A stretch of 64,000 nt of DNA, from positions 20,511,879-20,575,878 of the forward strand of contig OZ038434.1 in NCBI GenBank assembly GCA_964036275.1. The letters run 5' to 3'. Below are positions 1 through 64,000 of this stretch, one piece after another; within the stretch, counting starts at the first letter, position 1; every line of letters begins with the position of its first letter. The notes below the pieces were generated by a model. The model was not told the origin of the DNA and ran no database searches. It was given only the letters and a program-made list of their open reading frames with translations. Both the position numbers and the translations under genes were made by a program. The stretch is from Litoditis marina. Taxonomy: Eukaryota > Nematoda > Chromadorea > Rhabditida > Rhabditidae.

Positions 1-169
1 TGTAGAAACTCAAAAATGTTCATCTTATTAGCATAAGTTGAAACAGTCCCGAAATAATTGAGTGGCGGTGCTAACCAAAAACACCCCCAAATTGACGTGA
101 ATGGAGTTGCGATTTTTGCCCTACGTGAGATTTAGTGTTCAAACTTGGTATTTTTGAACTCCTCTCATG
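1..169 (+). repeat. Reference monomer of the satellite (169 bp)
   Basis: Used as the coordinate reference for all other copies. It holds two dyads that could form hairpins: CTTAT (24-28) with ATAAG (33-37) around a 4-nt loop, and GTTCAAA (137-143) with TTTGAAC (153-159) around a 9-nt loop. A weaker alternative pairs GGAGTT (103-108) with AACTCC (157-162). Runs of five C (84-88) and five A (77-81) are the main places where copies differ by single-base indels. The length is close to the nucleosome repeat, as in many centromeric satellites, but no CENP-B-box-like motif is present. The monomer start is arbitrary. Confidence 0.95.
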
Positions 170-599
170 TGTAGAAACTCAAAAATGTTCATCTTATTAG
201 CATAAGTTGAAACAGTCCTGAAATAATTGAGTGGCGGTGCTAACCAAAAACACCCCCAAATTGACGTGAATGGAGTTGCGATTTTCGCCCTACGTGAGAT
301 TTAGTGTTCAAACTTGGTATTTTTGAACTCCCCTCATGTGTAGAAACTCAAAAATGTTCATCTTATTAGCATAAGTTGAAACAGTCCCGAAATAATTGAG
401 TGGCGGTGCTAACCAAAAACACCCCCAAATTGACGTGAATGGAGTTGCGATTTTTGCCCTACGTGAGATTTAGTGTTCAAACTTGGTATTTTTGAACTCC
501 TCTCATGTGTAGAAACTCAAAAATGTTCATCTTATTAGCATAAGTTGAAACAGTCCTGAAATAATTGAGTGGCGGTGCTAACCAAAAACACCCCCAAAT

Positions 600-3500
600 T
601 GACGTGAATGGAGTTGCGATTTTCGCCCTACGTGAGATTTAGTATTCAAACTTGGTATTTTTGAACTCCTCTCATGTGTAGAAACTTAAAAATGTTCATC
701 TTATTTGCATAAGTTGAAACAGTCCCGAAATAATTGAGTGGCCGTGCTAACCAAAAACACCCCCAAGTTGACGTGAATGGAGTTGCGATTTTCGCCCTAC
801 GTGAGATTTACTATTCAAACTTGGTATTTTTGAACTCCTCTCATGTGTAGAAACTTAAAAATGTTCATCTTATTTGTATAAGTTGAAACAGTCCCGAAAT
901 AATTGAGTGGCGGTGCTAACCAAAAACACCCCCAAGTTGACGTGAATGGAGTTGCGATTTTCGCCCTACGTGAGATTTAGTATTCAAACTTGGTATTTTT
1001 GAACTCCTCTCATGTGTAGAAACTTAAAAATGTGCATCTTATTAGCATAAGTTGAAACAGTCCCGAAATAATTGAGTGGCGGTGCTAACCAAAAACACCC
1101 CCAAGTTGACGTGAATGGAGTTGCGATTTTCGCCCTACGTGAGATTTAGTGTTCAAACTTGGTATTTTTGAACTCCTCAAATGTGTAGAAACTTAAAAAT
1201 GTTCATCTTATTTGTATAAGTTGAAACAGTCCCGAAATAATTGAGTGGCGGTGCTAACCAAAAACACCCCCAAGTTGACGTGAATGGAGTTGCGATTTTC
1301 GCCCTACGTGAGATTTAGTATTCAAACTTGGTATTTTTGAACTCCTCTCATGTGTAGAAACTTAAAAATGTTCATCTTATTTGTATAAGTTGAAACAGTC
1401 CCGAAATAATTGAGTGGCGGTGCTAACCAAAAACACCCCCAAGTTGACGTGAATGGAGTTGCGATTTTCGCCCTACGTGAGATTTAGTATTCAAACTTGG
1501 TATTTTTGAACTCCCCTCATGTGTAGAAACTCAAAAATGTTCATCTTATTAGCATAAGTTGAAACAGTCCCGAAATAATTGAGTGGCGGTGCTAACCAAA
1601 AACACCCCCAAATTGACGTGAATGGAGTTGCGATTTTTGCCCTACGTGAGATTTAGTGTTCAAACTTGGTATTTTTGAACTCCTCTCATGTGTAGAAACT
1701 CAAAAATGTTCATCTTATTAGCATAAGTTGAAACAGTCCTGAAATAATTGAGTGGCGGTGCTAACCAAAAACACCCCCAAATTGACGTGAATGGAGTTGC
1801 GATTTTTGCCCTACGTGAGATTTAGTGTTCAAACTTGGTATTTTTGAACTCCCCTCATGTGTAGAAACTCAAAAATGTTCATCTTATTAGCATAAGTTGA
1901 AACAGTCCCGAAATAATTGAGTGGCGGTGCTAACCAAAAACACCCCCAAATTGACGTGAATGGAGTTGCGATTTTCGCCCTACGTGAGATTTAGTATTCA
2001 AACTTGGTATTTTTGAACTCCTCTCATGTGTAGAAACTTAAAAATGTTCATCTTATTTGCATAAGTTGAAACAGTCCCGAAATAATTGAGTGGCGGTGCT
2101 AACCAAAAACACCCCCAAGTTGACGTGAATGGAGTTGCGATTTTCGCCCTACGTGAGATTTAGTATTCAAACTTGGTATTTTTGAACTCCTCTCATGTGT
2201 AGAAACTTAAAAATGTTCATCTTATTTGTATAAGTTGAAACAGTCCCGAAATAATTGAGTGGCGGTGCTAACCAAAAACACCCCCAAGTTGACGTGAATG
2301 GAGTTGCGATTTTCGCCCTACGTGAGATTTAGTATTCAAACTTGGTATTTTTGAACTCCCCTCATGTGTAGAAACTCAAAAATGTTCATCTTATTAGCAT
2401 AAGTTGAAACAGTCCCGAAATAATTGAGTGGCGGTGCTAACCAAAAACACCCCCAAATTGACGTGAATGGAGTTGCGATTTTCGCCCTACGTGAGATTTA
2501 GTATTCAAACTTGGTATTTTTGAACTCCTCTCATGTGTAGAAACTTAAAAATGTTCATCTTATTTGCATAAGTTGAAACAGTCCCGAAATAATTGAGTGG
2601 CCGTGCTAACCAAAAACACCCCCAAGTTGACGTGAATGGAGTTGCGATTTTCGCCCTACGTGAGATTTACTATTCAAACTTGGTATTTTTGAACTCCTCT
2701 CATGTGTAGAAACTTAAAAATGTTCATCTTATTTGTATAAGTTGAAACAGTCCCGAAATAATTGAGTGGCGGTGCTAACCAAAAACACCCCCAAGTTGAC
2801 GTGAATGGAGTTGCGATTTTCGCCCTACGTGAGATTTAGTATTCAAACTTGGTATTTTTGAACTCCTCTCATGTGTAGAAACTTAAAAATGTGCATCTTA
2901 TTAGCATAAGTTGAAACAGTCCCGAAATAATTGAGTGGCGGTGCTAACCAAAAACACCCCCAAGTTGACGTGAATGGAGTTGCGATTTTCGCCCTACGTG
3001 AGATTTAGTGTTCAAACTTGGTATTTTTGAACTCCTCAAATGTGTAGAAACTTAAAAATTTTCATCTTATTTGTATAAGTTGAAACAGTCCCGAAATAAT
3101 TGAGTGGCGGTGCTAACCAAAAACACCCCCAAGTTGACGTGAATGGAGTTGCGATTTTCGCCCTACGTGAGATTTAGTATTCAAACTTGGTATTTTTGAA
3201 CTCCTCTCATGTGTAGAAACTTAAAAATGTTCATCTTATTTGTATAAGTTGAAACAGTCCCGAAATAATTGAGTGGCGGTGCTAACCAAAAACACCCCCA
3301 AGTTGACGTGAATGGAGTTGCGATTTTCGCCCTACGTGAGATTTAGTATTCAAACTTGGTATTTTTGAACTCCCCTCATGTGTAGAAACTCAAAAATGTT
3401 CATCTTATTAGCATAAGTTGAAACAGTCCCGAAATAATTGAGTGGCGGTGCTAACCAAAAACACCCCCAAATTGACGTGAATGGAGTTGCGATTTTTGCC

Positions 3501-3660
3501 CTACGTGAGATTTAGTGTTCAAACTTGGTATTTTTGAACTCCTCTCATGTGTAGAAACTCAAAAATGTTCATCTTATTAGCATAAGTTGAAACAGTCCTG
3601 AAATAATTGAGTGGCGGTGCTAACCAAAAACACCCCCAAATTGACGTGAATGGAGTTGCG
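600..3660 (+). repeat. 11-monomer higher-order repeat, two copies (1,859 bp)
   Basis: Rare variants recur at exactly 11 x 169 bp. CTATTC starts at 811 and again at 2670; the CCTCAAATG variant starts at 1171 and 3030. The order of variants between these markers is the same in both copies. A third, shortened copy starts near 4700, where CTATTC reappears at 4867, 13 monomers after 2670. This pattern is expected from recent unequal exchange between sister arrays. Block ends are approximate because flanking monomers are nearly identical. Confidence 0.85.
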
Positions 3661-5725
3661 ATTTTCGCCCTACGTGAGATTTAGTGTTCAAACTTGGTAT
3701 TTTTGAACTCCCCTCATGTGTAGAAACTCAAAAATGTTCATCTTATTAGCATAAGTTGAAACAGTCCCGAAATAATTGAGTGGCGGTGCTAACCAAAAAC
3801 ACCCCCAAGTTGACGTGAATGGAGTTGCGATTTTCGCCCTACGTGAGATTTAGTATTCAAACTTGGTATTTTTGAACTCCCCTCATGTGTAGAAACTTAA
3901 AAATGTTCATCTTATTTGTATAAGTTGAAACAGTCCCGAAATAATTGAGTGGCGGTGCTAACCAAAAACACCCCCAAGTTGACGTGAATGGAGTTGCGAT
4001 TTTCGCCCTACGTGAGATTTAGTATTCAAACTTGGTATTTTTGAACTCCCCTCATGTGTAGAAACTCAAAAATGTTCATCTTATTAGCATAAGTTGAAAC
4101 AGTCCCGAAATAATTGAGTGGCGGTGCTAACCAAAAACACCCCCAAATTGACGTGAATGGAGTTGCGATTTTTGCCCTACGTGAGATTTAGTGTTCAAAC
4201 TTGGTATTTTTGAACTCCTCTCATGTGTAGAAACTCAAAAATGTTCATCTTATTAGCATAAGTTGAAACAGTCCTGAAATAATTGAGTGGCGGTACTAAC
4301 CAAAAACACCCCCAAATTGACGTGAATGGAGTTGCGATTTTCGCCCTACGTGAGATTTAGTGTTCAAACTTGGTATTTTTGAACTCCCCTCATGTGTAGA
4401 AACTCAAAAATGTTCATCTTATTAGCATAAGTTGAAACAGTCCCGAAATAATTGAGTGGCGGTGCTAACCAAAAACACCCCCAAATTGACGTGAATGGAG
4501 TTGCGATTTTTGCCCTACGTGAGATTTAGTGTTCAAACTTGGTATTTTTGAACTCCTCTCATGTGTAGAAACTCAAAAATGTTCATCTTATTAGCATAAG
4601 TTGAAACAGTCCTGAAATAATTGAGTGGCGGTGCTAACCAAAAACACCCCCAAATTGACGTGAATGGAGTTGCGATTTTCGCCCTACGTGAGATTTAGTA
4701 TTCAAACTTGGTATTTTTGAACTCCTCTCATGTGTAGAAACTTAAAAATGTTCATCTTATTTGCATAAGTTGAAACAGTCCCGAAATAATTGAGTGGCCG
4801 TGCTAACCAAAAACACCCCCAAGTTGACGTGAATGGAGTTGCGATTTTCGCCCTACGTGAGATTTACTATTCAAACTTGGTATTTTTGAACTCCTCTCAT
4901 GTGTAGAAACTTAAAAATGTTCATCTTATTTGTATAAGTTGAAACAGTCCCGAAATAATTGAGTGGCGGTGCTAACCAAAAACACCCCCAAGTTGACGTG
5001 AATGGAGTTGCGATTTTCGCCCTACGTGAGATTTAGTATTCAAACTTGGTATTTTTGAACTCCTCTCATGTGTAGAAACTTAAAAATGTTCATCTTATTT
5101 GTATAAGTTGAAACAGTCCCGAAATAATTGAGTGGCGGTGCTAACCAAAAACACCCCCAAGTTGACGTGAATGGAGTTGCGATTTTCGCCCTACGTGAGA
5201 TTTAGTATTCAAACTTGGTATTTTTGAACTCCCCTCATGTGTAGAAACTCAAAAATGTTCATCTTATTAGCATAAGTTGAAACAGTCCCGAAATAATTGA
5301 GTGGCGGTGCTAACCAAAAACACCCCCAAATTGACGTGAATGGAGTTGCGATTTTTGCCCTACGTGAGATTTAGTGTTCAAACTTGGTATTTTTGAACTC
5401 CTCTCATGTGTAGAAACTCAAAAATGTTCATCTTATTAGCATAAGTTGAAACAGTCCTGAAATAATTGAGTGGCGGTGCTAACCAAAAACACCCCCAAAT
5501 TGACGTGAATGGAGTTGCGATTTTCGCCCTACGTGAGATTTAGTATTCAAACTTGGTATTTTTGAACTCCTCTCATGTGTAGAAACTTAAAAATGTGCAT
5601 CTTATTAGCATAAGTTGAAACAGTCCCGAAATAATTGAGTGGCGGTGCTAACCAAAAACACCCCCAAGTTGACGTGAATGGAGTTGCGATTTTCGCCCTA
5701 CGTGAGATTTAGTATTCAAACTTGG

Positions 5726-5735
5726 CTTTTTTTTT
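5726..5735. other. Head-to-head inversion junction with poly-T
   Basis: Plus-oriented satellite ends at CTTGG (5725). It is followed by C and nine T, then minus-oriented satellite starts with CATTTTTAAG at 5736. The ten bases match neither flank and are the only filler at this polarity switch. A homopolymer filler at an inversion breakpoint fits end-joining or template slippage, but an assembly join cannot be excluded from sequence alone. Confidence 0.85.
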
Positions 5736-5744
5736 CATTTTTAA

Positions 5745-5807
5745 GTTTCTACACATGAGAGGAGTTCAAAATTACCAAGTTTGAACACTAAATCCGAACA
5801 TTTTTGA
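5745..5807 (-). repeat. Truncated first monomer of the minus block (63 bp)
   Basis: GTTTCTAC starts at 5745 and next at 5808, so this unit is 63 bp instead of 169; 106 bp are missing between AAATCC and GAACATTTTT. It also carries the rare AAATTACC variant, seen on the plus strand only near 23262 and 24952 (GGTAATTTTG). In the mirror alignment this means the deletion removed 106 bp plus four whole monomers. It sits directly beside the inversion junction, so it may have arisen in the same event. Confidence 0.85.
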
Positions 5808-8800
5808 GTTTCTACACATGAGAGGAGTCCAGAAAATACCAAGTTTGAACACTAAATCCCACGTAGGGCGAAAATCGCAACTCCATTCACGTCAACTTGG
5901 GGGTGTTTTTGGTTAGCACCGCCACTCAATTATTTCGGGACTGTTTCAACTTATGCTAATAAGATGAACATTTTTAAGTTTCTACACATGAGAGGAGTTC
6001 AAAAATACCAAGTTTGAACACTAAATCTCACGTAGGGCGAAAATCGCAACTCCATTCACGTCAACTTGGGGGTGTTCTTGGTTAGCACCGCCACTCAATT
6101 ATTTCGGGACTGTTTCAACTTATGCTAATAAGATGCACATTTTTAAGTTTCTACACATGAGAGGAGTTCAAAAATACCAAGTTTGAATACTAAATCTCAC
6201 GTAGGGCGAAAATCGCAACTCCATTCACGTCAATTTGGGGGTGTTTTTGGTTAGCACTGCCACTCAATTATTTCAGGACTGTTTCAACTTATGCTAATAA
6301 GATGAACATTTTTGAGTTTCTACACATGAGAGGAGTTCAAAAATACCAAGTTTGAACACTAAATCTCTCGTAGGGCAAAAATCGCAACTCCATTCACGTC
6401 AATTTCGGGGTGTTTTTGGTTAGCACCGCCACTCAATTATTTCGGGACTGTTTCAACTTATGCAAATAAGATGAACATTTTTGAGTTTCTACACATGAGA
6501 GGAGTTCAGAAAATACCAAGTTTGAACACTAAATCCCACGTAGGGCGAAAATCGCAACTCCATTCACGTCAATTTGGGGGTGTTTTTGGTTAGCACCGCC
6601 ACTCAATTATTTCAGGACTGTTTCAACTCATGCTAATAAGATGAACATTTTTGAGTTTCTACACATGAGAGGAGTTCAAAAATACCAAGTTTGAACACTA
6701 AATCCCACGTAGGGCGAAAATCGCAACTCCATTCACGTCAACTTGGGGGTGTTTTTGGTTAGCACGGCCACTCAATTATTTCGGGACTGTTTCAACTTAT
6801 GCAAATAAGATGAACATTTTTAAGTTTCTACACATAAGAGGAGTTCAAAAATACCAAGTTTGAATACTAAATCTCACGTAGGGCGAAAATCGCAACTCCA
6901 TTCACGTCAATTTGGGGGTGTTTTTGGTTAGCACCGCCACTCAATTATTTCGGGACTGTTTCAACTTATGCAAATAAGATGAACATTTTTGAGTTTCTAC
7001 ACATGAGAGGAGTCCAGAAAATACCAAGTTTGAACACTAAATCCCACGTAGGGCGAAAATCGCAACTCCATTCACGTCAACTTGGGGGTGTTTTTGGTTA
7101 GCACCGCCACTCAATTATTTCGGGACTGTTTCAACTTATGCTAATAAGATGAACATTTTTAAGTTTCTACACATGAGAGGAGTTCAAAAATACCAAGTTT
7201 GAACACTAAATCTCACGTAGGGCGAAAATCGCAACTCCATTCACGTCAACTTGGGGGTGTTCTTGGTTAGCACCGCCACTCAATTATTTCGGGACTGTTT
7301 CAACTTATGCTAATAAGATGAACATTTTTAAGTTTCTACACATGAGAGGAGTTCAAAAATACCAAGTTTGAACACTAAATCTCACGTAGGGCGAAAATCG
7401 CAACTCCATTCACGTCAACTTGGGGGTGTTTTTGGTTAGCACCGCCACTCAATTATTTCGCGACTGTTTCAACTTATGCTAATAAGATGAACATTTTTAA
7501 GTTTCTACACATGAGAGGAGTTCAGAAATACCAAGTTTGAACACTAAATCCCACGTAGGGGGAAAATCGCAACTCCATTCACGTCAACTTGGGGGTGTTT
7601 TTGGTTAGCACCGCCACTCAATTATTTCGGGACTGTTTCAACTTATGCTAATAAGATGAACATTTTTCAGTTTCTACACATGAGAGGAGTTCAAAAATAC
7701 CAAGTTTGAACACTAAATCCCACGTAGGGCGAAAATCGCAACTCCATTCACGTCAACTTGGGGGTGTTTTTGGTTAGCACCGCCACTCAATTATTTCGGG
7801 ACTGTTTCAACTTATGCTAATAAGATGAACATTTTTTAGTTTCTACACATGAGAGGAGTTCAAAAATACCAAGTTTGAACACTAAATCTCACGTAGGGCA
7901 AAAATCGCAACTCCATTCACGTCAATTTGGGAGTGTTTTCGGTTAGCACCGCCACTCAATTATTTCGGGACTGTTTCAACTTATGCAAATAAGATGAACA
8001 TTTTTGAGTTTCTACACATGAGAGGAGTTCAAAAGACCAAGTTTGAACACTAAATCCCACGTAGGGCGAAAATCGCAACTCCATTCACGTCAACTTGGGG
8101 GTGTTTTTGGTTAGCACCGCCACTCAATTATTTCGGGACTGTTTCAACTTATGCTAATAAGATGAACATTTTTAAGTTTCTACACATGAGAGGAGTTCAA
8201 AAATACCAAGTTTGAACACTAAATCTCACGTAGGGCGAAAATCGCAACTCCATTCACGTCAATTTGGGGGTGTTTTTGGTTAGCACCGCCACTCAATTAT
8301 TTCGGGACTGTTTCAACTTATGCAAATAAGATGAACATTTTTGAGTTTCTACACATGAGAGGAGTCCAGAAAATACCAAGTTTGAACACTAAATCCCACG
8401 TAGGGCGAAAATCGCAACTCCATTCACGTCAACTTGGGGGTGTTTTTGGTTAGCACCGCCACTCAATTATTTCGGGACTGTTTCAACTTATGCAAATAAG
8501 ATGAACATTTTTGAGTTTCTACACATGAGAGGAGTCCAGAAAATACCAAGTTTGAACACTAAATCCCACGTAGGGCGAAAATCGCAACTCCATTCACGTC
8601 AACTTGGGGGTGTTTTTGGTTAGCACCGCCACTCAATTATTTCGGGACTGTTTCAACTTATGCTAATAAGATGAACATTTTTAAGTTTCTACACATGAGA
8701 GGAGTTCAAAAATACCAAGTTTGAACACTAAATCTCACGTAGGGCGAAAATCGCAACTCCATTCACGTCAACTTGGGGGTGTTCTTGGTTAGCACCGCCA

Positions 8801-9899
8801 CTCAATTATTTCGGGACTGTTTCAACTTATGCTAATAAGATGAACATTTTTAAGTTTCTACACATGAGAGGAGTTCAAAAATACCAAGTTTGAACACTAA
8901 ATCTCACGTAGGGCGAAAATCGCAACTCCATTCACGTCAACTTGGGGGTGTTTTTGGTTAGCACCGCCACTCAATTATTTCGCGACTGTTTCAACTTATG
9001 CTAATAAGATGAACATTTTTAAGTTTCTACACATGAGAGGAGTTCAGAAATACCAAGTTTGAACACTAAATCCCACGTAGGGGGAAAATCGCAACTCCAT
9101 TCACGTCAACTTGGGGGTGTTTTTGGTTAGCACCGCCACTCAATTATTTCGGGACTGTTTCAACTTATGCTAATAAGATGAACATTTTTCAGTTTCTACA
9201 CATGAGAGGAGTTCAAAAATACCAAGTTTGAACACTAAATCCCACGTAGGGCGAAAATCGCAACTCCATTCACGTCAACTTGGGGGTGTTTTTGGTTAGC
9301 ACCGCCACTCAATTATTTCGGGACTGTTTCAACTTATGCTAATAAGATGAACACTTTTTAGTTTCTACACATGAGAGGAGTTCAAAAATACCAAGTTTTA
9401 ACACTAAATCTCACGTAGGGCAAAAATCGCAACTCCATTCACGTCAATTTGGGAGTGTTTTTGGTTAGCACCGCCACTCAATTATTTCGGGACTGTTTCA
9501 ACTTATGCAAATAAGATGAACATTTTTGAGTTTCTACACATGAGAGGAGTTCAAAAGACCAAGTTTGAACACTAAATCCCACGTAGGGCGAAAATCGCAA
9601 CTCCATTCACGTCAACTTGGGGGTGTTTTTGGTTAGCACCGCCACTCAATTATTTCGGGACTGTTTCAACTTATGCTAATAAGATGAACATTTTTAAGTT
9701 TCTACACATGAGAGGAGTTCAAAAATACCAAGTTTGAACACTAAATCTCACGTAGGGCGAAAAACGCAACTCCATTCACGTCAATTTGGGGGTGTTTTTG
9801 GTTAGCACCGCCACTCAATTATTTCGGGACTGTTTCAACTTATGCAAATAAGATGAACATTTTTGAGTTTCTACACATGAGAGGAGTCCAGAAAATACC

Positions 9900-12800
9900 A
9901 AGTTTGAACACTAAATCCCACGTAGGGCGAAAATCGCAACTCCATTCACGTCAACTTGGGGGTGTTTTTGGTTAGCACCGCCACTCAATTATTTCGGGAC
10001 TGTTTCAACTTATGCTGATAAGATGAACATTTTTAAGTTTCTACACATGAGAGGAGTTCAAAAATACCAAGTTTGAACACTAAATCTCACGTAGGGCGAA
10101 AATCGCAACTCCATTCACGTCAACTTGGGGGTGTTCTTGGTTAGCACCGCCACTCAATTATTTCGGGACTGTTTCAACTTATGCTAATAAGATGAACATT
10201 TTTAAGTTTCTACACATGAGAGGAGTTCAAAAATACCAAGTTTGAACACTAAATCTCACGTAGGGCGAAAATCGCAACTCCATTCACGTCAACTTGGGGG
10301 TGTTTTTGGTTAGCACCGCCACTCAATTATTTCGCGACTGTTTCAACTTATGCTAATAAGATGAACATTTTTAAGTTTCTACACATGAGAGGAGTTCAAA
10401 AATACCAAGTTTGAACACTAAATCCCACGTAGGGGGAAAATCGCAACTCCATTCACGTCAACTTGGGGGTGTTTTTGGTTAGCACCGCCACTCAATTATT
10501 TCGGGACTGTTTCAACTTATGCTAATAAGATGAACATTTTTCAGTTTCTACACATGAGAGGAGTTCAAAAATACCAAGTTTGAACACTAAATCCCACGTA
10601 GTGCGAAAATCACAACTCCATTCACGTCAACTTGGGGGTGTTTTTGGTTAGCACCGCCACTCAATTATTTCGGGACTGTTTCAACTTATGCTAATAAGAT
10701 GAACATTTTTTAGTTTCTACACATGAGAGGAGTTCAAAAATACCAAGTTTGAACACTAAATCTCACGTAGGGCAAAAATCGCAACTCCATTCACGTCAAT
10801 TTGGAAGTGTTTTTGGTTAGCACCGCCACTCAATTATTTCGGGACTGTTTCAACTTATGCAAATAAGATGAACATTTTTGAGTTTCTACACATGAGAGGA
10901 GTTCAAAAGACCAAGTTTGAACACTAAATCCCACGTAGGGCGAAAATCGCAACTCCATTCACGTCAACTTGGGGGTGTTTTTGGTTAGCACCGCCACTCA
11001 ATTATTTCGGGACTGTTTCAACTTATGCTAATAAGATGAACATTTTTAAGTTTCTACACATGAGAGGAGTTCAAAAATACCAAGTTTGAACACTAAATCT
11101 CACGTAGGGCGAAAATCGCAACTCCATTCACGTCAACTTGGGGGTGTTCTTGGTTAGCACCGCCACTCAATTATTTCGGGACTGTTTCAACTTATGCTAA
11201 TAAGATGAACATTTTTAAGTTTCTACACATGAGAGGAGTTCAAAAATACCAAGTTTGAACACTAAATCTCACGTAGGGCGAAAATCGCAACTCCATTCAC
11301 GTCAACTTGGGGGTGTTTTTGGTTAGCACCGCCACTCAATTATTTCGCGACTGTTTCAACTTATGCTAATAAGATGAACATTTTTAAGTTTCTACACATG
11401 AGAGGAGTTCAAAAATACCAAGTTTGAACACTAAATCCCACGTAGGGGGAAAATCGCAACTCCATTCACGTCAACTTGGGGGTGTTTTTGGTTAGCACCG
11501 CCACTCAATTATTTCGGGACTGTTTCAACTTATGCTAATAAGATGAACATTTTTCAGTTTCTACACATGAGAGGAGTTCAAAAATACCAAGTTTGAACAC
11601 TAAATCCCACGTAGTGCGAAAATCACAACTCCATTCACGTCAACTTGGGGGTGTTTTTGGTTAGCACCGCCACTCAATTATTTCGGGACTGTTTCAACTT
11701 ATGCTAATAAGATGAACATTTTTTAGTTTCTACACATGAGAGGAGTTCAAAAATACCAAGTTTGAACACTAAATCTCACGTAGGGCAAAAATCGCAACTC
11801 CATTCACGTCAATTTGGAAGTGTTTTTGGTTAGCACCGCCACTCAATTATTTCGGGACTGTTTCAACTTATGCAAATAAGATGAACATTTTTGAGTTTCT
11901 ACACATGAGAGGAGTTCAAAAGACCAAGTTTGAACACTAAATCCCACGTAGGGCGAAAATCGCAACTCCATTCACGTCAACTTGGGGGTGTTTTTGGTTA
12001 GCACCGCCACTCAATTATTTCGGGACTGTTTCAACTTATGCTAATAAGATGAACATTTTTAAGTTTCTACACATGAGAGGAGTTCAAAAATACCAAGTTT
12101 GAACACTAAATCTCACGTAGGGCGAAAATCGCAACTCCATTCACGTCAACTTGGGGGTGTTCTTGGTTAGCACCGCCACTCAATTATTTCGGGACTGTTT
12201 CAACTTATGCTAATAAGATGAACATTTTTAAGTTTCTACACATGAGAGGAGTTCAAAAATACCAAGTTTGAACACTAAATCTCACGTAGGGCGAAAATCG
12301 CAACTCCATTCACGTCAACTTGGGGGTGTTTTTGGTTAGCACCGCCACTCAATTATTTCGCGACTGTTTCAACTTATGCTAATAAGATGAACATTTTTAA
12401 GTTTCTACACATGAGAGGAGTTCAAAAATACCAAGTTTGAACACTAAATCCCACGTAGGGGGAAAATCGCAACTCCATTCACGTCAACTTGGGGGTGTTT
12501 TTGGTTAGCACCGCCACTCAATTATTTCGGGACTGTTTCAACTTATGCTAATAAGATGAACATTTTTCAGTTTCTACACATGAGAGGAGTTCGAAAATAC
12601 CAAGTTTGAACACTAAATCCCACGTAGTGCGAAAATCACAACTCCATTCACGTCAACTTGGGGGTGTTTTTGGTTAGCACCGCCACTCAATTATTTCGGG
12701 ACTGTTTCAACTTATGCTAATAAGATGAACATTTTTTAGTTTCTACACATGAGAGGAGTTCAAAAATACCAAGTTTGAACACTAAATCTCACGTAGGGCA

Positions 12801-12945
12801 AAAATCGCAACTCCATTCACGTCAATTTGGAAGTGTTTTTGGTTAGCACCGCCACTCAATTATTTCGGGACTGTTTCAACTTATGCAAATAAGATGAACA
12901 TTTTTGAGTTTCTACACATGAGAGGAGTTCAAAAGACCAAGTTTG
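9900..12945 (-). repeat. 6-monomer HOR, three copies of 1,013 bp, minus strand
   Basis: TTGGAAG starts at 10801, 11814 and 12827, and AAAAGACC at 10905, 11918 and 12931; both series step by exactly 1,013 bp. Six monomers would be 1,014; the missing base is the one lost in the AAAAGACC variant carried once per unit. The three copies are almost identical, with scattered single changes, so the amplification looks young. The left boundary is approximate. Confidence 0.9.
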
Positions 12946-14327
12946 AACACTAAATCCCACGTAGGGCGAAAATCGCAACTCCATTCACGTCAACTTGGGG
13001 GTGTTTTTGGTTAGCACCGCCACTCAATTATTTCGGGACTGTTTCAACTTATGCTAATAAGATGAACATTTTGAAGTTTCTACACATGAAAGGAGTTCAA
13101 AAATACCACGTTTGAACACTAAATCTCACGTAGGGCGAAAATCGCAACTCCATTCACGTCAACTTGGGGGTGTTTTTGGTTAGCACCGCCACTCAATTAT
13201 TTCGGGACTGTTTCAACTTATGCTAATAAGATGAACATTTTTAAGTTTCTACACATGAGAGGAGTTCAAAAATACCAAGTTTGAACACTAAATCTCACGT
13301 AGGGCGAAAATCGCAACTCCATTCACGTCAACTTGGGGGTGTTTTTGGTTAGCACCGCCACTCAATTATTTCGGGACTGTTTCAACTTATGCTAGTAAGA
13401 TGAACATTTTTGAGTATCTACACATGAGGGGAGTTCAAAAATACCAAGTTTGAACACTAAATCTCACGTAGGGCAAAAATCGCAACTCCATTCACGTCAA
13501 TTTGGGGGTGTTTTTGGTTAGCACCGCCACTCAATTATTTCGGGACTGTTTCAACTTATGCAAATAAGATGAACATTTTTGAGTTTCTCCACATGAGAGG
13601 AGTTCAAAAATACCAAGTTTGAACACTAAATCCCACGTAGGGCGAAAATCGCAACTCCATTCACGTCAACTTGGGGGTGTTTTTGGGTAGCACCGCCACT
13701 CAATTATTTCGGGACTGTTTCAACTTATGCTAATAAGATGAACATTTTTAAGTTTCTACACATGAGAGGAGTTCAAAAATACCAAGTTTGAACACTAAAT
13801 CTCACGTAGGGCAAAAATCGCAACTCCATTCACGTCAATTTGGGAGTGTTTTTGGGTAGCACCGCCACTCAATTATTTCGGGACTGTTTCAACTTATGCT
13901 AATAAGATGAACATTTTTAAGTTTCTACACATGAGAGGAGTTCAAAAATACCAAGTTTGAACACTAAAGCTCACGTAGGGCGAAAATCGCAACTCCATTC
14001 ACGTCAACTTGGGGGTGTTTTTGGTTAGCACCGCCACTCAATTATTTCGGGACTGTTTCAACTTATGCTAATAAGATGAATATTTTTAAGTTTCTACGCA
14101 TGAGAGGAGTTCAAAAATACCAAGTTTGAACACTAAATCCCACGTAGGGGGAAAATCGCAACTCCATTCACGTCAACTTGGGGGTGTTTTTGGTTAGCAC
14201 CGCCACTCAATTATTTCGGGACTGTTTCAACTTATGCAAATAAGATGAACATTTTTAAGTTTCTACACATGAGAGGAGTTCAAAAATACCAAGTTTGAAC
14301 ACTAAATCTCACGTAGGGCGAAAATCG

Positions 14328-14347
14328 TATAAGCTTATTTGTATAAG
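14328..14347. other. Tail-to-tail polarity switch with small fold-back palindrome
   Basis: Minus satellite ends at 14327. TATAAG follows (14328-14333), then CTTATTTGTATAAG (14334-14347), which is an exact piece of plus-oriented monomer and matches the variant in the next plus copy near 14699. The switch creates the perfect 10-bp palindrome ATAAGCTTAT at 14329-14338. A switch of strand at a short inverted repeat is typical of fold-back or template-switch inversion. Plus satellite then stops and resumes at 14551, so the non-satellite insert proper is 14348-14550. Confidence 0.8.
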
Positions 14348-14550
14348 CAATGAAGTAAAAGCAATGTCCATTTTTCTCAACTCATCGTTAGAAGACGGTC
14401 AGTAAGTCTTTTCGTCCTGTTTTCATTTTCTCAGAGGGGTTCAACTGATGATGACCCAACCCTCTGAGAAAAACAACCCAAAAATCGTCTTGAATCAGGG
14501 TCGAAACGATTTTTGAGTACATCTTTTACTGAGCACATTCATATAACAAT
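14348..14550 (+). mobile_element. Non-satellite island of about 203 bp, structured, unknown origin
   Basis: This stretch has no similarity to the monomer and sits inside a plus monomer: CTTATTTGTATAAG precedes it and AGTCCCG follows, with seven satellite bases (TTGAAAC) missing at the site. CAAT occurs at both ends (14348-14351, 14547-14550). An outer stem pairs AGTAAAAG (14354-14361) with CTTTTACT (14523-14530) and ATGT (14364-14367) with ACAT (14519-14522). Inside lie a small hairpin (AGAAGAC 14390-14396 with GTCTTTT 14406-14412, one G-T pair) and the two large hairpins described separately. It has no reading frame, poly-A signal or tRNA boxes. The structure suggests an RNA-based element, for example a hammerhead-bearing retrozyme or the terminal repeat of a Penelope-like element. 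That is inference, and only one copy is visible here. Confidence 0.6.
14426..14514 (+). ncRNA. Candidate hammerhead-ribozyme core made of two kissing hairpins
   Basis: Hairpin 1 is a perfect 13-bp stem (14426-14438 with 14460-14472). Its loop carries CTGATGA at 14445-14451. Hairpin 2 is a perfect 9-bp stem (14480-14488 with 14506-14514). Its loop starts with C14489 and ends with GAA 14503-14505. The loops pair with each other twice: GTTCAA 14439-14444 with TTGAAT 14490-14495 (five Watson-Crick pairs and one G-U), and GACCC 14453-14457 with GGGTC 14498-14502. In hammerhead numbering this gives C3-A9, G12-A14, the A15.1-U16.1 pair and C17, with a GUC triplet and predicted cleavage after 14489. 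Helices I and III are flush with the core; helix II has one extra U (14452). Known hammerheads run stem III, cleavage site, stem I, CUGAUGA, stem II, GAAA, stem III, up to circular permutation. Here the stem I and II strands are exchanged, making a pseudoknot. Activity is unproven. Confidence 0.6.
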
Positions 14551-17500
14551 AGTCCCGAAATAATTGAGTGGCGGTGCTAACCAAAAACACCCCCAAGTTG
14601 ACGTGAATGGAGTTGCGATTTTCGCCCTACGTGAGATTTAGTATTCAAACTTGGTATTTTTGAACTCCTCTCATGTGTAGAAACTTAAAAATGTTCATCT
14701 TATTTGTATAAGTTGAAACAGTCCCGAAATAATTGAGTGGCCGTGCTAACCAAAAACACCCCCAAGTTGACGTGAATGGAGTTGCGATTTTCGCCCTACG
14801 TGGGATTTGGTGTTCAAACTTGGTATTTTTGAACTTCTCTCATGTGTAGAAACTCAAAAATGTTCATCTTATTAGCATAAGTTGAAACAGTCCCGAAATA
14901 ATTGAGTGGCGGTGCTAACCAAAAGCACCCCCAAGTTGACGTGAATGGAGTTGCGATTTTCGCCCTACGTGAGATTTAGTGTTCAAACTTGGTATTTTTG
15001 AACTCCTCTCATGTGTAGAAACTTAAAAATGTTCATCTTATTTGCATAAGTTGAAACAGTCCCGAAATAATTGAGTGGCGGTGCTAACCAAAAACACCCC
15101 CAAGTTGACGTGAATGGAGTTGCGATTTTCCCCCTACGTGGGATTTAGTGTTCAAACTTGGTATTTTTGAACTCCTCTCATGTGTAGAAACTTAAAAATG
15201 TTCATCTTATTAGCATAAGTTGAAACAGTCCCGAAATAATTGAGTGGCGGTGCTACCCAAAAACACCCCCAAGTTGACGTGAATGGAGTTGCGATTTTCG
15301 CCCTACGTGGGATTTAGTGTTCAAACTTGGTATTTTTGAACTCCTCTCATGTGGAGAAACTCAAAAATGTTCATCTTATTTGCATAAGTTGAAACAGTCC
15401 CGAAATAATTGAGTGGCGGTGCTAACCAAAAACACCCCCAAATTGACGTGAATGGAGTTGCGATTTTTGCCCTACGTGAGATTTAGTGTTCAAACTTGGT
15501 ATTTTTGAACTCCCCTCATGTGTAGATACTCAAAAATGTTCATCTTACTAGCATAAGTTGAAACAGTCCCGAAATAATTGAGTGGCGGTGCTAACCAAAA
15601 ACACCCCCAAGTTGACGTGAATGGAGTTGCGATTTTCGCCCTACGTGAGATTTAGTGTTCAAACTTGGTATTTTTGAACTCCTTTCATGTGTAGAAACTT
15701 CAAAATGTTCATCTTATTAGCATAAGTTGAAACAGTCCCGAAATAATTGAGTGGCGGTGCTAACCAAAAACACCCCCAAGTTGACGTGAATGGAGTTGCG
15801 ATTTTCGCCCTACGTGGGATTTAGTGTTCAAACTTGGTCTTTTGAACTCCTCTCATGTGTAGAAACTCAAAAATGTTCATCTTATTTGCATAAGTTGAAA
15901 CAGTCCCGAAATAATTGAGTGGCGGTGCTAACCAAAAACACTCCCAAATTGACGTGAATGGAGTTGCGATTTTTGCCCTACGTGAGATTTAGTGTTCAAA
16001 CTTGGTATTTTTGAACTCCTCTCATGTGTAGAAACTTAAAAATGTTCATCTTATTAGCATAAGTTGAAACAGTCGCGAAATAATTGAGTGGCGGTGCTAA
16101 CCAAAAACACCCCCAAGTTGACGTGAATGGAGTTGCGATTTTCGCCCTACGTGAGATTTAGTGTTCAAACTTGGTATTTTTGAACTCCTCTTATGTGTAG
16201 AAACTTAAAAATGTTCATCTTATTAGCATAAGTTGAAAACAGTCCCGAAATAATTGAGTGGCGGTGCTAACCAAGAACACCCCCAAGTAGACGTGAATGG
16301 AGTTGCGATTTTCGCCCTACGTGAGATTTAGTGTTCAAACTTGGTATTTTTGAACTCCTCTCATGTGTAGAAACTTAAAAATGTTCATCTTATTAGCATA
16401 AGTTGAAACAGTCCGAAATAATTGAGTGGCGGTGCTAACCAAAAACACCCCAAGTTGACGTGAATGGAGTTGCGATTTTCGCCCTACGTGAGATTTAGTG
16501 TTCAAACGTGGTATTTTTGAACTCCTTTCATGTGTAGAAACTTCAAAATGTTCATCTTATTAGCATAAGTTGAAACAGTCCCGAAATAATTGAGTGGCGG
16601 TGCTAACCAAAAACACCCCCAAGTTGACGTGAATGGAGTTGCGATTTTCGCCCTACGTGGGATTTAGTGTTCAAACTTGGTCTTTTGAACTCCTCTCATG
16701 TGTAGAAACTCAAAAATGTTCATCTTATTTGCATAAGTTGAAACAGTCCCGAATAATTGAGTGGCGGTGCTAACCAAAAACACTTCCAAATTGACGTGAA
16801 TGGAGTTGCGATTTTTGCCCTACGTGAGATTTAGTGTTCAAACTTGGTATTTTTGAACTCCTCTCATGTGTAGAAACTAAAAAATGTTCATCTTATTAGC
16901 ATAAGTTGAAACAGTCCCGAAATAATTGAGTGGCGGTGCTAACCAAAAACACCCCAAGTTGACGTGAATGGAGTTGTGATTTTCGCACTACGTGGGATTT
17001 AGTGTTCAAACTTGGTATTTTTGAACTCCTCTCATGTGTAGAAACTGAAAAATGTTCATCTTATTAGCATAAGTTGAAACAGTCCCGAAATAATTGAGTG
17101 GCGGTGCTAACCAAAAACACCCCCAAGTTGACGTGAATGGAGTTGCGATTTTCCCCCTACGTGGGATTTAGTGTTCAAACTTGGTATTTTTGAACTCCTC
17201 TCATGTGTAGAAACTTAAAAATGTTCATCTTATTAGCATAAGTTGAAATAGTCGCGAAATAATTGAGTGGCGGTGCTAACCAAAAACACCCCAAGTTGAC
17301 GTGAATGGAGTTGCGATTTTCGCCCTACGTGAGATTTAGTGTTCAAACTTGGTATTTTTGAACTCCTCTCATGTGTAGAAACTTAAAAATGTTCATCTTA
17401 TTAGCATAAGTTGAAACAGTCCCGAAATAATTGAGTGGCGGTGCTAACCAAGAACACCCCCAAGTTGACGTGAATGGAGTTGCGATTTTCGCCCTACGTG

Positions 17501-20500
17501 AGATTTAGTGTTCAAACTTGGTATTTTTGAACTCCTCTCATGTGTAGAAACTTAAAAATGTTCATCTTATTAGCATAAGTTGAAACAGTCCCGAAATAAT
17601 TGAGTGGCGGTGCTAACCAAAAACACCCCCAAGTTGACGTGAATGGAGTTGCGATTTTCGCCCTACGTGGGATTTAGTGTTCAAACTTGGTCTTTTGAAC
17701 TCCTCTCATGTGTAGAAACTCAAAAATGTTCATCTTATTTGCATAAGTTGAAACAGTCCCGAAATAATTGAGTGGCGGTGCTAACCAAAAACACTTCCAA
17801 ATTGACGTGAATGGAGTTGCGATTTTTGCCCTACGTGAGATTTAGTGTTCAAACTTGGTATTTTTGAACTCCTCTCATGTGTAGAAACTAAAAAATGTTC
17901 ATCTTATTAGCATAAGTTGAAACAGTCCCGAAATAATTGAGTGGCGGTGCTAACCAAAAACACCCCCAAGTTGACGTGAATGGAGTTGTGATTTTCGCAC
18001 TACGTGGGATTTAGTGTTCAAACTTGGTATTTTTGAACTCCTCTCATGTGTAGAAACTGAAAAATGTTCATCTTATTAGCATAAGTTGAAACAGTCCCGA
18101 AATAATTGAGTGGCGGTGCTAACCAAAAACACCCCCAAGTTGACGTGAATGGAGTTGCGATTTTCCCCCTACGTGGGATTTAGTGTTCAAACTTGGTATT
18201 TTTGAACTCCTCTCATGTGTAGAAACTTAAAAATGTTCATCTTATTAGCATAAGTTGAAACAGTCGCGAAATAATTGAGTGGCGGTGCTAACCAAAAACA
18301 CCCCCAAGTTGACGTGAATGGAGTTGCGATTTTCGCCCTACGTGAGATTTAGTGTTCAAACTTGGTATTTTTGAACTCCTCTCATGTGTAGAAACTTAAA
18401 AATGTTCATCTTATTAGCATAAGTTGAAACAGTCCCGAAATAATTGAGTGGCGGTGCTAACCAAGAACACCCCCAAGTTGACGTGAATGGAGTTGCGATT
18501 TTCGCCCTACGTGAGATTTAGTGTTCAAACTTGGTATTTTTGAACTCCTCTCATGTGTAGAAACTTAAAAATGTTCATCTTATTAGCATAAGTTGAAACA
18601 GTCCCGAAATAATTGAGTGGCGGTGCTAACCAAAAACACCCCCAAGTTGACGTGAATGGAGTTGCGATTTTCGCCCTACGTGGGATTTAGTGTTCAAACT
18701 TGGTCTTTTGAACTCCTCTCATGTGTAGAAACTCAAAAATGTTCATCTTATTTGCATAAGTTGAAACAGTCCCGAAATAATTGAGTGGCGGTGCTAACCA
18801 AAAACACCCCCAAGTTGACGTGAATGGAGTTGTGATTTTCGCACTACGTGGGATTTAGTGTTCAAACTTGGTATTTTTGAACTCCTCTCATGTGTAGAAA
18901 CTGAAAAATGTTCATCTTATTAGCATAAGTTGAAACAGTCCCGAAATAATTGAGTGGCGGTGCTAACCAAAAACACCCCCAAGTTGACGTGAATGGAGTT
19001 GCGATTTTCCCCCTACGTGGGATTTAGTGTTCAAACTTGGTATTTTTGAACTCCTCTCATGTGTAGAAACTTAAAAATGTTCATCTTATTAGCATAAGTT
19101 GAAACAGTCGCGAAATAATTGAGTGGCGGTGCTAACCAAAAACACCCCCAAGTTGACGTGAATGGAGTTGCGATTTTCGCCCTACGTGAGATTTAGTGTT
19201 CAAACTTGGTATTTTTGAACTCCTCTCATGTGTAGAAACTTAAAAATGTTCATCTTATTAGCATAAGTTGAAACAGTCCCGAAATAATTGAGTGGCGGTG
19301 CTAACCAAGAACACCCCCAAGTTGACGTGAATGGAGTTGCGATTTTCGCCCTACGTGAGATTTAGTGTTCAAACTTGGTATTTTTGAACTCCTCTCATGT
19401 GTAGAAACTTAAAAATGTTCATCTTATCAGCATAAGTTGAAACAGTCCCGAAATAATTGAGTGGCGGTGCTAACCAAAAACACCCCCAAGTTGACGTGAA
19501 TGGAGTTGCGATTTTCGCCCTACGTGGGATTTAGTGTTCAAACTTGGTATTTTCTGGACTCCTCTCATGTGTAGAAACTCAAAAATGTTCATCTTATTTG
19601 CATAAGTTGAAACAGTCCCGAAATAATTGAGTGGCGGTGCTAACCAAAAACACCCCCAAATTGACGTGAATGGAGTTGCGTTTTTCGCCCTACGTGAGAT
19701 TTAGTGTTCAAACTTGGTATTTTTGAACTCCTCTCATGTGTAGAAACTTAAAAATGTTCATCTTATTAGCATAAGTTGAAACAGTCCCGAAATAATTGAG
19801 TGGCGGTGCTAACCAAAAACACCCCCAAGTTGACGTGAATGGAGTTGCGATTTTCGCCCTACGTGGGATTTAGTGTTCAAACTTGGTCTTTTGAACTCCT
19901 CTCATGTGTAGAAACTCAAAAATGTTCATCTTATTTGCATAAGTTGAAACAGTCCCGAAATAATTGAGTGGCGGTGCTAACCAAAAACACTCCCAAATTG
20001 ACGTGAATGGAGTTGCGATTTTTGCCCTACGTGAGATTTAGTGTTCAAACTTGGTATTTTTGAACTCCTCTCATGTGTAGAAACTAAAAAGTGTTCATCT
20101 TATTAGCATAAGTTGAAACAGTCCCGAAATAATTGAGTGGCGGTGCTAACCAAAAACACCCCCAAGTTGACGTGAATGGAGTTGCGATTTTCGCCCTACG
20201 TGGGATTTAGTGTTCAAACTTGGTATTTTTGAACTCCTCTCATGTGTAGAAACTGAAAAATGTTCATCTTATTAGCATAAGTTGAAACAGTCCCGAAATA
20301 ATTGAGTGGCGGTGCTAACCAAAAACACCCCCAAGTTGACGTGAATGGAGTTGCGATTTTCCCCCTACGTGGGATTTAGTGTTCAAACTTGGTATTTCTG
20401 AACTCCTCTCATGTGTAGAAACTTAAAAATGTTCATCTTATTAGCATAAGTTGAAACAGTCGCGAAATAATTGAGTGGCGGTGCTAACCAAAAACACCCC

Positions 20501-23500
20501 CAAGTTGACGTGAATGGAGTTGCGATTTTCGCCCTACGTGAGATTTAGTGTTCAAACTTGGTATTTTTGAACTCCTCTCATGTGTAGAAACTTAAAAATG
20601 TTCATCTTATTAGCATAAGTTGAAACAGTCCCGAAATAATTGAGTGGCGGTGCTAACCAAGAACACCCCCAAGTTGACGTGAATGGAGTTGCGATTTTCG
20701 CCCTACGTGAGATTTAGTGTTCAAACTTGGTATTTTTGAACTCCTCTCATGTGTAGAAACTTAAAAATGTTCATCTTATTAGCATAAGTTGAAACAGTCC
20801 CGAAATAATTGAGTGGCGGTGCTAACCAAAAACACCCCCAAGTTGACGTGAATGGAGTTGCGATTTTCGCCCTACGTGGGATTTAGTGTTCAAACTTGGT
20901 ATTTTCTGGACTCCTCTCATGTGTAGAAACTCAAAAATGTTCATCTTATTTGCATAAGTTGAAACAGTCCCGAAATAATTGAGTGGCGGTGCTAACCAAA
21001 AACACCCCCAAGTTGACGTGAATGGAGTTGCGATTTTCGCCCTACGTGGGATTTAGTGTTCAAACTTGGTATTTTCTGGACTCCTCTCATGTGTAGAAAC
21101 TCAAAAATGTTCATCTTATTTGCATAAGTTGAAACAGTCCCGAAATAATTGAGTGGCGGTGCTAACCAAAAACACCCCCAAATTGACGTGAATGGAGTTG
21201 CGATTTTCGCCCTACGTGAGATTTAGTGTTCAAACTTGGTATTTTTGAACTCCTCTCATGTGTAGAAACTTAAAAATGTTCATCTTATTAGCATAAGTTG
21301 AAACAGTCCCGAAATAATTGAGTGGCGGTGCTAACCAAAAACACCCCCAAGTTGACGTGAATGGAGTTGCGATTTTCGCCCTACGTGGGATTTAGTGTTC
21401 AAACTTGGTCTTTTGAACTCCTCTCATGTGTAGAAACTCAAAAATGTTCATCTTATTTGCATAAGTTGAAACAGTCCCGAAATAATTGAGTGGCGGTGCT
21501 AACCAAAAACACTCCCAAATTGACGTGAATGGAGTTGCGATTTTTGCCCTACGTGAGATTTAGTGTTCAAACTTGGTATTTTTGAACTCCTCTCATGTGT
21601 AGAAACTAAAAAATGTTCATCTTATTAGCATAAGTTGAAACAGTCCCGAAATAATTGAGTGGCGGTGCTAACCAAAAACACCCCAAGTTGACGTGAATGG
21701 AGTTGCGATTTTCGCCCTACGTGGGATTTAGTGTTCAAACTTGGTATTTTTGAACTCCTCTCATGTGTAGAAACTGAAAAATGTTCATCTTATTAGCATA
21801 AGTTGAAACAGTCCCGAAATAATTGAGTGGCGGTGCTAACCAAAAACACCCCAAGTTGACGTGAATGGAGTTGCGATTTTCCCCCTACGTGGGATTTAGT
21901 GTTCAAACTTGGTATTTCTGAACTCCTCTCATGTGTAGAAACTTAAAAATGTTCATCTTATTAGCATAAGTTGAAACAGTCGCGAAATAATTGAGTGGCG
22001 GTGCTAACCAAAAACACCCCCAAGTTGACGTGAATGGAGTTGCGATTTTCGCCCTACGTGAGATTTAGTGTTCAAACTTGGTATTTTTGAACTCCTCTCA
22101 TGTGTAGAAACTTAAAATGTTCATCTTATTAGCATAAGTTGAAACAGTCCCGAAATAATTGAGTGGCGGTGCTAACCAAGAACACCCCCAAGTTGACGTG
22201 AATGGAGTTGCGATTTTCGCCCTACGTGAGATTTAGTGGTCAAACTTGGTATTTTTGAACTCCTCTCATGTGTAGAAACTTAAAAATGTTCATCTTATTA
22301 GCATAAGTTGAAACAGTCCCGAAATAATTGAGTGGCGGTGCTAACCAAAAACACCCCAAGTTGACGTGAATGGAGTTGCGATTTTCGCCCTACGTGGGAT
22401 TTAGTGTTCAAACTTGGTATTTTCTGGACTCCTCTCATGTGTAGAAACTCAAAATGTTCATCTTATTTGCATAAGTTGAAACAGTCCCGAAATAATTGAG
22501 TGGCGGTGCTAACCAAAAACACCCCCAAATTGACGTGAATGGAGTTGCGATTTTCGCCCTACGTGAGATTTAGTATTCAACTTGGTATTTTTGAACTCCT
22601 CTTATGTGTAGAAACTTAAAAATGTTCATCTTATTTGCATAAGTTGAAACAGTCCCGAAATAATTGAGTGGCCGTGCTAACCAAAAACACCCCAAGTTGA
22701 CGTGAATGGAGTTGCGATTTTCGCCCTACGTGGGATTTAGTGTTCAAACTTGGTATTTTTGAACTCCTCTCATGTGTAGAAACTCAAAAATGTTCATCTT
22801 ATTAGCATGAGTTGAAACAGTCCTGAAATAATTGAGTGGCGGTGCTAACCAAAAACACCCCCAAATTGACGTGAATGGAGTTGCGATTTTCGCCCTACGT
22901 GGGATTTAGTGTTCAAACTTGGTATTTTCTGAACTCCTCTCATGTGTAGAAACTCAAAAATGTTCATCTTATTTGCATAAGTTGAAACAGTCCCGAAATA
23001 ATTGAGTGGCGGTGCTAACCAAAAACACCCCGAAATTGACGTGAATGGAGTTGCGATTTTCGCCCTACGTGAGATTTAGTATTCAAACTTGGTATTTTTG
23101 AACTCCTCTTATGTGTAGAAACTTAAAAATGTTCATCTTATTTGCATAAGTTGAAACAGTCCCGAAATAATTGAGTGGCCGTGCTAACCAAAAACACCCC
23201 CAAGTTGACGTGAATGGAGTTGCGATTTTCGCCCTACGTGGGATTTAGTGTTCAAACTTGGTAATTTTGAACTCCTCTCATGTGTAGAAACTTAAAAATG
23301 TTCATCTTATTAGCATAAGTTGAAACAGTCCCGAAATAATTGAGTGGCGGTGCTAACCAAAAACACCCCCAAATTGACGTGAATGGAGTTGCGATTTTTG
23401 CCACACGTGAGATTTAGTGTTCAAACTTGGTATTTTTGAACTCCCCTCATGTGTAGAAACTCAAAAATGTTCATCTTATTAGCATAAGTTGAAACAGTCC

Positions 23501-24990
23501 CGAAATAATTGAGTGGCGGTGCTAACCAAAAACACCCCCAAATTGACGTGAATGGAGTTGCGATTTTGGCCCTACGAGAGATTTAGTGTTCAAACTTGGT
23601 ATTTTTGAACTCCTCTCATGTGTAGAAACTCAAAAATGTTCATCTTATTAGCATAAGTTGAAACAGTCCTGAAATAATTGAGTGGCAGTGCTAACCAAAA
23701 ACACCCCCAAATTGACGTGAATGGAGTTGCGATTTTCGCCCTACGTGAGATTTAGTATTCAAACTTGGTATTTTGAACTCCTCTCATGTGTAGAAACTTA
23801 AAAATGTGCATCTTATTAGCATAAGTTGAAACAGTCCCGAAATAATTGAGTGGCGGTGCTAACCAAGAACACCCCCAAGTTGACGTGAATGGAGTTGCGA
23901 TTTTCGCCCTACGTGAGATTTAGTGTTCAAACTTGGTATTTTTGAACTCCTCTCATGTGTAGAAACTTAAAAATGTTCATCTTATTAGCATAAGTTGAAA
24001 CAGTCCCGAAATAATTGAGTGGCGGTGCTAACCAAAAACACCCCCAAGTTGACGTGAATGGAGTTGCGATTTTCGCCCTACGTGGGATTTAGTGTTCAAA
24101 CTTGGTATTTTCTGGACTCCTCTCATGTGTAGAAACTCAAAAATGTTCATCTTATTTGCATAAGTTGAAACAGTCCCGAAATAATTGAGTGGCGGTGCTA
24201 ACCAAAAACACCCCCAAATTGACGTGAATGGAGTTGCGATTTTCGCCCTACGTGAGATTTAGTATTCAAACTTGGTATTTTTGAACTCCTCTTATGTGTA
24301 GAAACTTAAAAATGTTCATCTTATTTGCATAAGTTGAAACAGTCCCGAAATAATTGAGTGGCCGTGCTAACCAAAAACACCCCCAAGTTGACGTGAATGG
24401 AGTTGCGATTTTCGCCCTACGTGGGATTTAGTGTTCAAACTTGGTATTTTTGAACTCCTCTCATGTGTAGAAACTCAAAAATGTTCATCTTATTAGCATG
24501 AGTTGAAACAGTCCTGAAATAATTGAGTGGCGGTGCTAACCAAAAACACCCCCAAATTGACGTGAATAGAGTTGCGATTTTCGCCCTACGTGGGATTTAG
24601 TGTTCAAACTTGGTATTTTCTGAACTCCTCTCATGTGTAGAAACTCAAAAATGTTCATCTTATTTGCATAAGTTGAAACAGTCCCGAAATAATTGAGTGG
24701 CGGTGCTAACCAAAAACACCCCGAAATTGACGTGAATGGAGTTGCGATTTTCGCCCTACGTGAGATTTAGTATTCAAACTTGGTATTTTTGAACTCCTCT
24801 TATGTGTAGAAACTTAAAAATGTTCATCTTATTTGCATAAGTTGAAACAGTCCCGAAATAATTGAGTGGCCGTGCTAACCAAAAACACCCCCAAGTTGAC
24901 GTGAATGGAGTTGCGATTTTCGCCCTACGTGGGATTTAGTGTTCAAACTTGGTAATTTTGAACTCCTCTCATGTGTAGAAACTTAAAAAT
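14551..24990 (+). repeat. 169-bp satellite array, plus orientation: right arm of the palindrome
   Basis: Plus monomers from AGTCCCG onward. From 14954 the first copies match the first minus copies outward from 14327: a GTGAG copy with TTTGC, then a CCCCC/GTGGG copy. The 14616-14953 stretch is two extra monomers next to the island. TCTTTTGAAC, the mirror of the minus-strand HOR marker, starts at 15838, 16681, 17691, 18704, 19887 and 21409. The steps 1,010 and 1,013 correspond to the minus-arm 6-mer, and the outermost step of 1,522 is the same on both arms. The plus arm has one more unit than the minus arm. Confidence 0.93.
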
Positions 24991-25640
24991 GTTCATCTTA
25001 TTAGCATAAGTTGAAACAGTCCCGAAATAATTGAGTGGCGGTGCTAACCAAAAACACCCCCAAATTGACGTGAATGGAGTTGCGATTTTTGCCACACGTG
25101 AGATTTAGTGTTCAAACTTGGTATTTTTGAACTCCCCTCATGTGTAGAAACTCAAAAATGTTCATCTTATTAGCATAAGTTGAAACAGTCCCGAAATAAT
25201 TGAGTGGCGGTGCTAACCAAAAACACCCCCAAATTGACGTGAATGGAGTTGCGATTTTTGCCCTACGAGAGATTTAGTGTTCAAACTTGGTATTTTTGAA
25301 CTCCTCTCATGTGTAGAAACTCAAAAATGTTCATCTTATTAGCATAAGTTGAAACAGTCCTGAAATAATTGAGTGGCAGTGCTAACCAAAAACACCCCCA
25401 AATTGACGTGAATGGAGTTGCGATTTTCGCCCTACGTGAGATTTAGTATTCAAACTTGGTATTTTTGAACTCCTCTCATGTGTAGAAACTTAAAAATGTG
25501 CATCTTATTAGCATAAGTTGAAACAGTCCCGAAATAATTGAGTGGCGGTGCTAACCAAAAACACCCCCAAGTTGACGTGAATGGAGTTGCGATTTTCGCC
25601 CTACGTGGGATTTAGTGTTCAAACTTGGTATTTTCTGAAC
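22440..25640 (+). repeat. 10-monomer HOR, two copies (1,691 bp)
   Basis: The rare CCACACGTGA change starts at 23401 and 25092, 1,691 bp apart (10 x 169 + 1). GGTAATTTTG near 23262 and 24952, the GGCAGTG change near 23685 and 25377, and GTGCATC near 23803 and 25498 recur at nearly the same spacing and in the same order. The copies differ where 23861 has AACCAAGAAC and 25556 has the usual AACCAAAAAC. The block lies at the right edge of the palindrome and complicates placing that edge. Confidence 0.85.
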
Positions 25641-26670
25641 TCCTCTCATGTGTAGAAACGTGAATGGAGTTGCGATTTTCGCCCTACGTGAGATTTAGTG
25701 TTCAAACTTGGTATTTTTGAACTCCTCTCATGTGTAGAAACTTAAAAATGTTTATCTTATTAGCATAAGTTGAAACAGTCCCGAAATAATTGAGTGGCGG
25801 TGCTAACCAAAAACACCCCCAAGTTGACGTGAATGGAGTTGCGATTTTCGCCCTACGCGAGATTTAGTGTTCAAACTTGGTATTTTTGAACTCCTCTCAT
25901 GTGTAGAAACTTAAAAATGTTCATCTTATTAGCATAAGTTAAAACAGTCCCGAAATAATTGAGTGGCGGTGCTAACCAAAAACACCCCCAAATTGACGTG
26001 AATGGAGTTGCGATTTTTGCCCTACGTGAGATTTAGTGTTCAAACTTGGTATTTTTGAACTCCTCTCATGTGTAGAAACTTAAAAATGTTCATCTTATTA
26101 GCATAAGTTAAAACAGTCCCGAAATAATTGAGTGGCGGTGCTAACCAAAAACACCCCCAAGTTGACGTGAATGGAGTTGCGATTTTCGCCCTACGCGAGA
26201 TTTAGTGTTCAAACTTGGTATTTTTGAACTCCTCTCATGTGTAGAAACTTAAAAATGTTCATCTTATTAGCATAAGTTAAAACAGTCCCGAAATAATTGA
26301 GTGGCGGTGCTAACCAAAAACACCCCCAAATTGACGTGAATGGAGTTGCGATTTTCGCCCTACGTGAGATTTAGTATTCAAACTTGGTATTTTTGAACTC
26401 CTCTCATGTGTAGAAACTTAAAAATGTGCATCTTATTAGCATAAGTTGAAACAGTCCCGAAATAATTGAGTGGCGGTGCTAACCAAAAACACCCCCAAGT
26501 TGACGTGAATGGAGTTGCGATTTTCGCCCTACGTGGGATTTAGTGTTCAAACTTGGTATTTTCTGAACTCCTCTCATGTGTAGAAACGTGAATGGAGTTG
26601 CGATTTTCGCCCTACGTGAGATTTAGTGTTCAAACTTGGTATTTTTGAACTCCTCTCATGTGTAGAAACT
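25640..26670 (+). repeat. Five monomers plus one 82-bp monomer, duplicated (928 bp)
   Basis: TGTAGAAACG starts at 25651 and 26579. In both places GTAGAAAC is fused directly to GTGAATGG, deleting 87 bp of the monomer and leaving an 82-bp unit. The deletion ends share AC, so it may have occurred between short direct repeats. The spacing of 928 bp equals five monomers plus 82 plus one extra base in a TTTTCTGAAC variant. The deletion happened once and was then copied along with its neighbours. Confidence 0.88.
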
Positions 26671-29600
26671 TAAAAATGTTTATCTTATTAGCATAAGTTG
26701 AAACAGTCCCGAAATAATTGAGTGGCGGTGCTAACCAAAAACACCCCCAAGTTGACGTGAATGGAGTTGCGATTTTCGCCCTACGCGAGATTTAGTGTTC
26801 AAACTTGGTATTTTTGAACTCCTCTCATGTGTAGAAACTTAAAAATGTTCATCTTATTAGCATAAGTTAAAACAGTCCCGAAATAATTGAGTGGCGGTGC
26901 TAACCAAAAACACCCCCAAATTGACGTGAATGGAGTTGCGATTTTTGCCCTACGTGAGATTTAGTGTTCAAACTTGGTATTTTTGAACTCCTCTCATGTG
27001 TAGAAACTTAAAAATGTTCATCTTATTAGCATAAGTTAAAACAGTCCCGAAATAATTGAGTGGCGGTGCTAACCAAAAACACCCCCAAATTGACGTGAAT
27101 GGAGTTGCGATTTTTGCCCTACGTGAGATTTAGTGTTCAAACTTGGTATTTTTGAACTCCCCTCATGTGTAGAAACTCAAAAATGTTCATCTTATTAGCA
27201 TAAGTTGAAACAGTCCCGAAATAATTGAGTGGCGGTGCTAACCAAAAACACCCCCAAATTGACGTGAATGGAGTTGCGATTTTTGCCCTACGTGAGATTT
27301 AGTGTTCAAACTTGGTATTTTTGAACTCCTCTCATGTGTAGAAACTCAAAAATGTTCATCTTATTAGCATAAGTTGAAACAGTCCTGAAATAATTGAGTG
27401 GCGGTGCTAACCAAAAACACCCCCAAATTGACGTGAATGGAGTTGCGATTTTCGCCCTACGTGAGATTTAGTATTCAAACTTGGTATTTTTGAACTCCTC
27501 TCATGTGTAGAAACTTAAAAATGTTCATCTTATTTGCATAAGTTGAAACAGTCCCGAAATAATTGAGTGGCCGTGCTAACCAAAAACACCCCCAAGTTGA
27601 CGTGAATGGAGTTGCGATTTTCGCCCTACGTGAGATTTACTATTCAAACTTGGTATTTTTGAACTCCTCTCATGTGTAGAAACTTAAAAATGTTCATCTT
27701 ATTTGTATAAGTTGAAACAGTCCCGAAATAATTGAGTGGCGGTGCTAACCAAAAACACCCCCAAGTTGACGTGAATGGAGTTGCGATTTTCGCCCTACGT
27801 GAGATTTAGTATTCAAACTTGGTATTTTTGAACTCCTCTCATGTGTAGAAACTTAAAAATGTTCATCTTATTTGTATAAGTTGGAACAGTCCCGAAATAA
27901 TTGAGTGGCGGTGCTAACCAAAAACACCCCCAAGTTGACGTGAATGGAGTTGCGATTTTCGCCCTACGTGAGATTTAGTATTCAAACTTGGTATTTTTGA
28001 ACTCCCCTCATGTGTAGAAACTCAAAAATGTTCATCTTATTAGCATAAGTTGAAACAGTCCCGAAATAATTGAGTGGCGGTGCTAACCAAAAACACCCCC
28101 AAATTGACGTGAATGGAGTTGCGATTTTTGCCCTACGTGAGATTTAGTGTTCAAACTTGGTATTTTTGAACTCCTCTCATGTGTAGAAACTCAAAAATGT
28201 TCATCTTATTAGCATAAGTTGAAACAGTCCTGAAATAATTGAGTGGCGGTGCTAACCAAAAACACCCCCAAATTGACGTGAATGGAGTTGCGATTTTCGC
28301 CCTACGTGAGATTTAGTGTTCAAACTTGGTATTTTTGAACTCCCCTCATGTGTAGAAACTCAAAAATGTTCATCTTATTAGCATAAGTTGAAACAGTCCC
28401 GAAATAATTGAGTGGCGGTGCTAACCAAAAACACCCCCAAGTTGACGTGAATGGAGTTGCGATTTTCGCCCTACGTGAGATTTAGTGTTCAAACTTGGTA
28501 TTTTTGAACTCCTCTCATGTGTAGAAACTTAAAAATGTTCATCTTATTAGCATAAGTTAAAACAGTCCCGAAATAATTGAGTGGCGGTGCTAACCAAAAA
28601 CACCCCCAAATTGACGTGAATGGAGTTGCGATTTTTGCCCTACGTGAGATTTAGTGTTCAAACTTGGTATTTTTGAACTCCCCTCATGTGTAGAAACTCA
28701 AAAATGTTCATCTTATTAGCATAAGTTGAAACAGTCCCGAAATAATTGAGTGGCGGTGCTAACCAAAAACACCCCCAAATTGACGTGAATGGAGTTGCGA
28801 TTTTTGCCCTACGTGAGATTTAGTGTTCAAACTTGGTATTTTTGAACTCCTCTCATGTGTAGAAACTCAAAAATGTTCATCTTATTAGCATAAGTTGAAA
28901 CAGTCCTGAAATAATTGAGTGGCGGTGCTAACCAAAAACACCCCCAAATTGACGTGAATGGAGTTGCGATTTTCGCCCTACGTGAGATTTAGTATTCAAA
29001 CTTGGTATTTTTGAACTCCTCTCATGTGTAGAAACTTAAAAATGTTCATCTTATTTGCATAAGTTGAAACAGTCCCGAAATAATTGAGTGGCCGTGCTAA
29101 CCAAAAACACCCCCAAGTTGACGTGAATGGAGTTGCGATTTTCGCCCTACGTGAGATTTACTATTCAAACTTGGTATTTTTGAACTCCTCTCATGTGTAG
29201 AAACTTAAAAATGTTCATCTTATTTGTATAAGTTGAAACAGTCCCGAAATAATTGAGTGGCGGTGCTAACCAAAAACACCCCCAAGTTGACGTGAATGGA
29301 GTTGCGATTTTCGCCCTACGTGAGATTTAGTATTCAAACTTGGTATTTTTGAACTCCTCTCATGTGTAGAAACTTAAAAATGTTCATCTTATTTGTATAA
29401 GTTGGAACAGTCCCGAAATAATTGAGTGGCGGTGCTAACCAAAAACACCCCCAAGTTGACGTGAATGGAGTTGCGATTTTCGCCCTACGTGAGATTTAGT
29501 ATTCAAACTTGGTATTTTTGAACTCCCCTCATGTGTAGAAACTCAAAAATGTTCATCTTATTAGCATAAGTTGAAACAGTCCCGAAATAATTGAGTGGCG

Positions 29601-31234
29601 GTGCTAACCAAAAACACCCCCAAATTGACGTGAATGGAGTTGCGATTTTTGCCCTACGTGAGATTTAGTGTTCAAACTTGGTATTTTTGAACTCCTCTCA
29701 TGTGTAGAAACTCAAAAATGTTCATCTTATTAGCATAAGTTGAAACAGTCCTGAAATAATTGAGTGGCGGTGCTAACCAAAAACACCCCCAAATTGACGT
29801 GAATGGAGTTGCGATTTTCGCCCTACGTGAGATTTAGTGTTCAAACTTGGTATTTTTGAACTCCCCTCATGTGTAGAAACTCAAAAATGTTCATCTTATT
29901 AGCATAAGTTGAAACAGTCCCGAAATAATTGAGTGGCGGTGCTAACCAAAAACACCCCCAAATTGACGTGAATGGAGTTGCGATTTTTGCCCTACGTGAG
30001 ATTTAGTGTTCAAACTTGGTATTTTTGAACTCCTCTCATGTGTAGAAACTCAAAAATGTTCATCTTATTAGCATAAGTTGAAACAGTCCTGAAATAATTG
30101 AGTGGCGGTGCTAACCAAAAACACCCCCAAATTGACGTGAATGGAGTTGCGATTTTCGCCCTACGTGAGATTTAGTATTCAAACTTGGTATTTTTGAACT
30201 CCTCTCATGTGTAGAAACTTAAAAATGTTCATCTTATTTGCATAAGTTGAAACAGTCCCGAAATAATTGAGTGGCCGTGCTAACCAAAAACACCCCCAAG
30301 TTGACGTGAATGGAGTTGCGATTTTCGCCCTACGTGAGATTTACTATTCAAACTTGGTATTTTTGAACTCCTCTCATGTGTAGAAACTTAAAAATGTTCA
30401 TCTTATTTGTATAAGTTGAAACAGTCCCGAAATAATTGAGTGGCGGTGCTAACCAAAAACACCCCCAAGTTGACGTGAATGGAGTTGCGATTTTCGCCCT
30501 ACGTGAGATTTAGTATTCAAACTTGGTATTTTTGAACTCCTCTCATGTGTAGAAACTTAAAAATGTTCATCTTATTTGCATAAGTTGAAACAGTCCCGAA
30601 ATAATTGAGTGGCCGTGCTAACCAAAAACACCCCCAAGTTGACGTGAATGGAGTTGCGATTTTCGCCCTACGTGAGATTTACTATTCAAACTTGGTATTT
30701 TTGAACTCCTCTCATGTGTAGAAACTTAAAAATGTTCATCTTATTTGTATAAGTTGAAACAGTCCCGAAATAATTGAGTGGCGGTGCTAACCAAAAACAC
30801 CCCCAAGTTGACGTGAATGGAGTTGCGATTTTCGCCCTACGTGAGATTTAGTATTCAAACTTGGTATTTTTGAACTCCTCTCATGTGTAGAAACTTAAAA
30901 ATGTGCATCTTATTAGCATAAGTTGAAACAGTCCCGAAATAATTGAGTGGCGGTGCTAACCAAAAACACCCCCAAGTTGACGTGAATGGAGTTGCGATTT
31001 TCGCCCTACGTGAGATTTAGTGTTCAAACTTGGTATTTTTGAACTCCTCAAATGTGTAGAAACTTAAAAATGTTCATCTTATTTGTATAAGTTGAAACAG
31101 TCCCGAAATAATTGAGTGGCGGTGCTAACCAAAAACACCCCCAAGTTGACGTGAATGGAGTTGCGATTTTCGCCCTACGTGAGATTTAGTATTCAAACTT
31201 GGTATTTTTGAACTCCTCTCATGTGTAGAAACTT
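26670..31234 (+). repeat. Satellite with 9-monomer HOR (1,521 bp), related to 1-5725
   Basis: CTATTC starts at 27640 and 29161, and TTGGAACAG at 27881 and 29402; both steps are exactly 9 x 169 = 1,521 bp. Later CTATTC copies at 30344 and 30682 follow after seven and two monomers. The CCTCAAATG and GTGCATC variants around 30904-31042 otherwise occur together only in the first 3.1 kb of the window. This places both stretches in the same sequence subfamily, on either side of the palindrome. Confidence 0.85.
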
Positions 31235-34200
31235 AAAAATGTTCATCTTATTTGTATAAGTTGAAACAGTCCCGAAATAATTGAGTGGCGGTGCTAACCA
31301 AAAACACCCCCAAGTTGACGTGAATGGAGTTGCGATTTTCGCCCTACGTGAGATTTAGTATTCAAACTTGGTATTTTTGAACTCCCCTCATGTGTAGAAA
31401 CTCAAAAATGTTCATCTTATTAGCATAAGTTGAAACAGTCCCGAAATAATTGAGTGGCGGTGCTAACCAAAAACACCCCCAAATTGACGTGAATGGAGTT
31501 GCGATTTTTGCCCTACGTGAGATTTAGTGTTCAAACTTGGTATTTTTGAACTCCTCTCATGTGTAGAAACTCAAAAATGTTCATCTTATTAGCATAAGTT
31601 GAAACAGTCCTGAAATAATTGAGTGGCGGTGCTAACCAAAAACACCCCCAAATTGACGTGAATGGAGTTGCGATTTTTGCCCTACGTGAGATTTAGTGTT
31701 CAAACTTGGTATTTTTGAACTCCCCTCATGTGTAGAAACTCAAAAATGTTCATCTTATTAGCATAAGTTGAAACAGTCCCGAAATAATTGAGTGGCGGTG
31801 CTAACCAAAAACACCCCCAAATTGACGTGAATGGAGTTGCGATTTTCGCCCTACGTGAGATTTAGTATTCAAACTTGGTATTTTTGAACTCCTCTCATGT
31901 GTAGAAACTTAAAAATGTTCATCTTATTTGCATAAGTTGAAACAGTCCCGAAATAATTGAGTGGCGGTGCTAACCAAAAACACCCCCAAGTTGACGTGAA
32001 TGGAGTTGCGATTTTCGCCCTACGTGAGATTTAGTATTCAAACTTGGACAGTCCCGAAATAATTGAGTGGCCGTGCTAACCAAAAACACCCCCTAGTTGA
32101 CGTGAATGGAGTTGCGATTTTCCCCCTACGTGGGATTTAGTGTTCAAACTTGGTATTTTTGAACTCCTCTCATGTGTAGAAACTCAAAAATGTTCATCTT
32201 ATTTGCATAAGTTGAAACAGTCCCGAAATAATTGAGTGGCGGTGCTAACCAAAAACACCCCCAAATTGACGTGAATGGAGTTGCGATTTTCGCCCTACGT
32301 GAGATTTAGTGTTCAAACTTGGTATTTTTGAACTCCTCTCATGTGGAGAAACTCAAAAATGTTCATCTTATTTGCATAAGTTGAAACAGTCCCGAAATAA
32401 TTGAGTGGCGGTGCTAACCAAAAACACCCCCAAATTGACGCGAATGGAGTTGCGATTTTTGCCCTACGTGAGATTTAGTGTTCAAACTTGGTATTTTTGA
32501 ACTCCCCTCATGTGTAGAAACTCAAAAATGTTTATCTTATTAGCATAAGTTGAAACAGTCCCGAAATAATTGAGTGGCGGTGCTAACCAAAAACACCCCC
32601 AAGTTGACGTGAATGGAGTTGCGATTTTCGCCCTACGTGAGATTTAGTGTTCAAACTTGGTATTTTTGAACTCCTTTCATGTGTAGAAACTTCAAAATGT
32701 TCATCTTATTAGCATAAGTTGAAACAGTCCCGAAATAATTGAGTGGCGGTGCTAACCAAAAACACCCCCAAGTTGACGTGAATGGAGTTGCGATTTTCGC
32801 CCTACGTGGGATTTAGTGTTCAAACTTGGTATTTTCTGAACTCCTCTCATGTGTAGAAACTCAAAAATGTTCATATTATTTGCATAAGTTGAAACAGTCC
32901 CGAAATAATTGAGTGGCGGTGCTAACCAAAAACACCCCCAAATTGACGTGAATGGAGTTGCGATTTTCGCCCTACGTGAGATTTAGTGTTCAAACTTGGT
33001 ATTTTTGAACTCCTCTCATGTGTAGAAACTCAAAAATGTTCATCTTATTTGCATAAGTTGAAACTGTCCCGAAATAATTGAGTGGCGGTGCTAACCAAAA
33101 ACACCCCCAAATTGACGTGAATGGAGTTGCGATTTTCGCCCTACGTGAGATTTAGTGTTCAAACTTGGTATTTTTGAACTCCCCTCATGTGTGGAAACTC
33201 AAAAATGTTTATCTTATTTGCATAAGTTGAAACAGTCCCGAAATAATTGAGTGGCCGTGCTAACCAAAAACACCCCCTAGTTGACGTGAATGGAGTTGCG
33301 ATTTTCCCCCTACGTGGGATTTAGTGTTCAAACTTGGTATTTTTGAACTCCTCTCATGTGTAGAAACTCAAAAATGTTCATCTTATTTGCATAAGTTGAA
33401 ACAGTCCCGAAATAATTGAGTGGCGGTGCTAACCAAAAACACCCCCAAATTGACGTGAATGGAGTTGCGATTTTCGCCCTACGTGAGATTTAGTGTTCAA
33501 ACTTGGTGTTTTTGAACTCCCCTCATGTGTAGAAACTCAAAAATGTTCGTCTTATTAGCATAAGTTGAAACAGTCCCGAAATAATTGAGTGGCGGTGCTA
33601 ACCAAAAACACCTCCAAGTTGACGTGAATGGAGTTGCGATTTTCGCCCTACGTGAGATTTAGTGTTCAAACTTGGTATTTTTGAACTCCTCTCATGTGTA
33701 GAAACTTAAAAATGTTCATCTTATTTGCATAAGTTGAAACAGTCCCGAAATAATTGAGTGGCCGTGCTAACCAAAAACACCCCCAAGTTGACGTGAATGG
33801 AGTTGCGATTTTCGCCCTACGTGAGATTTAGTGTTCAAACTTGGTATTTTTGAACTCCTCTCATGTGTAGAAACTTAAAAATGTTCATCTTATTAGCATA
33901 AGTTGAAACAGTCCCGAAATAATTGAGTGGCGGTGCTAACCAAAAACACCCCCAAGTTGACGTGAATGGAGTTGCGATTTTCGCCCTACGTGGGATTTAG
34001 TGTTCAAACTTGGTATTTTTGAACTCCTCTCATGTGTAGAAACTTAAAAATGTTCATCTTATTAGCATAAGTTGAAACAGTCCCGAAATAATTGAGTGGC
34101 GGTGCTAACCAAAAACACCCCCAAGTTGACGTGAATGGAGTTGCGATTTTCGCCCTACGTGGGGTTAAGTGTTCAAACTTGGTATTTTCTGAACTCCTCT

Positions 34201-34722
34201 CATGTGTAGAAACTCAAAAATGTTCATCTTATTTGAATAAGTTGAAACAGTCCCGAAATAATTGAGTGGCGGTGCTAACCAAAAACACCCCCAAGTTGAC
34301 GTGAATGGAGTTGCGATTTTCGCCCTACGTGGGATTTAGTGTTCACACTTGGTATTTTTGAACTCCTCTCATGTGGAGAAACTCAAAAATGTTCATCTTA
34401 TTTGCATAAGTTGAAACAGTCCCGAAATAATTGAGTGGCGGTGCTAACCAAAAACACCCCCAAATTGACGCGAATGGAGTTGCGATTTTTGCCCTACGTG
34501 AGATTTAGTGTTCAAACTTGGTATTTTTGAACTCCCCTCATGTGTAGAAACTCAAAAATGTTTATCTTATTAGCATAAGTTGAAACAGTCCCGAAATAAT
34601 TGAGTGGCGGTGCTAACCAAAAACACCCCCAAGTTGACGTGAATGGAGTTGCGATTTTCGCCCTACGTGAGATTTAGTGTTCAAACTTGGTATTTTTGAA
34701 CTCTTTTCATGTGTAGAAACTT
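31235..34722 (+). repeat. 3,488-bp tandem duplication, copy 1 (21 monomers)
   Basis: This copy starts at the AAAAATG following ACTT at 31231-31234 and ends at the ACTT closing the CTCTTTTCAT monomer (34701-34722). It includes a truncated 106-bp monomer at about 32048, where CTTGG is fused to ACAGTCCCG with 63 bp lost. It also carries the marker CCTCCAAGTT at 33611. Three other variants shared with copy 2 are CCCCCTAG, TGTGGAAACTC and the GGGGTTAAG form. Confidence 0.85.
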
Positions 34723-37700
34723 AAAAATGTTCATCTTATTTGTATAAGTTGAAACAGTCCCGAAATAATTGAGTGGCGGTGCTAACCAAAAACACCCCCA
34801 AGTTGACGTGAATGGAGTTGCGATTTTCGCCCTACGTGAGATTTAGTATTCAAACTTGGTATTTTTGAACTCCCCTCATGTGTAGAAACTCAAAAATGTT
34901 CATCTTATTAGCATAAGTTGAAACAGTCCCGAAATAATTGAGTGGCGGTGCTAACCAAAAACACCCCCAAATTGACGTGAATGGAGTTGCGATTTTTGCC
35001 CTACGTGAGATTTAGTGTTCAAACTTGGTATTTTTGAACTCCTCTCATGTGTAGAAACTCAAAAATGTTCATCTTATTAGCATAAGTTGAAACAGTCCTG
35101 AAATAATTGAGTGGCGGTGCTAACCAAAAACACCCCCAAATTGACGTGAATGGAGTTGCGATTTTTGCCCTACGTGAGATTTAGTGTTCAAACTTGGTAT
35201 TTTTGAACTCCCCTCATGTGTAGAAACTCAAAAATGTTCATATTATTAGCATAAGTTGAAACAGTCCCGAAATAATTGAGTGGCGGTGCTAACCAAAAAC
35301 ACCCCCAAATTGACGTGAATGGAGTTGCGATTTTCGCCCTACGTGAGATTTAGTATTCAAACTTGGTATTTTTGAACTCCTCTCATGTGTAGAAACTTAA
35401 AAATGTTCATCTTATTTGCATAAGTTGAAACAGTCCCGAAATAATTGAGTGGCGGTGCTAACCAAAAACACCCCCAAGTTGACGTGAATGGAGTTGCGAT
35501 TTTCGCCCTACGTGAGATTTAGTATTCAAACTTGGACAGTCCCGAAATAATTGAGTGGCCGTGCTAACCAAAAACACCCCCTAGTTGACGTGAATGGAGT
35601 TGCGATTTTCCCCCTACGTGGGATTTAGTGTTCAAACTTGGTATTTTTGAACTCCTCTCATGTGTAGAAACTCAAAAATGTTCATCTTATTTGCATAAGT
35701 TGAAACAGTCCCGAAATAATTGAGTGGCGGTGCTAACCAAAAACACCCCCAAATTGACGTGAATGGAGTTGCGATTTTCGCCCTACGTGAGATTTAGTGT
35801 TCAAACTTGGTATTTTTGAACTCCTCTCATGTGGAGAAACTCAAAAATGTTCATCTTATTTGCATAAGTTGAAACAGTCCCGAAATAATTGAGTGGCGGT
35901 GCTAACCAAAAACACCCCCAAATTGACGCGAATGGAGTTGCGATTTTTGCCCTACGTGAGATTTAGTGTTCAAACTTGGTATTTTTGAACTCCCCTCATG
36001 TGTAGAAACTCAAAAATGTTTATCTTATTAGCATAAGTTGAAACAGTCCCGAAATAATTGAGTGGCGGTGCTAACCAAAAACACCCCCAAGTTGACGTGA
36101 ATGGAGTTGCGATTTTCGCCCTACGTGAGATTTAGTGTTCAAACTTGGTATTTTTGAACTCCTTTCATGTGTAGAAACTTCAAAATGTTCATCTTATTAG
36201 CATAAGTTGAAACAGTCCCGAAATAATTGAGTGGCGGTGCTAACCAAAAACACCCCCAAGTTGACGTGAATGGAGTTGCGATTTTCGCCCTACGTGGGAT
36301 TTAGTGTTCAAACTTGGTATTTTCTGAACTCCTCTCATGTGTAGAAACTCAAGAATGTTCATATTATTTGCATAAGTTGAAACAGTCCCGAAATAATTGA
36401 GTGGCGGTGCTAACCAAAAACACCCCCAAATTGACGTAAATGAAGTTGCGATTTTCGCCCTACGTGGGATTTAGTGTTCAAACTTGGTATTTTTGAACTC
36501 CTCTCATGTGTAGAAACTCAAAAATGTTCATCTTATTTGCATAAGTTGAAACAGTCCCGAAATAATTGAGTGGCGGTGCTAACCAAAAACACCCCCAAAT
36601 TGACGTGAATGGAGTTGCGATTTTCGCCCTACGTGAGATTTAGTGTTCAAACTTGGTATTTTTGAACTCCTCTCATGTGGAGAAACTCAAAAATGTTCAT
36701 CTTATTTGCATAAGTTGAAACAGTCCCGAAATAATTGAGTGGCGGTGCTAACCAAAAACACCCCCAAATTGACGCGAATGGAGTTGCGATTTTTGCCCTA
36801 CGTGAGATTTAGTGTTCAAACTTGGTATTTTTGAACTCCCCTCATGTGTAGAAACTCAAAAATGTTTATCTTATTAGCATAAGTTGAAACAGTCCCGAAA
36901 TAATTGAGTGGCGGTGCTAACCAAAAACACCCCCAAGTTGACGTGAATGGAGTTGCGATTTTCGCCCTACGTGAGATTTAGTGTTCAAACTTGGTATTTT
37001 TGAACTCCTTTCATGTGTAGAAACTTCAAAATGTTCATCTTATTAGCATAAGTTGAAACAGTCCCGAAATAATTGAGTGGCGGTGCTAACCAAAAACACC
37101 CCCAAGTTGACGTGAATGGAGTTGCGATTTTCGCCCTACGTGGGATTTAGTGTTCAAACTTGGTATTTTCTGAACTCCTCTCATGTGTAGAAACTCAAGA
37201 ATGTTCATATTATTTGCATAAGTTGAAACAGTCCCGAAATAATTGAGTGGCGGTGCTAACCAAAAACACCCCCAAATTGACGTGAATGGAGTTGCGATTT
37301 TCGCCCTACGTGAGATTTAGTGTTCAAACTTGGTATTTTTGAACTCCTCTCATGTGTAGAAACTCAAAAATGTTCATCTTATTTGCATAAGTTGAAACTG
37401 TCCCGAAATAATTGAGTGGCGGTGCTAACCAAAAACACCCCCAAATTGACGTGAATGGAGTTGCGATTTTCGCCCTACGTGAGATTTAGTGTTCAAACTT
37501 GGTATTTTTGAACTCCCCTCATGTGTGGAAACTCAAAAATGTTTATCTTATTTGCATAAGTTGAAACAGTCCCGAAATAATTGAGTGGCCGTGCTAACCA
37601 AAAACACCCCCTAGTTGACGTGAATGGAGTTGCGATTTTCCCCCTACGTGGGATTTAGTGTTCAAACTTGGTATTTTTGAACTCCTCTCATGTGTAGAAA

Positions 37701-39056
37701 CTCAAAAATGTTCATCTTATTTGCATAAGTTGAAACAGTCCCGAAATAATTGAGTGGCGGTGCTAACCAAAAACACCCCCAAATTGACGTGAATGGAGTT
37801 GCGATTTTCGCCCTACGTGAGATTTAGTGTTCAAACTTGGTGTTTTTGAACTCCCCTCATGTGTAGAAACTCAAAAATGTTCGTCTTATTAGCATAAGTT
37901 GAAACAGTCCCGAAATAATTGAGTGGCGGTGCTAACCAAAAACACCTCCAAGTTGACGTGAATGGAGTTGCGATTTTCGCCCTACGTGAGATTTAGTGTT
38001 CAAACTTGGTATTTTTGAACTCCTCTCATGTGTAGAAACTTAAAAATGTTCATCTTATTTGCATAAGTTGAAACAGTCCCGAAATAATTGAGTGGCCGTG
38101 CTAACCAAAAACACCCCCAAGTTGACGTGAATGGAGTTGCGATTTTCGCCCTACGTGAGATTTAGTGTTCAAACTTGGTATTTTTGAACTCCTCTCATGT
38201 GTAGAAACTTAAAAATGTTCATCTTATTAGCATAAGTTGAAACAGTCCCGAAATAATTGAGTGGCGGTGCTAACCAAAAACACCCCCAAGTTGACGTGAA
38301 TGGAGTTGCGATTTTCGCCCTACGTGGGATTTAGTGTTCAAACTTGGTATTTTTGAACTCCTCTCATGTGTAGAAACTTAAAAATGTTCATCTTATTAGC
38401 ATAAGTTGAAACAGTCCCGAAATAATTGAGTGGCGGTGCTAACCAAAAACACCCCCAAGTTGACGTGAATGGAGTTGCGATTTTCGCCCTACGTGGGGTT
38501 AAGTGTTCAAACTTGGTATTTTCTGAACTCCTCTCATGTGTAGAAACTCAAAAATGTTCATCTTATTTGAATAAGTTGAAACAGTCCCGAAATAATTGAG
38601 TGGCGGTGCTAACCAAAAACACCCCCAAGTTGACGTGAATGGAGTTGCGATTTTCGCCCTACGTGGGATTTAGTGTTCACACTTGGTATTTTTGAACTCC
38701 TCTCATGTGGAGAAACTCAAAAATGTTCATCTTATTTGCATAAGTTGAAACAGTCCCGAAATAATTGAGTGGCGGTGCTAACCAAAAACACCCCCAAATT
38801 GACGCGAATGGAGTTGCGATTTTTGCCCTACGTGAGATTTAGTGTTCAAACTTGGTATTTTTGAACTCCCCTCATGTGTAGAAACTCAAAAATGTTTATC
38901 TTATTAGCATAAGTTGAAACAGTCCCGAAATAATTGAGTGGCGGTGCTAACCAAAAACACCCCCAAGTTGACGTGAATGGAGTTGCGATTTTCGCCCTAC
39001 GTGAGATTTAGTGTTCAAACTTGGTATTTTTGAACTCTTTTCATGTGTAGAAACTT
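34723..39056 (+). repeat. 3,488-bp tandem duplication, copy 2, expanded to 4,334 bp
   Basis: Markers recur from copy 1: the CTTGG-ACAGT fusion at 32048 and 35536 (3,488 bp apart), then CCTCCAAG at 33611 and 37945 and CTCTTTTCAT at 34701 and 39035 (both 4,334 bp apart). The difference, 846 bp, equals an internal tandem duplication of five monomers plus one base. That is seen directly as AAGAATGTTC at 36351 and 37197. The order of events is therefore readable: first the 21-monomer duplication, then a 5-monomer one inside copy 2. The joint at 34722/34723 is a hybrid monomer: left half like 39035, right half like 31235. Confidence 0.88.
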
Positions 39057-42000
39057 CAAAATGTTCATCTTATTAGCATAAGTTGAAACAGTCCCGAAAT
39101 AATTGAGTGGCGGTGCTAACCAAAAACACCCCCAAGTTGACGTGAATGGAGTTGCGATTTTCGCCCTACGTGGGATTTAGTGTTCAAACTTGGTATTTTC
39201 TGAACTCCTCTCATGTGTAGAAACTCAAAAATGTTCATCTTATTTGCATAAGTTGAAACAGTCCCGAAATAATTGAGTGGCGGTGCTAACCAAAAACACC
39301 CCCAAATTGACGTGAATGGAGTTGCGATTTTCGCCCTACGTGAGATTTAGTGTTCAAACTTGGTATTTTTGAACTCCTCTCATGTGTAGAAACTCAAAAA
39401 TGTTCATCTTATTTGCATAAGTTGAAACTGTCCCGAAATAATTGAGTGGCGGTGCTAACCAAAAACACCCCCAAATTGACGTGAATGGAGTTGCGATTTT
39501 CGCCCTACGTGAGATTTAGTGTTCAAACTTGGTATTTTTGAACTCCCCTCATGTGTGGAAACTCAAAAATGTTTATCTTATTTGCATAAGTTGAAACAGT
39601 CCCGAAATAATTGAGTGGCCGTGCTAACCAAAAACACCCCCTAGTTGACGTGAATGGAGTTGCGATTTTCCCCCTACGTGGGATTTAGTGTTCAAACTTG
39701 GTATTTTTGAACTCCTCTCATGTGGAGAAACTCAAAAATGTTCATCTTATTTGCATAAGTTGAAACAGTCCCGAAATAATTGAGTGGCGGTGGTAACCAA
39801 AAACACCCCCAAATTGACGTGAATGGAGTTGCGATTTTTGCCCTACGTGAGATTTAGTGTTCAAACTTGGTATTTTTGAACTCCCCTCATGTGTAGAAAC
39901 TCAAAAATGTTTATCTTATTAGCATAAGTTGAAACAGTCCCGAAATAATTGAGTGGCGGTGCTAACCAAAAACACCCCCAAGTTGACGTGAATGGAGTTG
40001 CGATTTTCGCCCTACGTGAGATTTAGTGTTCAAACTTGGTATTTTTGAACTCCTTTCATGTGTAGAAACTTCAAAATGTTCATCTTATTAGCATAAGTTG
40101 AAACAGTCCCGAAATAATTGAGTGGCGGTGCTAACCAAAAACACCCCCAAGTTGACGTGAATGGAGTTGCGATTTTCGCCCTACGTGAGATTTATTGTTC
40201 AAACTTGGTATTTTTGAACTCCTCTCATGTGTAGAAACTCAAAAATGTTCATCTTATTTGCATAAGTTGAAACAGTCCCGAAATAATTGAGTGGCGGTGC
40301 TAACCAAAAACACCCCCAAATTGACGTGAATGGAGTTGCGATTTTCGCCCTACGTGAGATTTAGTGTTCAAACTTGGTATTTTTGAACTCCCCTCATGTG
40401 TGGAAACTCAAAAATGTTTATCTTATTTGCATAAGTTGAAACAGTCCCGAAATAATTGAGTGGCCGTGCTAACCAAAAACACCCCCTAGTTGACGTGAAT
40501 GGAGTTGCGATTTCCCCCCTACGTGGGATTTAGTGTTCAAACTTGGTATTTTTGAACTCCTCTCATGTGTAGAAACTCAAAAATGTTCATCTTATTTGCA
40601 TAAGTTGAAACAGTCCCGAAATAATTGAGTGGCGGTGCTAACCAAAAACACCCCCAAATTGACGTGAATGGAGTTGCGATTTTCGCCCTACGTGAGATTT
40701 AGTGTTCAAACTTGGTATTTTTGAACTCCTCTCATGTGTAGAAACTCAAAAATGTTTATCTTATTAGCATAAGTTGAAACAGTCCCGAAATAATTGAGTG
40801 GCGGTGCTAACCAAAAACACCCCCAAGTTGACGTGAATGGAGTTGCGATTTTCGCCCTACGTGAGATTTAGTGTTCAAACTTGGTATTTTTGAACTCCTT
40901 TCATGTGTAGAAACTTCAAAATGTTCATCTTATTAGCATAAGTTGAAACAGTCCCGAAATAATTGAGTGGCGGTGCTAACCAAAAACACCCCCAAGTTGA
41001 CGTGAATGGAGTTGCGATTTTCGCCCTACGTGGGATTTAGTGTTCAAACTTGGTATTTTCTGAACTCCTCTCATGTGTAGAAACTCAAAAATGTTCATCT
41101 TATTTGCATAAGTTGAAACAGTCCCGAAATAATTGAGTGGCGGTGCTAACCAAAAACACCCCCAAATTGACGTGAATGGAGTTGCGATTTTCGCCCTACG
41201 TGAGATTTAGTGTTCAAACTTGGTATTTTTGAACTCCTCTCATGTGTAGAAACTCAAAAATGTTCATCTTATTTGCATAAGTTGAAACAGTCCCGAAATA
41301 ATTGAGTGGCGGTGCTAACCAAAAACACCCCCAAATTGACGTGAATGGAGTTGCGATTTTCGCCCTACGTGAGATTTAGTGTTCAAACTTGGTATTTTTG
41401 AACTCCTCTCATGTGTAGAAACTCAAAAATGTTTATCTTATTAGCATAAGTTGAAACAGTCCCGAAATAATTGAGTGGCGGTGCTAACCAAAAACACCCC
41501 CAAGTTGACGTGAATGGAGTTGCGATTTTCGCCCTACGTGAGATTTAGTGTTCAAACTTGGTATTTTTGAACTCCTTTCATGTGTAGAAACTTCAAAATG
41601 TTCATCTTATTAGCATAAGTTGAAACAGTCCCGAAATAATTGAGTGGCGGTGCTAACCAAAAACACCCCCAAGTTGACGTGAATGGAGTTGCGATTTTCG
41701 CCCTACGTGAGATTTATTGTTCAAACTTGGTATTTTTGAACTCCTCTCATGTGTAGAAACTCAAAAATGTTCATCTTATTTGCATAAGTTGAAACAGTCC
41801 CGAAATAATTGAGTGGCGGTGCTAACCAAAAACACCCCCAAATTGACGTGAATGGAGTTGCGATTTTCGCCCTACGTGAGATTTAGTGTTCAAACTTGGT
41901 ATTTTTGAACTCCCCTCATGTGTGGAAACTCAAAAATGTTTATCTTATTTGCATAAGTTGAAACAGTCCCGAAATAATTGAGTGGCCGTGCTAACCAAAA

Positions 42001-43200
42001 ACACCCCCTAGTTGACGTGAATGGAGTTGCGATTTCCCCCCTACGTGGGATTTAGTGTTCAAACTTGGTATTTTTGAACTCCTCTCATGTGTAGAAACTC
42101 AAAAATGTTCATCTTATTTGCATAAGTTGAAACAGTCCCGAAATAATTGAGTGGCGGTGCTAACCAAAAACACCCCCAAATTGACGTGAATGGAGTTGCG
42201 ATTTTCGCCCTACGTGAGATTTAGTGTTCAAACTTGGTATTTTTGAACTCCTCTCATGTGTAGAAACTCAAAAATGTTTATCTTATTAGCATAAGTTGAA
42301 ACAGTCCCGAAATAATTGAGTGGCGGTGCTAACCAAAAACACCCCCAAGTTGACGTGAATGGAGTTGCGATTTTCGCCCTACGTGAGATTTAGTGTTCAA
42401 ACTTGGTATTTTTGAACTCCTTTCATGTGTAGAAACTTCAAAATGTTCATCTTATTAGCATAAGTTGAAACAGTCCCGAAATAATTGAGTGGCGGTGCTA
42501 ACCAAAAACACCCCCAAGTTGACGTGAATGGAGTTGCGATTTTCGCCCTACGTGGGATTTAGTGTTCAAACTTGGTATTTTCTGAACTCCTCTCATGTGT
42601 AGAAACTCAAAAATGTTCATCTTATTTGCATAAGTTGAAACAGTCCCGAAATAATTGAGTGGCGGTGCTAACCAAAAACACCCCCAAATTGACGTGAATG
42701 GAGTTGCGATTTTCGCCCTACGTGAGATTTAGTGTTCAAACTTGGTATTTTTGAACTCCTCTCATGTGTAGAAACTCAAAAATGTTCATCTTATTTGCAT
42801 AAGTTGAAACTGTCCCGAAATAATTGAGTGGCGGTGCTAACCAAAAACACCCCCAAATTGACGTGAATGGAGTTGCGATTTTCGCCCTACGTGAGATTTA
42901 GTGTTCAAACTTGGTATTTTTGAACTCCCCTCATGTGTGGAAACTCAAAAATGTTTATCTTATTTGCATAAGTTGAAACAGTCCCGAAATAATTGAGTGG
43001 CCGTGCTAACCAAAAACACCCCCTAGTTGACGTGAATGGAGTTGCGATTTTCCCCCTACGTGGGATTTAGTGTTCAAACTTGGTATTTTTGAACTCCTCT
43101 CATGTGTAGAAACTCAAAAATGTTCATCTTATTTGCATAAGTTGAAACAGTCCCGAAATAATTGAGTGGCGGTGCTAACCAAAAACACCCCCAAATTGAC
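39057..43200 (+). repeat. Satellite with 9-monomer HOR (1,522 bp)
   Basis: TTTATTGTTC starts at 40191 and 41713, and TTTCCCCCCT at 40511 and 42033; both are 1,522 bp apart, nine monomers plus one base. Both variants are confined to this stretch in the window, so the duplication is local and recent. The flanking monomers are of the CCCCCTAG and TGTGGAAACTC type also found at 33-39 kb. Confidence 0.85.
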
Positions 43201-46200
43201 GTGAATGGAGTTGCGATTTTCGCCCTACGTGAGATTTAGTGTTCAAACTTGGTGTTTTTGAACTCCCCTCATGTGTAGAAACTCAAAAATGTTCGTCTTA
43301 TTAGCATAAGTTGAAACAGTCCCGAAATAATTGAGTGGCGGTGCTAACCAAAAACACCTCCAAGTTGACGTGAATGGAGTTGCGATTTTCGCCCTACGTG
43401 AGATTTAGTGTTCAAACTTGGTATTTTTGAACTCCTCTCATGTGTAGAAACTTAAAAATGTTCATCTTATTTGCATAAGTTGAAACAGTCCCGAAATAAT
43501 TGAGTGGCCGTGCTAACCAAAAACACCCCCAAGTTGACGTGAATGGAGTTGCGATTTTCGCCCTACGTGAGATTTAGTGTTCAAACTTGGTATTTTTGAA
43601 CTCCTCTCATGTGTAGAAACTTGAAAATGTTCATCTTATTAGCATAAGTTGAAACAGTCCCGAAATAATTGAGTGGCGGTGCTAACCAAAAACACCCCCA
43701 AGTTGACGTGAATGGAGTTGCAATTTTCGCCCTACGTGGGATTTAGTGTTCAAACTTGGTATTTTCTGAACTCCTCTCATGTGTAGAAACTCAAAAATGT
43801 TCATCTTATTTGCATAAGTTGAAACAGTCCCGAAATAATTGAGTGGCGGTGCTAACCAAAAACACCCCCAAATTGACGTGAATGGAGTTGCGATTTTCGC
43901 CCTACGTGGGATTTAGTGTTCAAACTTGGTATTTTTGAACTCCTCTCATGTGTAGAAACTTAAAAATGTTCATCTTATTAGCATAAGTTGAAACAGTCCC
44001 GAAATAATTGAGTGGCGGTGCTAACCAAAAACACCCCCAAGTTGACGTGAATGGAGTTGCGATTTTCGCCCTACGTGGGGTTAAGTGTTCAAACTTGGTA
44101 TTTTCTGAACTCCTCTCATGTGTAGAAACTCAAAATGTTCATCTTATTTGAATAAGTTGAAACAGTCCCGAAATAATTGAGTGGCGGTGCTAACCAAAAA
44201 CACCCCCAAGTTGACGTGAATGGAGTTGCGATTTTCGCCCTACGTGGGGTTAAGTGTTCAAACTTGGTATTTTCTGAACTCCTCTCATGTGTAGAAACTT
44301 AAAAATGTTCATCTTATTAGCATAAGTTGAAACAGTCCCGAAATAATTGAGTGGCGGTGCTAACCAAAAACACCCCCAAGTTGACGTGAATGGAGTTGCG
44401 ATTTTCGCCCTACGTGGGATTTAGTGTTCAAACTTGGTATTTTCTGAACTCCTCTCATGTGTAGAAACTCAAAAATGTTCATCTTATTTGCATAAGTTGA
44501 AACAGTCCCGAAATAATTGAGTGGCGGTGCTAACCAAAAACACCCCCAAATTGACGTGAATGGAGTTGCGATTTTCGCCCTACGTGAGATTTAGTGTTCA
44601 AACTTGGTATTTTTGAACTCCTCTCATGTGTAGAAACTCAAAAATGTTCATCTTATTTGCATAAGTTGAAACTGTCCCGAAATAATTGAGTGGCGGTGCT
44701 AACCAAAAACACCCCCAAATTGACGTGAATGGAGTTGCGATTTTCGCCCTACGTGAGATTTAGTGTTCAAACTTGGTATTTTTGAACTCCCCTCATGTGT
44801 GGAAACTCAAAAATGTTTATCTTATTTGCATAAGTTGAAACAGTCCCGAAATAATTGAGTGGCCGTGCTAACCAAAAACACCCCCTAGTTGACGTGAATG
44901 GAGTTGCGATTTTCCCCCTACGTGGGATTTAGTGTTCAAACTTGGTATTTTTGAACTCCTCTCATGTGTAGAAACTCAAAAATGTTCATCTTATTTGCAT
45001 AAGTTGAAACAGTCCCGAAATAATTGAGTGGCGGTGCTAACCAAAAACACCCCCAAATTGACGTGAATGGAGTTGCGATTTTCGCCCTACGTGAGATTTA
45101 GTGTTCAAACTTGGTGTTTTTGAACTCCCCTCATGTGTAGAAACTCAAAAATGTTCGTCTTATTAGCATAAGTTGAAACAGTCCCGAAATAATTGAGTGG
45201 CGGTGCTAACCAAAAACACCTCCAAGTTGACGTGAATGGAGTTGCGATTTTCGCCCTACGTGAGATTTAGTGTTCAAACTTGGTATTTTTGAACTCCTCT
45301 CATGTGTAGAAACTTAAAAATGTTCATCTTATTTGCATAAGTTGAAACAGTCCCGAAATAATTGAGTGGCCGTGCTAACCAAAAACACCCCCAAGTTGAC
45401 GTGAATGGAGTTGCGATTTTCGCCCTACGTGAGATTTAGTGTTCAAACTTGGTATTTTTGAACTCCTCTCATGTGTAGAAACTTGAAAATGTTCATCTTA
45501 TTAGCATAAGTTGAAACAGTCCCGAAATAATTGAGTGGCGGTGCTAACCAAAAACACCCCCAGTTGACGTGAATGGAGTTGCAATTTTCGCCCTACGTGG
45601 GATTTAGTGTTCAAACTTGGTATTTTCTGAACTCCTCTCATGTGTAGAAACTCAAAAATGTTCATCTTATTTGCATAAGTTGAAACAGTCCCGAAATAAT
45701 TGAGTGGCGGTGCTAACCAAAAACACCCCCAAATTGACGTGAATGGAGTTGCGATTTTCGCCCTACGTGGGATTTAGTGTTCAAACTTGGTATTTTTGAA
45801 CTCCTCTCATGTGTAGAAACTTAAAAATGTTCATCTTATTAGCATAAGTTGAAACAGTCCCGAAATAATTGAGTGGCGGTGCTAACCAAAAACACCCCCA
45901 AGTTGACGTGAATGGAGTTGCGATTTTCGCCCTACGTGGGGTTAAGTGTTCAAACTTGGTATTTTCTGAACTCCTCTCATGTGTAGAAACTCAAAAATGT
46001 TCATCTTATTTGAATAAGTTGAAACAGTCCCGAAATAATTGAGTGGCGGTGCTAACCAAAAACACCCCCAAGTTGACGTGAATGGAGTTGCGATTTTCGC
46101 CCTACGTGGGGTTAAGTGTTCAAACTTGGTATTTTCTGAACTCCTCTCATGTGTAGAAACTCAAAAATGTTCATCTTATTTGAATAAGTTGAAACAGTCC

Positions 46201-46700
46201 CGAAATAATTGAGTGGCGGTGCTAACCAAAAACACCCCCAAGTTGACGTGAATGGAGTTGCGATTTTCGCCCTACGTGGGATTTAGTGTTCAAACTTGGT
46301 ATTTTATGAACTCCTCTCATGTGGAGAAACTCAAAAATGTTCATCTTATTTGCATAAGTTGAAACAGTCCCGAAATAATTGAGTGGCGGTGCTAACCAAA
46401 AACACCCCCAAATTGACGTGAATGGAGTTGCGATTTTTGCCCTACGTGAGATTTAGTGTTCAAACTTGGTATTTTTGAACTCCCCTCATGTGTAGAAACT
46501 CAAAAATGTTTATCTTATTAGCATAAGTTGAAACAGTCCCGAAATAATTGAGTGGCGGTGCTAACCAAAAACACCCCCAAATTGACGTGAATGGAGTTGC
46601 GATTTTCGCCCTACGTGAGATTTAGTATTCAAACTTGGTATTTTTGAACTCCTCTTATGTGTAGAAACTCAAAAATGTTCATCTTATTTGCATAAGTTGA
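43200..46700 (+). repeat. Satellite with 11-monomer HOR (1,862 bp)
   Basis: CCTCCAAG starts at 43357 and 45219, 1,862 bp apart (11 x 169 + 3; three copies carry the extra base of the TTTTCTGAAC form). The rare TTGCAATTTTC change near 43725 and 45585 follows the same spacing. Copies of the GGGGTTAAG type, with CTTATTTGAATAAG, are abundant here and go on past the block. Confidence 0.85.
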
Positions 46701-48800
46701 AACAGTCCCGAAATAATTGAGTGGCGGTGCTAACCACACCCCCAAATTGACGTGAATGGAGTTGCGATTTTCGCCCTACGTGAGATTTAGTATTCAAACT
46801 TGGTATTTTTGAACTCCTCTTATGTGTAGAAACTCAAAAATGTTCATCTTATTTGCATAAGTTGAAACAGTCCCGAAATAATTGAGTGGCGGTGCTAACC
46901 AAAAACATCCCCAAATTGACGTGAATGGAGTTGCGATTTTCGCCCTACCGTGAGATTTAGTGTTCAAACTTGGTATTTTTGAACTCCCCTCATGTGTAGA
47001 AACTCAAAAATGTTTATCTTATTTGCATAAGTTGAAACAGTCCCGAAATAATTGAGTGGCGGTGCTAACCAAAAACACCCCCAAGTTGACGTGAATGGAG
47101 TTGCGATTTTCGCCCTACGTGGGGTTAAGTGTTCAAACTTGGTATTTTCTGAACTCCTCTCATGTGTAGAAACTCAAAAATGTTCATCTTATTTGAATAA
47201 GTTGAAACAGTCCCGAAATGATTGAGTGGCGGTGCTAACCAAAAACACCCCCAAGTTGACGTGAATGGAGTTGCGATTTTCGCCCTACGTGGGGTTAAGT
47301 GTTCAAACTTGGTATTTTCTGAACTCCTCTCATGTGTAGAAACTCAAAAATGTTCATCTTATTTGAATAAGTTGAAACAGTCCCGAAATAATTGAGTGGC
47401 GGTGCTAACCAAAAACACCCCCAAGTTGACGTGAATGGGAGTTGCGATTTTCGCCCTACGTGGGGATTTAGTGTTCAAACTTGGTATTTTATGAACTCCT
47501 CTCATGTGAGAAACTCAAAATGTTCATCTTATTTGCATAAGTTGAAACAGTCCCGAAATAATTGAGTCAAAAACACCCCAAATTGACCGTGAACTGGAGT
47601 TGCGATTTTTGCCCTACGTGAGATTTAGTGTTCAAACTTGGTATTTTTGAACTCCCCTCATGTGTAGAAACTCAAAAATGTTTATCTTATTAGCATAAGT
47701 TGAAACAGTCCCGAAATAATTGAGTGGCGGTTCTAACCAAAAACACCCCCAAATTGACGTGAATGGAGTTGCGATTTTCGCCCTACGTGAGATTTAGTAT
47801 TCAACTTGGTATTTTTGAACTCCTCTTATGTGTAGAAACTCAAAAATGTTCATCTTATTTGCATAAGTTGAAACAGTCCCGAAATAATTGAGTGGCGGTG
47901 CTAACCAAAAACACCCCCAAATTGACGTGAATGGAGTTGCGATTTTCGCCCTACGTGAGATTTAGTGTTCAAACTTGGTATTTTGAACTCCCCTCATGTG
48001 TAGAAACTCAAAAATGTTTATCTTATTTGCATAAGTTGAAACAGTCCCGAAATAATTGAGTGGCGGTGCTAACCAAAAACACCCCCTAGTTGACGTGAAT
48101 GGAGTTGCGATTTTCCCCCTACGTGGGATTTAGTGTTCAAACTTGGTATTTTTGAACTCCTCTCATGTGTAGAAACTCAAAAATGTTCATCTTATTTGCA
48201 TAAGTTGAAACAGTCCCGAAATAATTGAGTGGCGGTGCCTAACCAAAACACCCCCAAATTGACGTGAATGGAGTTGCGATTTTCGCCTACGTGAGATTTA
48301 GTTTCAAACTTGGTATTTTTGAACTCCTCTCATGTGTAGAAACTTAAAAATGTTCATCTTATTAGCATAAGTTGAAACATCCCGAAATAATTGAGTGGCG
48401 GTGCTAACCAAAAACACCCCCAAGTTGACGTGAATGGAGTTGCGATTTTCGCCCTACGTGGGGTTAAGTGTTCAAACTTGGTATTTTCTGAACTCCTCTC
48501 ATGTGTAGAAACTCAAAATTGTTCATCTTATTTGAATAAGTTGAAACAGTCCCGAAATAATTGAGTGGCGGTGCTAACCAAAAACACCCCAAGTTGACGT
48601 GATGGAGTTGCGATTTTCGCCTACGTGGGATTTAGTGTTCAAACTTGGTATTTTTGAACTCCTCTCATGTGGAGAAACTCAAAATGTTCATCTTATTTGC
48701 ATAAGTTGAAACAGTCCCGAAATAATTGAGTGCGGTGCTAACCAAAAACACCCCCAAATTGACGTGAATGAGTTGCGATTTTTGCCCTACGTGAGATTTA
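46700..48800 (+). repeat. Satellite stretch with many small indels
   Basis: Monomers here carry far more 1- to 12-base insertions and deletions than elsewhere. Examples are a 6-bp loss at 46736 (TAACCACACC), an extra C at about 46948, an extra G at about 47438, loss of 12 bases near 47567, an extra C at about 48239, loss of AG near 48380 and lost bases at about 48602, 48732 and 48768. Substitution variants are the same as in the neighbours. Local consensus error is at least as likely as biology. Confidence 0.8.
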
Positions 48801-51800
48801 GTGTTCAAACTTGGTATTTTTGAACTCCCCTCATGTGTAGAAAATCAAAAATGTTTATCTTATTAGCATAAGTTGAAACAGTCCCGAAATAATTGAGTGG
48901 CGGTGCTAACCAAAAACACCCCCAAATTGACGTGAATGGAGTTGCGATTTTCGCCCTACGTGAGATTTAGTATTCAAACTTGGTATTTTTGAACTCCTCT
49001 TATGTGTAGAAACTCAAAAATGTTCATCTTATTTGCATAAGTTGTAACAGTCCCGAAATAATTGAGTGGCGGTGCTAACCGAAAACACCCCCAAATTGAC
49101 GTGAATGGAGTTGCGATTTTCGCCCTACGTGAGATTTAGTGTTCAAACTTGGTATTTTTGAACTCCCCTCGTGTGTAGAAACTCAAAAATGTTTATCTTA
49201 TTTGCATAAGTTGAAACAGTCCCGAAATAATTGAGTGGCCGTGCTAACCAAAAACACCCCCTAGTTGACGTGAATGGAGTTGCGATTTTCCCCCTACGTG
49301 GGATTTAGTGTTCAAACTTGGTATTTTTGAACTCCTCTCATGTGTAGAAACTCAAAAATGTTCATCTTATTTGCATAAGTTGAAACAGTCCCGAAATAAT
49401 TGAGTGGCGGTGCTAACCAAAAACACCCCCAAATTGACGTGAATGGAGTTGCGATTTTCGCCCTACGTGAGATTTAGTGTTCAAACTTGGTATTTTTGAA
49501 CTCCCCTCATGTGTAGAAACTCAAAAATGTTCGTCTTATTAGCATAAGTTGAAACAGTCCCGAAATAATTGAGTGGCGGTGCTAACCAAAAACACCCCCA
49601 AGTTGACGTGAATGGAGTTGCGATTTTCGCCCTACGTGAGATTTAGTGTTCAAACTTGGTATTTTTGAACTCCTCTCATGTGTAGAAACTTAAAAATGTT
49701 CATCTTATTAGCATAAGTTGAAACAGTCCCGAAATAATTGAGTGGCGGTGCTAACCAAAAACACCCCCAAGTTGACGTGAATGGAGTTGCGATTTTCGCC
49801 CTACGTGGGATTTAGTGTTCAAACTTGGTATTTTCTGAACTCCTCTCATGTGTAGAAACTCAAAAATGTTCATCTTATTTGCATAAGTTGAAACAGTCCC
49901 GAAATAATTGAGTGGCGGTGCTAACCAAAAACACCCCCAAATTGACGTGAATGGAGTTGCGATTTTCGCCCTACGTGGGATTTAGTGTTCAAACTTGGTA
50001 TTTTTGAACTCCTCTCATGTGTAGAAACTTAAAAATGTTCATCTTATTAGCATAAGTTGAAACAGTCCCGAAATAATTGAGTGGCGGTGCTAACCAAAAA
50101 CACCCCCAAGTTGACGTGAATGGAGTTGCGATTTTCGCCCTACGTGGGGTTAAGTGTTCAAACTTGGTATTTTCTGAACTCCTCTCATGTGTAGAAACTC
50201 AAAAATGTTCGTCTTATTAGCATAAGTTGAAACAGTCCCGAAATAATTGAGTGGCGGTGCTAACCAAAAACACCCCCAAGTTGACGTGAATGGAGTTGCG
50301 ATTTTCGCCCTACGTGGGGTTAAGTGTTCAAACTTGGTATTTTCTGAACTCCTCTCATGTGTAGAAACTCAAAAATGTTCATCTTATTAGCATAAGTTGA
50401 AACAGTCCCGAAATAATTGAGTGGCGGTGCTAACCAAAAACACCCCCAAGTTGACGTGAATGGAGTTGCGATTTTCGCCCTACGTGGGATTTAGTGTTCA
50501 AACTTGGTATTTTTGAACTCCTCTCATGTGGAGAAACTCAAAAATGTTCATCTTATTTGCATAAGTTGAAACAGTCCCGAAATAATTGAGTGGCGGTGCT
50601 AACCAAAAACACCCCCAAATTGACGTGAATGGAGTTGCGATTTTTGCCCTACGTGAGATTTAGTGTTCAAACTTGGTATTTTTGAACTCCCCTCATGTGT
50701 AGAAACTCAAAAATGTTTATCTTATTAGCATAAGTTGAAACAGTCCCGAAATAATTGAGTGGCGGTGCTAACCAAAAACACCCCCAAATTGACGTGAATG
50801 GAGTTGCGATTTTCGCCCTACGTGAGATTTAGTATTCAAACTTGGTATTTTTGAACTCCTCTTATGTGTAGAAACTCAAAAATGTTCATCTTATTTGCAT
50901 AAGTTGTAACAGTCCCGAAATAATTGAGTGGCGGTGCTAACCGAAAACACCCCCAAATTGACGTGAATGGAGTTGCGATTTTCGCCCTACGTGAGATTTA
51001 GTGTTCAAACTTGGTATTTTTGAACTCCCCTCGTGTGTAGAAACTCAAAAATGTTTATCTTATTTGCATAAGTTGAAACAGTCCCGAAATAATTGAGTGG
51101 CCGTGCTAACCAAAAACACCCCCAAATTGACGTGAATGGAGTTGCGATTTTCGCCCTACGTGAGATTTAGTGTTCAAACTTGGTATTTTTGAACTCCCCT
51201 CATGTGTAGAAACTCAAAAATGTTCGTCTTATTAGCATAAGTTGAAACAGTCCCGAAATAATTGAGTGGCGGTGCTAACCAAAAACACCCCCAAGTTGAC
51301 GTGAATGGAGTTGCGATTTTCGCCCTACGTGAGATTTAGTGTTCAAACTTGGTATTTTTGAACTCCTCTCATGTGTAGAAACTTAAAAATGTTCATCTTA
51401 TTAGCATAAGTTGAAACAGTCCCGAAATAATTGAGTGGCGGTGCTAACCAAAAACACCCCCAAGTTGACGTGAATGGAGTTGCGATTTTCGCCCTACGTG
51501 GGATTTAGTGTTCAAACTTGGTATTTTCTGAACTCCTCTCATGTGTAGAAACTCAAAAATGTTCATCTTATTTGCATAAGTTGAAACAGTCCCGAAATAA
51601 TTGAGTGGCGGTGCTAACCAAAAACACCCCCAAATTGACGTGAATGGAGTTGCGATTTTCGCCCTACGTGGGATTTAGTGTTCAAACTTGGTATTTTTGA
51701 ACTCCTCTCATGTGTAGAAACTTAAAAATGTTCATCTTATTAGCATAAGTTGAAACAGTCCCGAAATAATTGAGTGGCGGTGCTAACCAAAAACACCCCC

Positions 51801-52000
51801 AAGTTGACGTGAATGGAGTTGCGATTTTCGCCCTACGTGGGGTTAAGTGTTCAAACTTGGTATTTTCTGAACTCCTCTCATGTGTAGAAACTCAAAAATG
51901 TTCATCTTATTTGAATAAGTTGAAACAGTCCCGAAATAATTGAGTGGCGGTGCTAACCAAAAACACCCCCAAGTTGACGTGAATGGAGTTGCGATTTTCG
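48800..52000 (+). repeat. Satellite with 11-monomer HOR (1,862 bp), second copy shortened
   Basis: GTTGTAACAG starts at 49041 and 50903, and the CCCCTCGTG form near 49165 and 51028, both about 1,862 bp apart. TCGTCT starts at 49531 and 51224, only 1,693 bp apart. The second copy has therefore lost one monomer in between, the one carrying CCCCCTAG and GTGGG in copy 1. The TCGTCT variant also occurs at 50208 and links this block to 33.5, 37.9, 43.3, 45.1, 53.4 and 61.6 kb. Confidence 0.83.
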
Positions 52001-55000
52001 CCCTACGTGGGATTTAGTGTTCAAACTTGGTATTTTTGAACTCCTCTCCTGTGGAGAAACTCAAAAATGTTCATCTTATTTGCATAAGTTGAAACAGTCC
52101 CGAAATAATTGAGTGGCGGTGCTAACCAAAAACACCCCCAAATTGACGTGAATGGAGTTGCGATTTTTGCCCTACGTGAGATTTAGTGTTCAAACTTGGT
52201 ATTTTTGAACTCCCCTCATGTGTAGAAACTCAAAAATGTTTATCTTATTAGCATAAGTTGAAACAGTCCCGAAATAATTGAGTGGCGGTGCTAACCAAAA
52301 ACACCCCCAAGTTGACGTGAATGGAGTTGCGATTTTCGCCCTACGTGAGATTTAGTGTTCAAACTTGGTATTTTTGAACTCCTTTCATGTGTAGAAACTT
52401 CAAAATGTTCATCTTATTAGCATAAGTTGAAACAGTCCTGAAATAATTGAGTGGCGGTGCTAACCAAAAACACCCCCAAGTTGACGTGAATGGAGTTGCG
52501 ATTTTCGCCCTACGTGGGATTTAGTGTTCAAACTTGGTATTTTCTGAACTCCTCTCATGTGTAGAAACTCAAAAATGTTCATCTTATTTGCATAAGTTGA
52601 AACAGTCCCGAAATAATTGAGTGGCGGTGCTAACCAAAAACACCCCCAAATTGACGTGAATGGAGTTGCGATTTTCGCCCTACGTGAGATTTAGTATTCA
52701 AACTTGGTATTTTTGAACTCCTCTTATGTGTAGAAACTTAAAAATGTTCATCTTATTTGCATAAGTTGAAACAGTCCCGAAATAATTGAGTGGCCGTGCT
52801 AACCAAAAACACCCCCTAGTTGACGTGAATGGAGTTGCGATTTTCCCCCTACGTGGGATTTAGTGTTCAAACTTGGTGTTTTTGAACTCCTCTCATGTGT
52901 AGAAACTCAAAAATGTTCATCTTATTTGCATAAGTTGAAACAGTCCCGAAATAATTGAGTGGCGGTGCTAACCAAAAACACCCCCAAATTGACGTGAATG
53001 GAGTTGCGATTTTCGCCCTACGTGAGATTTAGTGTTCAAACTTGGTATTTTTGAACTCCCCTCATGTGTAGAAACTCAAAAATGTTCATCTTATTAGCAT
53101 AAGTTGAAACAGTCCCGAAATAATTGAGTGGCGGTGCTAACCAAAAACACCCCCAAATTGACGTGAATGGAGTTGCGATTTTTGCCCTACGTGAGATTTA
53201 GTGTTCAAACTTGGTATTTTTGAACTCCTCTCATGTGTAGAAACTCAAAAATGTTCATCTTATTTGCATAAGTTGAAACAGTCCCGAAATAATTGAGTGG
53301 CGGTGCTAACCAAAAACACCCCCAAATTGACGTGAATGGAGTTGCGATTTTCGCCCTACGTGAGATTTAGTGTTCAAACTTGGTATTTTTGAACTCCCCT
53401 CATGTGTAGAAACTCAAAAATGTTCGTCTTATTAGCATAAGTTGAAACAGTCCCGAAATAATTGAGTGGCGGTGCTAACCAAAAACACCCCCAAGTTGAC
53501 GTGAATGGAGTTGCGATTTTCGCCCTACGTGGGATTTAGTGTTCAAACTTGGTGTTTTTGAACTCCTCTCGTGTGTAGAAACTTAAAAATGTTCATCTTA
53601 TTAGCATGAGTTGAAACAGTCCCGAAATAATTGAGTGGCGGTGCTAACCAAAACCCCCCCCCCCAAGTTGACGTGAATGGAGTTGCGATTTTCGCCCTAC
53701 GTGAGATTTAGTGTTCAAACTTGGTATTTTTGAACTCCCCTCATGTGTAGAAACTCAAAAATGTTCATCTTATTAGCATAAGTTGAAACAGTCCCGAAAT
53801 AATTGAGTGGCGGTGCTAACCAAAAACACCCCCAAATTGACGTGAATGGAGTTGCGATTTTTGCCCTACGTGAGATTTAGTGTTCAAACTTGGTATTTTT
53901 GAACTCCTCTCATGTGTAGAAACTCAAAAATGTTCATCTTATTTGCATAAGTTGAAACAGTCCCGAAATAATTGAGTGGCGGTGCTAACCAAAAACACCC
54001 CCAAATTGACGTGAATGGAGTTGCGATTTTCGCCCTACGTGAGATTTAGTGTTCAAACTTGGTATTTTTGAACTCCCCTCATGTGTAGAAACTCAAAAAT
54101 GTTCGTCTTATTAGCATAAGTTGAAACAGTCCCGAAATAATTGAGTGGCGGTGCTAACCAAAAACACCCCCAAGTTGACGTGAATGGAGTTGCGATTTTC
54201 GCCCTACGTGGGATTTAGTGTTCAAACTTGGTGTTTTTGAACTCCTCTCGTGTGTAGAAACTTAAAAATGTTCATCTTATTAGCATGAGTTGAAACAGTC
54301 CCGAAATAATTGAGTGGCGGTGCTAACCAAAACCCCCCCCCCCCAAGTTGACGTGAATGGAGTTGCGATTTTCGCCCTACGTGAGATTTAGTGTTCAAAC
54401 TTGGTATTTTTGAACTCCTCCCATGTGTAGAAACTAAAAAATGTTCATCTTATTAGCATAAGTTGAAACAGTCCCGAATTAATTGAGTGGCGGTGCTAAC
54501 CAAAAACACCCCCAAGTTGACGTGAATGGAGTTGCGATTTTCGCCCTACGTGGGAATTAGTGTTCAAACTTGGTTTTTTTTGAACTCCTCTCATGTGTAG
54601 AAACTAAAAAAATGTTCATCTTATTAGCATAAGTTGAAACAGTCCCGAAATAATTGAGTGGCGGTGCTAACCAAAAACACCCCCAAGTTGACGTGAATGG
54701 AGTTGCGATTTTCGCCCTACGTGAGATTTAGTGTTCAAACTTGGTATTTTTGAACTCCTCTCATGTGTAGAAACTTAAAAATGTTCATCTTATTAGCATA
54801 AGTTGAAACAGTCCCGAATTAATTGAGTGGCGGTGCTAACCAAAAACACCCCCAAGTCCAAGTTGACGTGAATGAAGTTGCGATTTTCGCCCTACGTGTG
54901 ATTTAGTGTTCAAACTTGGTATTTTTGAACTCCTCTCATGTGTAGAAACTAAAAAATGTTCATCTTATTAGCATAAGTTGAAACAGTCCCAAAATAATTG

Positions 55001-55194
55001 AGTGGCGGTGCTAACCAAAAACACCCCCAAATTGACGTGAATGGAGTTGCGATTTTCGCCCTACGTGAGATTTAGTATTCAAACTTGGTATTTTTGAACT
55101 CCTCTTATGTGTAGAAACTTAAAAATGTTCATCTTCGTTGCATAAGTTGAAACAGTCCCGAAATAATTGAGTGGCCGTGCTAACCGTGCTAACC
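52000..55194 (+). repeat. Satellite with 4-monomer HOR and expanded C-runs
   Basis: From about 53000 to 54360 a four-monomer unit is tandemly duplicated: GCTAACC before an expanded C-run starts at 53643 and 54322, 679 bp apart. The C-run, five in most copies, is 11 at 53654-53664 and 12 at 54333-54344, replacing the ACAC just upstream. Other variants here are CCGAATTAATTG (54475, 54815) and a 6-bp AAGTCC duplication at 54854. The block ends with GTGCTAACC present twice (55177-55185, 55186-55194), directly before the second island. Confidence 0.85.
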
Positions 55195-55384
55195 AGATTT
55201 TAAACGTAAATTATCTACTTTAGACTTGCAACCTGAATGTAACAGACAGCCTCTTGGAGGATAGCCGTTGTCTTCCTAGAAGACTCTTTTCCTCCAACTC
55301 CCAGCGCCCTTTTGACGCCAACAACACCTTCACACAACACACAGTGATACGGGAGAAAAATAAAGCTTGTATTGTATTGTATTG
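55195..55384 (+). mobile_element. Retroelement-like insertion (LINE or SINE 3' end), about 190 bp
   Basis: This non-satellite segment interrupts a monomer exactly at CTAACC. TAACC stands at both edges (55190-55194 and 55385-55389), which fits a 5-bp target-site duplication. The 3' part holds AATAAA at 55359-55364, then an ATTGT repeat (55371-55385), the usual layout of a non-LTR retrotransposon or SINE tail. Upstream, TTGGAGGA (55254-55261) pairs with TCCTCCAA (55290-55297) around an inner hairpin GTCTTC/GAAGAC (55270-55275, 55279-55284). The short size implies a 5'-truncated LINE or a SINE; no tRNA-type A or B box is seen. Short open frames crossing it on both strands run into satellite and are not genes. 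Family unknown. Confidence 0.7.
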
Positions 55385-55385
55385 T
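55359..55385 (+). promoter_or_regulatory. Polyadenylation signal followed by ATTGT tail
   Basis: AATAAA at 55359-55364 is followed after six bases by three ATTGT units. In non-LTR elements such a short repeated tail is the template end used for target-primed reverse transcription. It sets the element as plus-oriented, in the same direction as the flanking monomers. Confidence 0.65.
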
Positions 55386-58300
55386 AACCAAAAACACCCC
55401 CAAGTTGACGTGAATGGAGTTGCGATTTTCGCCCTACGTGGGATTTAGTGTTCAAACTTGGTACTTTTGAACTCCTCTCGTGTGTAGAAACTCAAAAATG
55501 TTCATCTTATTAGCATAAGTTGAAACAGTCCCGAATTAATTGAGTGGCGGTGCTAACCAAAAACACCCCCAAGTTGACGTGAATGGAGTTGCGATTTTCG
55601 CCCTACGTGGGAATTAGTGTTCAAACTTGGTGTTTTTGAACTCCTCTCATGTGTAGAAACTAAAAAATGTTCATCTTATTTGCATAAGTTGGAACAGTCC
55701 CGAAATAATTGAGTGGCGGTGCTAACCAAAAACACCCCCAAGTTGACGTGAATGGAGTTGCGATTTTTCCCCTACGTGGGATTTAGTGTTCAAACTTGGT
55801 ATTTTTGAACTCCTCTCATGTGTAGAAACTTAAAAATGTTCATCTTATTAGCATAAGTTGAAACAGTCCCGACATAATTGAGTGGCGGTGCTAACCAAAA
55901 ACACCCCCAAGTTGACGTGAATGGAGTTGCGATTTTCGCCCTACGTGAGATTTAGTGTTCAAACTTGGTATTTTTGAACTCCTCTCATGTGTAGAAACTT
56001 AAAAATGTTCATCTAATTAGCATAAGTTGAAACAGTCCCGAAATAATTGAGTGGCGGTGCTAACCAAAAACACCCCCAAATTGACGTGAATGGAGTTGCG
56101 ATTTTTGCCCTACGTGGGATTTAGTGTTCAAACTTGGTATTTTTGAACTCCTCTCATGTGTAGAAACTTAAAAATGTTCATCTTATTAGCATAAGTTGAA
56201 ACAGTCCCGAAATAATTGAGTGGCGGTGCTAACCAAAAACACCCCCAAGTTGACGTGAATGGAGTTGCGATTTTTCCCCTACGTGGGATTTAGTGTTCAA
56301 ACTTGGTATTTTTGAACTCCTCTCATGTGTAGAAACTTAAAAATGTTCATCTTATTAGCATAAGTTGAAACAGTCCCGACATAATTGAGTGGCGGTGCTA
56401 ACCAAAAACACCCCCAAGTTGACGTGAATGGAGTTGCGATTTTCGCCCTACGTGAGATTTAGTGTTCAAACTTGGTATTTTTGAACTCCTCTCATGTGTA
56501 GAAACTTAAAAATGTTCATCTTATTAGCATAAGTTGAAACAGTCCCGAAATAATTGAGTGGCCGTGCTAACCAAAAACACCCCCAAGTTGACGTGAATGG
56601 AGTTGCGATTTTCGCCCTACGTGAGATTTAGTGTTCAAACTTGGTATTTTTGAACTCCTCTCATGTGTAGAAACTTAAAAATGTTCATCTTATTAGCATA
56701 AGTTGAAACAGTCCCGAAATAATTGAGTGGCGGTGCTAACCAAAAACACCCCCAAGTTGACGTGAATGGAGTTGCGATTTTCGCCCTACGTGGGATTTAG
56801 TGTTCAAACTTGGTATTTTCTGAACTCCTCTCATGTGTAGAAACTCAAAAATGTTCATCTTATTTGCATAAGTTGAAACAGTCCCGAAATAATTGAGTGG
56901 CGGTGCTAACCAAAAACACCCCCAAATTGACGTGAATGGAGTTGCGATTTTTGCCCTACGTGGGATTTAGTGTTCAAACTTGGTATTTTTGAACTCCTCT
57001 CATGTGTAGAAACTTAAAAATGTTCATCTTATTAGCATAAGTTGAAACAGTCCCGAAATAATTGAGTGGCGGTGCTAACCAAAAACACCCCCAAGTTGAC
57101 GTGAATGGAGTTGCGATTTTCGCCCTACGTGGGGTTAAGTGTTCAAACTTGGTATTTTCTGAACTCCTCTCATGTGTAGAAACTCAAAAATGTTCATCTT
57201 ATTTGAATAAGTTGAAACAGTCCCGAAATAATTGAGTGGCGGTGCTAACCAAAAACACCCCCAAGTTGACGTGAATGGAGTTGCGATTTTCGCCCTACGT
57301 GGGATTTAGTGTTCAAACTTGGTATTTTTGAACTCCTCTCATGTGGAGAAACTCAAAAATGTTCATCTTATTTGCATAAGTTGGAACAGTCCCGAAATAA
57401 TTGAGTGGCGGTGCTAACCAAAAACACCCCCAAATTGACGTGAATGGAGTTGCGATTTTTGCCCTACGTGAGATTTAGTGCTCAAACTTGGTATTTTTGA
57501 ACTCCCCTCATGTGTAGAAACTCAAAAATGTTTATCTTATTAGCATAAGTTGAAACAGTCCCGAAATAATTGAGTGGCGGTGCTAACCAAAAACACCCCC
57601 AAGTCCAAGTTGACGTGAATGGAGTTGCGATTTTCGCCCTACGTGAGATTTAGTGTTCAAACTTGGTATTTTTGAACTCCTTTCATGTGTAGAAACTTCA
57701 AAATGTTCATCTTATTAGCATAAGTTGAAACAGTCCTGAAATAATTGAGTGGCGGTGCTAACCAAAAACACCCCCAAGTTGACGTGAATGGAGTTGCGAT
57801 TTTCGCCCTACGTGGGATTTAGTGTTCAAACTTGGTATTTTCTGAACTCCTCTCATGTGTAGAAACTCAAAAATGTTCATCTTATTTGCATAAGTTGAAA
57901 CAGTCCCGAAATAATTGAGTGGCGGTGCTAACCAAAAACACCCCCAAATTGACGTGAATGGAGTTGCGATTTTCGCCCTATGTGAGATTTAGTATTCAAA
58001 CTTGGTATTTTTGAACTCCTCTTATGTGTAGAAACTTAAAAATGTTCATCTTATTTGCATAAGTTGAAACAGTCCCGAAATAATTGAGTGGCCGTGCTAA
58101 CCAAAAACACCCCCTAGTTGACGTGAATGGAGTTGCGATTTTCCCCCTACGTGGGATTTAGTGTTCAAACTTGGTGTTTTTGAACTCCTCTCATGTGTAG
58201 AAACTCAAAAATGTTCATCTTGTTTGCATAAGTTGAAACAGTCCCGAAATAATTGAGTGGCGGTGCTAACCAAAAACACCCCCAAATTGACGTGAATGGA

Positions 58301-61300
58301 GTTGCGATTTTCGCCCTACGTGAGATTTAGTGTTCAAACTTGGTATTTTTGAACTCCCCTCATGTGTAGAAACTCAAAAATGTTCATCTTATTAGCATAA
58401 GTTGAAACAGTCCCGAAATAATTGAGTGGCGGTGCTAACCAAAAACACCCCCAAATTGACGTGAATGGAGTTGCGATTTTTGCCCTACGTGAGATTTAGT
58501 GTTCAAACTTGGTATTTTTGAACTCCCCTCATGTGTAGAAACTCAAAAATGTTTATCTTATTAGCATAAGTTGAAACAGTCCCGAAATAATTGAGTGGCG
58601 GTGCTAACCAAAAACACCCCCAAGTCCAAGTTGACGTGAATGGAGTTGCGATTTTCGCCCTACGTGAGATTTAGTGTTCAAACTTGGTATTTTTGAACTC
58701 CTTTCATGTGTAGAAACTTCAAAATGTTCATCTTATTAGCATAAGTTGAAACAGTCCTGAAATAATTGAGTGGCGGTGCTAACCAAAAACACCCCCAAGT
58801 TGACGTGAATGGAGTTGCGATTTTCGCCCTACGTGGGATTTAGTGTTCAAACTTGGTATTTTCTGAACTCCTCTCATGTGTAGAAACTCAAAAATGTTCA
58901 TCTTATTTGCATAAGTTGAAACAGTCCCGAAATAATTGAGTGGCGGTGCTAACCAAAAACACCCCCAAATTGACGTGAATGGAGTTGCGATTTTCGCCCT
59001 ATGTGAGATTTAGTATTCAAACTTGGTATTTTTGAACTCCTCTTATGTGTAGAAACTTAAAAATGTTCATCTTATTTGCATAAGTTGAAACAGTCCCGAA
59101 ATAATTGAGTGGCCGTGCTAACCAAAAACACCCCCTAGTTGACGTGAATGGAGTTGCGATTTTCCCCTACGTGGGATTTAGTGTTCAAACTTGGTGTTTT
59201 TGAACTCCTCTCATGTGTAGAAACTCAAAAATGTTCATCTTGTTTGCATAAGTTGAAACAGTCCCGAAATAATTGAGTGGCGGTGCTAACCAAAAACACC
59301 CCCAAATTGACGTGAATGGAGTTGCGATTTCCGCCCTACGTGAGATTTAGTGTTCAAACTTGGTATTTTTGAACTCCCCTCATGTGTAGAAACTCAAAAA
59401 TGTTCATCTTATTAGCATAAGTTGAAACAGTCCCGAAATAATTGAGTGGCGGTGCTAACCAAAAACACCCCCAAATTGACGTGAATGGAGTTGCGATTTT
59501 CGCCCTACGTGGGGTTAAGTGTTCAAACTTGGTATTTTCTGAACTCCTCTCATGTGTAGAAACTCAAAAATGTTCATCTTATTTGAATAAGTTGAAACAG
59601 TCCCGAAATAATTGAGTGGCGGTGCTAACCAAAAACACCCCCAAGTTGACGTGAATGGAGTTGCGATTTTCGCCCTACGTGGGATTTAGTGTTCAAACTT
59701 GGTATTTTTGAACTCCTCTCATGTGGAGAAACTCAAAAATGTTCATCTTATTTGCATAAGTTGGAACAGTCCCGAAATAATTGAGTGGCGGTGCTAACCA
59801 AAAACACCCCCAAATTGACGTGAATGGAGTTGCGATTTTTGCCCTACGTGAGATTTAGTGTTCAAACTTGGTATTTTTGAACTCCCCTCATGTGTAGAAA
59901 CTCAAAAATGTTTATCTTATTAGCATAAGTTGAAACAGTCCCGAAATAATTGAGTGGCGGTGCTAACCAAAAACACCCCCAAGTCCAAGTTGACGTGAAT
60001 GGAGTTGCGATTTTCGCCCTACGTGAGATTTAGTGTTCAAACTTGGTATTTTTGAACTCCTTTCATGTGTAGAAACTTCAAAATGTTCATCTTATTAGCA
60101 TAAGTTGAAACAGTCCTGAAATAATTGAGTGGCGGTGCTAACCAAAAACACCCCCAAGTTGACGTGAATGGAGTTGCGATTTTCGCCCTACGTGGGATTT
60201 AGTGTTCAAACTTGGTATTTTCTGAACTCCTCTTATGTGTAGAAACTTAAAAATGTTCATCTTATTTGCATAAGTTGAAACAGTCCCGAAATAATTGAGT
60301 GGCCGTGCTAACCAAAAACACCCCCAAGTCCAAGTTGACGTGAATGGAGTTGCGATTTTCGCCCTACGTGAGATTTAGTGTTCAAACTTGGTATTTTTGA
60401 ACTCCTTTCATGTGTAGAAACTTCAAAATGTTCATCTTATTTGCATAAGTTGAAACAGTCCCGAAATAATTGAGTGGCGGTGCTAACCAAAAACACCCCC
60501 AAATTGACGTGAATGGAGTTGCGATTTTCGCCCTACGTGAGATTTAGTATTCAAACTTGGTATTTTTGAACTCCTCTTATGTGTAGAAACTTAAAAATGT
60601 TCATCTTATTTGCATAAGTTGAAACAGTCCCGAAATAATTGAGTGGCCGTGCTAACCAAAAACACCCCCTAGTTGACGTGAATGGAGTTGCGATTTTCCC
60701 CCTACGTGGGATTTAGTGTTCAAACTTGGTATTTTTGAACTCCTCTCATGTGTAGAAACTTAAAAATGTTCATCTTATTAGCATAAGTTGAAACAGTCCC
60801 GAAATAATTGAGTGGCGGTGCTAACCAAAAACACCCCCAAGTTGACGTGAATGGAGTTGCGATTTCCGCCCCACGTGGGATTTAGTGTTCAAACTTGGTA
60901 TTTTTGAACTCCCCTCATGTGTAGAAACTCAAAAATGTTCATCTTATTAGCATACGTTGAAACAGTCCCGAAATAATTGAGTGGCGGTGCTAACCAAAAA
61001 CACCCCCAAATTGACGTGAATGGAGTTGCGATTTTTGCCCTACGTGAGATTTAGTGTTCAAACTTGGTATTTTTGAACTCCTCTCATGTGTAGAAACTCA
61101 AAAATGTTCATCTTATTTGCATAAGTTGAAACAGTCCCGAAATAATTGGGTGGCGGTGCTAACCAAAAACACCCCCAAATTGACGTGGATGGAGTTGCGA
61201 TTTTCGCCCTACGTGAGATTTAGTGTTCAAACTTGGTATTTTTGAACTCCCCTCGTGTGTAGAAACTCAAAAATGTTCATCTTATTAGCATACGTTGAAA

Positions 61301-64000
61301 CAGTCCCGAAATAATTGAGTGGCGGTGCTAACCAAAAACACCCCCAAATTGACGTGAATGGAGTTGCGATTTTTGCCCTACGTGAGATTTAGTGTTCAAA
61401 CTTGGTATTTTTGAACTCCTCTCATGTGTAGAAACTCAAAAATGTTCATCTTATTTGCATAAGTTGAAACAGTCCCGAAATAATTGAGTGGCGGTGCTAA
61501 CCAAAAACACCCCCAAATTGACGTGAATGGAGTTGCGATTTTCGCCCTACGTGAGATTTAGTGTTCAAACTTGGTATTTTTGAACTCCCCTCATGTGTAG
61601 AAACTCAAAAATGTTCGTCTTATTAGCATAAGTTGAAACAGTCCCGAAATAATTGAGTGGCGGTGCTAACCAAAAACACCCCCAAGTTGACGTGAATGGA
61701 GTTGCGATTTTCGCCCTACGTGGGATTTAGTGTTCAAACTTGGTGTTTTTGAACTCCTCTCGTGTGTAGAAACTTAAAAATGTTCATCTTATTAGCATGA
61801 GTTGAAACAGTCCCGAAATAATTGAGTGGCGGTGCTAACCAAAAACCCCCCCAAGTTGACGTGAATGGAGTTGCGATTTTCGCCCTACGTGAGATTTAGT
61901 GTTCAAACTTGGTATTTTTGAACTCCTCCCATGTGTAGAAACTAAAAAATGTTCATCTTATTAGCATAAGTTGAAACAGTCCCGAATTAATTGAGTGGCG
62001 GTGCTAACCAAAAACACCCCCAAGTTGACGTGAATGGAGTTGCGATTTTCGCCCTACGTGGGAATTAGTGTTCAAACTTGGTATTTTTGAACTCCTCTCA
62101 TGTGTAGAAACTAAAAAAATGTTCATCTTATTAGCATAAGTTGAAACAGTCCCGAAATAATTGAGTGGCGGTGCTAACCAAAAACACCCCCAAGTTGACG
62201 TGAATGGAGTTGCGATTTTCGCCCTACGTGAGATTTAGTGTTCAAACTTGGTATTTTTGAACTCCTCTCATGTGTAGAAACTAAAAAAATGTTCATCTTA
62301 TTAGCATAAGTTGAAACAGTCCCGAAATAATTGAGTGGCGGTGCTAACCAAAAACACCCCCAAGTTGACGTGAATGGAGTTGCGATTTTCGCCCTACGTG
62401 AGATTTAGTGTTCAAACTTGGTATTTTTGAACTCCTCTCATGTGTAGAAACTAAAAAATGTTCATCTTATTAGCATAAGTTGAAACAGTCCCGAATTAAT
62501 TGAGTGGCGGTGCTAACCAAAAACACCCCCAAGTTGACGTGAATGGAGTTGCGATTTACGCCCTACGTGGGAATTAGTGTTCAAACTTGGTATTTTTGAA
62601 CTCCTCTCATGTGTAGAAACTAAAAAATGTTCATCTTATTTGCATAAGTTGAAACAGTCCCGGAATAATTGAGTGGCGGTGCTAACCAAAAACACCCCCA
62701 AGTTGACGTGAATGGAGTCGCGATTTTTCCCCTACGTGGGATTTAGTGTTCAAACTTGGTATTTTTGAACTCCTCTCATGTGTAGAAACTCAAAAATGTT
62801 CATCTTATTTGCATAAGTTGAAACAGTCCCAAAATAATTGAGTGGCGGTGCTAACCAAAAACACCCCCAAATTGACGTGAATGGAGTTGCGATTTTCGCC
62901 TTACGTGAGATTTAGTATTCAAACTTGGTATTTTTGAACTCCTCTTATGTGTAGAAACTTAAAAATGTTCATCTTATTTGCATAAGTTGAAACAGTCCCG
63001 AAATAATTGAGTGGCGGTGCTAACCAAAAACACCCCCAAGTTGACGTGAATGGAGTTGCGATTTTCGCCCTACGTGGGATTTAGTGTTCAAACTTGGTAC
63101 TTTTGAACTCCTCTCATGTGTAGAAACTCAAAAATGTTCATCTTATTAGCATGAGTTGAAACAGTCCTGAAATAGTTGAGTGGCGGTGCTAACCAAAAAC
63201 ACCCCCAAATTGACGTGAATGGAGTTGCGATTTTCGCCCTACGTGAGATTTAGTATTCAAACTTGGTATTTTTGAACTCCTCTCATGTGTAGAAACTCGT
63301 AAATATTCATCTTATTAGCATAAGTTGAAACAGTCCCGAATTAATTGAGTGGCGGTGCTAACCAAAAACACCCCCAAGTTGACGTGAATGGAGTTGCGAT
63401 TTACGCCCTACGTGGGAATTAGTGTTCAAACTTGGTATTTTTGAACTCCTCTCATGTGTAGAAACTAAAAAATGTTCATCTTATTTGCATAAGTTGAAAC
63501 AGTCCCGGAATAATTGAGTGGCGGTGCTAACCAAAAACACCCCCAAGTTGACGTGAATGGAGTCGCGATTTTTCCCCTACGTGGGATTTAGTGTTCAAAC
63601 TTGGTATTTTTGAACTCCTCTCATGTGTAGAAACTTAAAAATGTTCATCTTATTAGCATAAGTTGAAACAGTCCCGACATAATTGAGTGGCGGTGCTAAC
63701 CAAAAACACCCCCAAGTTGACGTGAATGGAGTTGCGATTTTCGCCCTACGTGAGATTTAGTGTTCAAACTTGGTATTTTTGAACTCCTCTCATGTGTAGA
63801 AACTTAAAAATGTTCATCTTATTAGCATAAGTTGAAACAGTCCCGAAATAATTGAGTGGCGGTGCTAACCAAAAACACCCCCAAGTTGACGTGAATGGAG
63901 TTGCGATTTCCGCCCCACGTGGGATTTAGTGTTCAAACTTGGTATTTTTGAACTCCTCTCATGTGTAGAAACTCAAAAATGTTCATCTTATTTGCATAAG
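55385..64000 (+). repeat. 169-bp satellite array, plus orientation, right block
   Basis: About 51 copies continue to the window end in the phase expected after the island. A 6-bp AAGTCC insertion next to the C-run marks copies at 57600, 58621, 59980 and 60325. The first two are 1,021 bp apart, a six-monomer HOR also marked by CCTATGTGAG (about 57978 and 58999) and CTTGTTTGC (about 58219 and 59239). CCGACATAATT copies (55871, 56379, 63675) and GATTTACGCC copies (62554, 63400) show that pieces of 55.5-56.4 kb recur near 62.5-63.9 kb. The array is cut by the window edge, so its true length is unknown. Confidence 0.95.

Follow-up and report, generated by a model that had tools for sequence, protein, structure and literature searches.

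A predicted type-CSG hammerhead ribozyme in a 376-bp retrozyme-like element of Litoditis marina and in the 3' flanks of Penelope-like reverse-transcriptase genes

The window, a 64,000-nucleotide stretch of Litoditis marina contig OZ038434.1 (assembly of 262 Mb in 522 contigs), is almost entirely made of a 169-bp satellite. Inserted in a satellite array on the forward strand is a 205-bp sequence (14347..14551) that has satellite arrays on both sides and is 100% identical to the unit of a head-to-tail array found at another locus (L009, on contig 3). The insert is a partial copy of this 376-bp unit and covers unit positions 2-206. The unit is noncoding, has a GC content of 39-40%, and is found both dispersed and in head-to-tail arrays. 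At the insert junctions (window 14330-14360 and 14545-14560), the satellite is interrupted between CTTATTTGTATAAG and TCCCGAAATAATT and lacks about 9 bp, and the two arrays that flank the insert run in opposite orientation.

The element has many relatives in the genome, and we distinguish subfamilies A, B, and C among them. A pattern for the ribozyme core (CTGATGATGACCCAA, at most one mismatch) gave 929 genome matches versus 12 for the reversed pattern, a 3'-flank pattern outside the core gave 1651 versus 0 for its reversed control, and a subfamily C pattern gave 494 versus 0 for its control. These three patterns overlap in the copies that they find, and many of the inserts matched by the 3'-flank pattern are too short for the ribozyme. 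Additionally, the unit contains two other conserved structures. Unit positions 288-376 (L009 2807-2895) form a second conserved, well-paired domain with an outer stem (GCGTGTTT/GGAAACACG) and two inner hairpins, in which pairing is kept between subfamilies A and C while the loop letters differ. Just 5' of the ribozyme, at unit positions 45-67 (L009 2564-2586), there is a conserved AGAAGAC..GTCTTYT hairpin with a G-U to G-C change between the same two subfamilies.

Read base by base, window 14426-14515 contains all of the elements of a hammerhead core in the order CUGAUGA, cleavage site, GAAA. The CUGAUGA block (block C, 14445..14451) is identical across subfamily A, B, and C units. GUC is located at 14487..14489, and by analogy with the hammerhead core, cleavage is predicted between 14489 and 14490. 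GAAA (block G) is located at 14503..14506, where A14506 corresponds to A15.1. Stem I is formed by 14439..14444 (the 3' strand, on the block C side, also identical in the A, B, and C units) and 14490..14495 (the 5' strand, on the block S side); its G14439-T14495 pair is a G-U, and G14438-C14496 could form a seventh pair. Stem II pairs GACCC (14453..14457) with GGGUC (14498..14502). Stem III pairs 14479..14488 with 14506..14515 in 10 bp that start with the A15.1-U16.1 pair, U16.1 being 14488. All of these parts are on the forward strand. The core blocks and stems I and II agree with the positions named in an earlier, sequence-only reading of this DNA, which had also recognized stem III but had drawn it one pair too short (14480-14488 with 14506-14514).

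The earlier reading left the stem of the first hairpin unused. This helix, which we call P1, is predicted by folding to pair 14426..14438 with 14460..14472. It is 13 bp long with a fold z-score of -4.73, and 0 of 500 shuffles gave a P1 as long. P1 directly adjoins stem I and is separated from stem II by two A's, and it therefore ties the distal ends of both stems. With P1 on one side and the linker CA (14496..14497) joining stem I to stem II on the other, the two stems sit between two junctions: a catalytic junction shared with stem III and a distal junction shared with P1. In the fold that we propose, two hairpins, P1 and stem III, would pair twice through their loops to give stems I and II, and P1 and the CA linker would clamp the distal ends of these stems in place of the loop-loop contacts of ordinary hammerheads. 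Minimum-energy folding yields the two hairpins without the pseudoknot, as the program does not handle such folds. An Rfam scan of the window at gathering thresholds gave no hammerhead match. A known Rfam RNA was also rejected as the identity of the element because L009, scanned at an E value of up to 10, gave only sub-threshold microRNA, DUF2800, and DUF805b matches and no hammerhead. A whole-genome search with RF00163 was uninformative: it gave 0 matches, with 73 of 41590 candidates scored and a control that was found in 0 of 14 genomes.

The canonical hammerhead types I, II, and III all have the cyclic order C-G-S, whereas the order at the window locus is C-S-G. The sequence-only reading considered a hammerhead with exchanged stem I and II connections to be undescribed; however, the same order has been published as type-CSG by Eckert, Friedrich, Weinberg, and Weinberg in 2023 (PMC10085705), the source of our block names, together with type-SGC (583 sequences) and one doubtful type-GCS. 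In the available text of that paper, type-CSG consists of two similar sequences, both of which cleave in vitro at the predicted site, with kobs values of 0.004 and 0.026 per min. The window locus has the features of this class: the block order, stems adjoining the core, the A15.1-U16.1 pair, an H at position 17, and, as P1, a helix joining the distal ends of stems I and II. As in the published sequences, the core residues are present, one strand runs from stem I into stem II, and the size is similar (the published constructs are 77-78 nt with flanks). Unlike the two similar sequences in that text, the window family comprises 929 core matches, about nine further groups exist, the genome is eukaryotic, the ribozymes are tied to retroelements, and several have an extra U after A9. 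The window ribozyme also resembles type-SGC, as described there, in its noncircular permutation, its short linker between stems I and II (typically three nucleotides in type-SGC), and its distal helix, but it differs in block order, and type-SGC was first found in metatranscriptomes near hairpin ribozymes. For permuted hammerheads, the same source argues that the linker and distal helix hold the ends of stems I and II (PMC10085705).

Next, we compared the subfamilies. Between subfamily A and C units, 60 of 60 columns in P1, loop 1, and loop 2 were identical, compared with 229 of 297 columns outside the motif. In the three-way comparison of A, B, and C, the values were 58 of 60 and 210 of 297, respectively (Fisher p 1.7e-6), and the two subfamily B differences are private to the copy used, as other B copies are without them. 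The ribozyme core is unchanged in the three subfamilies, and its surroundings diverge by up to a quarter. Because other parts of the unit are conserved too, conservation alone does not single out the ribozyme. Stem III carries a compensatory change, with T14485-A14509 replaced by C-G in subfamily B, and its A5/T5 run becomes A4/T4, one A-T pair shorter, in subfamilies B and C. In P1, the outer pair 14427/14471 changes from T-A in subfamily A to G-C in those C copies that have that part. In an alignment of 10 hand-picked copies of the window family, 92.7% of cells pair, and double-sided changes are confined to two stem III pairs, with none in stems I and II. In this alignment, two measures did not exceed those of shuffles: the count of double-change pairs, equaled or exceeded in 413 of 500 shuffles, and the count of further pair types, in 494 of 500. 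Since stems I and II are invariant between the subfamilies, the support for both within the window family comes from conservation only.

A search of the genome for CTGANGAG, GTC, and CGAAAC in C-S-G order gave 59 matches versus 8 for the control. Visual inspection assigned 42 of the 59 to a single further family and two to the window family, and one resembles another locus, L165. We aligned 17 of 20 fetched regions of this second family, omitting one with a deletion in the ribozyme (L142), one copy on the same contig as locus L145 (L143), and one that belongs to the window family (L144). The second family folds as a complete type-CSG hammerhead, with P1, stem I (ACCTCA/TGGGGT), stem II (GCCTC/GAGGC), and stem III, and 89.1% of cells are paired compared with at most 55.8% for slid versions. 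There are 22 double-change cells, a number reached by 0 of 500 shuffles; six pairs of P1 and two of stem III account for all of them, leaving stems I and II without double changes. Among the five pair measures used, the double-change pair count (228 of 500 shuffles as high) and the further pair types (500 of 500) were not above shuffles. For six copies of this family, a same-strand reverse-transcriptase match lies 282-389 bp upstream, and the members of a seventh pair are 1172 bp apart. In L145, an open reverse-transcriptase frame of 600 codons (RVT_1 match, 5.4e-13) has its stop codon 279 bp upstream of the ribozyme, and this Penelope-like element is itself inserted in the window's 169-bp satellite (L145 133-3513 and 5774-5801, 97.5-98.1% identical).

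Using the L145 frame, we searched the genome for further reverse transcriptases; 73 of 389 candidates were scored. Many of these 73 matches have open frames of 940-985 codons, and six same-strand pairs of matches are 4.3-8.3 kb apart. In the one relative examined for it (the open frame at C3:18723513), the N-terminal part matched GIY-YIG (6.2e-6). A reverse transcriptase and a GIY-YIG domain in one frame mark these partners as Penelope-like, a placement based on domain matches. Penelope-like elements with hammerhead motifs were reportedly described by Cervera and de la Pena in 2014. In the available account of such elements (PMC11167929), GIY-YIG likewise accompanies the reverse transcriptase and tandem copies likewise occur. 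Unlike the anole Penelope element covered there, which has a C-terminal endonuclease, the one frame that we examined has GIY-YIG upstream of the reverse transcriptase, and unlike the known Penelope-like hammerheads, the ribozymes linked to these reverse transcriptases have the order CSG.

This order was seen in the 3' flanks of the reverse-transcriptase matches. We took the 650 bp 3' of 20 of the 73 matches, going down the ranking, so that the sample is neither random nor independent. A strict hammerhead was present in 15 of the 20 flanks, each in CSG order and on the strand of the gene. The five other hammerhead orders and the other strand gave none in the 20 flanks, and 20 shuffles of the set also gave none. 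By comparison, Rfam models at an E value of up to 1 found one sub-threshold hammerhead in the same flanks, a type III match over the L163 motif that scored 26 bits where the cut-off is 48.5, along with a snoRNA match that was also below threshold. The sense-strand search for CSG order was repeated with each stem in turn dropped from the descriptor. Dropping stem I gave 16 of 20 flanks, 15 of which have a stem I of at least 4 bp. Dropping stem II gave 17 flanks, with a stem II of at least 5 bp in 14, and dropping stem III gave 14, all with a stem III of at least 5 bp. No motif was found in the L146 flank, L148 has a bulged stem I, and in L153, L155, and L161, stem II has 0-3 bp in the register found. 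The sequence of stem II differs among families (GCCTC/GAGGC, GGCTC/GAGCC, GCCGT/ACGGC, and others). P1, which was not used for detection, was assessed in 20 loci, namely the 19 flanks in which the motif was placed and the window copy: in 13 of them, no more than 5 of 500 shuffles reached its length, and in L147, L153, L155, L158, L159, L161, and L162, it was not clearly longer than in shuffles. The extra U between core A9 and stem II in the window copy (14452), which the sequence-only reading regarded as a weak point, also occurs in 7 of 20 compared loci outside the window family (L147, L149-L152, L154, and L156). An extra nucleotide after A9 has a precedent in a viroid hammerhead.

At 80% identity, the 19 placed flanks and the window copy form ten groups. 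Across the ten groups, 48 of 50 positions are paired in stem I, 48 of 50 in stem II, and 50 of 50 in stem III. When strands were swapped between groups, a mean of 32-34 of 50 were paired, and 0 of 20000 swaps reached the observed value for any stem. Because most of the loci were found by requiring stems, these counts lean upward, and the leave-one-out detection is the fairer test. The stem covariation expected of a type-CSG hammerhead is found in stem III and P1 within families and in stems I and II between families. Under the earlier reading, homologous copies that failed to conserve the loop-loop helices would count against it; the comparison between families favors that reading, and within the window family, the helices do not vary. 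Its central proposal, a pseudoknotted hammerhead with exchanged stem I and II connections, is backed by conservation, covariation, and recurrence in ten sequence groups. The window ribozyme is well supported as a type-CSG hammerhead and, judged by its sequence, is probably active. The flank results are a sign that type-CSG is a usual ribozyme of Penelope-like elements in the genome examined.

Metazoan retrozymes are head-to-tail noncoding repeats of 150-450 bp, with those of mussels being 350-390 bp (Cervera and de la Pena 2020, PMC7229834). The 376-bp unit is like them in being a short, noncoding, multicopy repeat with a structured RNA that is both tandem and dispersed; theirs number thousands of copies, with a GC content of <50%. 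In contrast, in the available text of that paper their RNAs have been seen and their hammerheads are of type I, with the order C, G, S, whereas the 376-bp unit, examined here as DNA, has a type-CSG hammerhead in place of type I. We consider it very probable that the window carries a type-CSG hammerhead in a 376-nt retrozyme-like element, whose transcripts would be cut to unit length and which would be mobilized by Penelope-like elements. In this model, head-to-tail transcripts would be cut to unit length and possibly circularized, and the nonautonomous 376-nt RNA would be reverse transcribed into new sites in trans by Penelope-like elements with their GIY-YIG endonuclease and reverse transcriptase. 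The 3' regions of these partners appear to carry type-CSG hammerheads of their own, of different sequence, and the likely role of the ribozyme is the processing of transcripts of both the Penelope-like elements and the 376-bp unit. Compared with the reverse-transcriptase elements that we fetched, the unit itself gave short, weak matches only, the best being 41 bases at 78%.

We looked at where inserted copies begin and end. Inserts longer than one unit and in register exist (e.g., 629 bases in L013). The 3' ends of inserted copies fall at unit 200-209 in 51 of 119 and at unit 255-269 in 34 of 119, the 5' ends are ragged, and head-to-head pairs are also seen. These counts omit 11 redundant loci and matches of <35 bases. 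Most of the 13 5' ends falling in bin 0 and of the 11 3' ends falling in bin 375 are artefacts of array tiling. According to the available text on Penelope-like elements with hammerheads, the Penelope-type enzyme starts internally and extends both target strands, and the hammerhead is between reading frames (PMC11167929). Our system appears similar in all three respects, and inserts of more than one unit, concentrated 3' ends, ragged 5' ends, and head-to-head pairs would fit Penelope-type copying of circular or multimeric RNA. A signature of the cut site in the insertion ends was looked for and rejected, as there is no peak at unit 145 (5 of 121 5' ends at 140-144 and 3 of 121 at 145-149). The absence of clustering around the predicted cut, with 8 of 121 5' ends in unit 140-149, speaks against our preferred explanation. 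For the anole element, however, the main substrate is given as unprocessed RNA, and reads neither started nor stopped at the presumed cut (PMC11167929, available text); the missing 5'-end cluster is therefore not decisive.

A broader reading, which we hold to be reasonably probable, is that one class of Penelope-like elements, with GIY-YIG at the N-terminus, and the short retrozyme-like elements riding on them have type-CSG as their standing self-cleaving ribozyme; the permuted fold, and not type I, would process their transcripts. This would extend perhaps to circle formation and probably to relatives of the host eukaryote.

We weighed three other explanations. The first is that the hammerhead forms in canonical order across two head-to-tail units, with block S of one unit meeting blocks C and G of the next. 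Head-to-tail arrays of the 376-bp unit do exist, on paper, combining S(n) with C(n+1) and G(n+1) gives a canonical, unknotted order, dimeric action has been reported for amphibian retrozymes (PMC7229834, available text), and the L163 motif has its sub-threshold match to the Rfam type III model. However, such an arrangement would sacrifice two structures that are kept by compensatory change, P1 and the local hairpin of the 10-bp stem III, and the reverse-transcriptase-linked ribozymes keep the CSG order even though same-strand neighbors are 4.3-8.3 kb apart. We judge it unlikely. The second explanation is an RNA that does not cleave, its hairpins either serving the reverse transcriptase or endonuclease as a recognition element or being the relic of a ribozyme. 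A conserved structure near the 3' ends used in integration and insertion 5' ends that ignore the cut site would both suit this, but hammerhead core letters are shared across differing contexts in which the identities of the stems are free to change, and a mere binding hairpin would need no joint CUGAnGA, GAAA, and A15.1-U16.1. We give it only a slim chance. As for chance, a lenient CSG descriptor (stems I, II, and III of at least 5, 4, and 5 bp) gave 2 matches in 470 Mb of simulated sequence, or about 2 expected per genome of this size, and a stricter one (5, 5, and 9 bp) gave 0 in the same 470 Mb; a scan for all six orders in 40 real loci with the family core masked gave 0 matches in 241,542 bases, both strands counted. 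Although repeats multiply any chance motif and the earlier reader sought many kinds of structure, these rates and the ten covarying sequence groups leave a chance resemblance within repeated sequence with a negligible probability. A single-unit type-CSG hammerhead that processes transcripts of the element is the reading that we prefer.

The topology at the window is not the first of its kind, and to our knowledge, its genomic and retroelement setting is the first known; the open-licence literature that we searched yielded no report of type-CSG in retroelements. A noncircular ribozyme permutation was a surprise in 2023, and in the available text, type-CSG then comprised two sequences with modest covariation and without a biological setting (PMC10085705). 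It now has a genomic home, several covarying families, and a plausible job in the processing of retroelement transcripts, which makes three questions directly testable: how a knotted ribozyme folds during transcription, how block order evolved, and what purpose hammerheads serve in Penelope-like elements.

Two other observations concern repeats in this assembly. In the window, an insertion of about 200 bp in the satellite (55186-55385) ends in AATAAAGCTTG followed by TATTG repeats, like the 3' end of a SINE or LINE. A run of five TTAGGG units had no match in the assembly, and short TTAGGC repeats form five interstitial clusters on contig 4, at 45.77-46.03 Mb.
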